Shown here: positions 1 to 41,462 of the stretch, in pieces
Position numbering within the stretch: position 1 is the stretch's first letter
How the letters are laid out: the number at the start of each line of letters is the position of its first letter
Assembly: GCA_015232395.1 (NCBI GenBank)
Contig: JADFZT010000039.1
Coordinates: 1-41,462, forward strand
DNA: 41,462 nucleotides
Direction: 5' to 3'
Source: Magnetococcales bacterium
Lineage (GTDB): Bacteria > Pseudomonadota > Magnetococcia > Magnetococcales > JADFZT01
Made by a program: the position numbers and the translations under genes
Notes under the pieces: model-generated
What the model saw: the letters and a program-made list of their open reading frames with translations, nothing else
The model's database searches: none
What the model was told of the DNA's origin: nothing

Positions 1-2
1 TT

Positions 3-53
3 AAAAGATTAAAAGATTAAAAGATTAAAAGATTAAAAGATTAAATTCAAAAT
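3..53. repeat. AT-rich octamer minisatellite
   Basis: Five head-to-tail copies of the octamer AAAAGATT (3-42) are followed by a looser AAAATC-type run up to the 81-bp element. A related 13-bp minisatellite (AAAATCAAAAGAT, three copies) precedes the similar element at 27290-27328, so the AT-rich run seems to be a variable-length head of the same repeat family. No coding potential is seen. Confidence 0.8.
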
Positions 54-134
54 CAAAATCAAAAGACAGACCTTGGGGGGAAAGAATTCCCCCCAAATCC
101 CCCCATCTTTTTTTTTAATAGTATAAAGTCAAAA
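54..134 (+). repeat. 81-bp dispersed hairpin element, copy A
   Basis: This stretch aligns without gaps to the reverse complement of 9077-9157, with five mismatches in 81 positions. It contains an 8-bp stem (TTGGGGGG at 73-80, CCCCCCAA at 89-96) with an 8-nt loop, then a second C6 run and a T9 tract. Read on the plus strand this is a stem followed by T residues. It starts one base after the stop codon of the minus-strand gene at 136. It looks like a non-autonomous dispersed repeat that may also work as a terminator. Confidence 0.85.
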
Positions 135-135
135 C

Positions 136-348
136 CTATTTGAAAGCACTCCCCCAACCCCGCCAAAACACCACAATCCCCAACCCAACCAAAAACAAAT
201 TAAACCCCTCCTGAGGCATCCCAGTCACCAAATCAAGCCCCATATCCCCAACACCCAACACAAACAATACCCCACCAAAAGTCCGCATCTTAAAACCAGG
301 AGCCGCCGGAACCGGTCGAATCCCAGATACTTCAGAACCCCCACTCAT
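136..348 (-). CDS. small two-segment membrane protein
   Basis: A 70-residue protein of unrecognised family. After a short polar N-terminus it has two hydrophobic stretches, about residues 24-45 and 49-62, with a basic Arg-Gly-Trp near the C-terminus, so it is probably a small integral membrane protein with both ends on the same side. Its ATG overlaps the stop of the CcdA-like gene by four bases (ATGA), a typical sign of translational coupling in an operon. It is the last gene of the redox/metal module, and an 81-bp hairpin element follows directly. Function is unknown; a role as partner of the CcdA-like protein is only suggested by the coupling. Confidence 0.6.
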   Translation of the reverse strand: MSGGSEVSGIRPVPAAPGFKMRTFGGVLFVLGVGDMGLDLVTGMPQEGFNLFLVGLGIVVFWRGWGSAFK

Positions 349-1040
349 GGCACCAAAAAACCCAAAATAAAGGCCTTATAATAAACCATCACACCCGAAA
401 CATTCAGCCCGGCCAAAACCACCAATACCCCACCACAAACATCCAAAACCAACCGCTGCCGCCGAATCAACCAATCCTTCAAAGCAAAAATAAGTGCATA
501 AGCCACCAACCCCATGGCAAAACTCATCCCAGACCCATAAAAGAAAGCGTAAAAAGCCCCCTCCAAAGCGGTCTCAGGACGCGAACCAATCCCCAAAATG
601 ATGGAAAGCTCCGGCGTAATACAGGGGGAATAGACAAAAGAAAAAGCACAACCAATCAAAAAAGCCATGCCCGTGCCAACCCATTTACCCCGAAACCCTT
701 CAGGCCAATCCACCCGACCACTCAACAAAAAATAAAGACTCACCACCAACAAAAACCAACCCGAAGCCAACCCCAAAACGCTCAGGTTATAAGCAATCTC
801 ACGACCAATAGACCAACCCCTGGCATTCAAAGGTGCAAAAAGGATGGAAAACCCAATCAAATAACTCAAACTCGGCAGCAATACCCGAGCCTGCAAACAA
901 GGAGCCCCCTGCCCCCGATAACCCACCAGATAAAGCCCCACAATAAAAAACATGAAGAAAGGCGAAATCTGTAAAATGCACACCTGCCAGATGGAAAAAA
1001 AGTTACCAAAGCCCCCCATCAACGCCTGAATACCAGTCAC
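345..1040 (-). CDS. CcdA/DsbD-type transmembrane thiol-disulfide carrier (variant)
   Basis: A 231-residue polytopic membrane protein with about six hydrophobic segments. The motif S-P-C-I-T-P (residues 138-143) matches the second reactive-cysteine helix of CcdA/DsbD, proteins that carry electrons from cytoplasmic thioredoxin across the membrane to periplasmic thioredoxin-like proteins. In normal CcdA the first helix also has a Ser-Pro-Cys motif; here the equivalent reads S-P-F (26-28), and the nearest cysteine is C21, on the same helix. Start is GTG at 1040, overlapping the stop of the upstream gene (GTGA). The two thioredoxin-like lipoproteins just upstream are its likely clients. Family assignment is fairly sure; redox competence is open because of the missing cysteine. 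Confidence 0.75.
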   Translation of the reverse strand: MTGIQALMGGFGNFFSIWQVCILQISPFFMFFIVGLYLVGYRGQGAPCLQARVLLPSLSYLIGFSILFAPLNARGWSIGREIAYNLSVLGLASGWFLLVVSLYFLLSGRVDWPEGFRGKWVGTGMAFLIGCAFSFVYSPCITPELSIILGIGSRPETALEGAFYAFFYGSGMSFAMGLVAYALIFALKDWLIRRQRLVLDVCGGVLVVLAGLNVSGVMVYYKAFILGFLVP

Positions 1041-1555
1041 GCTACCAACTCCTCAATCCACAGATAATAATCCTCCACCACATCCTTGATATTGCCGTAA
1101 AAAATCCGCTTCACCAAACCATCCTTGCCAATAAAAACCGTGGTGGGCGGCGCGCTGACACCATAGGTGCGGGAGATCGGCTCCCCATCATCAAAACCAG
1201 CCGGAAAAGGAGGCGCCTGCTTTGCAACAAAATCCTCAAACTTACTCTCGGCATCCTGCAAACCCACCATCAGGAACTCAACCCCACGGTCGCTGAAACG
1301 CCCATGAGCTTCCTTGGTGAGAGGAATCGAATCGTGAGAACAAGGGCACCAGGAAGCCATGAAGGTGATCACCATGGGCTTGCCAGCATGGTCCGCCATG
1401 TTCCAGGTGGTTTTGCCATCCACCAGCTTCAGGGTAAAGGGAGGAGCCTGGGAGCCCACCTCCAGCAACGTACGCTTTTCACCCCCACAGCCACTCAACA
1501 CCAGGCCGACGACCAAAAGCGCCGAAAAAAATCTAGATAAGCTTGTCCAGTTCAT
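1037..1555 (-). CDS. thioredoxin-fold lipoprotein with CxC active site
   Basis: A 172-residue protein with a signal peptide and lipobox ending at C23 (L-S-G-C), so a predicted lipoprotein. The rest is a redoxin/TlpA-type thioredoxin fold: beta-strand with A-S-W-C-P-C-S (C70, C72), and a cis-proline loop A-P-P-T-T-V-F around residues 133-140. The usual active site is CxxC; here only one residue separates the cysteines, as the nucleotides TGC CCT TGT confirm. CxC sites occur in some redoxins and disulfide isomerases and tend to alter the redox potential. The gene overlaps the 3' end of the next TlpA-like gene by 23 bases. It probably reduces or isomerises thiols of a cytochrome or copper protein using electrons from the CcdA-like protein. 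Confidence 0.8.
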   Translation of the reverse strand: MNWTSLSRFFSALLVVGLVLSGCGGEKRTLLEVGSQAPPFTLKLVDGKTTWNMADHAGKPMVITFMASWCPCSHDSIPLTKEAHGRFSDRGVEFLMVGLQDAESKFEDFVAKQAPPFPAGFDDGEPISRTYGVSAPPTTVFIGKDGLVKRIFYGNIKDVVEDYYLWIEELVA

Positions 1556-2036
1556 ATTTCAACAAAGCCTCGGTCACCCCCCCCGCATGGAGATAGCTGA
1601 CCCGGCCCTCCCGGTCGATAAAATAGGTGGTAGGCATGCCGTAGACCCCAAAATCATCCTTGATCTTGCCGGTCATATCGATGCCCGTAGGGAAGGTGAT
1701 GCCCTTCTCCGACACAAACCCCTTGGCCTTCTCTTCAGTATCCTGCAAGGCCACACCCAAAAACTGAACCCCCTTGGGGCTATACTCCTGATATACCTTT
1801 TCCAGCGCCGAAGCCTCCTCGCCACAGGGAATACACCACGAAGCAAAAAAGTTGATCATCACCGGACTCCCCAGCTTCGTGGCCAGAGAAAATTCCGTAC
1901 CGTCAAAAAGCACCAGATCCAACGGGGGAGAAGGCTCCCGGGCGACAGGCGACTCACCATTGGGACACCCCCCCAAAGGCAGGGCCAGGGTAAGCAGAAA
2001 AATGAGCGTCAAATGTTTGCGGACCCATTTCAACAT
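1533..2036 (-). CDS. TlpA/ResA-like thioredoxin lipoprotein
   Basis: A 167-residue lipoprotein: hydrophobic signal with lipobox L-G-G-C (Cys about residue 24), then a TlpA/ResA-like fold with classic W-C-I-P-C active site (Cys about 68 and 71) and cis-proline loop G-M-P-T-T-Y-F. Such proteins reduce apocytochrome or copper-site cysteines in the periplasm. The ATG at 2036 was chosen over a TTG one codon upstream because GAGGAGG sits seven bases before it and because its A is shared with the TGA of the upstream gene (TGATG). It sits in a run of overlapping genes with CcmH-like, cytochrome-like and CcdA-like products, which supports a thiol-reduction role in metalloprotein maturation. Confidence 0.85.
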   Translation of the reverse strand: MLKWVRKHLTLIFLLTLALPLGGCPNGESPVAREPSPPLDLVLFDGTEFSLATKLGSPVMINFFASWCIPCGEEASALEKVYQEYSPKGVQFLGVALQDTEEKAKGFVSEKGITFPTGIDMTGKIKDDFGVYGMPTTYFIDREGRVSYLHAGGVTEALLKYELDKLI

Positions 2037-2863
2037 CAAGGTTCCTCCTCAAAGGGGGGGACAGGCAGTTTCCAGTAATAACGTCTTGGCCGCATGGAGG
2101 GGGGTTGAATGATCAACTCCGCCCCGTTGGCCGTGCGGGCTTTTTCAGCCGCTTCCAAAGGAAAAGTGAGAATCCCCTGGCGATGATGACGTTGGACATC
2201 TTCATAGAGCATCTGCCACTCCGTCGCCTGAATCGGCTTGCCATCGCCATAATCGATGGAAGTGATTTTGGCCAGGTCCCAGTTGGGAACTATGCCGGAA
2301 TGGGTGTTAAAATAGATCACAAAAAGCGGCCCATCGCCCATCTTTTCCGGTGTTTGCAGCAACAGATAGCGAATCAAACTCCGGTGGATGGTGGGAAGGT
2401 GGATCACATCGAAATAAAGATCCTCATCGCCAAAATCCATCTTCCACAGATGGCTCTTCAAAAACCGCATGATATTTTCCGGAAGCATCGTCGGAATATT
2501 GCTCAAAAAATGCTTCTGGAGATAACCGATAATCCCTTCAGCCTGGGGAGGGGTCAGATCCGCTCGATCCAATGCCCCCATGCGAGTGACGATCCACTCC
2601 CACTCCATGGCGGTTTTGGGATTGTTTTCCACCACCTCCCGGCTGTGACACTGGCGGGTGCAGCTCTTTTCGTAGAGGAGCTTGGTCTGCTTTTCCGACA
2701 GCCCCTCCGCCAACCCATGGCGATGGAGAGCCAGGGTCACCCGATCCCCGGCGTAAGCCAGATACCCCTCCGGCCCCGGCTCCACCAGCCAGAGAAAACC
2801 ACCCATGGCCACCATGCCGAGGAATAGAACAAAGAGCCCCAGAGTCACCAGAAGAGTTTTCAT
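2036..2863 (-). CDS. membrane-anchored cytochrome-like protein with CX3CH motif
   Basis: A 275-residue protein with one N-terminal membrane segment (residues 4-26) and a periplasmic body. Residues 60-115 resemble the small cytochrome c domains of quinohaemoproteins (a CxxCH stretch, then a Trp-containing helix with the pattern W-x-x-x-x-x-R-M, then a P-x-x-A helix). The haem motif, however, reads C68-T-R-Q-C72-H73: three residues between the cysteines, not two. The C-terminal 150 residues match no family I recognise. It overlaps both neighbours (ATGA with the CcmH-like gene, TGATG with the TlpA-like gene). It may be a c-type cytochrome needing special haem attachment, or a protein that has kept the fold but binds another ligand. 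Confidence 0.6.
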   Translation of the reverse strand: MKTLLVTLGLFVLFLGMVAMGGFLWLVEPGPEGYLAYAGDRVTLALHRHGLAEGLSEKQTKLLYEKSCTRQCHSREVVENNPKTAMEWEWIVTRMGALDRADLTPPQAEGIIGYLQKHFLSNIPTMLPENIMRFLKSHLWKMDFGDEDLYFDVIHLPTIHRSLIRYLLLQTPEKMGDGPLFVIYFNTHSGIVPNWDLAKITSIDYGDGKPIQATEWQMLYEDVQRHHRQGILTFPLEAAEKARTANGAELIIQPPSMRPRRYYWKLPVPPFEEEP

Positions 2864-3309
2864 TCAGCGGTCGCTTTGGCTCTCTTTTTGGCTTTGATCC
2901 GACCAACCCCCAAATAGATCCCAAAAAAGACCACCATCAGCCAAATGACCACCCCTCCCCAGAGCATCGCCCAATCCAGGGTGTCGAATCCCCGGGTGTA
3001 TTGGTAAATTTTCCCTTCAATCCGTTGCAGGGGGGTGAGTTTGGCGGAATCTCCGTAGATGCTGGTAAAGTTGTCGATGATCTCCTGCTTGGTCATCCCC
3101 TTGGCGATCAGCTCACCGATCTGGTTTTTCCACGCCAAGCCGCAGCTCATGTTGCAATCTTCCAGCACCAGGGGGCACTGGCAGGGACAGGCAAGATCCC
3201 GGGCCACCTCGGTCACCGTCAGCGCCTCTGCCGCCACCCGCCCCGGCAGAATCAATACCATCACCAAAGCCACCAAAAAAAACCACCGCAGCGGAAATCC
3301 TCTGGTCAT
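2860..3309 (-). CDS. CcmH-like cytochrome c biogenesis protein
   Basis: A 149-residue protein with signal sequence (1-27), a periplasmic CcmH/CycL/NrfF-like three-helix domain and a C-terminal membrane segment (about 112-136). CcmH normally has L-R-C-x-x-C-Q and reduces apocytochrome c before haem ligation. Here the site is L-A-C-P-C-Q-C (C41, C43, C45) with a second pair C52 and C56. The downstream pattern of K-N-Q-I, G-M-T-K-Q-E-I and Y-G-D is typical of the family. Cysteine-rich CcmH variants of this sort are known outside the enterobacterial type. No CcmF, CcmE or CcmABC is present in the window, so it either serves a full system elsewhere or has a private client, such as the neighbouring CX3CH protein. 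Confidence 0.75.
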   Translation of the reverse strand: MTRGFPLRWFFLVALVMVLILPGRVAAEALTVTEVARDLACPCQCPLVLEDCNMSCGLAWKNQIGELIAKGMTKQEIIDNFTSIYGDSAKLTPLQRIEGKIYQYTRGFDTLDWAMLWGGVVIWLMVVFFGIYLGVGRIKAKKRAKATAE

Positions 3310-3310
3310 C

Positions 3311-4111
3311 TCAGGCCTCTCTGCGCTTCACGAAAAACCACGCCCCCATGCCGATCATGAGGATAACCCCGATACCAAACATCAGATAAACCAGCACCCG
3401 GGCCTGTTTTTGGGTTTCATAGGGAGAGCCCCACACCTTGGGACCGTCCATCCGGGAATATTTAATATCCACCGAAGGGCGCTGGTCGCTCTTGGCATAG
3501 CCCACAGTGATGACCTTTTGCTCCCCCGCTTTGATGTCGTTGAGTTCATAGCGATAGTGGTTGAACCCCTTATCCTCAGCTCGGGTGGCCCCGGGGGGAT
3601 CGATGGTAAAACCGCTCGCCCGCAGAGGCTCCTGAACATCCACCTCCAAGGTTTGAATGGCGTGGTTGGAACGGATGGTATAATCCACCTTGCGCCACCC
3701 CGATTCCGGGTTGATCTGCTCGGGATCGATGGGCACATGGAAGCTCAGATAAAAGTTGGGATAGGGCATTTTCAGCATCACCTCATCCCACTCACCGTCA
3801 GGCTTGGTGGTGAAAAGCTGGCAAAAGTGCTGCCCTTCCGGGGAGAGGGAGCAGGCATCGCTCACCACCGCACCCTTGGGTATATAAAAGCTGGTCTCCA
3901 TGGGAAAAGCCGAAACATCGGTAAACCGGCCATCATAGATCGCCAAAATGCCCGGATCGTCATATTCAGGCCAGATGGCCGCACGCATGCGCCCAATCAC
4001 CTCTTCCCCGGCCATTCCCACAGCAGGCCAAAGCAGGCAGATCAGCGCAAAAAGGGACAAACCGAGACCCACGCCATGGGCTGAATCCCGGGAAAAGGAG
4101 ATGGTGTTCAT
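3311..4111 (-). CDS. periplasmic protein with C-terminal membrane anchor, unrecognised
   Basis: A 266-residue protein with a signal peptide (about 1-34, cleavage near A-M-A-G), a beta-rich periplasmic domain and a C-terminal transmembrane helix (about 239-261) followed by the basic tail K-R-R-E-A. Only two cysteines fall in the mature domain (in D-A-C-S and H-F-C-Q), which might form a disulfide. I do not recognise the family. It ends one base before the CcmH-like start, so it belongs to the same transcript and is probably exported and anchored next to it. Conserved-looking aromatic and acidic positions could suit ligand binding, but no metal motif is evident. Confidence 0.7.
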   Translation of the reverse strand: MNTISFSRDSAHGVGLGLSLFALICLLWPAVGMAGEEVIGRMRAAIWPEYDDPGILAIYDGRFTDVSAFPMETSFYIPKGAVVSDACSLSPEGQHFCQLFTTKPDGEWDEVMLKMPYPNFYLSFHVPIDPEQINPESGWRKVDYTIRSNHAIQTLEVDVQEPLRASGFTIDPPGATRAEDKGFNHYRYELNDIKAGEQKVITVGYAKSDQRPSVDIKYSRMDGPKVWGSPYETQKQARVLVYLMFGIGVILMIGMGAWFFVKRREA

Positions 4112-4172
4112 GGTTTAAAAGCTATCTTCCTTGAGGGTTGTCCGGGGTTGTTGCCCCCGATTTTTCCCACTT

Positions 4173-4194
4173 CGGATCCTTACACCAGGATCCG
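4173..4194. other. intercistronic stem-loop
   Basis: CGGATCCT (4173-4180) and AGGATCCG (4187-4194) form a perfect 8-bp stem with a 6-nt loop, in the 102-base gap between the Sco gene and the following periplasmic-protein gene. A second small stem (CGGGG/CCCCG) lies nearby at about 4143-4159. There is no T tract on the minus strand, so this is more likely an attenuating or mRNA-processing hairpin than a strong terminator. Confidence 0.45.
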
Positions 4195-4213
4195 GGTTAG
4201 ATTCCGTGGATTT

Positions 4214-4888
4214 TCAGGACTCCTCACCCGCGATGAGTTCCCGGATTTTGGTGATTTCGAAGGCGATCTTCCGGGGATATTGTTCTCCCTGGAAAAGGGC
4301 CACCAACCGGGCCCGGGGATCCACCATGAAGATACCCGAGGAGTGGCTCACCGTATAACCCTCCTCCCCTTCCTTGGGTGGATCGATAAAATAGCCCGCT
4401 CCCACCTGCTTGGCCAAAATATCGATCTGGGGTTTGGAACCGCTCACCCCGACAAAGCCGGGATTAAAATAGCTCACATACTCTTTGAGTATCGGGTTGG
4501 TATCCCGTTGGGGATCCACCGAAACAAAAATCACCTGAAGCTCTCGACCGATGAGGGTGTCGGTCTGCAAAATGTCATACACCTCGGTCAAAACCCCCAT
4601 GGAAACCGGGCAGACATCCGGGCAGTGGGTGTAGCCAAAAAAGATCAAACTCCACTTGCCCCGCATCCGATCCCGATCAAAAAGGCGACCGTCAGCATCC
4701 TTGAGGGCGAAGGGTTTCAGGGGTTTGGGGCCGGGGAGCAAAATTCCGAACAGCTCTTCAGGCACATTTTCCCACACCGCCCCATCGTCTGAAGCATTCT
4801 CTCCACCGCTCATAAAAAAAACGGCGCTGCCGATGAGAGCGACCAGGGTCAAGGCGGCAACCGCCATCAGGAGTGTCTTGTTTTTCAT
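4214..4888 (-). CDS. Sco1/SenC/PrrC family copper chaperone
   Basis: A 224-residue protein with an N-terminal membrane anchor (residues 5-26) and a Sco thioredoxin fold. All three copper ligands of the family are visible: C89 and C93 in G-Y-T-H-C-P-D-V-C-P, and H182 in V-S-H-S-S-G. The S-V-D-P-Q-R-D motif (about 123-129) is also typical. Sco proteins deliver copper to, or reduce, the CuA centre of cytochrome oxidases and nitrous-oxide reductase. No oxidase or NosZ gene is in the window. Its placement at the head of a thioredoxin/CcdA/CcmH run, and next to a Met-rich secreted protein, suggests a copper-enzyme maturation unit. Confidence 0.9.
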   Translation of the reverse strand: MKNKTLLMAVAALTLVALIGSAVFFMSGGENASDDGAVWENVPEELFGILLPGPKPLKPFALKDADGRLFDRDRMRGKWSLIFFGYTHCPDVCPVSMGVLTEVYDILQTDTLIGRELQVIFVSVDPQRDTNPILKEYVSYFNPGFVGVSGSKPQIDILAKQVGAGYFIDPPKEGEEGYTVSHSSGIFMVDPRARLVALFQGEQYPRKIAFEITKIRELIAGEES

Positions 4889-4977
4889 CTGTCAAAGGGG
4901 TCCATTGCAATGGAGGGAACACAAACCCCGCCCACCGGAAAATTCATTCAGGGGAGAGGCAGAGTGATTGGAAGGAT

Positions 4978-5082
4978 TTAAAAAACGTATATGAAGAGAA
5001 TCCCCAGAATGACCACCACGTTGGTTGCCATGCCGAGAAAAATCACCGTGTCGGAAAGGTGTTCCTTTTTGAAAAATTTCAT
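4978..5082 (-). CDS. 34-residue single-span membrane peptide
   Basis: A short ORF between the Met-rich protein and the Sco gene: M-K-F-F-K-K-E-H followed by one strongly hydrophobic helix (about residues 11-33) ending in V-F. Positive residues at the N-terminus predict the N-terminus inside. The second ATG was chosen because a GGGGT element lies about seven bases before it; an ATG two codons upstream (5088) has almost no spacing. Small one-helix proteins of this size often accompany respiratory oxidases or their assembly factors, which would suit the Sco neighbour, but there is no sequence family I recognise. Too short to be certain it is expressed. Confidence 0.5.
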   Translation of the reverse strand: MKFFKKEHLSDTVIFLGMATNVVVILGILFIYVF

Positions 5083-5284
5083 GATCATACCCCAGTAGTG
5101 GCCCGAAGCGTTGGTGGGTGGAGTCGTTTTTTTTACTAACCGGGCTTCTCCTCTTTGGCGGGTTGATCAACCTGAAAAGAGGTGCTGCTCTGGCCCGAAC
5201 CAGGAAGTTTAACTGTCCACCGGGTTTGGTACAAGCGGGTGTAGGGGATTGTTGGCTGGGAGGTGATGTTTCGGGGAAACCTCT

Positions 5285-5314
5285 GACCGGGGGCGGTGGG
5301 GCGTGCCCCCGGTC
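5285..5314 (-). terminator. strong GC stem-loop after the Met-rich gene
   Basis: GACCGGGGGC (5285-5294) pairs perfectly with GCCCCCGGTC (5305-5314) around a 10-nt loop, about 30 bases past the stop of the minus-strand gene at 5344. It lacks a following T tract, so termination would be Rho-dependent or partial; alternatively it protects the 3' end of the mRNA. The rest of 5089-5343 holds no convincing gene. Confidence 0.5.
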
Positions 5315-5343
5315 GGGTGTTCGGATTCAGCTCACTCTTTTCT

Positions 5344-6348
5344 TCAGCCCATCAGTTCCTGAAGTTTTTTCAGGTTGGCTTTGATGAGGCTCATTTCTGC
5401 CGCAGGGATCAGGGGACGGGGCATGCCGGCGTCCACCATGGCGGTTTTCATGTTGGAGATGTGGGCATCCATCTGTGCGAGCATTTTGGCTTTTTGCTCT
5501 TTGGGGATGTTTTTGTCGTTTTCGATGCGTTTTCTCTGCTTGGCGATTTCAGTTTCCTGCTGCGCCATCATCCGGGCCATCATTTTTTTCTGCTTGGCCT
5601 GCATCTGCTCCTGGGTGAGGGGCTTGACGGGATTGTCGATGGCATCCAGAAGCCGCTTTTTCTCCGCCTGGGGAATCATGGGGTTGTTCTGGATCATCTG
5701 CTTGCGCCAGGCATTTTGACGGGCTTGCATCGCCTTTTGCTGGGCTTCCATCGCCTTTTGCATCGCCTTTTGCTGGGCTTGCCAGGGATTATTGGACTGC
5801 CAGCTGGGGGTTTTGTTCATATGGGCCATGCGCAGGGATTGGTCCATCTGGGCCAACATCATGCGCTTTTGGTGGGGGGGGATGGTGGGGTTGTTCATGA
5901 TCTGCTTCTTTTGTGCCACCACCTGGGCTTTCATCTGACCGTGGGCATCCTGGGTCATCTCTTTCATCTTGGCTTTGCCCTCAGCCATTTTTTTCTTCAG
6001 GTCGGCAGATCCCTTGGTCATCATCGCCTGGCTTTCGATCACCCGCAGGCCGGTGGTGACGTTATCCAGCATATAAAAGAAGCGCTCGGCGTCCCACTCC
6101 TGGGCTTTGAGCTGCTTGCCGAAATCCTTGTCGTAGCGCATTCCGGCCATCATCCATGACCGATCCTGATCGGCCGGCCCCAGGTTTTGCTTGTTTACCC
6201 AGGCAGCGAGGGTGCTGTAATCACCAATAAATTTGGCCATTTCCTGTTCTGAAAACGGCTTTTGATCCCACGGATTACCAGCCTGCACCGATCCTGAAAA
6301 AGCCAGCACCAAGGCAAGCAACCCCCCCAACAACGCGATTCTTTTCAT
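5344..6348 (-). CDS. secreted methionine- and glutamine-rich repeat protein
   Basis: A 334-residue protein with a clean signal peptide (cleavage after V-Q-A, residue 23). The mature chain is predicted almost wholly helical, very rich in Met (35 in all), Lys and Gln. A ~23-residue unit with the pattern K-x-x-I/M-x-N-N-P-x-I-P-x-x-x-K-x-x-x-L-x-x-M-D occurs three times (about 147-169, 215-238, 271-294), joined by Met-Gln-Lys-Ala coiled-coil-like linkers. There are no cysteines. Clustered methionines in a periplasmic protein next to a Sco gene suggest Cu(I) binding or buffering, but this is inference; a structural or chaperone role is equally possible. AGAGGA precedes the ATG. A separate transcript from the Sco operon is likely. 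Confidence 0.75.
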   Translation of the reverse strand: MKRIALLGGLLALVLAFSGSVQAGNPWDQKPFSEQEMAKFIGDYSTLAAWVNKQNLGPADQDRSWMMAGMRYDKDFGKQLKAQEWDAERFFYMLDNVTTGLRVIESQAMMTKGSADLKKKMAEGKAKMKEMTQDAHGQMKAQVVAQKKQIMNNPTIPPHQKRMMLAQMDQSLRMAHMNKTPSWQSNNPWQAQQKAMQKAMEAQQKAMQARQNAWRKQMIQNNPMIPQAEKKRLLDAIDNPVKPLTQEQMQAKQKKMMARMMAQQETEIAKQRKRIENDKNIPKEQKAKMLAQMDAHISNMKTAMVDAGMPRPLIPAAEMSLIKANLKKLQELMG

Positions 6349-6667
6349 GTCGTCCTCTATCCTCTGATTTGGTCCGACCCCCAGCCCGGCACACCCGACC
6401 CTGGAGGCTTGTCATGGGCAAGGTGACATAATCGGCCCATTCGATTCGTTTTGCAACTTCAGAACTCGATTGGAGCCCCAATCCCGACAAAAAGTTCCAC
6501 ACCATCACCAGGGGAAAATCCCACCCCCAAGCGCCCTCCCCCATTCCACCCTCCCCACCCCTTGGATTGAGTTGTCCTGATGGCGGGTTGAGGTTACCTT
6601 TGGATCTCTAAAAGATAACGCTGCTCTCCGGTTGGATGCTGGGTCTGCACAGGAAGGTTCATAAGCC
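6349..6667. other. divergent intergenic region (Met-rich gene / Septu)
   Basis: About 320 bases with no convincing gene between two divergently transcribed units. It must hold the promoters of both the minus-strand Met-rich gene and the plus-strand Septu operon. I see an AGGAAGG ribosome-binding-like site at 6651-6657 ahead of the PtuA ATG, but no clear -35/-10 pair, operator palindrome or structured RNA that I can defend. Confidence 0.4.
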
Positions 6668-8071
6668 ATGTACGTACGCAAAATCGAAGTCAAAAATCTC
6701 AAAATGCTGGAGCATTTCATCTGGGAGCTGCCGGAAGATGTCGCCGCTCCGGGATGGCATGTCTGGCTGGGAGATAACGGCTCCGGCAAATCGACCCTGG
6801 TTCGCGCCTGCGCAGCAACGTTGATCGGTCCCCGGGATGCCATGGCTTTGAGGCAACCCTGGGGGGGATGGGTGCGCCAGGACAAAGAAAGAGCCACGGT
6901 TAGACTCGAACTTACCTGGGATAATGAATGGGATAGATGGGCCAGTGTGGACGATATCTGTACTTTAGAAGTTGAGGCCCTAGCCCATGAAGGAGAAATG
7001 GTCGAAAAAAAAGATTTAGGAGCATATGCCGAAAGAGTACATTTAGACATTAATAGATGCCTCGAAGAAAAAATCATACCTCTCGAAATACAAATCGACA
7101 AAATAAACAGGTCTTTTTTTGAAAGCCAAGGACTTTTCCCACCCCCTTTTAATCATGCTTGGGGCTACTGGAAAGGGTGGTTTGCAGCAGCCTACGGCCC
7201 ATTTCGTCGCTTTTCTGGAGGTGGACAAGAGTATAGAGAATTATTTAAAAACCAATCACGCATCTCTCGTTTTTTGTCAGCCTTCGGTGATGACGTAGCT
7301 CTGACTGAGGTAGAACACTGGCTTATGCACCTACGATTTGCCCAGCTGGAACGAAAATCTCTTTTTATGTCCGGCCATACTAAACCACCACCCGTATTGC
7401 TGGACAACCTGATCCACTTCATTAACCATCCTGGATTCCTACCCAACAGAGTACAACTCAAGGAAGTGAATTCTAATGGAATTCAATTTATTGATAGTAA
7501 CGGCTGCCAAATTGACATGAACGACCTGAGCGACGGCTTCCGCTCCATCCTCAGCATGACCTTTGAACTAATCCGCCAGCTAGCTGCCACGTACAGAGAA
7601 GATCGCCTTTTCAATGAGGACAACACCCAGATCCTAGCCCCCGGCGTGGTGTTCATCGATGAAGTGGACGCCCATCTCCATCCCCGCTGGCAGCGGGATA
7701 TCGGACCCTGGCTGACGAAGCTCTTTCCCAACATCCAGTTTTTCGTCACCACCCACAGTCCTCTGGTGTGTCAGGGTGCGGTGAAGGGGTCGGTTTGGCG
7801 TTTGCCTGATCCCGTTGGAGAGGGGGGGCATCCTGGGGGGCAGGTCAAAGGAGAGGCGCTCAATCGGCTGCTTTATGGCAACATTTTGGAAGCTTATGGA
7901 TCCGGGGCGTTTGGTCCAGGGATCAATCGCTCTGAAGAGGGGCATCAGTTGCTGATGGAATTTGCCAAGCTGAATCAGAGGAGTTTCAGAGGGCAACTGT
8001 CACCGGAGGAAGAGGTCAGGAGGCAGGAACTGAACGGGATTTTCAGCGCCACCCTCCCGGAAGACGATTGA
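6668..8071 (+). CDS. ptuA: Septu defence ATPase PtuA
   Basis: A 467-residue SMC/ABC-like ATPase of the AAA_21/AAA_15 group. Visible motifs: Walker A G-D-N-G-S-G-K-S-T (35-43), ABC signature-like L-S-D-G-F-R-S (about 285-291), Walker B with V-F-I-D-E-V-D-A-H-L-H-P (about 327-338), and the switch His in T-T-H-S-P (about 361). The next gene, starting five bases after this one ends, encodes an HNH nuclease; this ATPase-HNH pair is the Septu antiphage system, in which PtuA sits in a complex with PtuB and controls DNA or RNA cleavage on infection. The middle of the gene (about 6950-7500) is visibly richer in A and T than its neighbours, as expected for a transferred defence cassette. Confidence 0.85.
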   Translation: MYVRKIEVKNLKMLEHFIWELPEDVAAPGWHVWLGDNGSGKSTLVRACAATLIGPRDAMALRQPWGGWVRQDKERATVRLELTWDNEWDRWASVDDICTLEVEALAHEGEMVEKKDLGAYAERVHLDINRCLEEKIIPLEIQIDKINRSFFESQGLFPPPFNHAWGYWKGWFAAAYGPFRRFSGGGQEYRELFKNQSRISRFLSAFGDDVALTEVEHWLMHLRFAQLERKSLFMSGHTKPPPVLLDNLIHFINHPGFLPNRVQLKEVNSNGIQFIDSNGCQIDMNDLSDGFRSILSMTFELIRQLAATYREDRLFNEDNTQILAPGVVFIDEVDAHLHPRWQRDIGPWLTKLFPNIQFFVTTHSPLVCQGAVKGSVWRLPDPVGEGGHPGGQVKGEALNRLLYGNILEAYGSGAFGPGINRSEEGHQLLMEFAKLNQRSFRGQLSPEEEVRRQELNGIFSATLPEDD

Positions 8072-8075
8072 CACC

Positions 8076-8873
8076 ATGATCAAGCTCGCCAGCCCAAAGC
8101 TCGATCCAGCCAATCAAGCCTATCTGGACAAAAAACAACGGGAAGTAAATCAATCCGGGAGTTATGGCGATCAAGTTGATGCAGCGAAAACAAAATGGAA
8201 AAACAAAAGCGACAACCATTTTGGTGCCATCCGAAATGTATTGTCAGGAATGACCCATATCGGTCGGCGTTGCCACTATTGTGAGGACTCATACGCTGAC
8301 GAGGTGGAACACATCAAGCCAAAAAATCTCTATCCGGATGAAGCCTTTCAGTGGTCCAACTATCTCTTTTCATGCGGCCCCTGTAACGGCAGCCACAAAA
8401 ATGACCAATTCGCCGTCTTCGATGCCCAGGGACAATTTCACGACATCACTCGCGGCGACAAAGATCCCGTCATCCCTCCCATTCCAGGCGATCCCGCGTT
8501 CATCGATCCCCGAGCGGAAGATCCCATGGATTTTTTGTTTCTCGATCTCATCACATTCGCTTTCCTGCCCCATGCGGATAAAGGCAGGGATGCTCTGAAA
8601 GCGGATTTCACCATCAACACGCTGGGGCTGAACACCCGCACCGAGTTGGTCGATATGCGCAAAAAGGCATTTCGGGACTTCAAGGCCAGGCTGAAGGTTT
8701 ATGTCCAGGAAAAACAGGCTGGCCGGGACATCTCTGACCTGGAAAAAATGCACGAACTGTTTTGGCGAGAGCCCCACGCCAGCGTCTGGCGGGAGATGGT
8801 TCGTAGCCAACCAAAAATCCCGGAACTCAAGAAACTCTTCCAGCAAGCCCCGGAGTTGATGCTGCCACCGTGA
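8076..8873 (+). CDS. ptuB: Septu defence HNH nuclease PtuB
   Basis: A 265-residue protein with an HNH core in its N-terminal half: zinc knuckle C66-H-Y-C69, the catalytic histidine region D-E-V-E-H79-I, the central asparagine segment W-S-N95-Y, and the second zinc pair C100-G-P-C103 followed by N-G-S-H-K-N. The C-terminal half is helical and charged, suited to binding the ATPase. It follows ptuA by four bases and is co-transcribed. No reverse transcriptase or retron RNA is next to it, so this is a stand-alone Septu rather than a retron-Septu hybrid. Confidence is high for HNH nuclease and good for PtuB. Confidence 0.85.
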   Translation: MIKLASPKLDPANQAYLDKKQREVNQSGSYGDQVDAAKTKWKNKSDNHFGAIRNVLSGMTHIGRRCHYCEDSYADEVEHIKPKNLYPDEAFQWSNYLFSCGPCNGSHKNDQFAVFDAQGQFHDITRGDKDPVIPPIPGDPAFIDPRAEDPMDFLFLDLITFAFLPHADKGRDALKADFTINTLGLNTRTELVDMRKKAFRDFKARLKVYVQEKQAGRDISDLEKMHELFWREPHASVWREMVRSQPKIPELKKLFQQAPELMLPP

Positions 8874-8901
8874 AAAAACACAATTCGGCCCAGCGGAGGC
8901 G

Positions 8902-9066
8902 TTATTTCCCCCCCGCACCCATCTTCCACAGCACCGATTGATCTCCGCCCATCATGGTTTGGGGGAGTGCGCCGTCCCAGTTTTGGGCGCGGACATAATC
9001 CACCATGTTGGTGGAATCCTTGAGGGCTTCGGCTTTTTTGACAATTGCTCCCAATAATCCATACAT
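8902..9066 (-). CDS. possible 54-residue protein or gene remnant
   Basis: An open frame of 54 codons, M-Y-G-L-L-G at the start and A-G-G-K at the end, with natural-looking composition (an amphipathic N-terminal helix, then G-G-D-Q-S-V-L-W-K). It is not recognised. No ribosome-binding site is visible: the sequence right before the ATG is an in-frame TGA and then the 81-bp dispersed element. It may be the 3' end of a gene that the element has replaced or separated from its start. Listed with low confidence. Confidence 0.35.
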   Translation of the reverse strand: MYGLLGAIVKKAEALKDSTNMVDYVRAQNWDGALPQTMMGGDQSVLWKMGAGGK

Positions 9067-9076
9067 TCAAAAAAGA

Positions 9077-9157
9077 TTTTGACTCTATACTATCAAAAAA
9101 AAAGATGGGGGGAATTGGGGGGAATTCCTTCCCCCCAAGGTCTGTCTTTTGATCTTG
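9077..9157 (-). repeat. 81-bp dispersed hairpin element, copy B
   Basis: Reverse-complement copy of 54-134 (five mismatches, no gaps). It lies nine bases beyond the stop of the A/V-ATPase D gene. With copy A it forms an inverted pair bracketing about 9 kb that contains the redox/metal module and the Septu genes. Confidence 0.85.
9095..9138 (-). terminator. terminator of the A/V-ATPase operon within copy B
   Basis: Read on the minus strand, an 8-bp stem TTGGGGGG/CCCCCCAA (9115-9138, 8-nt loop) is followed by a C6 run and then nine T residues (9103-9095). The spacing between stem and T tract is longer than in a classic terminator, but a C6/G6 pairing alternative can bring them closer. It sits directly after the last gene of the ATPase operon. 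Confidence 0.5.
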
Positions 9158-9166
9158 AACCTAATC

Positions 9167-9778
9167 TTACAGGTGAGCGCTTTCCATCCCCGGCAGGCGC
9201 ACCCGGACCGACTCTTCCTGCTCCATCTCTTCCAGCCGCTGATCCATCTCGTGGATTGCCCCATCCAGCTCCGGCAAAATGACATCTTCCAAAGCCCGGG
9301 CTCGGCGTTCGGTGCGTTTATATTCATACAGCAGCCGTCGCAGGTTACCGGAAAGCACCGCCAGCTCCGAGAGCTTGGCCAAGGCTTTTTCATACCCTTC
9401 CCGGCAGGCGGCCACCTCTGGGGAGGGGTTGACCGCCGGGGGGTGTTCCACCTCTCCCGGGTGATCCTCAGCCTCCACCAGGCGCACACCAAAAAAGCGG
9501 CGCTCGGATTGAATAATCGTGGTGTCGTCGTTGGTTTGGGCGGGCTGAACCTGCACCCCTTCCAGGCCGTGGCGTTGGACCCCGTCAGCCAGGGCGCTGA
9601 TGGCCTCCCCGTGGATTTCCCGGAAGCTTTGATCAAGCTTTTGATAGCGCTCCAGCAGGCGCATCATTTCAGCCGCCAGGAGCAGGCGCTTTTCATCCAA
9701 AAAGCGAAAGCCCTCTCCCATGACATGCCGTTCGTCCTTGGCTTCCAGGAGGGCGCTGCGGGTGGGGGTAATCTCCAT
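9167..9778 (-). CDS. atpD: A/V-type ATPase subunit D (central rotor shaft)
   Basis: A 203-residue, mostly helical protein. The N-terminal I-T-P-T-R-S-A-L-L-E-A-K and the C-terminal N-L-R-R-L-L-Y-E-Y-K-R-T-E-R-R-A-R segments are the two long helices typical of subunit D, the axle that turns inside the A3B3 ring. The ATG at 9778 was preferred: GAAGGG lies ten bases upstream, while a TTG six codons earlier (9796) has no room for one. It is the last gene of a nine-gene operon, 50 bases after subunit B, in the same position as in other bacterial V-ATPase operons (A-B-D). Confidence 0.85.
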   Translation of the reverse strand: MEITPTRSALLEAKDERHVMGEGFRFLDEKRLLLAAEMMRLLERYQKLDQSFREIHGEAISALADGVQRHGLEGVQVQPAQTNDDTTIIQSERRFFGVRLVEAEDHPGEVEHPPAVNPSPEVAACREGYEKALAKLSELAVLSGNLRRLLYEYKRTERRARALEDVILPELDGAIHEMDQRLEEMEQEESVRVRLPGMESAHL

Positions 9779-9828
9779 CGATTGGTAACCCTTCAAACCC
9801 CTTCAAATGAAACCCCGGTGGGGTTGTT

Positions 9829-11237
9829 TTACTTCCGCCTGATATTTTGGGCGATCTGCTCGTCGGACAATCGGGAAAATTCCGAATCAGGCAGCAGGGA
9901 CAACAGCTCCCAACCCATGGCCATGGACTCCTCCAAGGTACGGGAAGCCTGCTGGCCGACAAAACGCTCTTCGAAGACCTTGCCGAATGCCAGATAGGTG
10001 CGGTCGGTTTCGGTCAAACCATCCGTCCCCACCACATTGGCCAACAGCCGCACCTGGGTGGTTTGGGAATAGCTGGCGTAGAGCTGGTTGGAAAGATCCG
10101 GATGGTCCGGGTGGGTGAAGCCCTCGCCGATGCCATCCTTCATCAAGCGCGAAAGGCTCGGCAGCACCGAAATCGGCGGAAAAATCCCCTGGCGATCCAG
10201 CTTGCGATCCAGGGTAATCTGCCCCTCGGTGATATAGCCGGTGAGGTCGGGAATAGGATGGCTGATATCATCCGCAGGCATAGTCAAAATCGGCAGCTGG
10301 GTCAGCGTGCCCTTGCGCCCCTGGATGCACCCGGCCCGCTCGTAGAGTGTCGCCAGATCGGAATACATGTAGCCGGGATAGCCTTTGCGGCTGGGGATCT
10401 CGCCGTGGCTGGCGGAAACCTCCCGGAGGGATTCACAATAGTTGGTCATGTCGGTGATGATCACCAGCACATGCCGCCCCTCGACAAAGGCCAGATATTC
10501 CGCTGCGGTCAGGGCAAAACGGGGGGCCAGCAGTCGCTGGGTGGAGGAGTCGGAAGCGAGGTTTAAAAACAGCGCCGTATGACCCAAAGCGCCACTCTCT
10601 TCCAAAGTTTTACGGAAGGTGTCGGCGGTGTCGTGGGGCACCCCGAGGCCTGCAAAAACGATGGCAAACCCCTCCCCCTCCTCAGCACCATCCTTCTTTT
10701 TCCCCACCTCTCCCGGCAGCCGGGCGTGGAGGGCGATATCCAGAGCCAGTTTATTGTGGGGAAGCCCGCCCCCTGAAAAGATCGGCAGCTTTTGACCCCG
10801 CACCAGGCTGTTCAACAGATCAATGGAAGAGACCCCGGTCTCGATAAAATCCGCCGGTTTTGCCCGCCGCAGGGGATTGATGGCCGCGCCATCGATCGGC
10901 AGATTTTCCACCGCCGCGATCGGGGGACCGCCGTCGATCACCTGGCCCACCCCATTAAAAACCCGCCCCAGCACCCCCGGCCCCAAATTGAAGGAGATGG
11001 GGGCTCCGGAAAAACGCACCCGGGTTTCATCCAGAGCCAAACCGCTGGTCGCCTCCAGCACTTCGATGGTCATGTAGTCGTCGTCCAGAGCGGCGATGCG
11101 ACCCAGACGCCAGCGGCCATCGTCTCCCATCACCTCCACCGCTTCGTTCAAGCCCACATCCACCCGACGCTTGGCGAAAAGCAGGGGGCCTTCAATCCGG
11201 GTGACCGCACCGGACTCCTGAAGATTGACCAATTCAC

Positions 11238-11241
<4 letters not shown>
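9829..11241 (-). CDS. atpB: A/V-type ATPase subunit B (non-catalytic)
   Basis: A 470-residue nucleotide-binding subunit. The P-loop position reads G-G-G-L-P-H-N-K (157-164), the altered Walker A diagnostic of the regulatory B subunit of V/A ATPases, rather than the catalytic form. Further on it has the expected [10 protein letters not shown] and P-G-Y-M-Y-S-D-L blocks. Three B subunits alternate with three A subunits in the cytoplasmic head. The ATG overlaps the stop of the A gene by four bases, which couples their translation in equal amounts. Length matches the family. Confidence 0.95.
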
Positions 11242-12994
<1,753 letters not shown>

Positions 12995-12998
<4 letters not shown>

Positions 12999-13651
12999 GT
13001 TTGACCCCCGGTGGTTTCCAAAAGCGCCAGCAGCCGGGCATCGATGGCCCCACGGTCGGCTTGCAGTCCCTCGGCGCTGCCGTCGATGCAGGTTCCCCCG
13101 CTACAGATGCAAAGCCCCGCTGAAAGGGTGGCATCCACCTCAAAACGGGTTGTCTCCCCAACCTCTTGCGTCACGCGCTCTCCCCCATCCTTATTATCAC
13201 CAACCGCTCCCCCACGGCGCAGCTCACCGCTCTCCCACCCCTGGGGATGACGCACCCGCCAGGGGCCTGGTGGCAGGTGGGTGGTGGCCTGTTTTACCAG
13301 ATGCCCGACCCATCTCCCCCGCGCCCGGGGATCTTCCCAGCGTCGCTGCAACTCCGTTCCCAGCAGCACCCGCCCTTTTTTGATCAGAGTGTTGGCCACC
13401 TGTAAGCGGTGTTGGCGAAATTCGGTTTCCTGCTGGGCCCGGGCGCTTTTCAAGGCGCGGGATTCCCGCTCCCGCTCCTCCCTGACCACCTTGTGCATGC
13501 GATCCCGGGCCTCCCGGTGGGCTGCCCGGGTGATTTGGGCCGCCTCCTGTCGGGCTTCGGCCAAAATCTCTTCACAGCGCGCCACCCGCTCCGCCTCCAC
13601 CAGATCCAACATGGCGGTCAGGCGGTCGGGCTTTTTTTCAGCTTTACTCAT
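12995..13651 (-). CDS. atpE: A/V-type ATPase subunit E (peripheral stalk)
   Basis: A 218-residue protein: a long charged N-terminal helix (about 15-110, rich in Arg, Glu and Ala), then a C-terminal alpha/beta domain with the pattern F-E-V-D-A-T-L-S-A-G-L and G-G-T-C-I-D-G-S that resembles the globular end of subunit E. With subunit G it forms the stator stalk. The ATG at 13651 was chosen (M-S-K-A-E-K-K): it overlaps the F stop as ATGA, and the longer open frame upstream is only an antisense-like shadow over the F gene. C-terminal cysteines (C-I-C and T-C) are unusual for the family. Confidence 0.8.
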
Positions 13652-13944
13652 GCCCCGATCCCCAGGCTGTTTTTGAGCATCACCGCAATATCCGGTGGCC
13701 CAACGCCCCCTCGGGCGTCCGGAATCACCAATACCATGGGATGTACCCCCATCAATACCTTGGCCAGATGCGCTTCGGCGATCTGCCCGGCCACCTCCCC
13801 GGTCAGGAGGATCAGGTCGGCGTGATCCATCCCCTTTTGCAGGGTCTGCCACTCTTCCCCCGCTGCCGGGATTTCAGTGCGCACCCCCGCCAACCGCCAA
13901 CCGGCCGCAGAGACCTCGTCACCGATAAAAAGGGGGGCGGGCAT
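13648..13944 (-). CDS. atpF: A/V-type ATPase subunit F
   Basis: A 98-residue protein with the short alpha/beta fold of subunit F: F-I-G-D-E-V-S-A-A-G-W-R-L-A-G at the start, the D-L-I-L-L-T strand mid-way and V-L-V-I-P-D-A in the C-terminal half. Subunit F binds the D shaft and modulates ATP hydrolysis. The ATG shares one base with the stop of the K gene at 13944, and its own stop overlaps the E start by four bases. Length matches the family. Confidence 0.85.
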   Translation of the reverse strand: MPAPLFIGDEVSAAGWRLAGVRTEIPAAGEEWQTLQKGMDHADLILLTGEVAGQIAEAHLAKVLMGVHPMVLVIPDARGGVGPPDIAVMLKNSLGIGA

Positions 13945-14294
13945 CAGCCCAGACGGTTCAAAATGAGGATGGAGACGATGAGGCCGTAGATGGCGATCCC
14001 TTCCGCCAGCCCCACCAAAATCAACATCCGGCCCATCAGCTCCGGTTTTTCGGTGATGGCGCCGATGGCGGCGCTACCGACGGTCGCCACCGCATAACCC
14101 GCCCCCAGGGAGGAGACCCCGGTGGCGAGGGCGGCTGCCAGATAGCCCCATCCCGCATCCACCGGCGGGGCGCTGGGGAGTACCGCTCCCCCAGAGGCCA
14201 GGGCCGGAGAGCCCATCAACAACAGGGTGGCTCCAGCGGCCAAAATTCCGGTAAAAACAGTCAAGGCGACGATCAACTTGGTACGTGCGGGCAT
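13944..14294 (-). CDS. atpK: A/V-type ATPase proteolipid subunit K (c ring)
   Basis: A 116-residue hydrophobic protein: an N-terminal signal-like helix (7-28), a short polar linker, then the proteolipid hairpin (about 49-78 and 90-113). The ion-binding carboxylate is E98 in G-L-A-E-G-I-A-I-Y-G-L, with the loop T-E-K-P-E-L before it. The c subunit is a single hairpin rather than the four-helix double form of some V-ATPases. The residues around E98 look more like proton-binding than sodium-binding rings, but this is a tentative reading. A strong AGGAGGG lies before the ATG, fitting the high copy number needed in the ring. Confidence 0.85.
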   Translation of the reverse strand: MPARTKLIVALTVFTGILAAGATLLLMGSPALASGGAVLPSAPPVDAGWGYLAAALATGVSSLGAGYAVATVGSAAIGAITEKPELMGRMLILVGLAEGIAIYGLIVSILILNRLG

Positions 14295-14427
14295 TTTTAC
14301 TCCCTCCTGAAGGATCCTTCAAACCAACGCTTGATATCGAGTGAATGCTTATAAATCCCTAATTCTCAACGGTCCCTTGCTACCAGACCGGTTCAGTCAT
14401 GCCAAGGTGTGCTTCGGCGGCTGTCGT

Positions 14428-16266
14428 TCAAGGCACGCTCTCATAACCCGGCGGTGGGGAGAGGGGCTTGAAGGGCCTGCCATCCCCGGTGAGAAAGCGC
14501 ACAAAAAATTCAAACAGCACCAGCCGTGTGGTCTGCACCGAAACCACCAACCCTTCCAGCACCAATATCAGTAGATTACCCAATATCAGCACCACCAACC
14601 CGGCCACCCCCCCACCCACCACATCGGAAAGGGTCAAAACCGCCTGGGAGAGCCCCGCATGGGCCAGGGCGAAGGCCCCCACCCGGGAAAAGGAGAGGGT
14701 GTTGATCATCAGCTGCAGGCCTGTTTCCAGCAGATGGCCCAGCCCCGTCAGGAGCGTCATCACCCCCGGCTTGAGGCGCTGTCCCCCCAGCAGATACCAG
14801 ACCACCCCCGCCCCTGCGATCCAGGGACCAGCCGGGTGGACGATGGTGGTGAGCAGCCCCAGATAGAGCAACACCTCGCCAACATCCTTTTTCAGCCATT
14901 TATCCTGCTGCCCCCGCCAAGAGGCCCCCAGGCCGTTTAAAGCCAACCCCGTCAAAATCACCAGCGCCCCCAATAACATGGGGGTACCCAGCACCTCCAG
15001 GGGGTGGGCCGTGGGGTGGAGCCAGAGGGGAGGCATGATATCCTCCCGACAAAAGATGGAGCCAAAGAGAAAACCAAACACGATGGCCATCGCGCCACCG
15101 CTGACCAAAAGCGCCCCCCCCGGAAGTTTTTTCTCCCGCAGATACCAACCGAGCCCCAAGAGTACCGCTCCCTGGCCCACATCGCCAAACATATAGCCAA
15201 AGAGCAGCGGGGCCAATATCGCCAATATCGGGCTCGGATCGGCCTCCTGCCCCCCAGGGGTGCCCAGCAGTTTGGGAAATATTTCGAAGGGTTTGGCCCA
15301 CCAGGGATTGGCCAGCACCAGAGGGGGCTCTCCCGGGGGTTGGGCTGAAAATCCCAGCAATCCCCGCACGCCGGCCTTTTCCAAAGCCCGGTTTAAAACC
15401 GCCTCATCGTCCCGGTCGGTCCAACCGGTCACCAGGGCAAAGTGGCCACTGCCGGAGACCTTCTCCACCGTGGCATAAAACCATTGCAGCTCGGCCACAG
15501 CCCCCAAATATTCAGGGATCCGATATTGCTCCCCCAGAGCTTTGAGCTGCCGCTCCAGATCCGCCAATTGATGGCGTGCTGCCAGCGCTCTCTTTTCCAA
15601 CTCGGTCAGCGCTTCATGGGGGAGGCCCCGCAACCAGTCGGGGAGGGTCAGGGGGCGCCCTTTGGCGGCGACCACCTGATCAGAAAGGCGCGCCATCGCC
15701 TCCCGGGGAGCGACGGCTGCCCAAAAATGGTGTTGCCGGGTCGTCACCCCATGCACCATCACCTCGGGCTCCACCTCCAACTCTTCGCCTCCTGTCGGAA
15801 GCAAAAAAAGGCCGCTTTCCAGAACGCCTTGAGCCCCCATGCCCCGCCTGAGCAGAGAGAGATCCAACGACCCCTCCCCCATGGCGATGAGCCACTCCTC
15901 CAGGAGTTTCAGCTCCAAGGCCTCCGCCCCCCGGGCCTGGTGCGCCATTACCAGAGGTTCCGCTTTCCCTTGCCACCCTTCCAGAGCCGCCACAGCCTGG
16001 GCCATCAGGGTTCGGGGATTGTTCAGCAGTGGGTCAGAACCCCTATTTTCAGCGGCAGGCCAGTAGGGGCGAAAGCGATCACTCAGGTGCTCAAAACGAT
16101 CCAAAAGCGGGGCCAGCTCCGGCAGAAGCGTCGGATGCATCTCCCGGCCATCCGCTTCCAGCTCCACGGCTCTGCGGGCTGCCAGCAACGCCACCGAACG
16201 GGGCAGGTCGTCCCTGGTGACCACCAATCGAAACCAGCGGGCCGGTTTGGGGCGGGAGATGATCAT
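14428..16266 (-). CDS. atpI: A/V-type ATPase subunit I (membrane stator, a-like)
   Basis: A 612-residue protein with a long cytoplasmic N-terminal half (coiled coil about 200-250) and a C-terminal half with about seven membrane segments. The F-G-Y-M-F-G-D-V-G-Q-G block marks the start of the membrane domain, and L-S-F-S-R-V-G-A-F-A-L-A-H-A includes the conserved Arg that faces the c-ring carboxylate. It provides the ion half-channels. The N-terminus overlaps the C subunit stop by four bases. Downstream, 133 bases without a gene separate it from subunit K, room for an internal control point. Confidence 0.9.
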   Translation of the reverse strand: MIISRPKPARWFRLVVTRDDLPRSVALLAARRAVELEADGREMHPTLLPELAPLLDRFEHLSDRFRPYWPAAENRGSDPLLNNPRTLMAQAVAALEGWQGKAEPLVMAHQARGAEALELKLLEEWLIAMGEGSLDLSLLRRGMGAQGVLESGLFLLPTGGEELEVEPEVMVHGVTTRQHHFWAAVAPREAMARLSDQVVAAKGRPLTLPDWLRGLPHEALTELEKRALAARHQLADLERQLKALGEQYRIPEYLGAVAELQWFYATVEKVSGSGHFALVTGWTDRDDEAVLNRALEKAGVRGLLGFSAQPPGEPPLVLANPWWAKPFEIFPKLLGTPGGQEADPSPILAILAPLLFGYMFGDVGQGAVLLGLGWYLREKKLPGGALLVSGGAMAIVFGFLFGSIFCREDIMPPLWLHPTAHPLEVLGTPMLLGALVILTGLALNGLGASWRGQQDKWLKKDVGEVLLYLGLLTTIVHPAGPWIAGAGVVWYLLGGQRLKPGVMTLLTGLGHLLETGLQLMINTLSFSRVGAFALAHAGLSQAVLTLSDVVGGGVAGLVVLILGNLLILVLEGLVVSVQTTRLVLFEFFVRFLTGDGRPFKPLSPPPGYESVP

Positions 16267-17024
16267 GAAGCCCCCCCACCAGGGGCAAAAAGCAGTCGCC
16301 TGGCCAAAGCCCCCCGCAGCCGTTCCAGCTCCAGCGCGGTGAGAAAAAGATGAATGAACACAGCAGAAGGTTTCAGCAGATGACGGCGAAATCGCAACAC
16401 CAGCTGTCGGCGCAGCCCCTCTCGACCGGTTTCACTCCCCGGAAGGGCTGCCGCCAACGCTTCCAAATGGGACTCCACCAGCTGGATCAACCCCTTGAAG
16501 GCTGCCTTTTGATGACGATCCAGGGCGGGCATCAACCGAAAAAAATGGGTTCCCCAAGCTGTCAGCATCGAAGCCTCAGAGCGATCATGGGTGAGAAGGA
16601 GTCCCAGGTCGGCGACGCCTGCCCCCCCTTTGGCCCCCTCCGCATCCACCAGAGGCCCCAACAGGGGATCTTCAAACATCCAGGAAAGAGGCGTCCCCCC
16701 CCCCTTGAGATAGGCCAAGGCAGGCAGCTCCGGCAAAACCCCGGTCCACTGCACGGCTGGTTGCCAGGGGATGGGCAGCCAGGAGGCGACCTCGGATACG
16801 TGGAGGCGGAATCCTTCCCGCAGACGCCCTTCAAGTTGATGGATGGTGGTTTCCGGCGCGATGTTGAGTAACCAGGGAGCCAGGTCCGTCTCCCGGGCTT
16901 GCTGGAGAAAGGGTGAAAACGCCTCAATGGCCAGCAGCCGCTCCCATTCGGTTTCGTCCAGATGGCGTTTGTGGCGGGCCTGAATCCGGGCCTGGGCATA
17001 TGGAAAACCCACCCCCCCCATCAT
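16263..17024 (-). CDS. atpC: A/V-type ATPase subunit C (AC39-like)
   Basis: A 253-residue, mainly helical protein that starts M-M-G-G-V-G-F-P-Y-A-Q-A-R, close to the opening G-Y-x-x-A-R-x-R-A of AC39/subunit C. It links the rotor shaft to the c ring. The sequence is otherwise divergent, shorter than the usual ~330-350 residues, and the identification leans on its N-terminus, helical character and operon position between G and I. Two adjacent ATGs are possible; the first has GGAG eight bases upstream. Confidence 0.7.
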   Translation of the reverse strand: MMGGVGFPYAQARIQARHKRHLDETEWERLLAIEAFSPFLQQARETDLAPWLLNIAPETTIHQLEGRLREGFRLHVSEVASWLPIPWQPAVQWTGVLPELPALAYLKGGGTPLSWMFEDPLLGPLVDAEGAKGGAGVADLGLLLTHDRSEASMLTAWGTHFFRLMPALDRHQKAAFKGLIQLVESHLEALAAALPGSETGREGLRRQLVLRFRRHLLKPSAVFIHLFLTALELERLRGALARRLLFAPGGGAS

Positions 17025-17145
17025 GACACGCTCCCATTGACGGCCTCAATTGCAACGCTGGATTCAACCTGAACAGAAACAGCTGTGATGACCCCAGAGA
17101 TGGCCCAGCCTAAAATCCGGCTTGAACGCCCAAACGCGATGCCCA

Positions 17146-17499
17146 TCAAGCTGACTCACCACCGGTCAGCTGGTCGGCCAGGATGGCTACCGCTTCGGCC
17201 AGGGGTTGGTCGGCGGCGCTGGGGCGCACCTTGTGACCCATGGCTCGTTGGTTGTCCAGGAGCATGTGATCGATGCGGTTGTTGATTTTTTTGTTCCGGC
17301 GCTTGCGCAGGCGGCTGATGCGCTTGTCGAGCCGCTCTTCAATCCGTCGAGCCTCTTCCCGGGCGATCAACAGCAGACGTGCGGACTCTTCCCCACACCT
17401 GGCCACCGATTCCCGAGCCGACTCCTCAGCGGCCAGCACCTGGTTGATGGCGGCTTCCACCGATTGACCCCCACTCCCCCCCGATCCGGAATCAGCCAT
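17146..17499 (-). CDS. A/V-type ATPase subunit G-like stalk protein
   Basis: A 117-residue protein, first gene of the operon. After a Gly/Ser-rich head it is one long charged helix (E-S-A-R-E-S-V-A-R, then E-E-A-R-R-I-E-E-R-L-D-K-R, then K-R-R-N-K-K), the pattern of the G (H) subunit that pairs with E in the peripheral stator. The ATG at 17499 was chosen because GGAGGAG lies six bases before it; a longer frame begins at 17583 but has no such site. Sequence alone would not prove the family; the operon position makes it likely. Confidence 0.7.
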   Translation of the reverse strand: MADSGSGGSGGQSVEAAINQVLAAEESARESVARCGEESARLLLIAREEARRIEERLDKRISRLRKRRNKKINNRIDHMLLDNQRAMGHKVRPSAADQPLAEAVAILADQLTGGESA

Positions 17500-17684
17500 C
17501 CCCACTCCTCCAGCCAGCTTCATGAATACGCGCCACCATCTCCATGTATCGATTCCCCAAACCAAAATGATTTTTTCACGCAACCCATAAATTCATTTTT
17601 ACTGGTTATGGGTCGGCTGACAACCTCTTTTGAACATCCCCAACTTCAAAAAACATCCCGACACCCGAACCTTTGCGGAGAAAC

Positions 17685-20666
17685 TCAACCAGTGTGCTCT
17701 TTCAAAAAAGCCACCAGGGATTCATCAATGGGGGCATAGATCTCCCGAAGCTGGGCCAAAGCGTTGTCGGCTGCGGACCAATCCGTCGCCCGAATCGAGC
17801 GGTGGAGCTGGCGGGCGGGTTCCTTGAGCTGGGGAAAGAGCACGTTGGCCATGCTCCCTTTGAGCACATGGGCCTTGGCCCGGGCGGTGCCCTGATCCCG
17901 GACAGTGAGATCCTGCTCCAGGCTGTTCATCAGATCGGGAAGCTGATCATGAATCACCCCGACCACCTCCAGATGGTTTTCCTTGGGGAGCCCCATGGTT
18001 TCCAGGGCGACGACCAGATTCAAGGGGGCGGGGGCAGAGGGGTCAGCCGAAGTAAGAGAGGAGGTGTCGGGAAGAGCCAGAGGCTCTTTAAGGCCGGAAG
18101 CGGTGGGAAAAAACCGCTCCAACATGGCCAGGAGATTGGCCATGGTGACGGGCTTGGCCAAAAAGGCGTTCATTCCGGCACACGCACAGGCGTTGCGGCC
18201 CGCCTCGGTGATATCCGCCGTAAAGGCCACCACCGGCACCGGCGCCAACCCCTGGGCCAACTCCCACTCCCGGATGGCGCGGGTGGCCTGGATGCCATCC
18301 ATCACCGGCATCTGGCAATCCATGAATATCAGATCGAAATCCCGCTGCTGACTCGCTTCCATGGCGAGCAGACCATCGGTAGCGGTCTCCACCAGCTCCG
18401 CACTACACCCCAGTCTGACCAGCATGCCCCGGGCTACCTTGAGGTTGGCGGTCTGATCATCCACCAGCAGGATGCAGGCTTGAGCCCAGGGACGGGGCGC
18501 CTCGCTCCCTGGTGTGGTCGCCGCAGTCGTCGCCGTCGCCACTGCTCCCGAAAGTTTGGGCGCCTCCCGGGTCGGGGGTTTATCTTTGGATTTGCCCTTG
18601 GACTTACCTTTGGATTTGCCCTTGGATTTACCCTTGGATTTGCCTGAAGATTCATCCGGGAGCTTGGCCGGGGTGCTGGTGGATGATGGGGCGGTGGATG
18701 ACTCCCCAATCGCCAGAAACGTCTCACCACCAGGTCGCGCCTGAACCATGGCCGCATAGAGCTGATCGACGCTGAAGGGCTTTTGCAGACAGATGGCCGA
18801 ACCGGGCAGTCCGGCAGCCTGATCCCAACCCCGGTCCAGTCGATCCGTCAGAAGAATGAAGCGGGTGTGCTCGTCGGAAAAATCCCGCAACCGGGAAAGA
18901 TCCAGGCTCCCCTCCTCTCCGGGTCGCAGGTTGAAGATCACCATATGATAGGGACGCCCGGCATTGACCGCTTCCTGGAGAACACTCCAGGCGGTACCGG
19001 GCTCTTCCACATGGCCGAAACGGGTGCCCTTGGCGGAGAGAAAATTTTGCAGGAGGGCCAGCTGCAATCCGGTGCTGGCCACCACCATCACCCGCATCCC
19101 CCTGAGCGCGGTCTGATCGGGTCCGGGGACCGATATTTGCTCCTCCAGCTGGACGGTAAAATAGAAGCAGCTGCCCGAGTCGGTATAGGGGTTGTCGTCC
19201 ACGCCGATCTCTCCCCCCATCATTGTCACCAGATGGCGACAGATGGAGAGCCCCAGCCCCGTACCACCAAACTCCCGGGTGGCGCTGTTGTCCACCTGGG
19301 TAAAACGCTCAAAAATGGTGTCCTGTTGAGCCTGGGGGATGCCCGGGCCGGTATCGCGCACCTCAAAGAGAAACTCCTTCCCCCGCTCCAAACGACACAC
19401 CGGCCCACCATAAAGCTCCACCACCCCCCCCTCGGGGGTAAACTTGATGGCGTTGCCGATGAGGTTGGTAAAGACCTGGGCCATGCGGTTGGGATCCCCC
19501 CGCAGGTTCAGAGGCAGCTCGGTGGGCACAAAAACCGTCAGCTCCACCCCCTTGGCGTGGGCCATGGGGGCCAAAGTCATGGCCACTTCGTCCAGAAGCT
19601 CCCGGAGATCAAAATCGACGATATCCAGGGAGAGCTGCCCCGCCTCGATCCGGGACCAGTCGAGAATGTCGTTGATGAGCACCAACAGCCGCTTGCCGGA
19701 GCTGAAGGCAAGCTGTAGATATTCCCGAAAACGGGGTTCCAGGGGGGCCTCCTGGAGGAGTTCCATCATGCCGAGAACGACATTCAGGGGGGTGCGGATT
19801 TCGTGGCTCATGGTGGCCAGAAAAGCGCTTTTGGCCTGGTTGGCGGCCAGGGCATCATCCCGGGCCACAGCCAGATCCCGGGTGCGCTGACGGACGGTCT
19901 CTTCCAGCTGATTTTGTTGGCGAATCAGCTCTTCCTCCGCCTCCTTGCGCCGGGAAATGTCGGTCTGGATAGTGATAAACTGATAGGGTTTGCCCGACTC
20001 ATCCAGGAAGGGGACGATGGTGGATTCCTGCCAGTAGAGGCCACCATCCTTGCGGCGGTTGCTGAAGCTGCCGTGCCACACCTCCCCCCCCAGCACCGTG
20101 CGCCAAAGCTTGTCAAAATAGGCCTGGGAGTGACGCCCGGAATTGAGCACCCGGTGATCCTTGCCGAGGATATCGTCCAGACTGTATTGGCTCACTTCCT
20201 GAAACTTGTCGTTGATGTAGACGATGCGACCTTTTGCATCGGAAATGGAGACGATGGCGTGCTGGTTGAGGGCGAAGAGCAGGCGCTCCTGCTTGGCCAA
20301 GGATTCCCGCAGCTCCCGGGTGGCGTCGTTCACCCGCTTGGCCAGGTCCAGATTGGAGCGGCGCAGGGTCTCCTCCATCTCCCGATTGCGGACCACCGCC
20401 GGAACCCATTTCAGCAGTCCCAACGCCAGACAGACAAATCCCGGAAAGTTACCCAGAATCTCTTCCAAAATTTCGAAGGGCTGAAAAAAAGCAAATTCGT
20501 CGAGGACATCAAAAATCCGCCCCAGACAGAGGAAGGCAAAGCCCGCCAGGATCAGATACCAACCCGGCTGCTCCTTAAGCCCGGAACGCCAGCTCATGGG
20601 GAGCAGAAAGCCCAGGGTGGCCATGAGGGCGATCGCTACGAAGGATTCGAGAAAAAGGTCGATCAT
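17685..20666 (-). CDS. hybrid histidine kinase with PAS, two receiver domains and Hpt
   Basis: A 993-residue sensor. Order: three membrane segments (about 4-25, 35-53, 73-92); coiled coil; PAS with C-terminal PAC (about 125-245, Q-T-D-I-S-R-R); HisKA with phospho-His H288 in S-H-E-I-R-T-P-L-N; HATPase with N-box G-N-A-I-K-F (404-409) and G-G-T-G-L-G-L-S (about 468-475); a receiver-like domain (523-645) with N579 where the phospho-Asp should be; a low-complexity Gly-Lys-Ser linker; an intact receiver (D783 in F-M-D-C-Q-M-P, K838); and Hpt with H933 in A-H-V-L-K-G-S. The phosphate can go H288 to D783 to H933 and then to an outside regulator not identified here. It is divergent from yejE, with repeats in between. 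Confidence 0.9.
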   Translation of the reverse strand: MIDLFLESFVAIALMATLGFLLPMSWRSGLKEQPGWYLILAGFAFLCLGRIFDVLDEFAFFQPFEILEEILGNFPGFVCLALGLLKWVPAVVRNREMEETLRRSNLDLAKRVNDATRELRESLAKQERLLFALNQHAIVSISDAKGRIVYINDKFQEVSQYSLDDILGKDHRVLNSGRHSQAYFDKLWRTVLGGEVWHGSFSNRRKDGGLYWQESTIVPFLDESGKPYQFITIQTDISRRKEAEEELIRQQNQLEETVRQRTRDLAVARDDALAANQAKSAFLATMSHEIRTPLNVVLGMMELLQEAPLEPRFREYLQLAFSSGKRLLVLINDILDWSRIEAGQLSLDIVDFDLRELLDEVAMTLAPMAHAKGVELTVFVPTELPLNLRGDPNRMAQVFTNLIGNAIKFTPEGGVVELYGGPVCRLERGKEFLFEVRDTGPGIPQAQQDTIFERFTQVDNSATREFGGTGLGLSICRHLVTMMGGEIGVDDNPYTDSGSCFYFTVQLEEQISVPGPDQTALRGMRVMVVASTGLQLALLQNFLSAKGTRFGHVEEPGTAWSVLQEAVNAGRPYHMVIFNLRPGEEGSLDLSRLRDFSDEHTRFILLTDRLDRGWDQAAGLPGSAICLQKPFSVDQLYAAMVQARPGGETFLAIGESSTAPSSTSTPAKLPDESSGKSKGKSKGKSKGKSKGKSKDKPPTREAPKLSGAVATATTAATTPGSEAPRPWAQACILLVDDQTANLKVARGMLVRLGCSAELVETATDGLLAMEASQQRDFDLIFMDCQMPVMDGIQATRAIREWELAQGLAPVPVVAFTADITEAGRNACACAGMNAFLAKPVTMANLLAMLERFFPTASGLKEPLALPDTSSLTSADPSAPAPLNLVVALETMGLPKENHLEVVGVIHDQLPDLMNSLEQDLTVRDQGTARAKAHVLKGSMANVLFPQLKEPARQLHRSIRATDWSAADNALAQLREIYAPIDESLVAFLKEHTG
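18579..18644 (-). repeat. in-frame 12-bp tandem repeat (Gly-Lys-Ser-Lys linker)
   Basis: Five and a half copies of a 12-bp unit encode (Gly-Lys-Ser-Lys)n, residues 675-696 of the hybrid kinase, between the degenerate receiver and the intact receiver. Because the unit is a multiple of three, copy-number change would alter linker length and charge without a frameshift. Confidence 0.85.
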
Positions 20667-20935
20667 ATGATGTGCTTCCCGGCGTCCCCCCCGGACTGAA
20701 CCACGATTTTAATGAAGTGCCCCGTCATAAAGCCCATTTCCCATCATGACATGAGCCGAATATGGCACCAACCTGGCCGATCTGGCGTAATCTGGCCAAT
20801 CTGGCGCAATCTGGCCAATCTGGCGCCAACCGACCTCTATCAAAATACCCACTTGGAATAAATAGAACGCAAACCGATATTTTATAACCCAAACCGGTTG
20901 CCGCAAGGGAGGGAATTGGCTTAACCTGCACCGGT
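20667..20935. promoter_or_regulatory. divergent control region (hybrid kinase / yejE)
   Basis: A 269-base region from which both the kinase (minus) and yejE (plus) must be transcribed. It holds the 19-bp tandem repeats at 20773-20829 and, nearer yejE, an AT-rich patch around 20850-20890 that could contain a plus-strand -10 element. No -35/-10 pair with good spacing stands out. An AGGGAGGG run lies some 20 bases before the yejE ATG, too far for a normal ribosome-binding site. Confidence 0.4.
20773..20829. repeat. three 19-bp tandem repeats (operator-like)
   Basis: Three contiguous copies of CTGGCCRATCTGGCGYAAT at 20773-20791, 20792-20810 and 20811-20829 (the last diverging at its end). Each copy is itself two related 9-10-bp halves (CTGGCCAAT and CTGGCGCAAT), giving about six near-identical half-sites spaced roughly one helical turn apart, in the middle of a divergent promoter region. 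This phasing suits cooperative binding of a regulator on one face of the helix, but a neutral minisatellite cannot be excluded. Confidence 0.7.
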
Positions 20936-21967
20936 ATGAAACTCTGGAAACCATCCCCCCTGATCCGCCGCCGGTGGCGTCGATTCAAAGCCCATCGACG
21001 CGGCTACCTCTCCCTGTGGCTTTTCGTCGCCCTGTTCGGACTTTCCCTGGGCGCTGAACTCATTTCCAACGATAAACCCCTGCTGGTTCACTTCCAAGGA
21101 ACCTTTTATTTTCCTTTATGGAATACCTATCCCGAGACCACCTTTGGTGGGGACTTCGAAACCGAGGCGGATTATAAGGATCCCTATCTGACAGAGATCC
21201 TCAACGCTGGAGAAAACTGGCTGATCTTTCCCCTGAACCCCCATAGTTTTGATACCATCAACACCGAACTCAGCCAGCCCGCCCCTTCCGCCCCTGATGG
21301 ACAAAATTATCTCGGTACCGACGACCGCGCCCGGGATGTGTTGGCCCGATTGATCTACGGCTTTCGCCTGTCGGTGCTCTTTGCCTTGGGCCTGACCATC
21401 ATCGGCGTCGCCATGGGTATCGTGGCCGGGGCGGTACAGGGCTATTTTGGTGGCCGCACCGATCTTTTTCTCCAACGCTTTATCGAAATTTGGGGATCGA
21501 TGCCGGAGCTTTATCTGCTGATCATCTTTGCCGGTATCTTCAACCCCAGCGTCTTGCTGCTGATCATTCTACTCTCATTGTTCGGTTGGATGGGACTGGC
21601 AGATTACGTTAGAGCTGAATTTTTACGTGCCCGTAACCAAATCTACGTCAAAGCGGCCCGGGCGATGGGTGTGGGGGATCGCACCATCATGTTTCGACAC
21701 CTGCTCCCCAACGCCATGACCCCGGTGATCACTTTTCTGCCGTTTCGCATCTCAGGGGCGATCTTAGCACTCACCAGCCTCGATTTTTTGGGCCTGGGCG
21801 TGCCTCCCTCCACCCCTAGCCTGGGAGAGCTGCTCCGCCAGGGCAAGGCCAACATCGAAGCGTGGTGGCTCTCTCTCTCCACCTTTGTGGTGCTGGTGGT
21901 GATGCTGCTGCTGCTCAATTTTATCGGCGAAGCCCTGCGGGATGCCTTGGACCCCAGGAAGGAATAG
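20936..21967 (+). CDS. yejE: peptide/microcin ABC transporter permease YejE
   Basis: A 343-residue inner-membrane permease of the OppC/YejE family. YejE traits are the long periplasmic insert after the first helix with A-E-L-I-S-N-D-K-P-L, Y-P-E-T-T-F-G-G-D-F and a T-E-A-D-Y-K-D-P stretch, then L-G-T-D-D-R-A-R-D-V-L-A-R-L-I-Y-G-F-R and five further helices. The cytoplasmic EAA loop (A-A-R-A-M-G-V-G about 240-247) contacts the ATPase. YejABEF imports short peptides and, in enterobacteria, microcin C. Here yejA (binding protein) and yejB (second permease) are not upstream; they must lie elsewhere if the system works. Confidence 0.85.
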   Translation: MKLWKPSPLIRRRWRRFKAHRRGYLSLWLFVALFGLSLGAELISNDKPLLVHFQGTFYFPLWNTYPETTFGGDFETEADYKDPYLTEILNAGENWLIFPLNPHSFDTINTELSQPAPSAPDGQNYLGTDDRARDVLARLIYGFRLSVLFALGLTIIGVAMGIVAGAVQGYFGGRTDLFLQRFIEIWGSMPELYLLIIFAGIFNPSVLLLIILLSLFGWMGLADYVRAEFLRARNQIYVKAARAMGVGDRTIMFRHLLPNAMTPVITFLPFRISGAILALTSLDFLGLGVPPSTPSLGELLRQGKANIEAWWLSLSTFVVLVVMLLLLNFIGEALRDALDPRKE

Positions 21968-21976
21968 AGAATCAGC

Positions 21977-23575
21977 ATGCCCCTTCTCCTCGACGTAAGG
22001 GATCTCTCCGTCACCTTTCACACCGAACTGGAAACAGTCGCAGCAGTGAAGGGCATTTCTCTGCAGCTGACTCCGGGAGAGACCCTGGCGGTGGTGGGGG
22101 AATCGGGAAGCGGCAAGACCGTCGCCGCTCTCTCCCTGCTGAGACTCCTGCCCCCCTCGGCCAAGATCACCGCCCGTTCCATCCAATTCGACAACCGAAA
22201 TATCGCTGATTTGGATGAGGAGGGGCTCCGCCGGCTCCGGGGCAACGACATCGCCATGGTGTTCCAGGAGCCCATGACCGCGCTGAATCCGGTCTATCCC
22301 ATTTTCCGACAGCTGGCAGAACCCCTCACTCTGCATCAGGGACTGGCATCGAAAGAGCTTCGGCAACGGGCGGTGGGGTTACTGGAGATGACCGGTATTC
22401 CGGATCCCGAAAGCCGCCTGGACAGCTTTCCCCATCAACTCTCCGGGGGACAGCGGCAGCGGGTGATGATCGCCATGGCCCTGGCCTGCCGCCCCAAGCT
22501 CCTGATTGCCGATGAACCCACCACGGCTCTTGATGTCACCATCCAGGCACAAATATTGACCCTGCTGAAAAAACTCCAGCAGGAGCTGGGCATGGCCATG
22601 CTGCTGATCACCCACGACCTGCCCATGGTGCGCCATGTGGCGGATCGGGTGGCGGTGATGCGGCTGGGGGAGGTGGTGGAGAGCGGGGCGACCCAAACGG
22701 TCTTCGATCATCCCCAGCACCCCTACACCCAAATGCTCCTCTCAAGCCTTCCCAACGCCAACCCACCGGAGCGGCCCCAGAAGAGCACCCCCCTCTATCA
22801 AGCCCGGAATGTGCGCTGCCATTTTCCCATCAAAAAGGGATTGTTCAAACGCACCGTCGGTCACATCAAAGCGGTCGATGGGGTGAGCCTCACCTTGCGC
22901 CGGGGAGAGACCGTCGGGGTGGTGGGAGAGTCGGGCAGCGGCAAAACCACCCTGGGTGAAGCCCTTCTGCGTCTGAACGACAGCCAAGGGGAGCTGCTGT
23001 TTGACCGGCAGGATCTCATCACCGTCAAACGGGGGGCTCTGCGTGCCCTGCGTCGGCGCATTCAGGTGGTCTTCCAGGATCCTTTTTCCTCCCTCTCCCC
23101 CCGGCTTACCATTCGGGAAATCATGGAAGAGGGGCTGCTGGTGCATGGCTTGGAACCGAACCTGGAAGCCCGAAACCTGCGCATCGACCGGATATTGACC
23201 GAGGTGGGACTCTCCGGGGAGATTGGGGAGCGCTATCCCCATCAATTTTCCGGGGGGCAGCGCCAGCGCATCGCCATTGCCCGGGCCATGGTGTTGGAAC
23301 CGGAACTGCTGGTGCTGGACGAACCCACCAGCGCCCTGGATCTCTCGGTCCAGGCCCAAATATTGACCTTGCTGGGCAACCTGCAAAAAAGCCATCACCT
23401 GGCCTATCTCTTCATCTCCCATGATCTCAGGGTGATCCGGGCGCTCTCCCATGAGGTACTGGTGATGCACAACGGTCAAGTGGTGGAGCACGGCCCCACC
23501 CGGGAGCTGTTCGACTCCCCCCAACACCCCTACACCCGGAGGCTCCTGTCAGCCGCCCTTGATCTATCCGCCTGA
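21977..23575 (+). CDS. yejF: ABC transporter double ATPase YejF
   Basis: A 532-residue protein with two fused OppD/OppF-type ATPase halves. Each half has Walker A G-E-S-G-S-G-K-T (about 41-48 and 317-324), a signature (L-S-G-G-Q-R-Q-R and F-S-G-G-Q-R-Q-R) and Walker B (L-I-A-D-E-P-T and L-V-L-D-E-P-T). It powers peptide uptake with YejE, whose stop lies nine bases before this ATG. Both halves keep all motifs, so both sites should hydrolyse ATP. Fused ATPases are normal for Yej. The gene is followed by 204 bases without a gene before pgi. Confidence 0.9.
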
Positions 23576-23779
23576 GCCCCTTTTGGGTGGATCGATTCTC
23601 TCCTGTTGGATAAACAGCTGCCAGGGATGAATGAAACCAGGCCACAAAAGGCTTAAACCCGCTTTTTTGCTTGACAAAACAGCCCCCTGCTGCGTTCATG
23701 AACAGGCAGGAGCAAGGGGCCAAAATCGGCTGTAACAGGCTCTTCAATCAATCAGACCACTCCCTTCAAGGCGATCATC

Positions 23780-25486
23780 ATGAAACAGGGTAAAAAAGCA
23801 CTCCGGAAGATGGAGCAAACCGGCAAACCGCTGCAAAAAACCGCAGAGTGGATCGCCCTTGAAAACCATTACGATAAAATCCGGGATATCCATCTGCGGG
23901 ATCTCTTTGACAAGGATCCGGAACGGTTCAGCCGTTTTTCCCGTTCCTTCCCCGGATTTTTGGTGGATTTTTCCAAAAACCGCCTGAACAACAAAACCCT
24001 CTCCCTGCTGCTGGATCTGGCCAAGCGCGCCGGGGTGGAAAAAGCCCGGGACCTGATGTTCCAGGGGGCGGCCATCAACTGGACTGAAAAACGCCCGGCA
24101 CTCCATCCGGCCCTACGCAATCGCTCTGATTCGCCCATGGGTCCGAAGGATCAGGATGTGATGCCGGAAGTGACGGCCACCCTGGACCGGATGAAAGCTT
24201 TTGCTGAAGGTGTGCGCACCGGCAAGCTCAAGGGGAGCAGCGGCAAGCGTTTTCGCACGGTGGTCAATATCGGCATCGGTGGCTCCCATCTGGGTCCGGA
24301 GATGATCACCCGGGCGCTCCATTCCTATGGCCAACCCAAGCGGGGCAAAGGAATAGCAGTGCGCTTTTTGGCCAACATCGATCCCACCGCCTTCAAAGAA
24401 ACCGTTGAGGAACTCAATCCCCAGGAGACCCTTTTCATCGTCTCCTCCAAATCCTTCACCACCACCGAAACCCTGACCAATGCCCGCTCTGCCTGGGAGT
24501 GGGCGGAAAAGAGCCTGGGGGAAAAGACCGGTCACCATTTTGCCGGAGTAACCGCCCAAGTGGAACGCGCCCGGGAGTGGGGTATCGATCCGGAGCGGGT
24601 TTTCCCCCTCTGGGAATGGGTTGGAGGGCGCTACTCCTGGGCCTCGGCCATCGGTCTGTGTGTCGCCTGCCGCATCGGTTTTGACCATTTCGAAGAGCTG
24701 CTGCAAGGGGCCCACGAGATGGACCGCCACTTCCAGGAGGCCCCCCTGGAAGAAAATATTCCGGTGCTCATGGCCATGATCGGTATCTGGTACCGCAATT
24801 TTTTCAACACCCAGACCCAGGCCATCCTCCCCTACAGCCACGCCCTGGGTGCCTTTCCGGCCTTTGTGCAGCAGCTGGATATGGAATCCAACGGCAAGTC
24901 CATTGACCTCAACGGCGAGCGGGTCCGCTATCAGACCGGTCCCGTCGTCTGGGGGGAGAGCGGCACCTTGAATCAGCACTCCTTTTTTCAGCTGCTCCAC
25001 CAGGGCAAATTCCTGGTGCCAGCTGACTTTATCGGCTTTGTGGAGCCTCTGGAGGAAGCTTCGGAGTCACATGGGGAGCTGATGGCCCACTTTTTTGCCC
25101 AGAGTCAGGCCTTGATGCTGGGTCGCAATCCCAAGGAGGTCAAAAAGGATCTCCTGGCCCGGGAGATGTCCCCCAAGGAGATCGCTCCCCTCCTCCCCCA
25201 TCGCACCTTCCGAGGCAATCGGCCCTCCACCACCCTGCTCATCGACCAGCTCACCCCGCGCAATCTGGGGGCTCTGATCGCCCTTTATGAGATGAAGGTG
25301 TTTGTTCAGGGAATCATCTGGCGGATCAACAGCTTTGATCAGTGGGGGGTTGAACTAGGCAAGCAGCTGGCTGAAAAAATTCTCAATGAGGGGAGCTTGG
25401 TAGCGAACAACGGCGGGGCCGATCTCTCCCATCACGACCCCTCGACCCGGGGATTGCTGCAACATTTTGCCCAGCACCTGGAATAG
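23780..25486 (+). CDS. pgi: glucose-6-phosphate isomerase
   Basis: A 568-residue protein of the Pgi family, which interconverts glucose-6-phosphate and fructose-6-phosphate in glycolysis and gluconeogenesis. It has V-N-I-G-I-G-G-S-H-L-G-P-E, the signature E-W-V-G-G-R-Y-S, the catalytic Glu in M-E-S-N-G-K-S (about 369), the ring-opening His in N-Q-H-S-F-F-Q-L-L-H-Q-G (about 400) and the C-terminal Lys in F-D-Q-W-G-V-E-L-G-K (about 527). Position G-T-N-G-Q-H of the enterobacterial enzyme reads G-T-L-N-Q-H here. Length is close to that of the long bacterial form. A weak AAGGCG precedes the ATG. It stands alone, with a MITE-like element just downstream. Confidence 0.95.
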   Translation: MKQGKKALRKMEQTGKPLQKTAEWIALENHYDKIRDIHLRDLFDKDPERFSRFSRSFPGFLVDFSKNRLNNKTLSLLLDLAKRAGVEKARDLMFQGAAINWTEKRPALHPALRNRSDSPMGPKDQDVMPEVTATLDRMKAFAEGVRTGKLKGSSGKRFRTVVNIGIGGSHLGPEMITRALHSYGQPKRGKGIAVRFLANIDPTAFKETVEELNPQETLFIVSSKSFTTTETLTNARSAWEWAEKSLGEKTGHHFAGVTAQVERAREWGIDPERVFPLWEWVGGRYSWASAIGLCVACRIGFDHFEELLQGAHEMDRHFQEAPLEENIPVLMAMIGIWYRNFFNTQTQAILPYSHALGAFPAFVQQLDMESNGKSIDLNGERVRYQTGPVVWGESGTLNQHSFFQLLHQGKFLVPADFIGFVEPLEEASESHGELMAHFFAQSQALMLGRNPKEVKKDLLAREMSPKEIAPLLPHRTFRGNRPSTTLLIDQLTPRNLGALIALYEMKVFVQGIIWRINSFDQWGVELGKQLAEKILNEGSLVANNGGADLSHHDPSTRGLLQHFAQHLE

Positions 25487-25522
25487 AGCAGTTCTATCTC
25501 AAAATTGGATACTCTTCCCTGA

Positions 25523-25677
25523 CTCGTCATCCCCGCGAAAGCGGGGATCCAGGGAGGTCCAAATGGCCCTTAAGAAAAAATCAAATCCTCTGAAAGCCCG
25601 TAACTTTGCAGAAAGTTACAGAAGGTTTGGGAAGGTTCGTGCCAGACATCCTGGATTCCCGCTTTCGCGGGAATGAC
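25523..25677. repeat. MITE-like element with dRS3-type palindromic ends (copy 1)
   Basis: Two hairpins face each other: ATCCCCGCGAAAGCGGGGAT (25529-25548) and ATTCCCGCTTTCGCGGGAAT (25655-25674), with inverted flanks (CGTCAT...ATCCAGG and CCTGGATT...AATGAC). The 20-bp cores have the ATTCCC-N8-GGGAAT form of the dRS3 repeats known from Neisseria and other proteobacteria. Sequence just inside the ends matches the copy at 39037-39188 (TCCAGGGAGGT and TTCGTGCC), while the centre has diverged. No transposase is encoded. Confidence 0.85.
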
Positions 25678-25766
25678 AGCAAAAGGGTAACGGAATATGT
25701 CCAGTTTTTGATTGGAATGACTATAAACTTCCAAACCCTGGAAAACCCTGAGATTCCAAACCGTTC

Positions 25767-25796
25767 AAAAAAAAAGAGCCGCACTTAAAACGGCTC
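25767..25796 (-). terminator. Rho-independent terminator of the Hpt-like gene
   Basis: On the minus strand GAGCCG (25796-25791) pairs with CGGCTC (25781-25776) around a 9-nt loop, followed at once by nine T residues (25775-25767). It lies 30 bases beyond the stop of the gene at 25827, a textbook intrinsic terminator. Confidence 0.85.
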
Positions 25797-25826
25797 CCAA
25801 TCATTCATCCACCTTTCAGATCAGGC

Positions 25827-26234
25827 TCACCACTCCATAAGGAGCCCCTGAACGATCCGCTTGGTATTTTCACCATTCTGATCCATGGAAGGATCGAGAA
25901 TGGCGTGAATCTGACTTAAGGCTGCCAACGCGAGCCGAACGCTTCTGGCATCAAGCTGTCGCAACCCCTGGCAGGCCGGTTCCAAAACCCGCGCCACTTC
26001 CCCGGCCAACTCTTCCGCCTCATGGAAACCATGGCGGCCAACCATTTGGCCAAGCCCCTGCATGGCCCGGCAGGCCCGTTCCGTCAAATCCTGATCATCG
26101 GGGGCCTGTTCCAGGATCAAGAGCAAAAAATCCAACTCCTGCAAAAGCGACAATACATCACTCTCAACGACCCCCTTGGAAAAGCCCGGAGGCACCTTCA
26201 ACGCCTGTTTTCCCCTCAAAGGCAAGACATTCAT
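25827..26234 (-). CDS. Hpt-like helical protein lacking the phospho-histidine
   Basis: A 135-residue, all-helical protein. Its middle resembles a CheA P1/Hpt domain: E-R-A-C-R-A-M-Q-G-L-G sits where the family has R-A-A-H-T-L-K-G-S-A, followed by a G-F-H-E-A-E-E-L-A helix like G-F-E-E-I-A-E-L, and a final helix A-L-A-A-L-S-Q-I-H. The histidine is replaced by Arg and the Lys by Gln, so it should not be phosphorylated. If the reading is right, it may act as a scaffold or as an antagonist of phosphotransfer. A clear intrinsic terminator follows, so it is a one-gene or terminal-gene transcript. Family assignment is inference from pattern, not certain. Confidence 0.55.
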   Translation of the reverse strand: MNVLPLRGKQALKVPPGFSKGVVESDVLSLLQELDFLLLILEQAPDDQDLTERACRAMQGLGQMVGRHGFHEAEELAGEVARVLEPACQGLRQLDARSVRLALAALSQIHAILDPSMDQNGENTKRIVQGLLMEW

Positions 26235-26401
26235 GTGATTCCTTTCAACCTGTGCGCCCCCAATCCAAACCCGATTTGCAGCGTTTGTTTGGTAGGCAAC
26301 GGCTATGATACCCCTCTGATCCGTGATGGCTCATCCCAGCCCTACTCCACCGGCTGATCGACTTCCCCTGTCTGGATGAGTCCATCACGTTTACAAAAAC
26401 T

Positions 26402-26617
26402 TCATTCCGGCATTCTGGGAACCGGCAACCAATGGCTGGGATTTTCCATCCCTTTACCCAAGGCCACTCTGTTCCTGAACACCCCCTCCTGATCAAAGTG
26501 ACCGATCTCCACATCCTTGCCGTCGGTCACCAATACTTCCATTTCCACTTCCGGTGCATATCCCTTGATATCAATCCACAATCTTCCCAACACCTTGCGC
26601 AGCTTTTTGGTTTTCAT
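26402..26617 (-). CDS. DUF551-like small protein
   Basis: A 71-residue protein starting M-K-T-K-K-L-R-K. The pattern L-W-I-D-I-K near the start, then M-E-V-L-V-T-D-G-K and the ending H-W-L-P-V-P-R-M-P-E follow the DUF551 layout (W-I-S-V, E-V-L-V, then T-H-W-M-P-L-P-E-P-P), a small domain common in phages and prophage remnants. The function of the family is not known. The start is uncertain: there is no good ribosome-binding site before the ATG, and the frame stays open to 26746 upstream, but that part does not look coding. It may be a remnant of a mobile element. Confidence 0.6.
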   Translation of the reverse strand: MKTKKLRKVLGRLWIDIKGYAPEVEMEVLVTDGKDVEIGHFDQEGVFRNRVALGKGMENPSHWLPVPRMPE

Positions 26618-26812
26618 TTCAACTGATTCGTACCCCACAGACCTGTGCCGAGTACCCAACTCCCGAGTCTCCACACCATCGGTCCAGGAATACCCCCTGG
26701 TCCCGCTATCCATTATTTTTTCGTTTTTAAACACCTGCCCCCCCACCCCAACTCACTGACCCATTATCGACACCCCAGCCCCCGTCCAACTTCAAAATAG
26801 ATATTTAAAACA

Positions 26813-26885
26813 CCCTGCCTGCTCACCTGCTGCCTGTTGAAGCTACTGATATCAAAAAACCCTGCCTGCTCACCTGCTGCCTGTT
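26813..26885. repeat. 26-bp direct repeat pair
   Basis: CCCTGCCTGCTCACCTGCTG followed by CCTGTT occurs exactly twice, at 26813-26838 and 26860-26885, 21 bases apart and each preceded by an A-rich run. Only two copies and no Cas genes, so not a CRISPR array. Confidence 0.8.
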
Positions 26886-27146
26886 TTTAGACGTAAAGAG
26901 ACAACGCCCCCTTACGCCAACAACTGTCCGCACAAAATGGGCCAACCGCTAAAAACATGCTTTTTCCATTTGTTTTCATATGGATACAGACGAAAAACCC
27001 AATCCTTCCACGCCCTGCCAAGGATTGAAAGAGAAGTTGACAGATCACGTGTTTATGATTGATTAACAGCCAGTTGCAGAAGATGTCCAAAAAATTGCAC
27101 CCGCAAGAAAAGTTGCACCCATTTGCAGATGTTCTTTGGCCTATTG

Positions 27147-27227
27147 GGAGATATGAAATGGTGGCAGGTGAATCAGGAGATCGATTTGGAGATATGAAAT
27201 GGTGGCAGGTGGATCAGGAGATCGATT
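27147..27227. repeat. 41-bp tandem duplication
   Basis: Two adjacent copies (27147-27187 and 27188-27227) of a unit beginning GGAGATATGAAATGGTGGCA and ending in a GATCAGGAGATCGATT-like segment, differing at about one internal position. A recent duplication in non-coding DNA. Confidence 0.8.
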
Positions 27228-27257
27228 GGCGGGGTTTGAAAAAAATAAAGCAAGACC

Positions 27258-27373
27258 TTGGGGCTGCGCCCCAAACCCGCTGGATATGGAAAATCAAAAG
27301 ATAAAATCAAAAGATAAAATCAAAAGACAAACCGTGGGCTCTGCCCACACCCGGAAGGGGGATAATCCCCCTT
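27258..27373. repeat. hairpin array related to the 81-bp element (copy C)
   Basis: Three stems in a row: TTGGGGC/GCCCCAA (27258-27274), GTGGGC/GCCCAC (27334-27348) and AAGGGGGA/TCCCCCTT (27355-27373). Between the first two is a 13-bp AT minisatellite, AAAATCAAAAGAT, three times (27290-27328), ending in ATCAAAAGAC-A-R-ACC as in copies A and B. The array lies just past the stop of the minus-strand sigma-54 regulator gene, again at a gene 3' end. Confidence 0.7.
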
Positions 27374-27411
27374 CACCCCTAACAGTAAAAACAAAGTCGG
27401 TTTGTAAATTG

Positions 27412-28842
27412 TCAGCCAGGGCTGGTTTTTTTCTTGCGCAAACGCTGATTCAAAGCTTGGCGGGAAATACCCAACAATCCAGCAGCTATCCCCTGATTGT
27501 CGTTGGAACGCTTCAAAGCCTCCCGAATCAATACATTTTCCGACTCCTTCAAAGTAGGAAAACGCCCGGGAAAAGTAAGAAGCTCTTCACTCCTTCCAGA
27601 AACCGGCAAATTTTCTCCCAAAGGAAGCTCCCCAGCCTTGGGCGTCATCACCTTGCGGAAAGTTTTGGTGGAAAGAATGCCCGATTTGTGCCGAGCAACC
27701 GCATCGTAGATGAGAGAACGCAACTCCCTGATATTGCCAGGAAAATGGTAGCTGTCAAACAGCATGAAAAGCTCCGGGGGCGGGGTGGGTGGAGACTTGT
27801 CCATGGAACGGGCCGCCTCCTCCAGATAGTGACCCACCAAAGCCGGAATATCCTCCCGCCGCTCCCGCAACGGAGGAACTTCAATCTGATGCACCCCCAG
27901 ACGATAGTAAAGATCAGAACGAAACCGCCCCTGATGCATCAACTCCGGTAAATTGCGGTTGGTGGCACAAAGAATACAAGCGTCGCTGGCCCGGGGAACG
28001 TCAGAGCCCAGAGGATAATATTTATGATCCTGGAGCAGACGCAAAAGCTTTACCTGAGCCCCCGGCCCCAAATCACCAATTTCATCCAAAAACAGCGTCC
28101 CCCCAGCCGCCTGGGTAATAAGCCCTTCCCGTGGCGACTCCGCCCCGGTAAAAGCCCCCTTGCGGTGACCAAAAAGCGTATCGGAAAACATCACATCATC
28201 AAGACCGGCCACATTGAGAGAGACCAGCTTCCCCCCCCGACCACTCAGCCGATGGACCGCCTCGGAAATCAGCTCCTTACCCACCCCGGTCTCACCCGTG
28301 ATAAGGATGGTCTCACAGGTGCCCGCAATGGACTCCATATATTGAAAGAGCGCCCGCATCTTACGGCTTTTGGTGATGATCGCGGCAAAGGCGTCGCCAT
28401 GCTCCAGACGATCCGAAAGAAGATAACGCTTAAGCGCCCCCACCTGCTGGCGCAAAGCACGCATCTCCATCGCCTTGTTGAGACAGGAAAGAAAACGGCT
28501 CTCCTCCACCGGTTTGACCAGATAATCGAAAGCGCCATCCTTCATGCAGGCAACAGCAGTCTCCACCTCGTGGGCGGCAGTCATGACGATCACCGGAATT
28601 TCCGGATAGGCTTCAACAACCAACGGCAACAGCTGCAAACCAGGCAGGTGGGGCATGAAAAGATCAAGCACAATCACCGCCGCTTCCTTTTCCTGCAGAA
28701 ACGGCATCAGCTCCCGACTGTCTTCCAGAGTGTGCACATTGCGAATACCTGCACTTCGCAGCAAGGAACGGGTGCTCAATAGAACCGTTGGGTCGTCATC
28801 AACCAGCACCACCGGCAGGTTTGCAGCGGGTGTTTGAGCCAT
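27412..28842 (-). CDS. sigma-54-dependent response regulator (NtrC family)
   Basis: A 476-residue activator. Receiver domain (residues 10-130) with D15-D16-D17, phospho-acceptor D60 in V-L-D-L-F-M-P and K110; AAA+ domain (about 155-390) with Walker A G-E-T-G-V-G-K-E (183-190), the sigma-54 contact loop G-A-F-T-G-A (229-234) and Walker B G-T-L-F-L-D-E (248-254); Fis-type helix-turn-helix at the end (about 445-470). It remodels RNA polymerase-sigma-54 at enhancer-dependent promoters when phosphorylated. The ATG at 28842 was chosen because GAGGG and GGAGGG lie before it; an ATG seven codons upstream has no such site. The sensor kinase gene lies 80 bases upstream and is very likely its partner. 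Its target promoters are not evident here. Confidence 0.93.
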   Translation of the reverse strand: MAQTPAANLPVVLVDDDPTVLLSTRSLLRSAGIRNVHTLEDSRELMPFLQEKEAAVIVLDLFMPHLPGLQLLPLVVEAYPEIPVIVMTAAHEVETAVACMKDGAFDYLVKPVEESRFLSCLNKAMEMRALRQQVGALKRYLLSDRLEHGDAFAAIITKSRKMRALFQYMESIAGTCETILITGETGVGKELISEAVHRLSGRGGKLVSLNVAGLDDVMFSDTLFGHRKGAFTGAESPREGLITQAAGGTLFLDEIGDLGPGAQVKLLRLLQDHKYYPLGSDVPRASDACILCATNRNLPELMHQGRFRSDLYYRLGVHQIEVPPLRERREDIPALVGHYLEEAARSMDKSPPTPPPELFMLFDSYHFPGNIRELRSLIYDAVARHKSGILSTKTFRKVMTPKAGELPLGENLPVSGRSEELLTFPGRFPTLKESENVLIREALKRSNDNQGIAAGLLGISRQALNQRLRKKKTSPG

Positions 28843-28923
28843 TTTTCCCTCTTCCCTCCTCATGATTCAACAATCAAATGCAAACTATAAATCATGAAAA
28901 TAATCTCTACAAAGCCTGTCGAA

Positions 28924-30630
28924 TCAAACAGGATCCCCCACCGGAAGCCTGACCGTCACCCGGCTCCCCTCTCCGGGTTGGGACTCGAAATAAATTTCTC
29001 CCCGATGTTTTTGGATGATGGCGTTGGAGATGGAAAGCCCCAACCCCGTGCCGCCGGTTTCGGTGCGGGTGGTATAGAAAGGTTCGGTCAGATGGGGGAG
29101 ATGTTCGGAATCGATGCCGTGGCCTTCATCTTCCACAATCACCAGCACAGACCCACCCGCCTCTTCCCCCTCACGCCCCCCTTCCCTGACCGTGGAGACC
29201 GTCACCCGGGAAGAGCGATCCGGTAGGGACTGCAAGGCGTTTAACATGATATTGATAAACACCTGCTCCAGCTGTTGGGAGTTGCCCCGAATTTTGGGAT
29301 GACCGTCCATAAAACGCACTGTCCAATGATCGGTATGTTTGCGGATGCGATTTTGCAAAATCATCGCCGCAGCCCGTACCGCTTCGTGGAGATCCACTTC
29401 CTGGTTCAGCTCCCCGGCATCCTGCTTGGCCATGTGTTTGAGGTTGCCGACAATATTTTTGATGCGTCGGGCATTATCCCCCACCCCTGAAAGGAGCTGG
29501 GGAAAGGTGGTCATCGCCTCTTCAAAATTAAATCCAGCGATGGAAATGGCCCCATTTTCCTCCTGAAACTCCTTGAGAATGGGCTCAATATCCGCCCACG
29601 CCTTGACGAAAAGGCCCGCGTTGAAAAGGATCGCATTGTTGGGATTGTTGATCTCATGGGCAACCCCTGCGGCCAAGACACCGATGGTGGCCAGGCGGGC
29701 ATGGCGGACCGACTGGGCCCAGAGAACCCGCTTTTCGGTCTCATCAGCGGCAATCACCATGGCAGCGGTGACCTCGTCACCCTGGCCGTGGATGGGCACC
29801 ATGCGCACTTCCCACCAGGCGGCCCGACCCGTTGAATAGTGAAAGCGATCCTCCCCCCCCTCCTCAAAAACCCGGGAAAACCCCCGTTGAAAACAGCCCC
29901 GCAGGCGACCCGGAAAAAGGGCTTTGGTCCGGGCATCAAAAATCCCCCATTCAGTCAACTCCTCCAGGGAGCGGTTCATAAACAGCAACCCCCCTTTGGG
30001 ATCAATGGTGAGGATGACGTAGGGGGAGTGATCAAGGAGGGCACGCAGTTTTTCCTGGGAGCCGAGCAGCGCCTCTTCGGCCCGACGGCGCTCCTCGATC
30101 TCCCGGGAGAGTTCCCGGTTGGCCGACAACACCTCCCGGGTGCGTTCCATCACCCGGTTTTCCATCTCCTCATTGGCTTGGCGCAAGGCCCCTTCCACCC
30201 GTTTGAGTTCGGTAATGTCCCGCCCCACCGATTGATATTCCAGAAGACGCCCTTTGGAGGTAAATATCGCCCGATCACTCCACTGCTGCCAACACCGCTC
30301 CCCCCCGGGGAGAAACCCCTGGGATTCCCGAGTCAGCACCGGAGATTCAGGGGTGAGTCGGTTGAGGGATTTTCGCAGTTTCAGGCCATCCTCTCCGGGG
30401 AGCAGAGAAAAAAAAGAGCGCCCCAGCAACGCCGCATCGGGTTGACGATAATGGTGGCAAAAAGCGCTGTTGACAAAGGCCAGCACCCCGTCAGGCCGAT
30501 AACGACACACCAGATCGGTCTGATCCTCCACCACCGCCTTGTAGCGGGCCTCACTGACCCGCAAAGCCTTCTTGACCTCTCTGCGGTCCGACTTGTCCCG
30601 CTTGGATTGATCCTGCACCTTCTTGGCCAT
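28924..30630 (-). CDS. soluble PAS sensor histidine kinase (NtrB/HydH-like)
   Basis: A 568-residue cytoplasmic kinase without membrane segments. Two PAS domains (about 25-145 and 190-300) are joined by a coiled coil (145-195); the dimerisation helix carries H325 in G-V-A-H-E-I-N-N-P, the form typical of NtrB-class kinases, and the ATPase domain shows the N-box I-M-L-N-A-L-Q, then D-E-G-H-G-I and G-G-T-G-L-G-L-S-I. The second PAS-type region contains W-W-E-V-R-M-V-P-I, normal for PAC motifs. It is the first gene of a two-gene unit with the sigma-54 activator. The signal sensed is unknown. Confidence 0.9.
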   Translation of the reverse strand: MAKKVQDQSKRDKSDRREVKKALRVSEARYKAVVEDQTDLVCRYRPDGVLAFVNSAFCHHYRQPDAALLGRSFFSLLPGEDGLKLRKSLNRLTPESPVLTRESQGFLPGGERCWQQWSDRAIFTSKGRLLEYQSVGRDITELKRVEGALRQANEEMENRVMERTREVLSANRELSREIEERRRAEEALLGSQEKLRALLDHSPYVILTIDPKGGLLFMNRSLEELTEWGIFDARTKALFPGRLRGCFQRGFSRVFEEGGEDRFHYSTGRAAWWEVRMVPIHGQGDEVTAAMVIAADETEKRVLWAQSVRHARLATIGVLAAGVAHEINNPNNAILFNAGLFVKAWADIEPILKEFQEENGAISIAGFNFEEAMTTFPQLLSGVGDNARRIKNIVGNLKHMAKQDAGELNQEVDLHEAVRAAAMILQNRIRKHTDHWTVRFMDGHPKIRGNSQQLEQVFINIMLNALQSLPDRSSRVTVSTVREGGREGEEAGGSVLVIVEDEGHGIDSEHLPHLTEPFYTTRTETGGTGLGLSISNAIIQKHRGEIYFESQPGEGSRVTVRLPVGDPV

Positions 30631-30892
30631 GGGCGCTTTCCTAAAATAGAGCCGGTCACCGATATAACCCGATCACCTACACACAATGCGTCATCAATAT
30701 AAGCGTCATCAATATAACTGGGCCACCAACACCAAACAGCCTCTCAGTTGGTGGTCACCTGCCAGCCGGACTCGAAGACCGGTCAACCCCGAATCAGGCC
30801 AAAATCCAGTTAATGTCGAATCCGCTTGACTTGACAAGGGATCCATTGGAATCTAAAAGTTTCATGGTGTCATCATTTATCAGGAGGGCCAC
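30631..30892. other. upstream region of the rnhA unit
   Basis: Shared 5' region of the PAS kinase (minus) and the rnhA unit (plus). It contains a perfect 15-bp tandem duplication, GCGTCATCAATATAA, at 30688-30702 and 30703-30717, and a CCGGTCACC/GGTGGTCACC-type pair of short inverted words around it (about 30651 and 30752). I see no clear -35/-10 pair and no gene. Confidence 0.4.
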
Positions 30893-30967
30893 ATGATAAT
30901 GAACGCCCGTTTCAAAACCAATCCAAGGCCCCTGGCGAGCATAACTCCGGAAACCGCTAACGCATGA
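30893..30967 (+). CDS. 24-codon leader ORF coupled to rnhA
   Basis: A short ORF begins ATGATAATGAACGCC, with a near-perfect AGGAGG six bases before it (30882-30887), and stops with TGA overlapping the rnhA ATG (sequence GCATGA, 30963-30967). The rnhA start itself has no ribosome-binding site. So ribosomes very probably load here and reinitiate at rnhA. The 24-residue product has no notable motif. It could be a leader peptide or simply a coupling device. Confidence 0.6.
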
Positions 30968-31485
30968 CTTCTGACGACCCCATCGAACCATTATCCGTCT
31001 CCCCTTCCCCCCAACGGAAGGGTCAAACAGTGGAAATTCATACCGATGGTGCCTGTAGCGGCAATCCCGGCCCTGGTGGCTGGGGGGCTCTGCTACGCTA
31101 TGGCAAACACCAAAAAGAACTCTCCGGATTTGCCACCAAAACCACCAACAACCGCATGGAAATGCTGGCTGTCATCCACGCCCTGGAGTCCCTCACCCGG
31201 CCTTGCAGCGTTGAGGTGACCACCGACTCCACCTATGTTAAAAATGGTATCACCCAGTGGATTCACCAGTGGAAAAAACGCAACTGGCGCAAGTCCAGCG
31301 GAGGCGCTGTGAAAAATTCCGATCTCTGGCAAAGATTGGATTCGATTTCCAAGCAACATGATGTAACATGGTCCTGGGTTAAAGGCCACGCAGGCCACCC
31401 GGAAAATGAAATGGCAGACCAGTTGGCGCGTCATGCCATCGTACTCGGCCGGGAAGGCTCCATGCCATCCGACCCCGCCGGTTGA
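30964..31485 (+). CDS. rnhA: ribonuclease HI
   Basis: A 173-residue RNase HI, which cuts the RNA strand of RNA-DNA hybrids (R-loops, primers). Catalytic residues are all in place: D28 in [12 protein letters not shown]66 in N-R-M-E-M, D88 in T-T-D-S-T, H142 in [11 protein letters not shown] and D152. The basic handle region W-K-K-R-N-W-R-K is present. An extra ~20-residue Ser/Pro-rich N-terminal head is not in the E. coli protein, and the C-terminus is slightly shorter. Translation likely depends on the overlapping leader ORF. Confidence 0.95.
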
Positions 31486-31538
31486 TTGATTTGGTTTAGG
31501 TTACCCGTATCGTTTCATTCCGCAAAAAGGAGGTATGT

Positions 31539-31751
31539 ATGTTCGAGGACCAGCAACAAGCCGTCGATGAGTTGTTGTCCAGCAATGAAACCTTCAGAAC
31601 ACTCCACGAACAACATAGTGACCTCAAAAAGAGGATCGCCGAAATTCGTAGTGCAGGCACCAATGATTTTCATGTCGAACGCATGAAAAAGGAAAAACTT
31701 TTTCTCAAAGACAAGATGGCCGTCATCCTTGCAGATCACAAGAGTGCCTGA
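31539..31751 (+). CDS. YdcH-like DUF465 protein
   Basis: A 70-residue, two-helix protein. The pattern L-L-S-S-N-E-T-F-R-T-L-H-E-Q-H, then L-K-K-R-I-A-E-I, then M-K-K-E-K-L-F-L-K-D-K-M is that of the small DUF465/YdcH family found across proteobacteria; its function is unknown. An AGGAGG lies eight bases before the ATG. It follows rnhA by 53 bases and is followed by a strong hairpin, so it may be the last gene of the rnhA unit or a separate transcript. Confidence 0.85.
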   Translation: MFEDQQQAVDELLSSNETFRTLHEQHSDLKKRIAEIRSAGTNDFHVERMKKEKLFLKDKMAVILADHKSA

Positions 31752-31768
31752 GCCTGAGTTTGGATTGC

Positions 31769-31796
31769 GGGGTGGGCCGCGTCTGTGGCCCACCCC
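31769..31796 (+). terminator. GC-rich stem-loop after the YdcH-like gene
   Basis: GGGGTGGGCC (31769-31778) pairs perfectly with GGCCCACCCC (31787-31796) around an 8-nt loop, 17 bases past the YdcH-like stop. No T tract follows, so termination would be inefficient or Rho-assisted. About 125 bases with no gene separate it from the glutamate dehydrogenase. Confidence 0.5.
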
Positions 31797-31923
31797 ACCC
31801 CACGCACCCCCCGGCTCCACCCGTCATTCGGTGGCAGCCAATCCCTGCTTGAACGTCCTCCCTCCCCTGATAGGGACGTAACAGTCACTCACAACATTAA
31901 ATCAACCTGAGAAAGCAAGTCCC

Positions 31924-34900
31924 ATGGCCACTGCCGACGCTCCGGGGACCCTTCCCGAAATCGATACCCTGATGACAGCCGCCTGCAAACGGGTTCCTGA
32001 AAAGGAACGCCCCGGTCTGGCGCTCTTTCTCCGGCGAGTTACCGCAGATTTTTTGGCTACCCGGGTTCCCCTGCCCACCTCCCTCAACACCGTTTCAGGC
32101 TTGCTTGAGCTGTACCGATTCTTCCGCAAGCCCCTGGAGGACGAAAAAGAAGGGGTCAAGGTACAGGTCACCCGTGGAACCCCTTCCCAGGAGTCCGACA
32201 AACCGTCGGAAGAAACGCAACAGCTGGATGAGACCCGCATCGTGGTCCACCTGCTGGACACCCCCTTCATTTTGGAAACCCTGGGCAACTATCTCAAGCA
32301 GAGCCGTCTGACCCTTCACGTCCGGATCCACACCACCTTCACCACTCAAAGAGATGACGAAGGGGTACTCAAAAACCTGGTGGAAAACGACCCCGGCAAG
32401 GAGGGTTTCCAACGGGAAATGATCCTGGTGATTCTCACCGAAGTGGATCCGGGGGGAAGTGCCTTACGTAAGCTGCGGGAAGATCTCAAGGCGGTGCTCA
32501 CTTCGGTCAAACGCTCGGTGGATGATTTTGCCGGCATGTGTCAAACGGTGGTCAATCAGGCGGAATTACTGGAACAGGACCAACGCCCCAGGGAGGGACA
32601 GTTTTTACGTTGGATCGTCAACGACAATTTTGTCTTCATGGGGGTTCAAAACCTGTCCATCGAAGGGGGAAAGCTGATTCCCAGCCCCGGCAAGGAGCCT
32701 CTGGGCATCTTCCGTGGCCCCAAGACCGAGCCCCTCCTGGATCGCATCATGCCCGGCATGCTCGATGAAATTCACACCATCCTCCACTCCCTGGAAGAGT
32801 GCCACAGCAGTGAACGGCTCTCCATCGAATATTGCCAGCACGGCCAATCGATCATCTACGCCTCGGAAGGGGTCGATTTTTTTGCGGTGCATGGTCCGGG
32901 CAAAAAGAAAAACAGCTGGGAGGTGATGCTGGTCCTGGGCCGTTTTTCCCGCACAGCCCTGGCCAATCGCGCCTCCACCATTCCGCTTCTCTCCGATCAG
33001 CTACACAACACCCTGGCCCTTTCAGGCTACAGCCAAGGCACCTATCTCCACCACGAATTTCGTTCCCTCTACGACCGCATGCCCCTGCGGGAGCTGTTCT
33101 ATTCGGAGCCGGAGGTGATCACCCGGTGGATCCAGGAAATTCTCAATATTCAAGGGGATATAGATGTCCGGGTCAATGCCCGTCTGGGCCACCACGGCAA
33201 CTATGTCTCTATTTTGACGGCCCTTTCCCGCAACCGCTACCACGCCCACCTGGAAGAGGAAGTGGCCGCCCTGCTGTCGGGACATCTGGACTATCCGGTC
33301 TCCTCCATTACCGTTTCGGAAACCGGAACCCTCTTTTTTATCGTCTGTTATGCCAACCACGATCCAGGCAAGCCCCTCACCTTTGACCACGGGGCCATGG
33401 AAGCCCGGGTGCGGCGTCTGGTGATGACCTGGGAGGATAAACTCCGGGACGAACTGGCTGCCACCCTCCCCCCCACCACCGCCCTCCACCGCCACAACCG
33501 CTATGCCACCGCCTTCCAACAGATTTTCAAGGAGGCCACCCCCCCGGAGGAGGCTGCGGCAGACATTCGGGTGTTGGAAGAGTTGAGAGGGGAAAAATGT
33601 TTTGAATCCCGCATCGTCGAAGAGCCCAACGATGGGGTTTTCATCAAGCTATACAACAAATCCCCCCTGGATCTGACCGGCATCATCGGCACCTTCAGCC
33701 ATTTTGGCATCACCTGCCTGCATGAACTCTCCACCCGGGTGGTGGTGGGGGATGAAACCATCACCATCCAGCGTTTTGAGGTGGGGGGCAGCACCAAGGA
33801 ACGCCAACTGCTCACCGCCAGTTCCGATCTCTTTTGTGCAGCACTGGAGGCGATTCATCTGGATCGCCTCTCCGACGATGAACTCAACCGCCTGGTGCTG
33901 CTCCAGGGCATGACCCCCAAGGAGGTTTTTTTGGTACGGGGTCTGCGCCAATATCTGCTCCAGGTGGATCCCAAGCGGGCGCTTTCCCAGGTCAACCGGG
34001 TTCTCACCCATCACCATCACATTACCCGGCTGCTGCTGGAAGCCTTTCTGGTGCGCTTCGATCCCGGACAAAAAGGGCGCATCAAAACCGAAGCCAAGCT
34101 CCGCAAGGGGTTTGAGCAGGCCCTGACCGAAGTGGTCAATCTCCAGGACGATCAAGTGCTCCGGGGGATTTACAATATTGTCGAATCCTGCCTGCGGACC
34201 AACTATTTCCAGCAGGAACACCCCCACGCCCTCTCCTTCAAGGTCGATTGCCAAAAGGTCTACTGCATGCAGACCCCCCGTCCCTGGCGGGCCATCTTTG
34301 TCATTGGCCGTCATATGGAGGGGATCCACCTGCGGGGGGGCAAGGTTTCCCGGGGGGGAATCCGCCATTCCGACCGGGATGAGGATTTCCGCACCGAGGT
34401 GCTGGGGTTGATGAAAACCCAGATGGTCAAAAATTCCATCATCGTTCCGGTGGGGGCCAAAGGGGGTTTTGTGGTACCCCAGCTGCGCCAACAGCCCCCT
34501 GCTGAACGCAAGGCCTGGGTGGCCGAACAGTATAAAACCCTCATCCGGGGGATGCTTGATATTACCGACAACTGGGTGGATGGTGCGGTGGTGCACCCGG
34601 CGGATACCGTCATTCACGACGATGAGGATCCCTATCTGGTGGTAGCGGCGGACAAGGGGACGGCCACCTTTTCGGACCTGGCCAACCAGATCGCCCAGGA
34701 GGAGTATAACTTTTGGCTGGGCGATGCTTTTGCTTCCGGGGGCTCCAACGGCTACGACCACAAAAAAGTGGGCATCACCGCCCGGGGCGCGTGGGAGTGC
34801 ATCCGCCTGCACTTTCACGAGATGGGCCGGGATATCGAAAAAACCCCTTTCACGGTGGTGGCCATTGGCGATATGTCCGGGGATGTCTTTGGCAACGGCA

Positions 34901-36813
34901 TGCTCGCCTCCCGACAGATCAAGCTCCTGGGAGCCTTCAACCATCGACATATTTTTCTCGATCCCGATCCCGACCCCGAGGCCTCTTATGTGGAACGGGA
35001 GCGGCTCTTCCAAAAAGCCCGCTCCTCCTGGACCGATTATGATCCTGAACTGATCTCTGAGGGGGGGGGTGTTTTCGAGCGGACGGCGAAAACCGTGCCC
35101 ATCAATGATCGTCTGGGCAAACTATTGGGAACCAAGGCCAACCATCTTTCCGGGGAAGAGCTCATTCGGCATCTGCTCACCGCCCGGGTGGATCTGCTCT
35201 TCAACGGCGGCATCGGCACCTACATCAAGGCCGCCGGGGAGACCCATCTGGAGGTTTCCGACAAATCCAACGACAACGTGCGGGTCAACGCCGATGATTT
35301 ACGGGCGCTCATCATTGGCGAGGGGGGCAATCTGGGGATCACCCAAAAAGGCCGCCTGGAGGTTTCCCAAAAGCACCATCAACGCCAGGCCGCCCGGGTC
35401 AACACCGATGCGGTGGACAACTCCGGCGGTGTGGATCTTTCCGACCATGAGGTCAACCTCAAGATTCTGTTCAACCACCTGCTCCAGATCGGTGAAATTC
35501 CCTCCCTGGAGTCCCGCAACGCTCTTTTAGCCAAACTTTCGGAAGAGGTCGCCGACCGGGTGCTTGAGGATAATCACATGCAGCATCAGGCGATCAGCCG
35601 GGATGTCATCCATTCAGCCCAAAACCCGGAAATCTATCTGGAAGCGTTGGAAACCCTTGAGGAGAAGGCCGGGCTTGATTTTGTCAGCGAGGATATCCCT
35701 GATCGGGAAACCTTGAGCAAACAGTTGGAAGAAGAGGGGGGCTTGCCGAGACCCCTGCTCGCCATCATGCTGGGATACACCAAGCTCTTGACCTACAACC
35801 AGCTTTTGGCCTCGGATGTGGTGGATCTTTTTTACTGCGACCGCTTTCTCTCCGACTATTTTCCCACCACGGTCTCCCGGGAGTTTGGCAACCACCTGAC
35901 GGATCATTTTTTGAAGCGGGAGATCATCGCCACCGGTGTCACCAACCGGGTGATCAATCAAACCGGGGTGGGGCCTCTTTTGGCGGTCTACAACAAGGTC
36001 CGTCACAGTCGGGTGGAGTTGAACCCCCTGCCCATGCTGATCAAGGCCTATCTGATTGCCGAAACGTTGGTGGAGGCTTCCAAATTTCGCAAACGGGTGC
36101 AAAAGTTGGGGCCGGCGGTGTTGGCAGAGGTGAAATATCGGGTTCTTTCGGAGATGGAAACGGTCCTGCTGCATCTTTCCAGCTGGATGTTGAGCCACCT
36201 GGATCACGACCGCATCACGGTGGATGTGATCAACCTTTACGGCAAGGTGATCTCCAATTTCCGCTCCACCCTCTGGGATTCCCTGCCCCAACTCTTGTCA
36301 GAGGGCCGTTTTGCCCAGCTTTCCAAGCAGCGTGAAAATTTACTGGAACAGGGTTTTCCCCAATCCCTGGCCACGGAAATTGTCCTGATTCCCTATCTCA
36401 AGGACACCATGACCATTCTCCACATCAAGGAGGCGCTGCACACCCGGTTTGAGCCGGTGGGGCATCTCTATATGCGGGTGGATGACTATTTTGGGATCTC
36501 CTGGGTGGAGGAGAGCCTGCAAATGGTGCGGCTGCGGGATAAATGGGGACGGATGAACCTGGAAAACGTCCGCAAGGAGCTGTGGGAGGTACGCACCCGG
36601 CTGGTGAAGGGCATCATCACCTTCAAGCGCCAAAACGAATCGGTCGCTGAAGCCTTCGACAACTATCTGCGGGAAGTCAACTCTGAAAACGAGGAATACC
36701 AGGAGCTGCTCAATCAATTGCGGGAGCAAAATCTCCATGATCTACTCCCCCTTTCGGTGCTGGTGCGCAAGCTCAGAGAGCTGCTGCTCCACGCCCAACA
36801 GGAAGAGATGTAG
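31924..36813 (+). CDS. gdhB: NAD-specific glutamate dehydrogenase, 180-kDa class
   Basis: A 1629-residue protein of the large bacterial GDH family (about 1600 residues), which oxidises glutamate to 2-oxoglutarate and ammonia and mainly serves amino-acid catabolism. The N-terminal ~700 residues hold the helical and ACT-like regulatory regions. The catalytic core has R-G-G-K-V-S-R-G-G-I-R-H-S-D-R (about 803-817), K-T-Q-M-V-K-N-S and the P-V-G-A-K-G-G-F (about 841-848) substrate region, and the dinucleotide-binding G-D-M-S-G-D-V-F-G-N-G-M (about 981-992). The C-terminal ~450 residues are the helical domain special to this class. The gene is complete with no frame break. It stands alone; a weak purine-rich run precedes the ATG. 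Confidence 0.95.
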   Translation: MATADAPGTLPEIDTLMTAACKRVPEKERPGLALFLRRVTADFLATRVPLPTSLNTVSGLLELYRFFRKPLEDEKEGVKVQVTRGTPSQESDKPSEETQQLDETRIVVHLLDTPFILETLGNYLKQSRLTLHVRIHTTFTTQRDDEGVLKNLVENDPGKEGFQREMILVILTEVDPGGSALRKLREDLKAVLTSVKRSVDDFAGMCQTVVNQAELLEQDQRPREGQFLRWIVNDNFVFMGVQNLSIEGGKLIPSPGKEPLGIFRGPKTEPLLDRIMPGMLDEIHTILHSLEECHSSERLSIEYCQHGQSIIYASEGVDFFAVHGPGKKKNSWEVMLVLGRFSRTALANRASTIPLLSDQLHNTLALSGYSQGTYLHHEFRSLYDRMPLRELFYSEPEVITRWIQEILNIQGDIDVRVNARLGHHGNYVSILTALSRNRYHAHLEEEVAALLSGHLDYPVSSITVSETGTLFFIVCYANHDPGKPLTFDHGAMEARVRRLVMTWEDKLRDELAATLPPTTALHRHNRYATAFQQIFKEATPPEEAAADIRVLEELRGEKCFESRIVEEPNDGVFIKLYNKSPLDLTGIIGTFSHFGITCLHELSTRVVVGDETITIQRFEVGGSTKERQLLTASSDLFCAALEAIHLDRLSDDELNRLVLLQGMTPKEVFLVRGLRQYLLQVDPKRALSQVNRVLTHHHHITRLLLEAFLVRFDPGQKGRIKTEAKLRKGFEQALTEVVNLQDDQVLRGIYNIVESCLRTNYFQQEHPHALSFKVDCQKVYCMQTPRPWRAIFVIGRHMEGIHLRGGKVSRGGIRHSDRDEDFRTEVLGLMKTQMVKNSIIVPVGAKGGFVVPQLRQQPPAERKAWVAEQYKTLIRGMLDITDNWVDGAVVHPADTVIHDDEDPYLVVAADKGTATFSDLANQIAQEEYNFWLGDAFASGGSNGYDHKKVGITARGAWECIRLHFHEMGRDIEKTPFTVVAIGDMSGDVFGNGMLASRQIKLLGAFNHRHIFLDPDPDPEASYVERERLFQKARSSWTDYDPELISEGGGVFERTAKTVPINDRLGKLLGTKANHLSGEELIRHLLTARVDLLFNGGIGTYIKAAGETHLEVSDKSNDNVRVNADDLRALIIGEGGNLGITQKGRLEVSQKHHQRQAARVNTDAVDNSGGVDLSDHEVNLKILFNHLLQIGEIPSLESRNALLAKLSEEVADRVLEDNHMQHQAISRDVIHSAQNPEIYLEALETLEEKAGLDFVSEDIPDRETLSKQLEEEGGLPRPLLAIMLGYTKLLTYNQLLASDVVDLFYCDRFLSDYFPTTVSREFGNHLTDHFLKREIIATGVTNRVINQTGVGPLLAVYNKVRHSRVELNPLPMLIKAYLIAETLVEASKFRKRVQKLGPAVLAEVKYRVLSEMETVLLHLSSWMLSHLDHDRITVDVINLYGKVISNFRSTLWDSLPQLLSEGRFAQLSKQRENLLEQGFPQSLATEIVLIPYLKDTMTILHIKEALHTRFEPVGHLYMRVDDYFGISWVEESLQMVRLRDKWGRMNLENVRKELWEVRTRLVKGIITFKRQNESVAEAFDNYLREVNSENEEYQELLNQLREQNLHDLLPLSVLVRKLRELLLHAQQEEM

Positions 36814-36989
36814 AAAATCAGACCACACCGCCGCCAGGGAGGGGGGCTTGCTTGGAAATCGGCCAGGGGTAGGATGCCCCTGACCAGCGCCATTCCAGAT
36901 AAAATTTGCCTCGGAGGAGATGGCCGGAACCCATGATGGTGCCGTTCGTGCCTCCGCAAACGATCCTATTATCAGGAAGGATAAGAAAC

Positions 36990-37601
36990 ATGACTGAAAA
37001 AAGCTCCAATACCGTCTGGCACCAAGAGACCATTACCCGGGATCACCGGGAAAAGTTAAATGGTCACCAATCCATGATTCTCTGGTTTACCGGCCTTTCG
37101 GGTTCCGGCAAATCCACCATGATTCATGCGGTAGAGGAGCGCCTGCACCAAAAAGGGATGCGCACTTTTACTCTGGATGGGGATAACATTCGCCACGGTC
37201 TCTGTTCAGATCTCGGTTTTTCCCACCACGACCGTCAGGAAAACATCCGCCGCATTGGTGAGGTGGCCAAGCTGTGTGTGGATGGGGGGCTGATCGTGCT
37301 GGCCGCCTTTATCTCCCCTTTCCGCAACGACCGGCAGCGGGTACGCAATCTGGTGGAACCCGGTGATTTTGTGGAGGTGTATTGCAAATGTTCCCTGGAG
37401 GTGTGCGAAAGCCGGGATGTGAAGGGGCTCTATCGCCGAGCCCGGGCTGGAGAGATTCGTGATTTTACCGGCATCTCCTCCCCCTATGAAGAGCCCCGCC
37501 AACCGGAAATCATCCTACGCACCGATAAGGACACCATCACAGTCTGTGCCGATCAAGTGGCAGAAATTGTGATGAAACGAGCGGCCATCCCCGGAAGCTG
37601 A
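36990..37601 (+). CDS. cysC: adenylyl-sulfate kinase
   Basis: A 203-residue APS kinase, which phosphorylates adenosine 5'-phosphosulfate to PAPS. P-loop G-L-S-G-S-G-K-S-T (35-43), the D-G-D-N-I-R-H-G-L (63-71) substrate motif, F-I-S-P-F-R (108-113) with the family Ser109, and the lid [14 protein letters not shown] are present. The ATG at 36990 was chosen because AGGAAGG lies nine bases upstream; a longer frame starting at 36906 adds 28 non-conserved residues. No ATP sulfurylase (cysD/N or sat) is next to it, so it may supply PAPS for sulfation or for assimilation with enzymes elsewhere. Confidence 0.93.
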
Positions 37602-37919
37602 AGCTTTTTTTCGGCAGTGCGGCGTCCTGAATCTCAGGTTTTCAGCCCGCACTGCCGAAAACAACCCCCCTGCAACGTAACAAATCGTAATGGTTTGATT
37701 TCTCCTCTTTCCCAAGCCCCTCCTGGGCACCATAAAAAATTTCACCTTAAAATTCACCTATCTCCCCCCTATCCCCCCATCTTTTGCTTGAACTTGCCGC
37801 ACAAATTGATATTCTTATGGGTAGATAAATGTTAACAGGGTGCAACTTTTAAAGCTTCTTTAACATTCAAGACTCATGTCCATTTTGTTTTACTCATATC
37901 CGCCCAAAGTGAGCCCGTC
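37602..37919. other. intergenic region between cysC and the PilZ gene
   Basis: 318 bases without a gene. It opens with the double stem at 37608-37661, continues with a C-rich patch (CCCCCCTATCCCCCCATCTTTT, split across about 37766-37787, similar to the C6-ATC-T run of the 81-bp element) and ends in AT-rich DNA suited to a promoter for the PilZ gene. Confidence 0.45.
37608..37661. terminator. long inverted repeat after cysC
   Basis: TTTTCGGCAGTGCGG (37608-37622) and CCGCACTGCCGAAAA (37647-37661) are perfect 15-bp arms around 24 bases that contain a smaller stem, CCTGA/TCAGG. It begins seven bases past the cysC stop. The arms end in A/T runs on both sides, so it could work as a terminator in either direction, although no free T tract follows the right arm. 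Confidence 0.7.
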
Positions 37920-38579
37920 ATGACTGTCAATGTTGATTCCCCGGCCACGCAACCCCATTTTGAAAAGCGGGATTTCAGCCGCATTCACTGTGATGGGGAG
38001 GTGACGTTCCATTTTTCGGGTTTGGGGCAATTTACCGGGCAGGTTTTCGATCTTTCCCCGACGGCTGGCTATTTTCGTTTTGAGGCCCCGGCCAAGTTGG
38101 AGAAGAACCTGGAGGGAAGTGCGACGGTTCGGGTTGGGGAAAAGATGTTTGTCTCTTACGGGTCCATCATTCGCAAAGATGCCTCCGGCATCGCCTTTCA
38201 GCTGCGGGATGGGATGCGGATATTTAAATATGTTTCCAAATTGATCCAGCAGGCTGAAAGCTCCCCCATCAGCCGGATACTCATGGGTCAGCAGGTGAAC
38301 CAGATATTGGAAACCACCATCACCAACGAGCAGGTTCACCACAAGATCAACTGTTGGGAATTTAAAAAGTGTGGCAAAGAGGGCGAATGCATTGCTGGCA
38401 CTTCTACGGAATATAATGGTCGCTTTGGTGGGAAAAATGGGGGTCGCTACTGCGCCTACATCGAAGGCACCATCTGCCTGGATGCTCCCGGAGCCAAGGG
38501 ACTCGACAAGATGGCGGTCTGTTTGAAGTGTGATTTTTACCAGATATTGATGGAAGAGATTTTTTCCGCCTCCCGCTGA
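37920..38579 (+). CDS. PilZ domain fused to a Cys-rich CW-type domain
   Basis: A 219-residue cytoplasmic protein. Residues 14-105 form a PilZ domain, the c-di-GMP receptor fold: R-D-F-S-R (RxxxR, 17-21) and D-L-S-P-T-A-G (DxSxxG, about 44-50). Residues ~143-210 form a Cys-rich unit beginning N-C-W-E-F-K-K-C-G with further cysteines in G-E-C, Y-C-A, T-I-C and V-C-L-K-C; such C-W-E-F-x-x-C segments occur at the end of many bacterial sensory proteins (the two-CW type) and may bind a metal or Fe-S centre. The combination suggests a c-di-GMP effector with a redox or metal input. Its gene stands alone. Confidence 0.8.
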   Translation: MTVNVDSPATQPHFEKRDFSRIHCDGEVTFHFSGLGQFTGQVFDLSPTAGYFRFEAPAKLEKNLEGSATVRVGEKMFVSYGSIIRKDASGIAFQLRDGMRIFKYVSKLIQQAESSPISRILMGQQVNQILETTITNEQVHHKINCWEFKKCGKEGECIAGTSTEYNGRFGGKNGGRYCAYIEGTICLDAPGAKGLDKMAVCLKCDFYQILMEEIFSASR

Positions 38580-38591
38580 CCCCCCACCCCC

Positions 38592-38945
38592 TCAGGGATT
38601 TCCCCCACCCCCCAGCTGTCGATTGGGGCGGATCATTTTTACCAGGGGGTGTTTGAGAATTTCCCGGGTTTGCTCTGCTGTCGCCAGCACCACCACCGCC
38701 CCTGCCGCTTTGAGCCGTTTGGCTTTGAGACTCAGTTTGTTTTTAATAAACCCTTCCAACTCCTGGAGCAGGAGATCACGCTCCTTCAGGGAGGGGCCTT
38801 CTATGCCCATGGGGATGGCGTGCCTGTCGGAGATCAGCCGCATCTGGACTTCACGCCGGGGCAGTTCGGCTTCGACGATGAGTTCCAACGCCTCACCGTT
38901 GCCATCGAACCACCCTTGGAGTTTTGGATCGATTTTGGTGGCCAT
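38592..38945 (-). CDS. stand-alone subtilisin-propeptide-like (I9) protein
   Basis: A 117-residue protein beginning M-A-T-K-I-D-P-K-L-Q-G-W. A central strand E-L-I-V-E-A-E-L, an E-R-D-L-L-L-Q-E-L-E-G-F helix and an ending of V-V-V-L-A-T-A-E-Q-T-R-E-I-L with H-P-L-V-K-M-I-R-P-N-R match the ferredoxin-like propeptides/inhibitors (I9) of subtilases, whose C-terminal tail reads P-x-V-x-x-V-x-P-N. No signal peptide. It lies downstream of the S8 protease gene on the same strand, separated by a MITE-like element, so it may be a separate chaperone or inhibitor for that protease. The start is uncertain; the frame is open to 39026. Confidence 0.65.
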   Translation of the reverse strand: MATKIDPKLQGWFDGNGEALELIVEAELPRREVQMRLISDRHAIPMGIEGPSLKERDLLLQELEGFIKNKLSLKAKRLKAAGAVVVLATAEQTREILKHPLVKMIRPNRQLGGGGNP

Positions 38946-39036
38946 GGTCCCGTGGTATTTTTTTAAGAATGGGCCGATCAGCTGGTGTGCAGACCGGCCC
39001 ATGTGGTTTGATAGTCTACTCCCCATTCCCTCTGGC

Positions 39037-39188
39037 TCGTCATTCCCGCGTAGGCGGGAATCCAGGGAGGTTACCGTTTGCGCTCAAAAAAACTCAAACC
39101 TCCAGGACGCTTGGGGAAGACTGAAAGCGATATATGATTGGAAGCCATTCGTGCCGGGCTCCCTGGATTCCCGCCTACGCGGGAATGA
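39037..39188. repeat. MITE-like element with dRS3-type palindromic ends (copy 2)
   Basis: ATTCCCGCGTAGGCGGGAAT (39042-39061) and ATTCCCGCCTACGCGGGAAT (39167-39186) are inverted copies; both fit ATTCCC-N8-GGGAAT. Flanks and inner edges match copy 1 at 25523-25677, the middle does not. It sits in the short gap between the I9-like protein and the S8 protease and may have split a transcription unit. Confidence 0.85.
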
Positions 39189-39234
39189 CGCCTCTCAAGA
39201 TACTGCGCGGGTCTTATTTTCAGGAAAAACCGCT

Positions 39235-40764
39235 TTAGTATCCCCGATCCAGGGCAAAGTCGATGGCTCGCAGGATATCCAGCCGACCGAAGCCGTAGCG
39301 GTGGTCCTGGCCTGATTCTCCCATATCCTCCAACGAACCCATGATCAGATCCTTGATCAGATAAGCAAGGTCTGCGCCATGTTCCTTGTTACGGATGGTG
39401 GTGGCGGAGAGGAGCAGGGCGATGGCTCCGGCGACGTGGGGGGTGGCCATGGAGGTGCCGTTCAGAAAAGAGTATCCCCCACCGGGCACACTGGAGCGCA
39501 CGCTCACCCCGGGGGCGGTCAGCTCCGGCTTGGAGTAGGGTAGGGGCAGGACGGCAGGGTTGATATAATTGCTCTGGTAGATAATCTGGGTGCGGCCTCC
39601 GGAAAAACCGGCCACCCGATCCTGGGGGTCGGTGGCGCCGACCGCGAAGACAAAGGGATCGCTACCTGGTGCCCCCGAGGTCTGTTCTCCTTCGTTGCCG
39701 ATGGCTGCCACCACTGGAATACCCGCCTGGAGGCAGGTAAGCATGGCCTCTGTGTAGGTCGAGGGGGTGACGGGATCCATATCGAGAGCCCCCAGGGACA
39801 TGGAGATCACATCCACCCCTTTTTCCATGGCCCAGTCGATACCGGCCAGCACCTGGGCGTCGGTTCCGCCCACTTCCCCATCCAGCACCAGGGCGGCTGC
39901 CAGTTTGGCTTCTGGGGCGACGCCGATGTAGCGGCCTGATTGGTTGCCCCCCACCAGGGTACCGGCACAATGGGTTCCGTGGATGTCGGAATCCCGGGGT
40001 TGGGAGCCGGGAATTTCCTCGCCCATGGAGTTAAACTCCGCCCAGTGGGCCACCTTATCCTTCAGATCCGGATGGCTGGCATCCACCCCGGTATCCAGCA
40101 GACCGATGGTGACCCCTTTACCCTTGGATCCGTAGGTACCCCAGGCGGCCAAGGCGTTCATTTGATCCAGCCCCCAGGTGGAAGAAAGGATGGAATCGGT
40201 CTCGATGCCGAGGGCTTTGGTCTCCATGATTCTGGGGACGCTCAGGCGGCGGTTCAAGTGAATCGCCTGAATGTTTTCCACCTCTTTGGGCAGCCTGGAG
40301 AGTTCGTCGCGCATGAGGCGCAGGGGCATGGCGCGGGAGGACCAGAAACGCTGGGGGCTGGGTATCTTTCCCCCTTTGGTGAGGGGTTGCAGGGTTCGCT
40401 CCAGGGCTTTGGCCACCAAGCCTGCTTCCAGGAGGGAGTTGGTGGGTTGCAGTCCGGAATTTTTGATGGCGGCCAGGGTTAGGGCGGCGCTTTTGGCGGC
40501 GGTGCGCAGGATGGTGGCGGTGCTGGCGCTTTCGGATTTGACTTTTTTGGAGGCGACCTTTTTGAAGGGTTCCGGGAGCAGATCCCGGGAAGAGAGGGAA
40601 AACCGCCGCCGGGAGATGGCGGTGCCTGCGGCTTCCAGGAGTTTTTTCTTCTGCTTGGGATCGGAAGCCATCTGCACGATCACTTCCATCTGCTCGCCAC
40701 CCTCATCCAAAATTTTTTCTACTTGTTGTTTTAAGCCACTAAAATCAGCCACATCGTCCCCCAT
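39235..40764 (-). CDS. intracellular-type S8 (subtilisin) serine protease
   Basis: A 509-residue peptidase. The catalytic triad is clear: D224 in G-L-L-D-T-G-V-D, H262 in H-G-T-H-C-A-G and S438 in N-G-T-S-M-A-T-P-H; the oxyanion Asn is N357 in A-I-G-N-E-G. No signal peptide or membrane segment can be seen, so it is probably cytoplasmic. The first ~200 residues are a Lys/Ala-rich helical region and a segment E-V-I-V-Q-M-A-S followed by I-Q-A-I-H-L-N-R-R-L-S-V-P that resembles its own propeptide. There is no strong ribosome-binding site before the ATG; a GTG four codons in is an alternative start. Neighbours are the I9-like protein downstream and the repeat protein upstream. Confidence 0.9.
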   Translation of the reverse strand: MGDDVADFSGLKQQVEKILDEGGEQMEVIVQMASDPKQKKKLLEAAGTAISRRRFSLSSRDLLPEPFKKVASKKVKSESASTATILRTAAKSAALTLAAIKNSGLQPTNSLLEAGLVAKALERTLQPLTKGGKIPSPQRFWSSRAMPLRLMRDELSRLPKEVENIQAIHLNRRLSVPRIMETKALGIETDSILSSTWGLDQMNALAAWGTYGSKGKGVTIGLLDTGVDASHPDLKDKVAHWAEFNSMGEEIPGSQPRDSDIHGTHCAGTLVGGNQSGRYIGVAPEAKLAAALVLDGEVGGTDAQVLAGIDWAMEKGVDVISMSLGALDMDPVTPSTYTEAMLTCLQAGIPVVAAIGNEGEQTSGAPGSDPFVFAVGATDPQDRVAGFSGGRTQIIYQSNYINPAVLPLPYSKPELTAPGVSVRSSVPGGGYSFLNGTSMATPHVAGAIALLLSATTIRNKEHGADLAYLIKDLIMGSLEDMGESGQDHRYGFGRLDILRAIDFALDRGY

Positions 40765-40849
40765 TGGTTGTTATTTCAGACAAAACAAAACACCCGCCAA
40801 TCTCCACAAAAAGGCTCCCTGAGCTTGGCTTGATCATCCATCCAAAACC

Positions 40850-41462
40850 TCACGGATCCACCCAGTAGGCCGCGACAAAAATTTCCCGAAATTTGGGATC
40901 CTGAGAGTGGATCATGCCTTTCAAATCCTCAACCCGTTGTTCCTGGCCATAAGCGACATCCCGAATGCAGTGGGCGATTTGCAGGCCGGGATGATCGCTG
41001 TCTCGGGTTAGTTGAGATAGTTTTTCAAACAAGGGCGGCCCCTCTTCGTCTTCCCGAACCAGTCGATACCAAACATCCAGGAAGAGCTGGCAAGCCGCTT
41101 CCCAATGATCAGATGGTGTCGGGTTTCCCTGAGAAAAGGCGATCACAATTCGCTCCCATTCTTCAGGATCAACCAGGGTGATTCTCTCTGGAATCTGGGG
41201 CAACACTCCTACACGTAATGCTTCCAGCCACTGGATTTTCGGGGTCAAATTCAACAGCTCACAAACTGTTTCCAGAATAGGATGATAGAGAGATTCATCC
41301 TCCTGAATAGTCTGAAATAAACTGAACTTATCTTCATTCCCACCTTTTATTGATTTCTTGTGAGCCAGATCCCGAGCCCGAGCCCGATCCAGATCCCGAT
41401 CCCGATCCCGATCCAGAGCCCGATCCAGAGCCCGAGCCAGATCCAAATCCAGAGCCCGAGCC
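40850..41462 (-). CDS. 3' part of a gene with an Arg-Asp/Leu-Ala repeat (runs off the window)
   Basis: The reading frame is open to the right edge, so only the C-terminal ~203 residues are seen. The first ~30 are a run of L-A-R-A-L-D-R-type dipeptide repeats encoded by a degenerate hexanucleotide array; the rest is a helical, acidic domain ending in F-V-A-A-Y-W-V-D-P, which I do not recognise. Runs of this kind are often seen between the NTPase and C-terminal parts of NACHT/STAND-type proteins, so this may be the tail of such a signalling or defence protein, but no NTPase motif lies within the window. The real start codon is unknown: TTG at 41446 is possible but lies inside the repeat. Confidence 0.55.
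   Translation of the reverse strand, partial: ARALDLDLARALDRALDRDRDRDLDRARARDLAHKKSIKGGNEDKFSLFQTIQEDESLYHPILETVCELLNLTPKIQWLEALRVGVLPQIPERITLVDPEEWERIVIAFSQGNPTPSDHWEAACQLFLDVWYRLVREDEEGPPLFEKLSQLTRDSDHPGLQIAHCIRDVAYGQEQRVEDLKGMIHSQDPKFREIFVAAYWVDP
41362..41462 (-). repeat. degenerate hexanucleotide tandem array in coding sequence
   Basis: About 16 units of a 6-bp motif (minus strand G-G-[AG/CT]-...; plus-strand words CCCGAT, CCAGAT, CCCGAG, CCAGAG) run to the window edge. As six is a multiple of three, all frames stay open: one reads Gly-Ser, one Gly-Leu/Ile-Trp, and the frame that joins the conserved downstream part reads Leu-Asp-Arg-Ala. Slippage would change length without frameshift. 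Confidence 0.85.

Follow-up and report, generated by a model that had tools for sequence, protein, structure and literature searches.

A conserved thioredoxin and CcmH-like gene set associated with clade III nitrous oxide reductase and present in a Magnetococcales bacterium

Nitrous oxide is a greenhouse gas, and the clade III lactonase-type nitrous oxide reductase (L-NosZ), reportedly described by He et al. in 2025 (Nature 646:152-160), is a recently recognized copper enzyme that consumes it. This known enzyme family is the presumed client of the gene set reported here, hereafter the module. In a literature search, whose reach did not extend to the defining paper of the enzyme, we found no description of accessory genes for L-NosZ. 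The canonical nos assembly proteins (NosDFY and NosL) have the task, as the module would, of providing the copper sites of a nitrous oxide reductase, whereas the module is based on thioredoxin, CcmH and Sco proteins. System I of cytochrome c maturation (CcmFGH) and its NrfEFG branch have a CcmH-family protein, thioredoxin-like proteins and a CcdA-like carrier in common with the module, which differs in lacking CcmF and in the extra cysteines of its CcmH-like protein (CPCxCP..DCNM[ST]CG). TlpA-like lipoproteins and a Sco protein acting on a CuA protein are also found in the TlpA-ScoI system of Bradyrhizobium, where ScoI and COX II are reduced by TlpA before metallation (PMC6696091). Compared with that system, the module has four additional proteins, namely a CPC thioredoxin, the CcmH-like and CX3CH proteins, and an anchored protein of what we call the AIWPEYDD family, and its presumed client is L-NosZ.

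The window, i.e. the whole stretch of 41,462 nucleotides that was analyzed, is one complete contig of the Magnetococcales assembly and begins in a tandem repeat of TTAAAAGATT. A preliminary description had proposed a set of nine minus-strand genes, seven of them overlapping or nearly touching, and the open reading frames and their coordinates confirm this. All nine were found in place on the minus strand, and seven form a touching run at 136-4111 (Table 1), with the Sco gene at its 5' side, 102 bp upstream of position 4111. Two supposed members, a membrane peptide of 34-36 residues (5088-4978) and a Met-rich secreted protein (6348-5344), were dropped from the set, however, because comparison with related loci (L003-L012) gave no homologue of either. 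The cluster itself is real and goes beyond chance, as other genomes have kept both the genes and their odd motifs.

Table 1. Coordinates and properties of the module and its surroundings in the window.
Feature	Position	Strand	Properties
Run of seven genes, 5' to 3'	4111-3311, 3309-2860, 2863-2036, 2039-1533, 1555-1037, 1040-345, 348-136	minus	junctions overlap by 4-23 bp or leave 1 bp between genes
Sco copper protein	4214-4888	minus	PF02630, E=2e-37
Anchored periplasmic protein, AIWPEYDD family, 266 aa	3311-4111	minus	two beta-sandwiches and C-terminal TM
CcmH-like protein	2860-3309	minus	CPCxCPLxLEDCNMSCGLxWK; C-terminal TM helix; PF03918, E=8e-8, over cut-off
Membrane-anchored CX3CH protein	2036-2863	minus	c-type-cytochrome-like domain and beta-sandwich domain
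TlpA/ResA-like lipoprotein thioredoxin, CIPC	1533-2039	minus	PF00578, E=1e-23
Lipoprotein thioredoxin, CPC replacing CxxC (WCPCS)	1037-1555	minus	AhpC-TSA/ResA-like; PF00578, E=2e-18
CcdA-like membrane thiol/electron carrier	345-1040	minus	motifs FxxWQxC and Y[SA]PCI.P
Small membrane protein, 70 aa	136-348	minus	overlaps CcdA-like gene by 4 bp
Terminator-like hairpin	72-97 (97-72)	minus	11 pairs, T-rich tail; 3' of last gene (136-348); consensus match only

Several of the encoded proteins could be characterized by conserved cysteine motifs, while family searches of the window alone left two of them nameless. The CcdA-like protein stays below threshold against DsbD_TM (PF02683; 14.6 bits, cut-off 27.1), and two transmembrane cysteines, in FxxWQxC or WQxC and in Y[SA]PCI.P, are both present in the CcdA-like homologues of the module. 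WCPCS is kept in 12/12 homologues of the CPC thioredoxin, and the CcmH-like cysteine motif recurs with small variations in 11/11 homologues. The CIPC thioredoxin has homologues in the same order in most module loci; in the window it is encoded together with a Sco protein carrying CX3C (CPDVC). Sco genes were also found near L-NosZ or the module in genomes G061 (L042:6637-7314) and G064 (L044:1657-2343). Linkage of Sco holds for only part of the loci, a point against the reading as an L-NosZ assembly module. Weak homologues of the 70-residue membrane protein adjoin the module at L003:7002-7184 and L007:7459-7671. The AIWPEYDD protein has no match in Pfam or NCBIfam, and its homologues adjoin CcmH-like genes in Proteobacteria, Chloroflexi, Poribacteria and Actinomycetota. 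Its structural model (pLDDT 82.7) has a fold like that of OST1/ribophorin I (Z 15) and also resembles the N-terminal sandwiches of M1 aminopeptidases, resemblances of a predicted fold that assign no function to it.

The target oxidase or reductase had been described as missing, but the presumed one is encoded on another contig (C6) of the same draft genome. There, at L014:10949-12709, lies a protein scoring 785.8 bits against NCBIfam NF052460, for which an equivalog score above 700 bits defined an L-NosZ call. With the CuA motif CX3CX3HX2M in the form YCQHFCGPLHLEM and invariant His columns of the propeller, its sequence identifies it as a clade III L-NosZ, with predicted N2O reductase activity. 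In other genomes, both gammaproteobacterial and labelled 'Deltaproteobacteria', a core set recurs beside or near L-NosZ in the order AIWPEYDD protein, CcmH-like protein, CX3CH protein, CxxC thioredoxin, CPC thioredoxin and CcdA-like protein. The two adjoin at a distance of 210 bp in the 'Deltaproteobacteria' MAG GWF2_42_12 (L043) and of 102 bp in G578 (L083), adjoin divergently in G064 (L044) and G272 (L041), and share one contig in G061, G460 and G467. Comparison of gene order, which the preliminary description had suggested, thus showed the set to be kept in much the same order beyond close relatives and to track L-NosZ; relatives show no scattering of its genes, and the set is not a ccm/sco locus beside its oxidase. 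The expectation of a dedicated and unusual client agrees with this tracking of a single cuproenzyme. An ordinary sco/tlpA locus, with CuA-site assembly factors for cytochrome oxidase, would account for the Sco and TlpA-like proteins, which are classic CuA assembly factors (PMC6696091), but is very improbable given that independent loci have as their conserved neighbor L-NosZ, which is a CuA protein too, together with the cytochrome b/c genes that belong to it.

Genome-wide co-occurrence gave a similar picture. Among 398 Pseudomonadota genomes, L-NosZ was found in two, the AIWPEYDD protein in three and both in two (Fisher 4e-5), while in 345 genomes from the phylum of G065 L-NosZ and the full CX3CH protein each occurred in eight, seven of them shared (Fisher 6e-13), values that overstate independence since the sampled genomes are related. 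Across both samples, none of the 15 genomes with canonical NosZ had the module marker. Exceptions were G423, with L-NosZ and no CX3CH protein, and G062, with the module and no detected L-NosZ; both genomes are small and may be incomplete. L-NosZ distances correlate with the distances of two module proteins, at r=0.85 for the CX3CH protein and r=0.79 for the CPC thioredoxin, and shared ancestry alone may explain this. The association of the module with L-NosZ is well supported. A periplasmic system for thiol reduction or cytochrome c maturation in general, lying near L-NosZ by chance, is improbable: the families are of broad use, but the AIWPEYDD marker is missing from 395 of the 398 Pseudomonadota, the co-occurrence with L-NosZ is tight, and the present genome (G000), G061 and G064 encode a separate canonical CcmH elsewhere. 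The latter copies also led us to reject a general Ccm role.

An unusual member is the CX3CH protein, which has this motif in place of the CXXCH heme motif in 11/11 distinct homologues, whereas small relatives outside the module have CXXCH. It matches the c-type cytochrome SorB weakly (E=4e-5, under the curated cut-off) and the cytochrome c domain in PDB profiles with E=0.001-0.06. In its beta-sandwich domain, NTH and HH are invariant, and the best structural matches of this C-terminal domain include, besides HftA, the copper proteins CrdA, FetP and P19, at Z scores of 6.4-8.0, close to background; Foldseek returned no significant match for the model of the protein. A search of relatives from the same order found it in its own genome only, and its homologues sit in other lineages. 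A search for published CXXXCH cytochrome precedents returned passing mentions for the most part.

The CX3CH motif with its contrast to the small relatives, the SorB match, the presence of a CcmH family member and the adjacency of AIWPEYDD proteins to CcmH and CcmF in Chloroflexi and Poribacteria would all suit a dedicated, NrfEFG-like branch of c-type cytochrome maturation. Its substrate would be the CX3CH cytochrome of the module itself, which would in turn donate electrons to L-NosZ; apocytochrome thiols would be handled by the CcmH-like protein together with the thioredoxins, and the general heme lyase would attach the heme. This reading is possible, if distinctly less probable than copper-site assembly, as heme attachment at CX3CH is only putative and the Sco protein and CPC thioredoxin are left unexplained. 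Furthermore, genomes with CcmF have one copy each and no second, while none was found in the window set or in G065, G460, G578 and G647, all of which have the module and L-NosZ. With four set-bearing genomes lacking CcmF, the module cannot simply be equated with a set for Ccm heme lyase, and a reading as heme lyase only is weakened. Of the earlier proposal of an envelope module for copper/heme enzyme maturation, the module with a cuproenzyme client therefore stands, while heme attachment as such has become less likely. The CcmH relative and the cytochrome-like domain nevertheless fit heme work better than copper work, which counts against the copper reading. Also to be set against the link to L-NosZ are the CcmF/CcmH loci of Chloroflexi, Poribacteria and Actinomycetota, in which a protein of the AIWPEYDD family accompanies CcmH and/or CcmF. 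There the protein ends in a zinc-ribbon-like FCxxCG tail, unlike in the module, and the four genomes with such loci yielded no close L-NosZ.

The canonical nos genes are largely lacking in these genomes. NosD (TIGR04247) exceeded the cut-off in 0/13 L-NosZ genomes, as opposed to 5/5 canonical-NosZ controls, and NosL (PF05573) was absent from six of the seven genomes checked, including the present one, and found in one. The module very probably serves L-NosZ respiration. Since the same set occurs in much the same order in distantly related L-NosZ bacteria, it is most likely an assembly kit for this enzyme, and we lean, at somewhat better than even odds, towards dedicated periplasmic copper-site and thiol assembly for clade III L-NosZ as its main job. 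The data presented here show that gene order and the unusual cysteine motifs are conserved, that the module is linked to L-NosZ and co-occurs with it, and that NosD, and mostly NosL, are absent from L-NosZ genomes.

As to the chemistry, we infer that the CcdA-like protein would carry electrons across the membrane, and that the CxxC and CPC thioredoxin lipoproteins would relay them onward, so that cysteines stay reduced in Sco, in the CuA site of L-NosZ and in the CcmH-like and CX3CH partners. Copper would be handed over by Sco, and perhaps also by the CX3CH protein through its His-rich C-terminal domain, while the CcmH-like protein and its anchored AIWPEYDD partner may form a docking and thiol-exchange platform. 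More speculatively, and rather unlikely, the CX3CH protein would be a hybrid chaperone with heme bound N-terminally and copper bound in the His-rich C-terminal part, coupling copper reduction to insertion and forming, with the CPC thioredoxin, the core of a new cuproenzyme assembly machine that replaces NosDFY/NosL in clade III.

The invariant CX3CH and CPC motifs point to unusual chemistry. The conserved linked set narrows the search for L-NosZ assembly factors to specific candidates, offers genes for co-expression in production of the enzyme, and provides a possible metagenome marker for functional L-NosZ.

The cluster on the minus strand comprises a Sco gene and seven genes at 136-4111, which follow one another with overlaps of 4-23 bp or a gap of 1 bp. 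The window is a complete contig (C39) of a draft genome of 170 contigs, and the assembly probably breaks here because of the tandem repeat at the contig start. An AAA ATPase and an HNH protein adjoining the cluster form a Septu-type PtuA/PtuB anti-phage system (452 and 314 bits, respectively).

Features of the cluster and of compared genomes (G numbers) and extracted loci (L numbers, own coordinates; L014 is the own-genome L-NosZ locus)
Feature	Position	Strand	Remark
Sco gene	4888-4214	minus	first in transcription order, 102 bp upstream of the seven-gene run
266-aa anchored periplasmic protein	4111-3311	minus	second; no family match
CcmH-like protein			third
CX3CH protein, membrane-anchored			fourth
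CxxC TlpA/ResA-like lipoprotein			fifth
Second thioredoxin lipoprotein, CPC active site			sixth
CcdA-like carrier			seventh; score under Pfam threshold
70-aa membrane protein			eighth, last
Terminator-like hairpin	97-72	minus	3' of last gene
TTAAAAGATT tandem repeat	1-45		contig start
PtuA/PtuB pair	6668-8873	plus	
L-NosZ, GWF2_42_12		same as CcdA	210 bp downstream of CcdA
L-NosZ, G578			102 bp downstream of CcdA
L-NosZ, G064, G272			divergent from module
L-NosZ, G061, G460, G467			on one contig with module
HemG-like flavoprotein	L014:1678-3120, L041:3619-5076, L042:15163-16581, L045:14011-15456, L008:422-1864		near L-NosZ
Cytochrome bd-like protein	L014:6322-8742		near own L-NosZ
Beta-helix/cytochrome fusion	L087:5363-6961	minus	G647 L-NosZ cluster
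ABC transporter set	L042:1-3888, L045:5989-10248, L085:1-3786		some L-NosZ clusters
Standalone beta-sandwich proteins	L077:1246-1749, L078:331-864, L079:1480-2061		NTH/DTH and HH conserved

A search with the 266-aa protein through species genomes of bacteria and archaea gave ten loci; in six, from MAGs named Sedimenticola, Gammaproteobacteria, Proteobacteria and 'Deltaproteobacteria' GWF2_42_12, the module is encoded in whole or in part. The order there is 266-aa protein, CcmH-like, CX3CH, CxxC thioredoxin, CPC thioredoxin and CcdA, rearranged in L003, and the CxxC gene was not seen in its usual place at L004, L084 and L089. Two of the loci compared have a weak homologue of the 70-aa protein. 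None of them has one of the 34-36-aa peptide or of the Met-rich protein, both counted in the set by the preliminary description. CX3CH is kept in all 11 distinct homologues (CTRxCH; CTGLCH once), as opposed to CXXCH in small cytochromes outside the module, WCPCS in 12/12 CPC thioredoxins, and CPCxCPLxLxDCNM[ST]CGLxWK in 11/11 CcmH-like proteins; the three motifs are fixed within the module.

A beta-propeller/CuA protein adjoins the module in L006, L007 and L008. Nitrous oxide reductases of solved structure are among its homologues, and it reaches as much as 789 bits against the NCBIfam equivalog 'clade III lactonase-type nitrous-oxide reductase' (L-NosZ), an enzyme already described (He et al. 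2025, as cited in PMC13122619). The own genome has one copy, on contig C6 (786 bits, cut-off 700; 77% identity to the L006 protein), and homologues in the phylum of genome G065 range from 662 to 779 bits, with two falling just short of the cut-off. A HemG-like flavoprotein recurs near L-NosZ. The long cytochrome bd-like membrane protein near the own copy, named by eye, has no NCBIfam match and has relatives in L041 and L082.

Among 398 evenly drawn Pseudomonadota genomes, L-NosZ was found in two and the 266-aa protein in three, both occurring together in two (Fisher 3.8e-5); in the phylum of G065, sampled with 345 genomes, eight carry L-NosZ, eight the full CX3CH protein and seven both (Fisher 5.9e-13; one L-NosZ a fragment, one CX3CH protein in two pieces), p-values that are optimistic since the sampled genomes are related. 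More distant NosZ matches, classed as canonical, occurred in a further 12 and three genomes, respectively, and none of these 15 had the module marker. Linkage and co-occurrence connect the module to L-NosZ. Distances between L-NosZ proteins correlate with CX3CH-protein distances (r=0.85) and with CPC-thioredoxin distances (r=0.79), as predicted for linked evolution, a result that shared species history would equally give.

NosD over the cut-off was absent from all 13 L-NosZ genomes, versus presence in 5/5 canonical-NosZ controls, and NosL was found in one of seven module genomes. A fusion protein in the G647 cluster joins a c-type cytochrome to a beta-helix repeat region that is weakly similar to NosD (58 bits) and may be a remnant of NosD or stand in for it. 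In some L-NosZ clusters an ABC transporter ATPase is accompanied by a GldF-like permease, a GldG-like and a DUF4340-like protein (named by eye), a group that might replace NosFY.

The main rival reading is a heme-attachment branch serving the CX3CH protein as a cytochrome. The N-terminal part of this protein weakly resembles cytochromes (SorB match, E=4e-5, below the curated cut-off; PDB profile matches to cytochromes, E=0.001-0.06). CcmF was not found in G065, G460, G578 and G647, all with module and L-NosZ, some being incomplete genomes. The module can therefore be present where no Ccm heme lyase is detected, although CXXCH cytochromes are numerous in these genomes; in G065 no CcmH other than that of the module was found. 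The other four loci of the scan (L009-L012; MAGs labelled Chloroflexi, Ktedonobacter, Poribacteria and Actinomycetota) encode a version of the 266-aa protein (AIWPEYDD family) with a zinc-ribbon-like C-terminal tail, near CcmH-type genes at three and CcmF-type genes (judged by eye) at two; this Ccm-associated protein lacks a family model.

The remainder of the CX3CH protein is a beta-sandwich with invariant NTH and HH, whose standalone relatives, encoded in other genomes, match no Pfam family over threshold. In a model of middling confidence (pLDDT 77), its best structural matches, with Z near background, are a DUF4426 protein (8.7), CrdA (8.0), HftA (7.6), FetP (7.0) and P19 (about 6.6); together with the invariant residues, these hint at copper binding. 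The 266-aa protein is modelled as a domain of two sandwiches plus a C-terminal helix, and its best match, OST1/ribophorin I (Z 15), indicates fold, not function.

No account of the module was found in the literature searched, and its novelty is conditional because the L-NosZ-defining paper (He et al.) lay outside that literature. A dedicated assembly module for L-NosZ is the best supported reading. Electrons would come from the CcdA-like protein, and the thioredoxins would reduce cysteines of Sco, the CuA site and module partners, as TlpA reduces ScoI and COX II in Bradyrhizobium (PMC6696091). The CcmH-like protein and its anchored partner may form a thiol-exchange platform, and Sco, perhaps also the CX3CH protein, would deliver copper.
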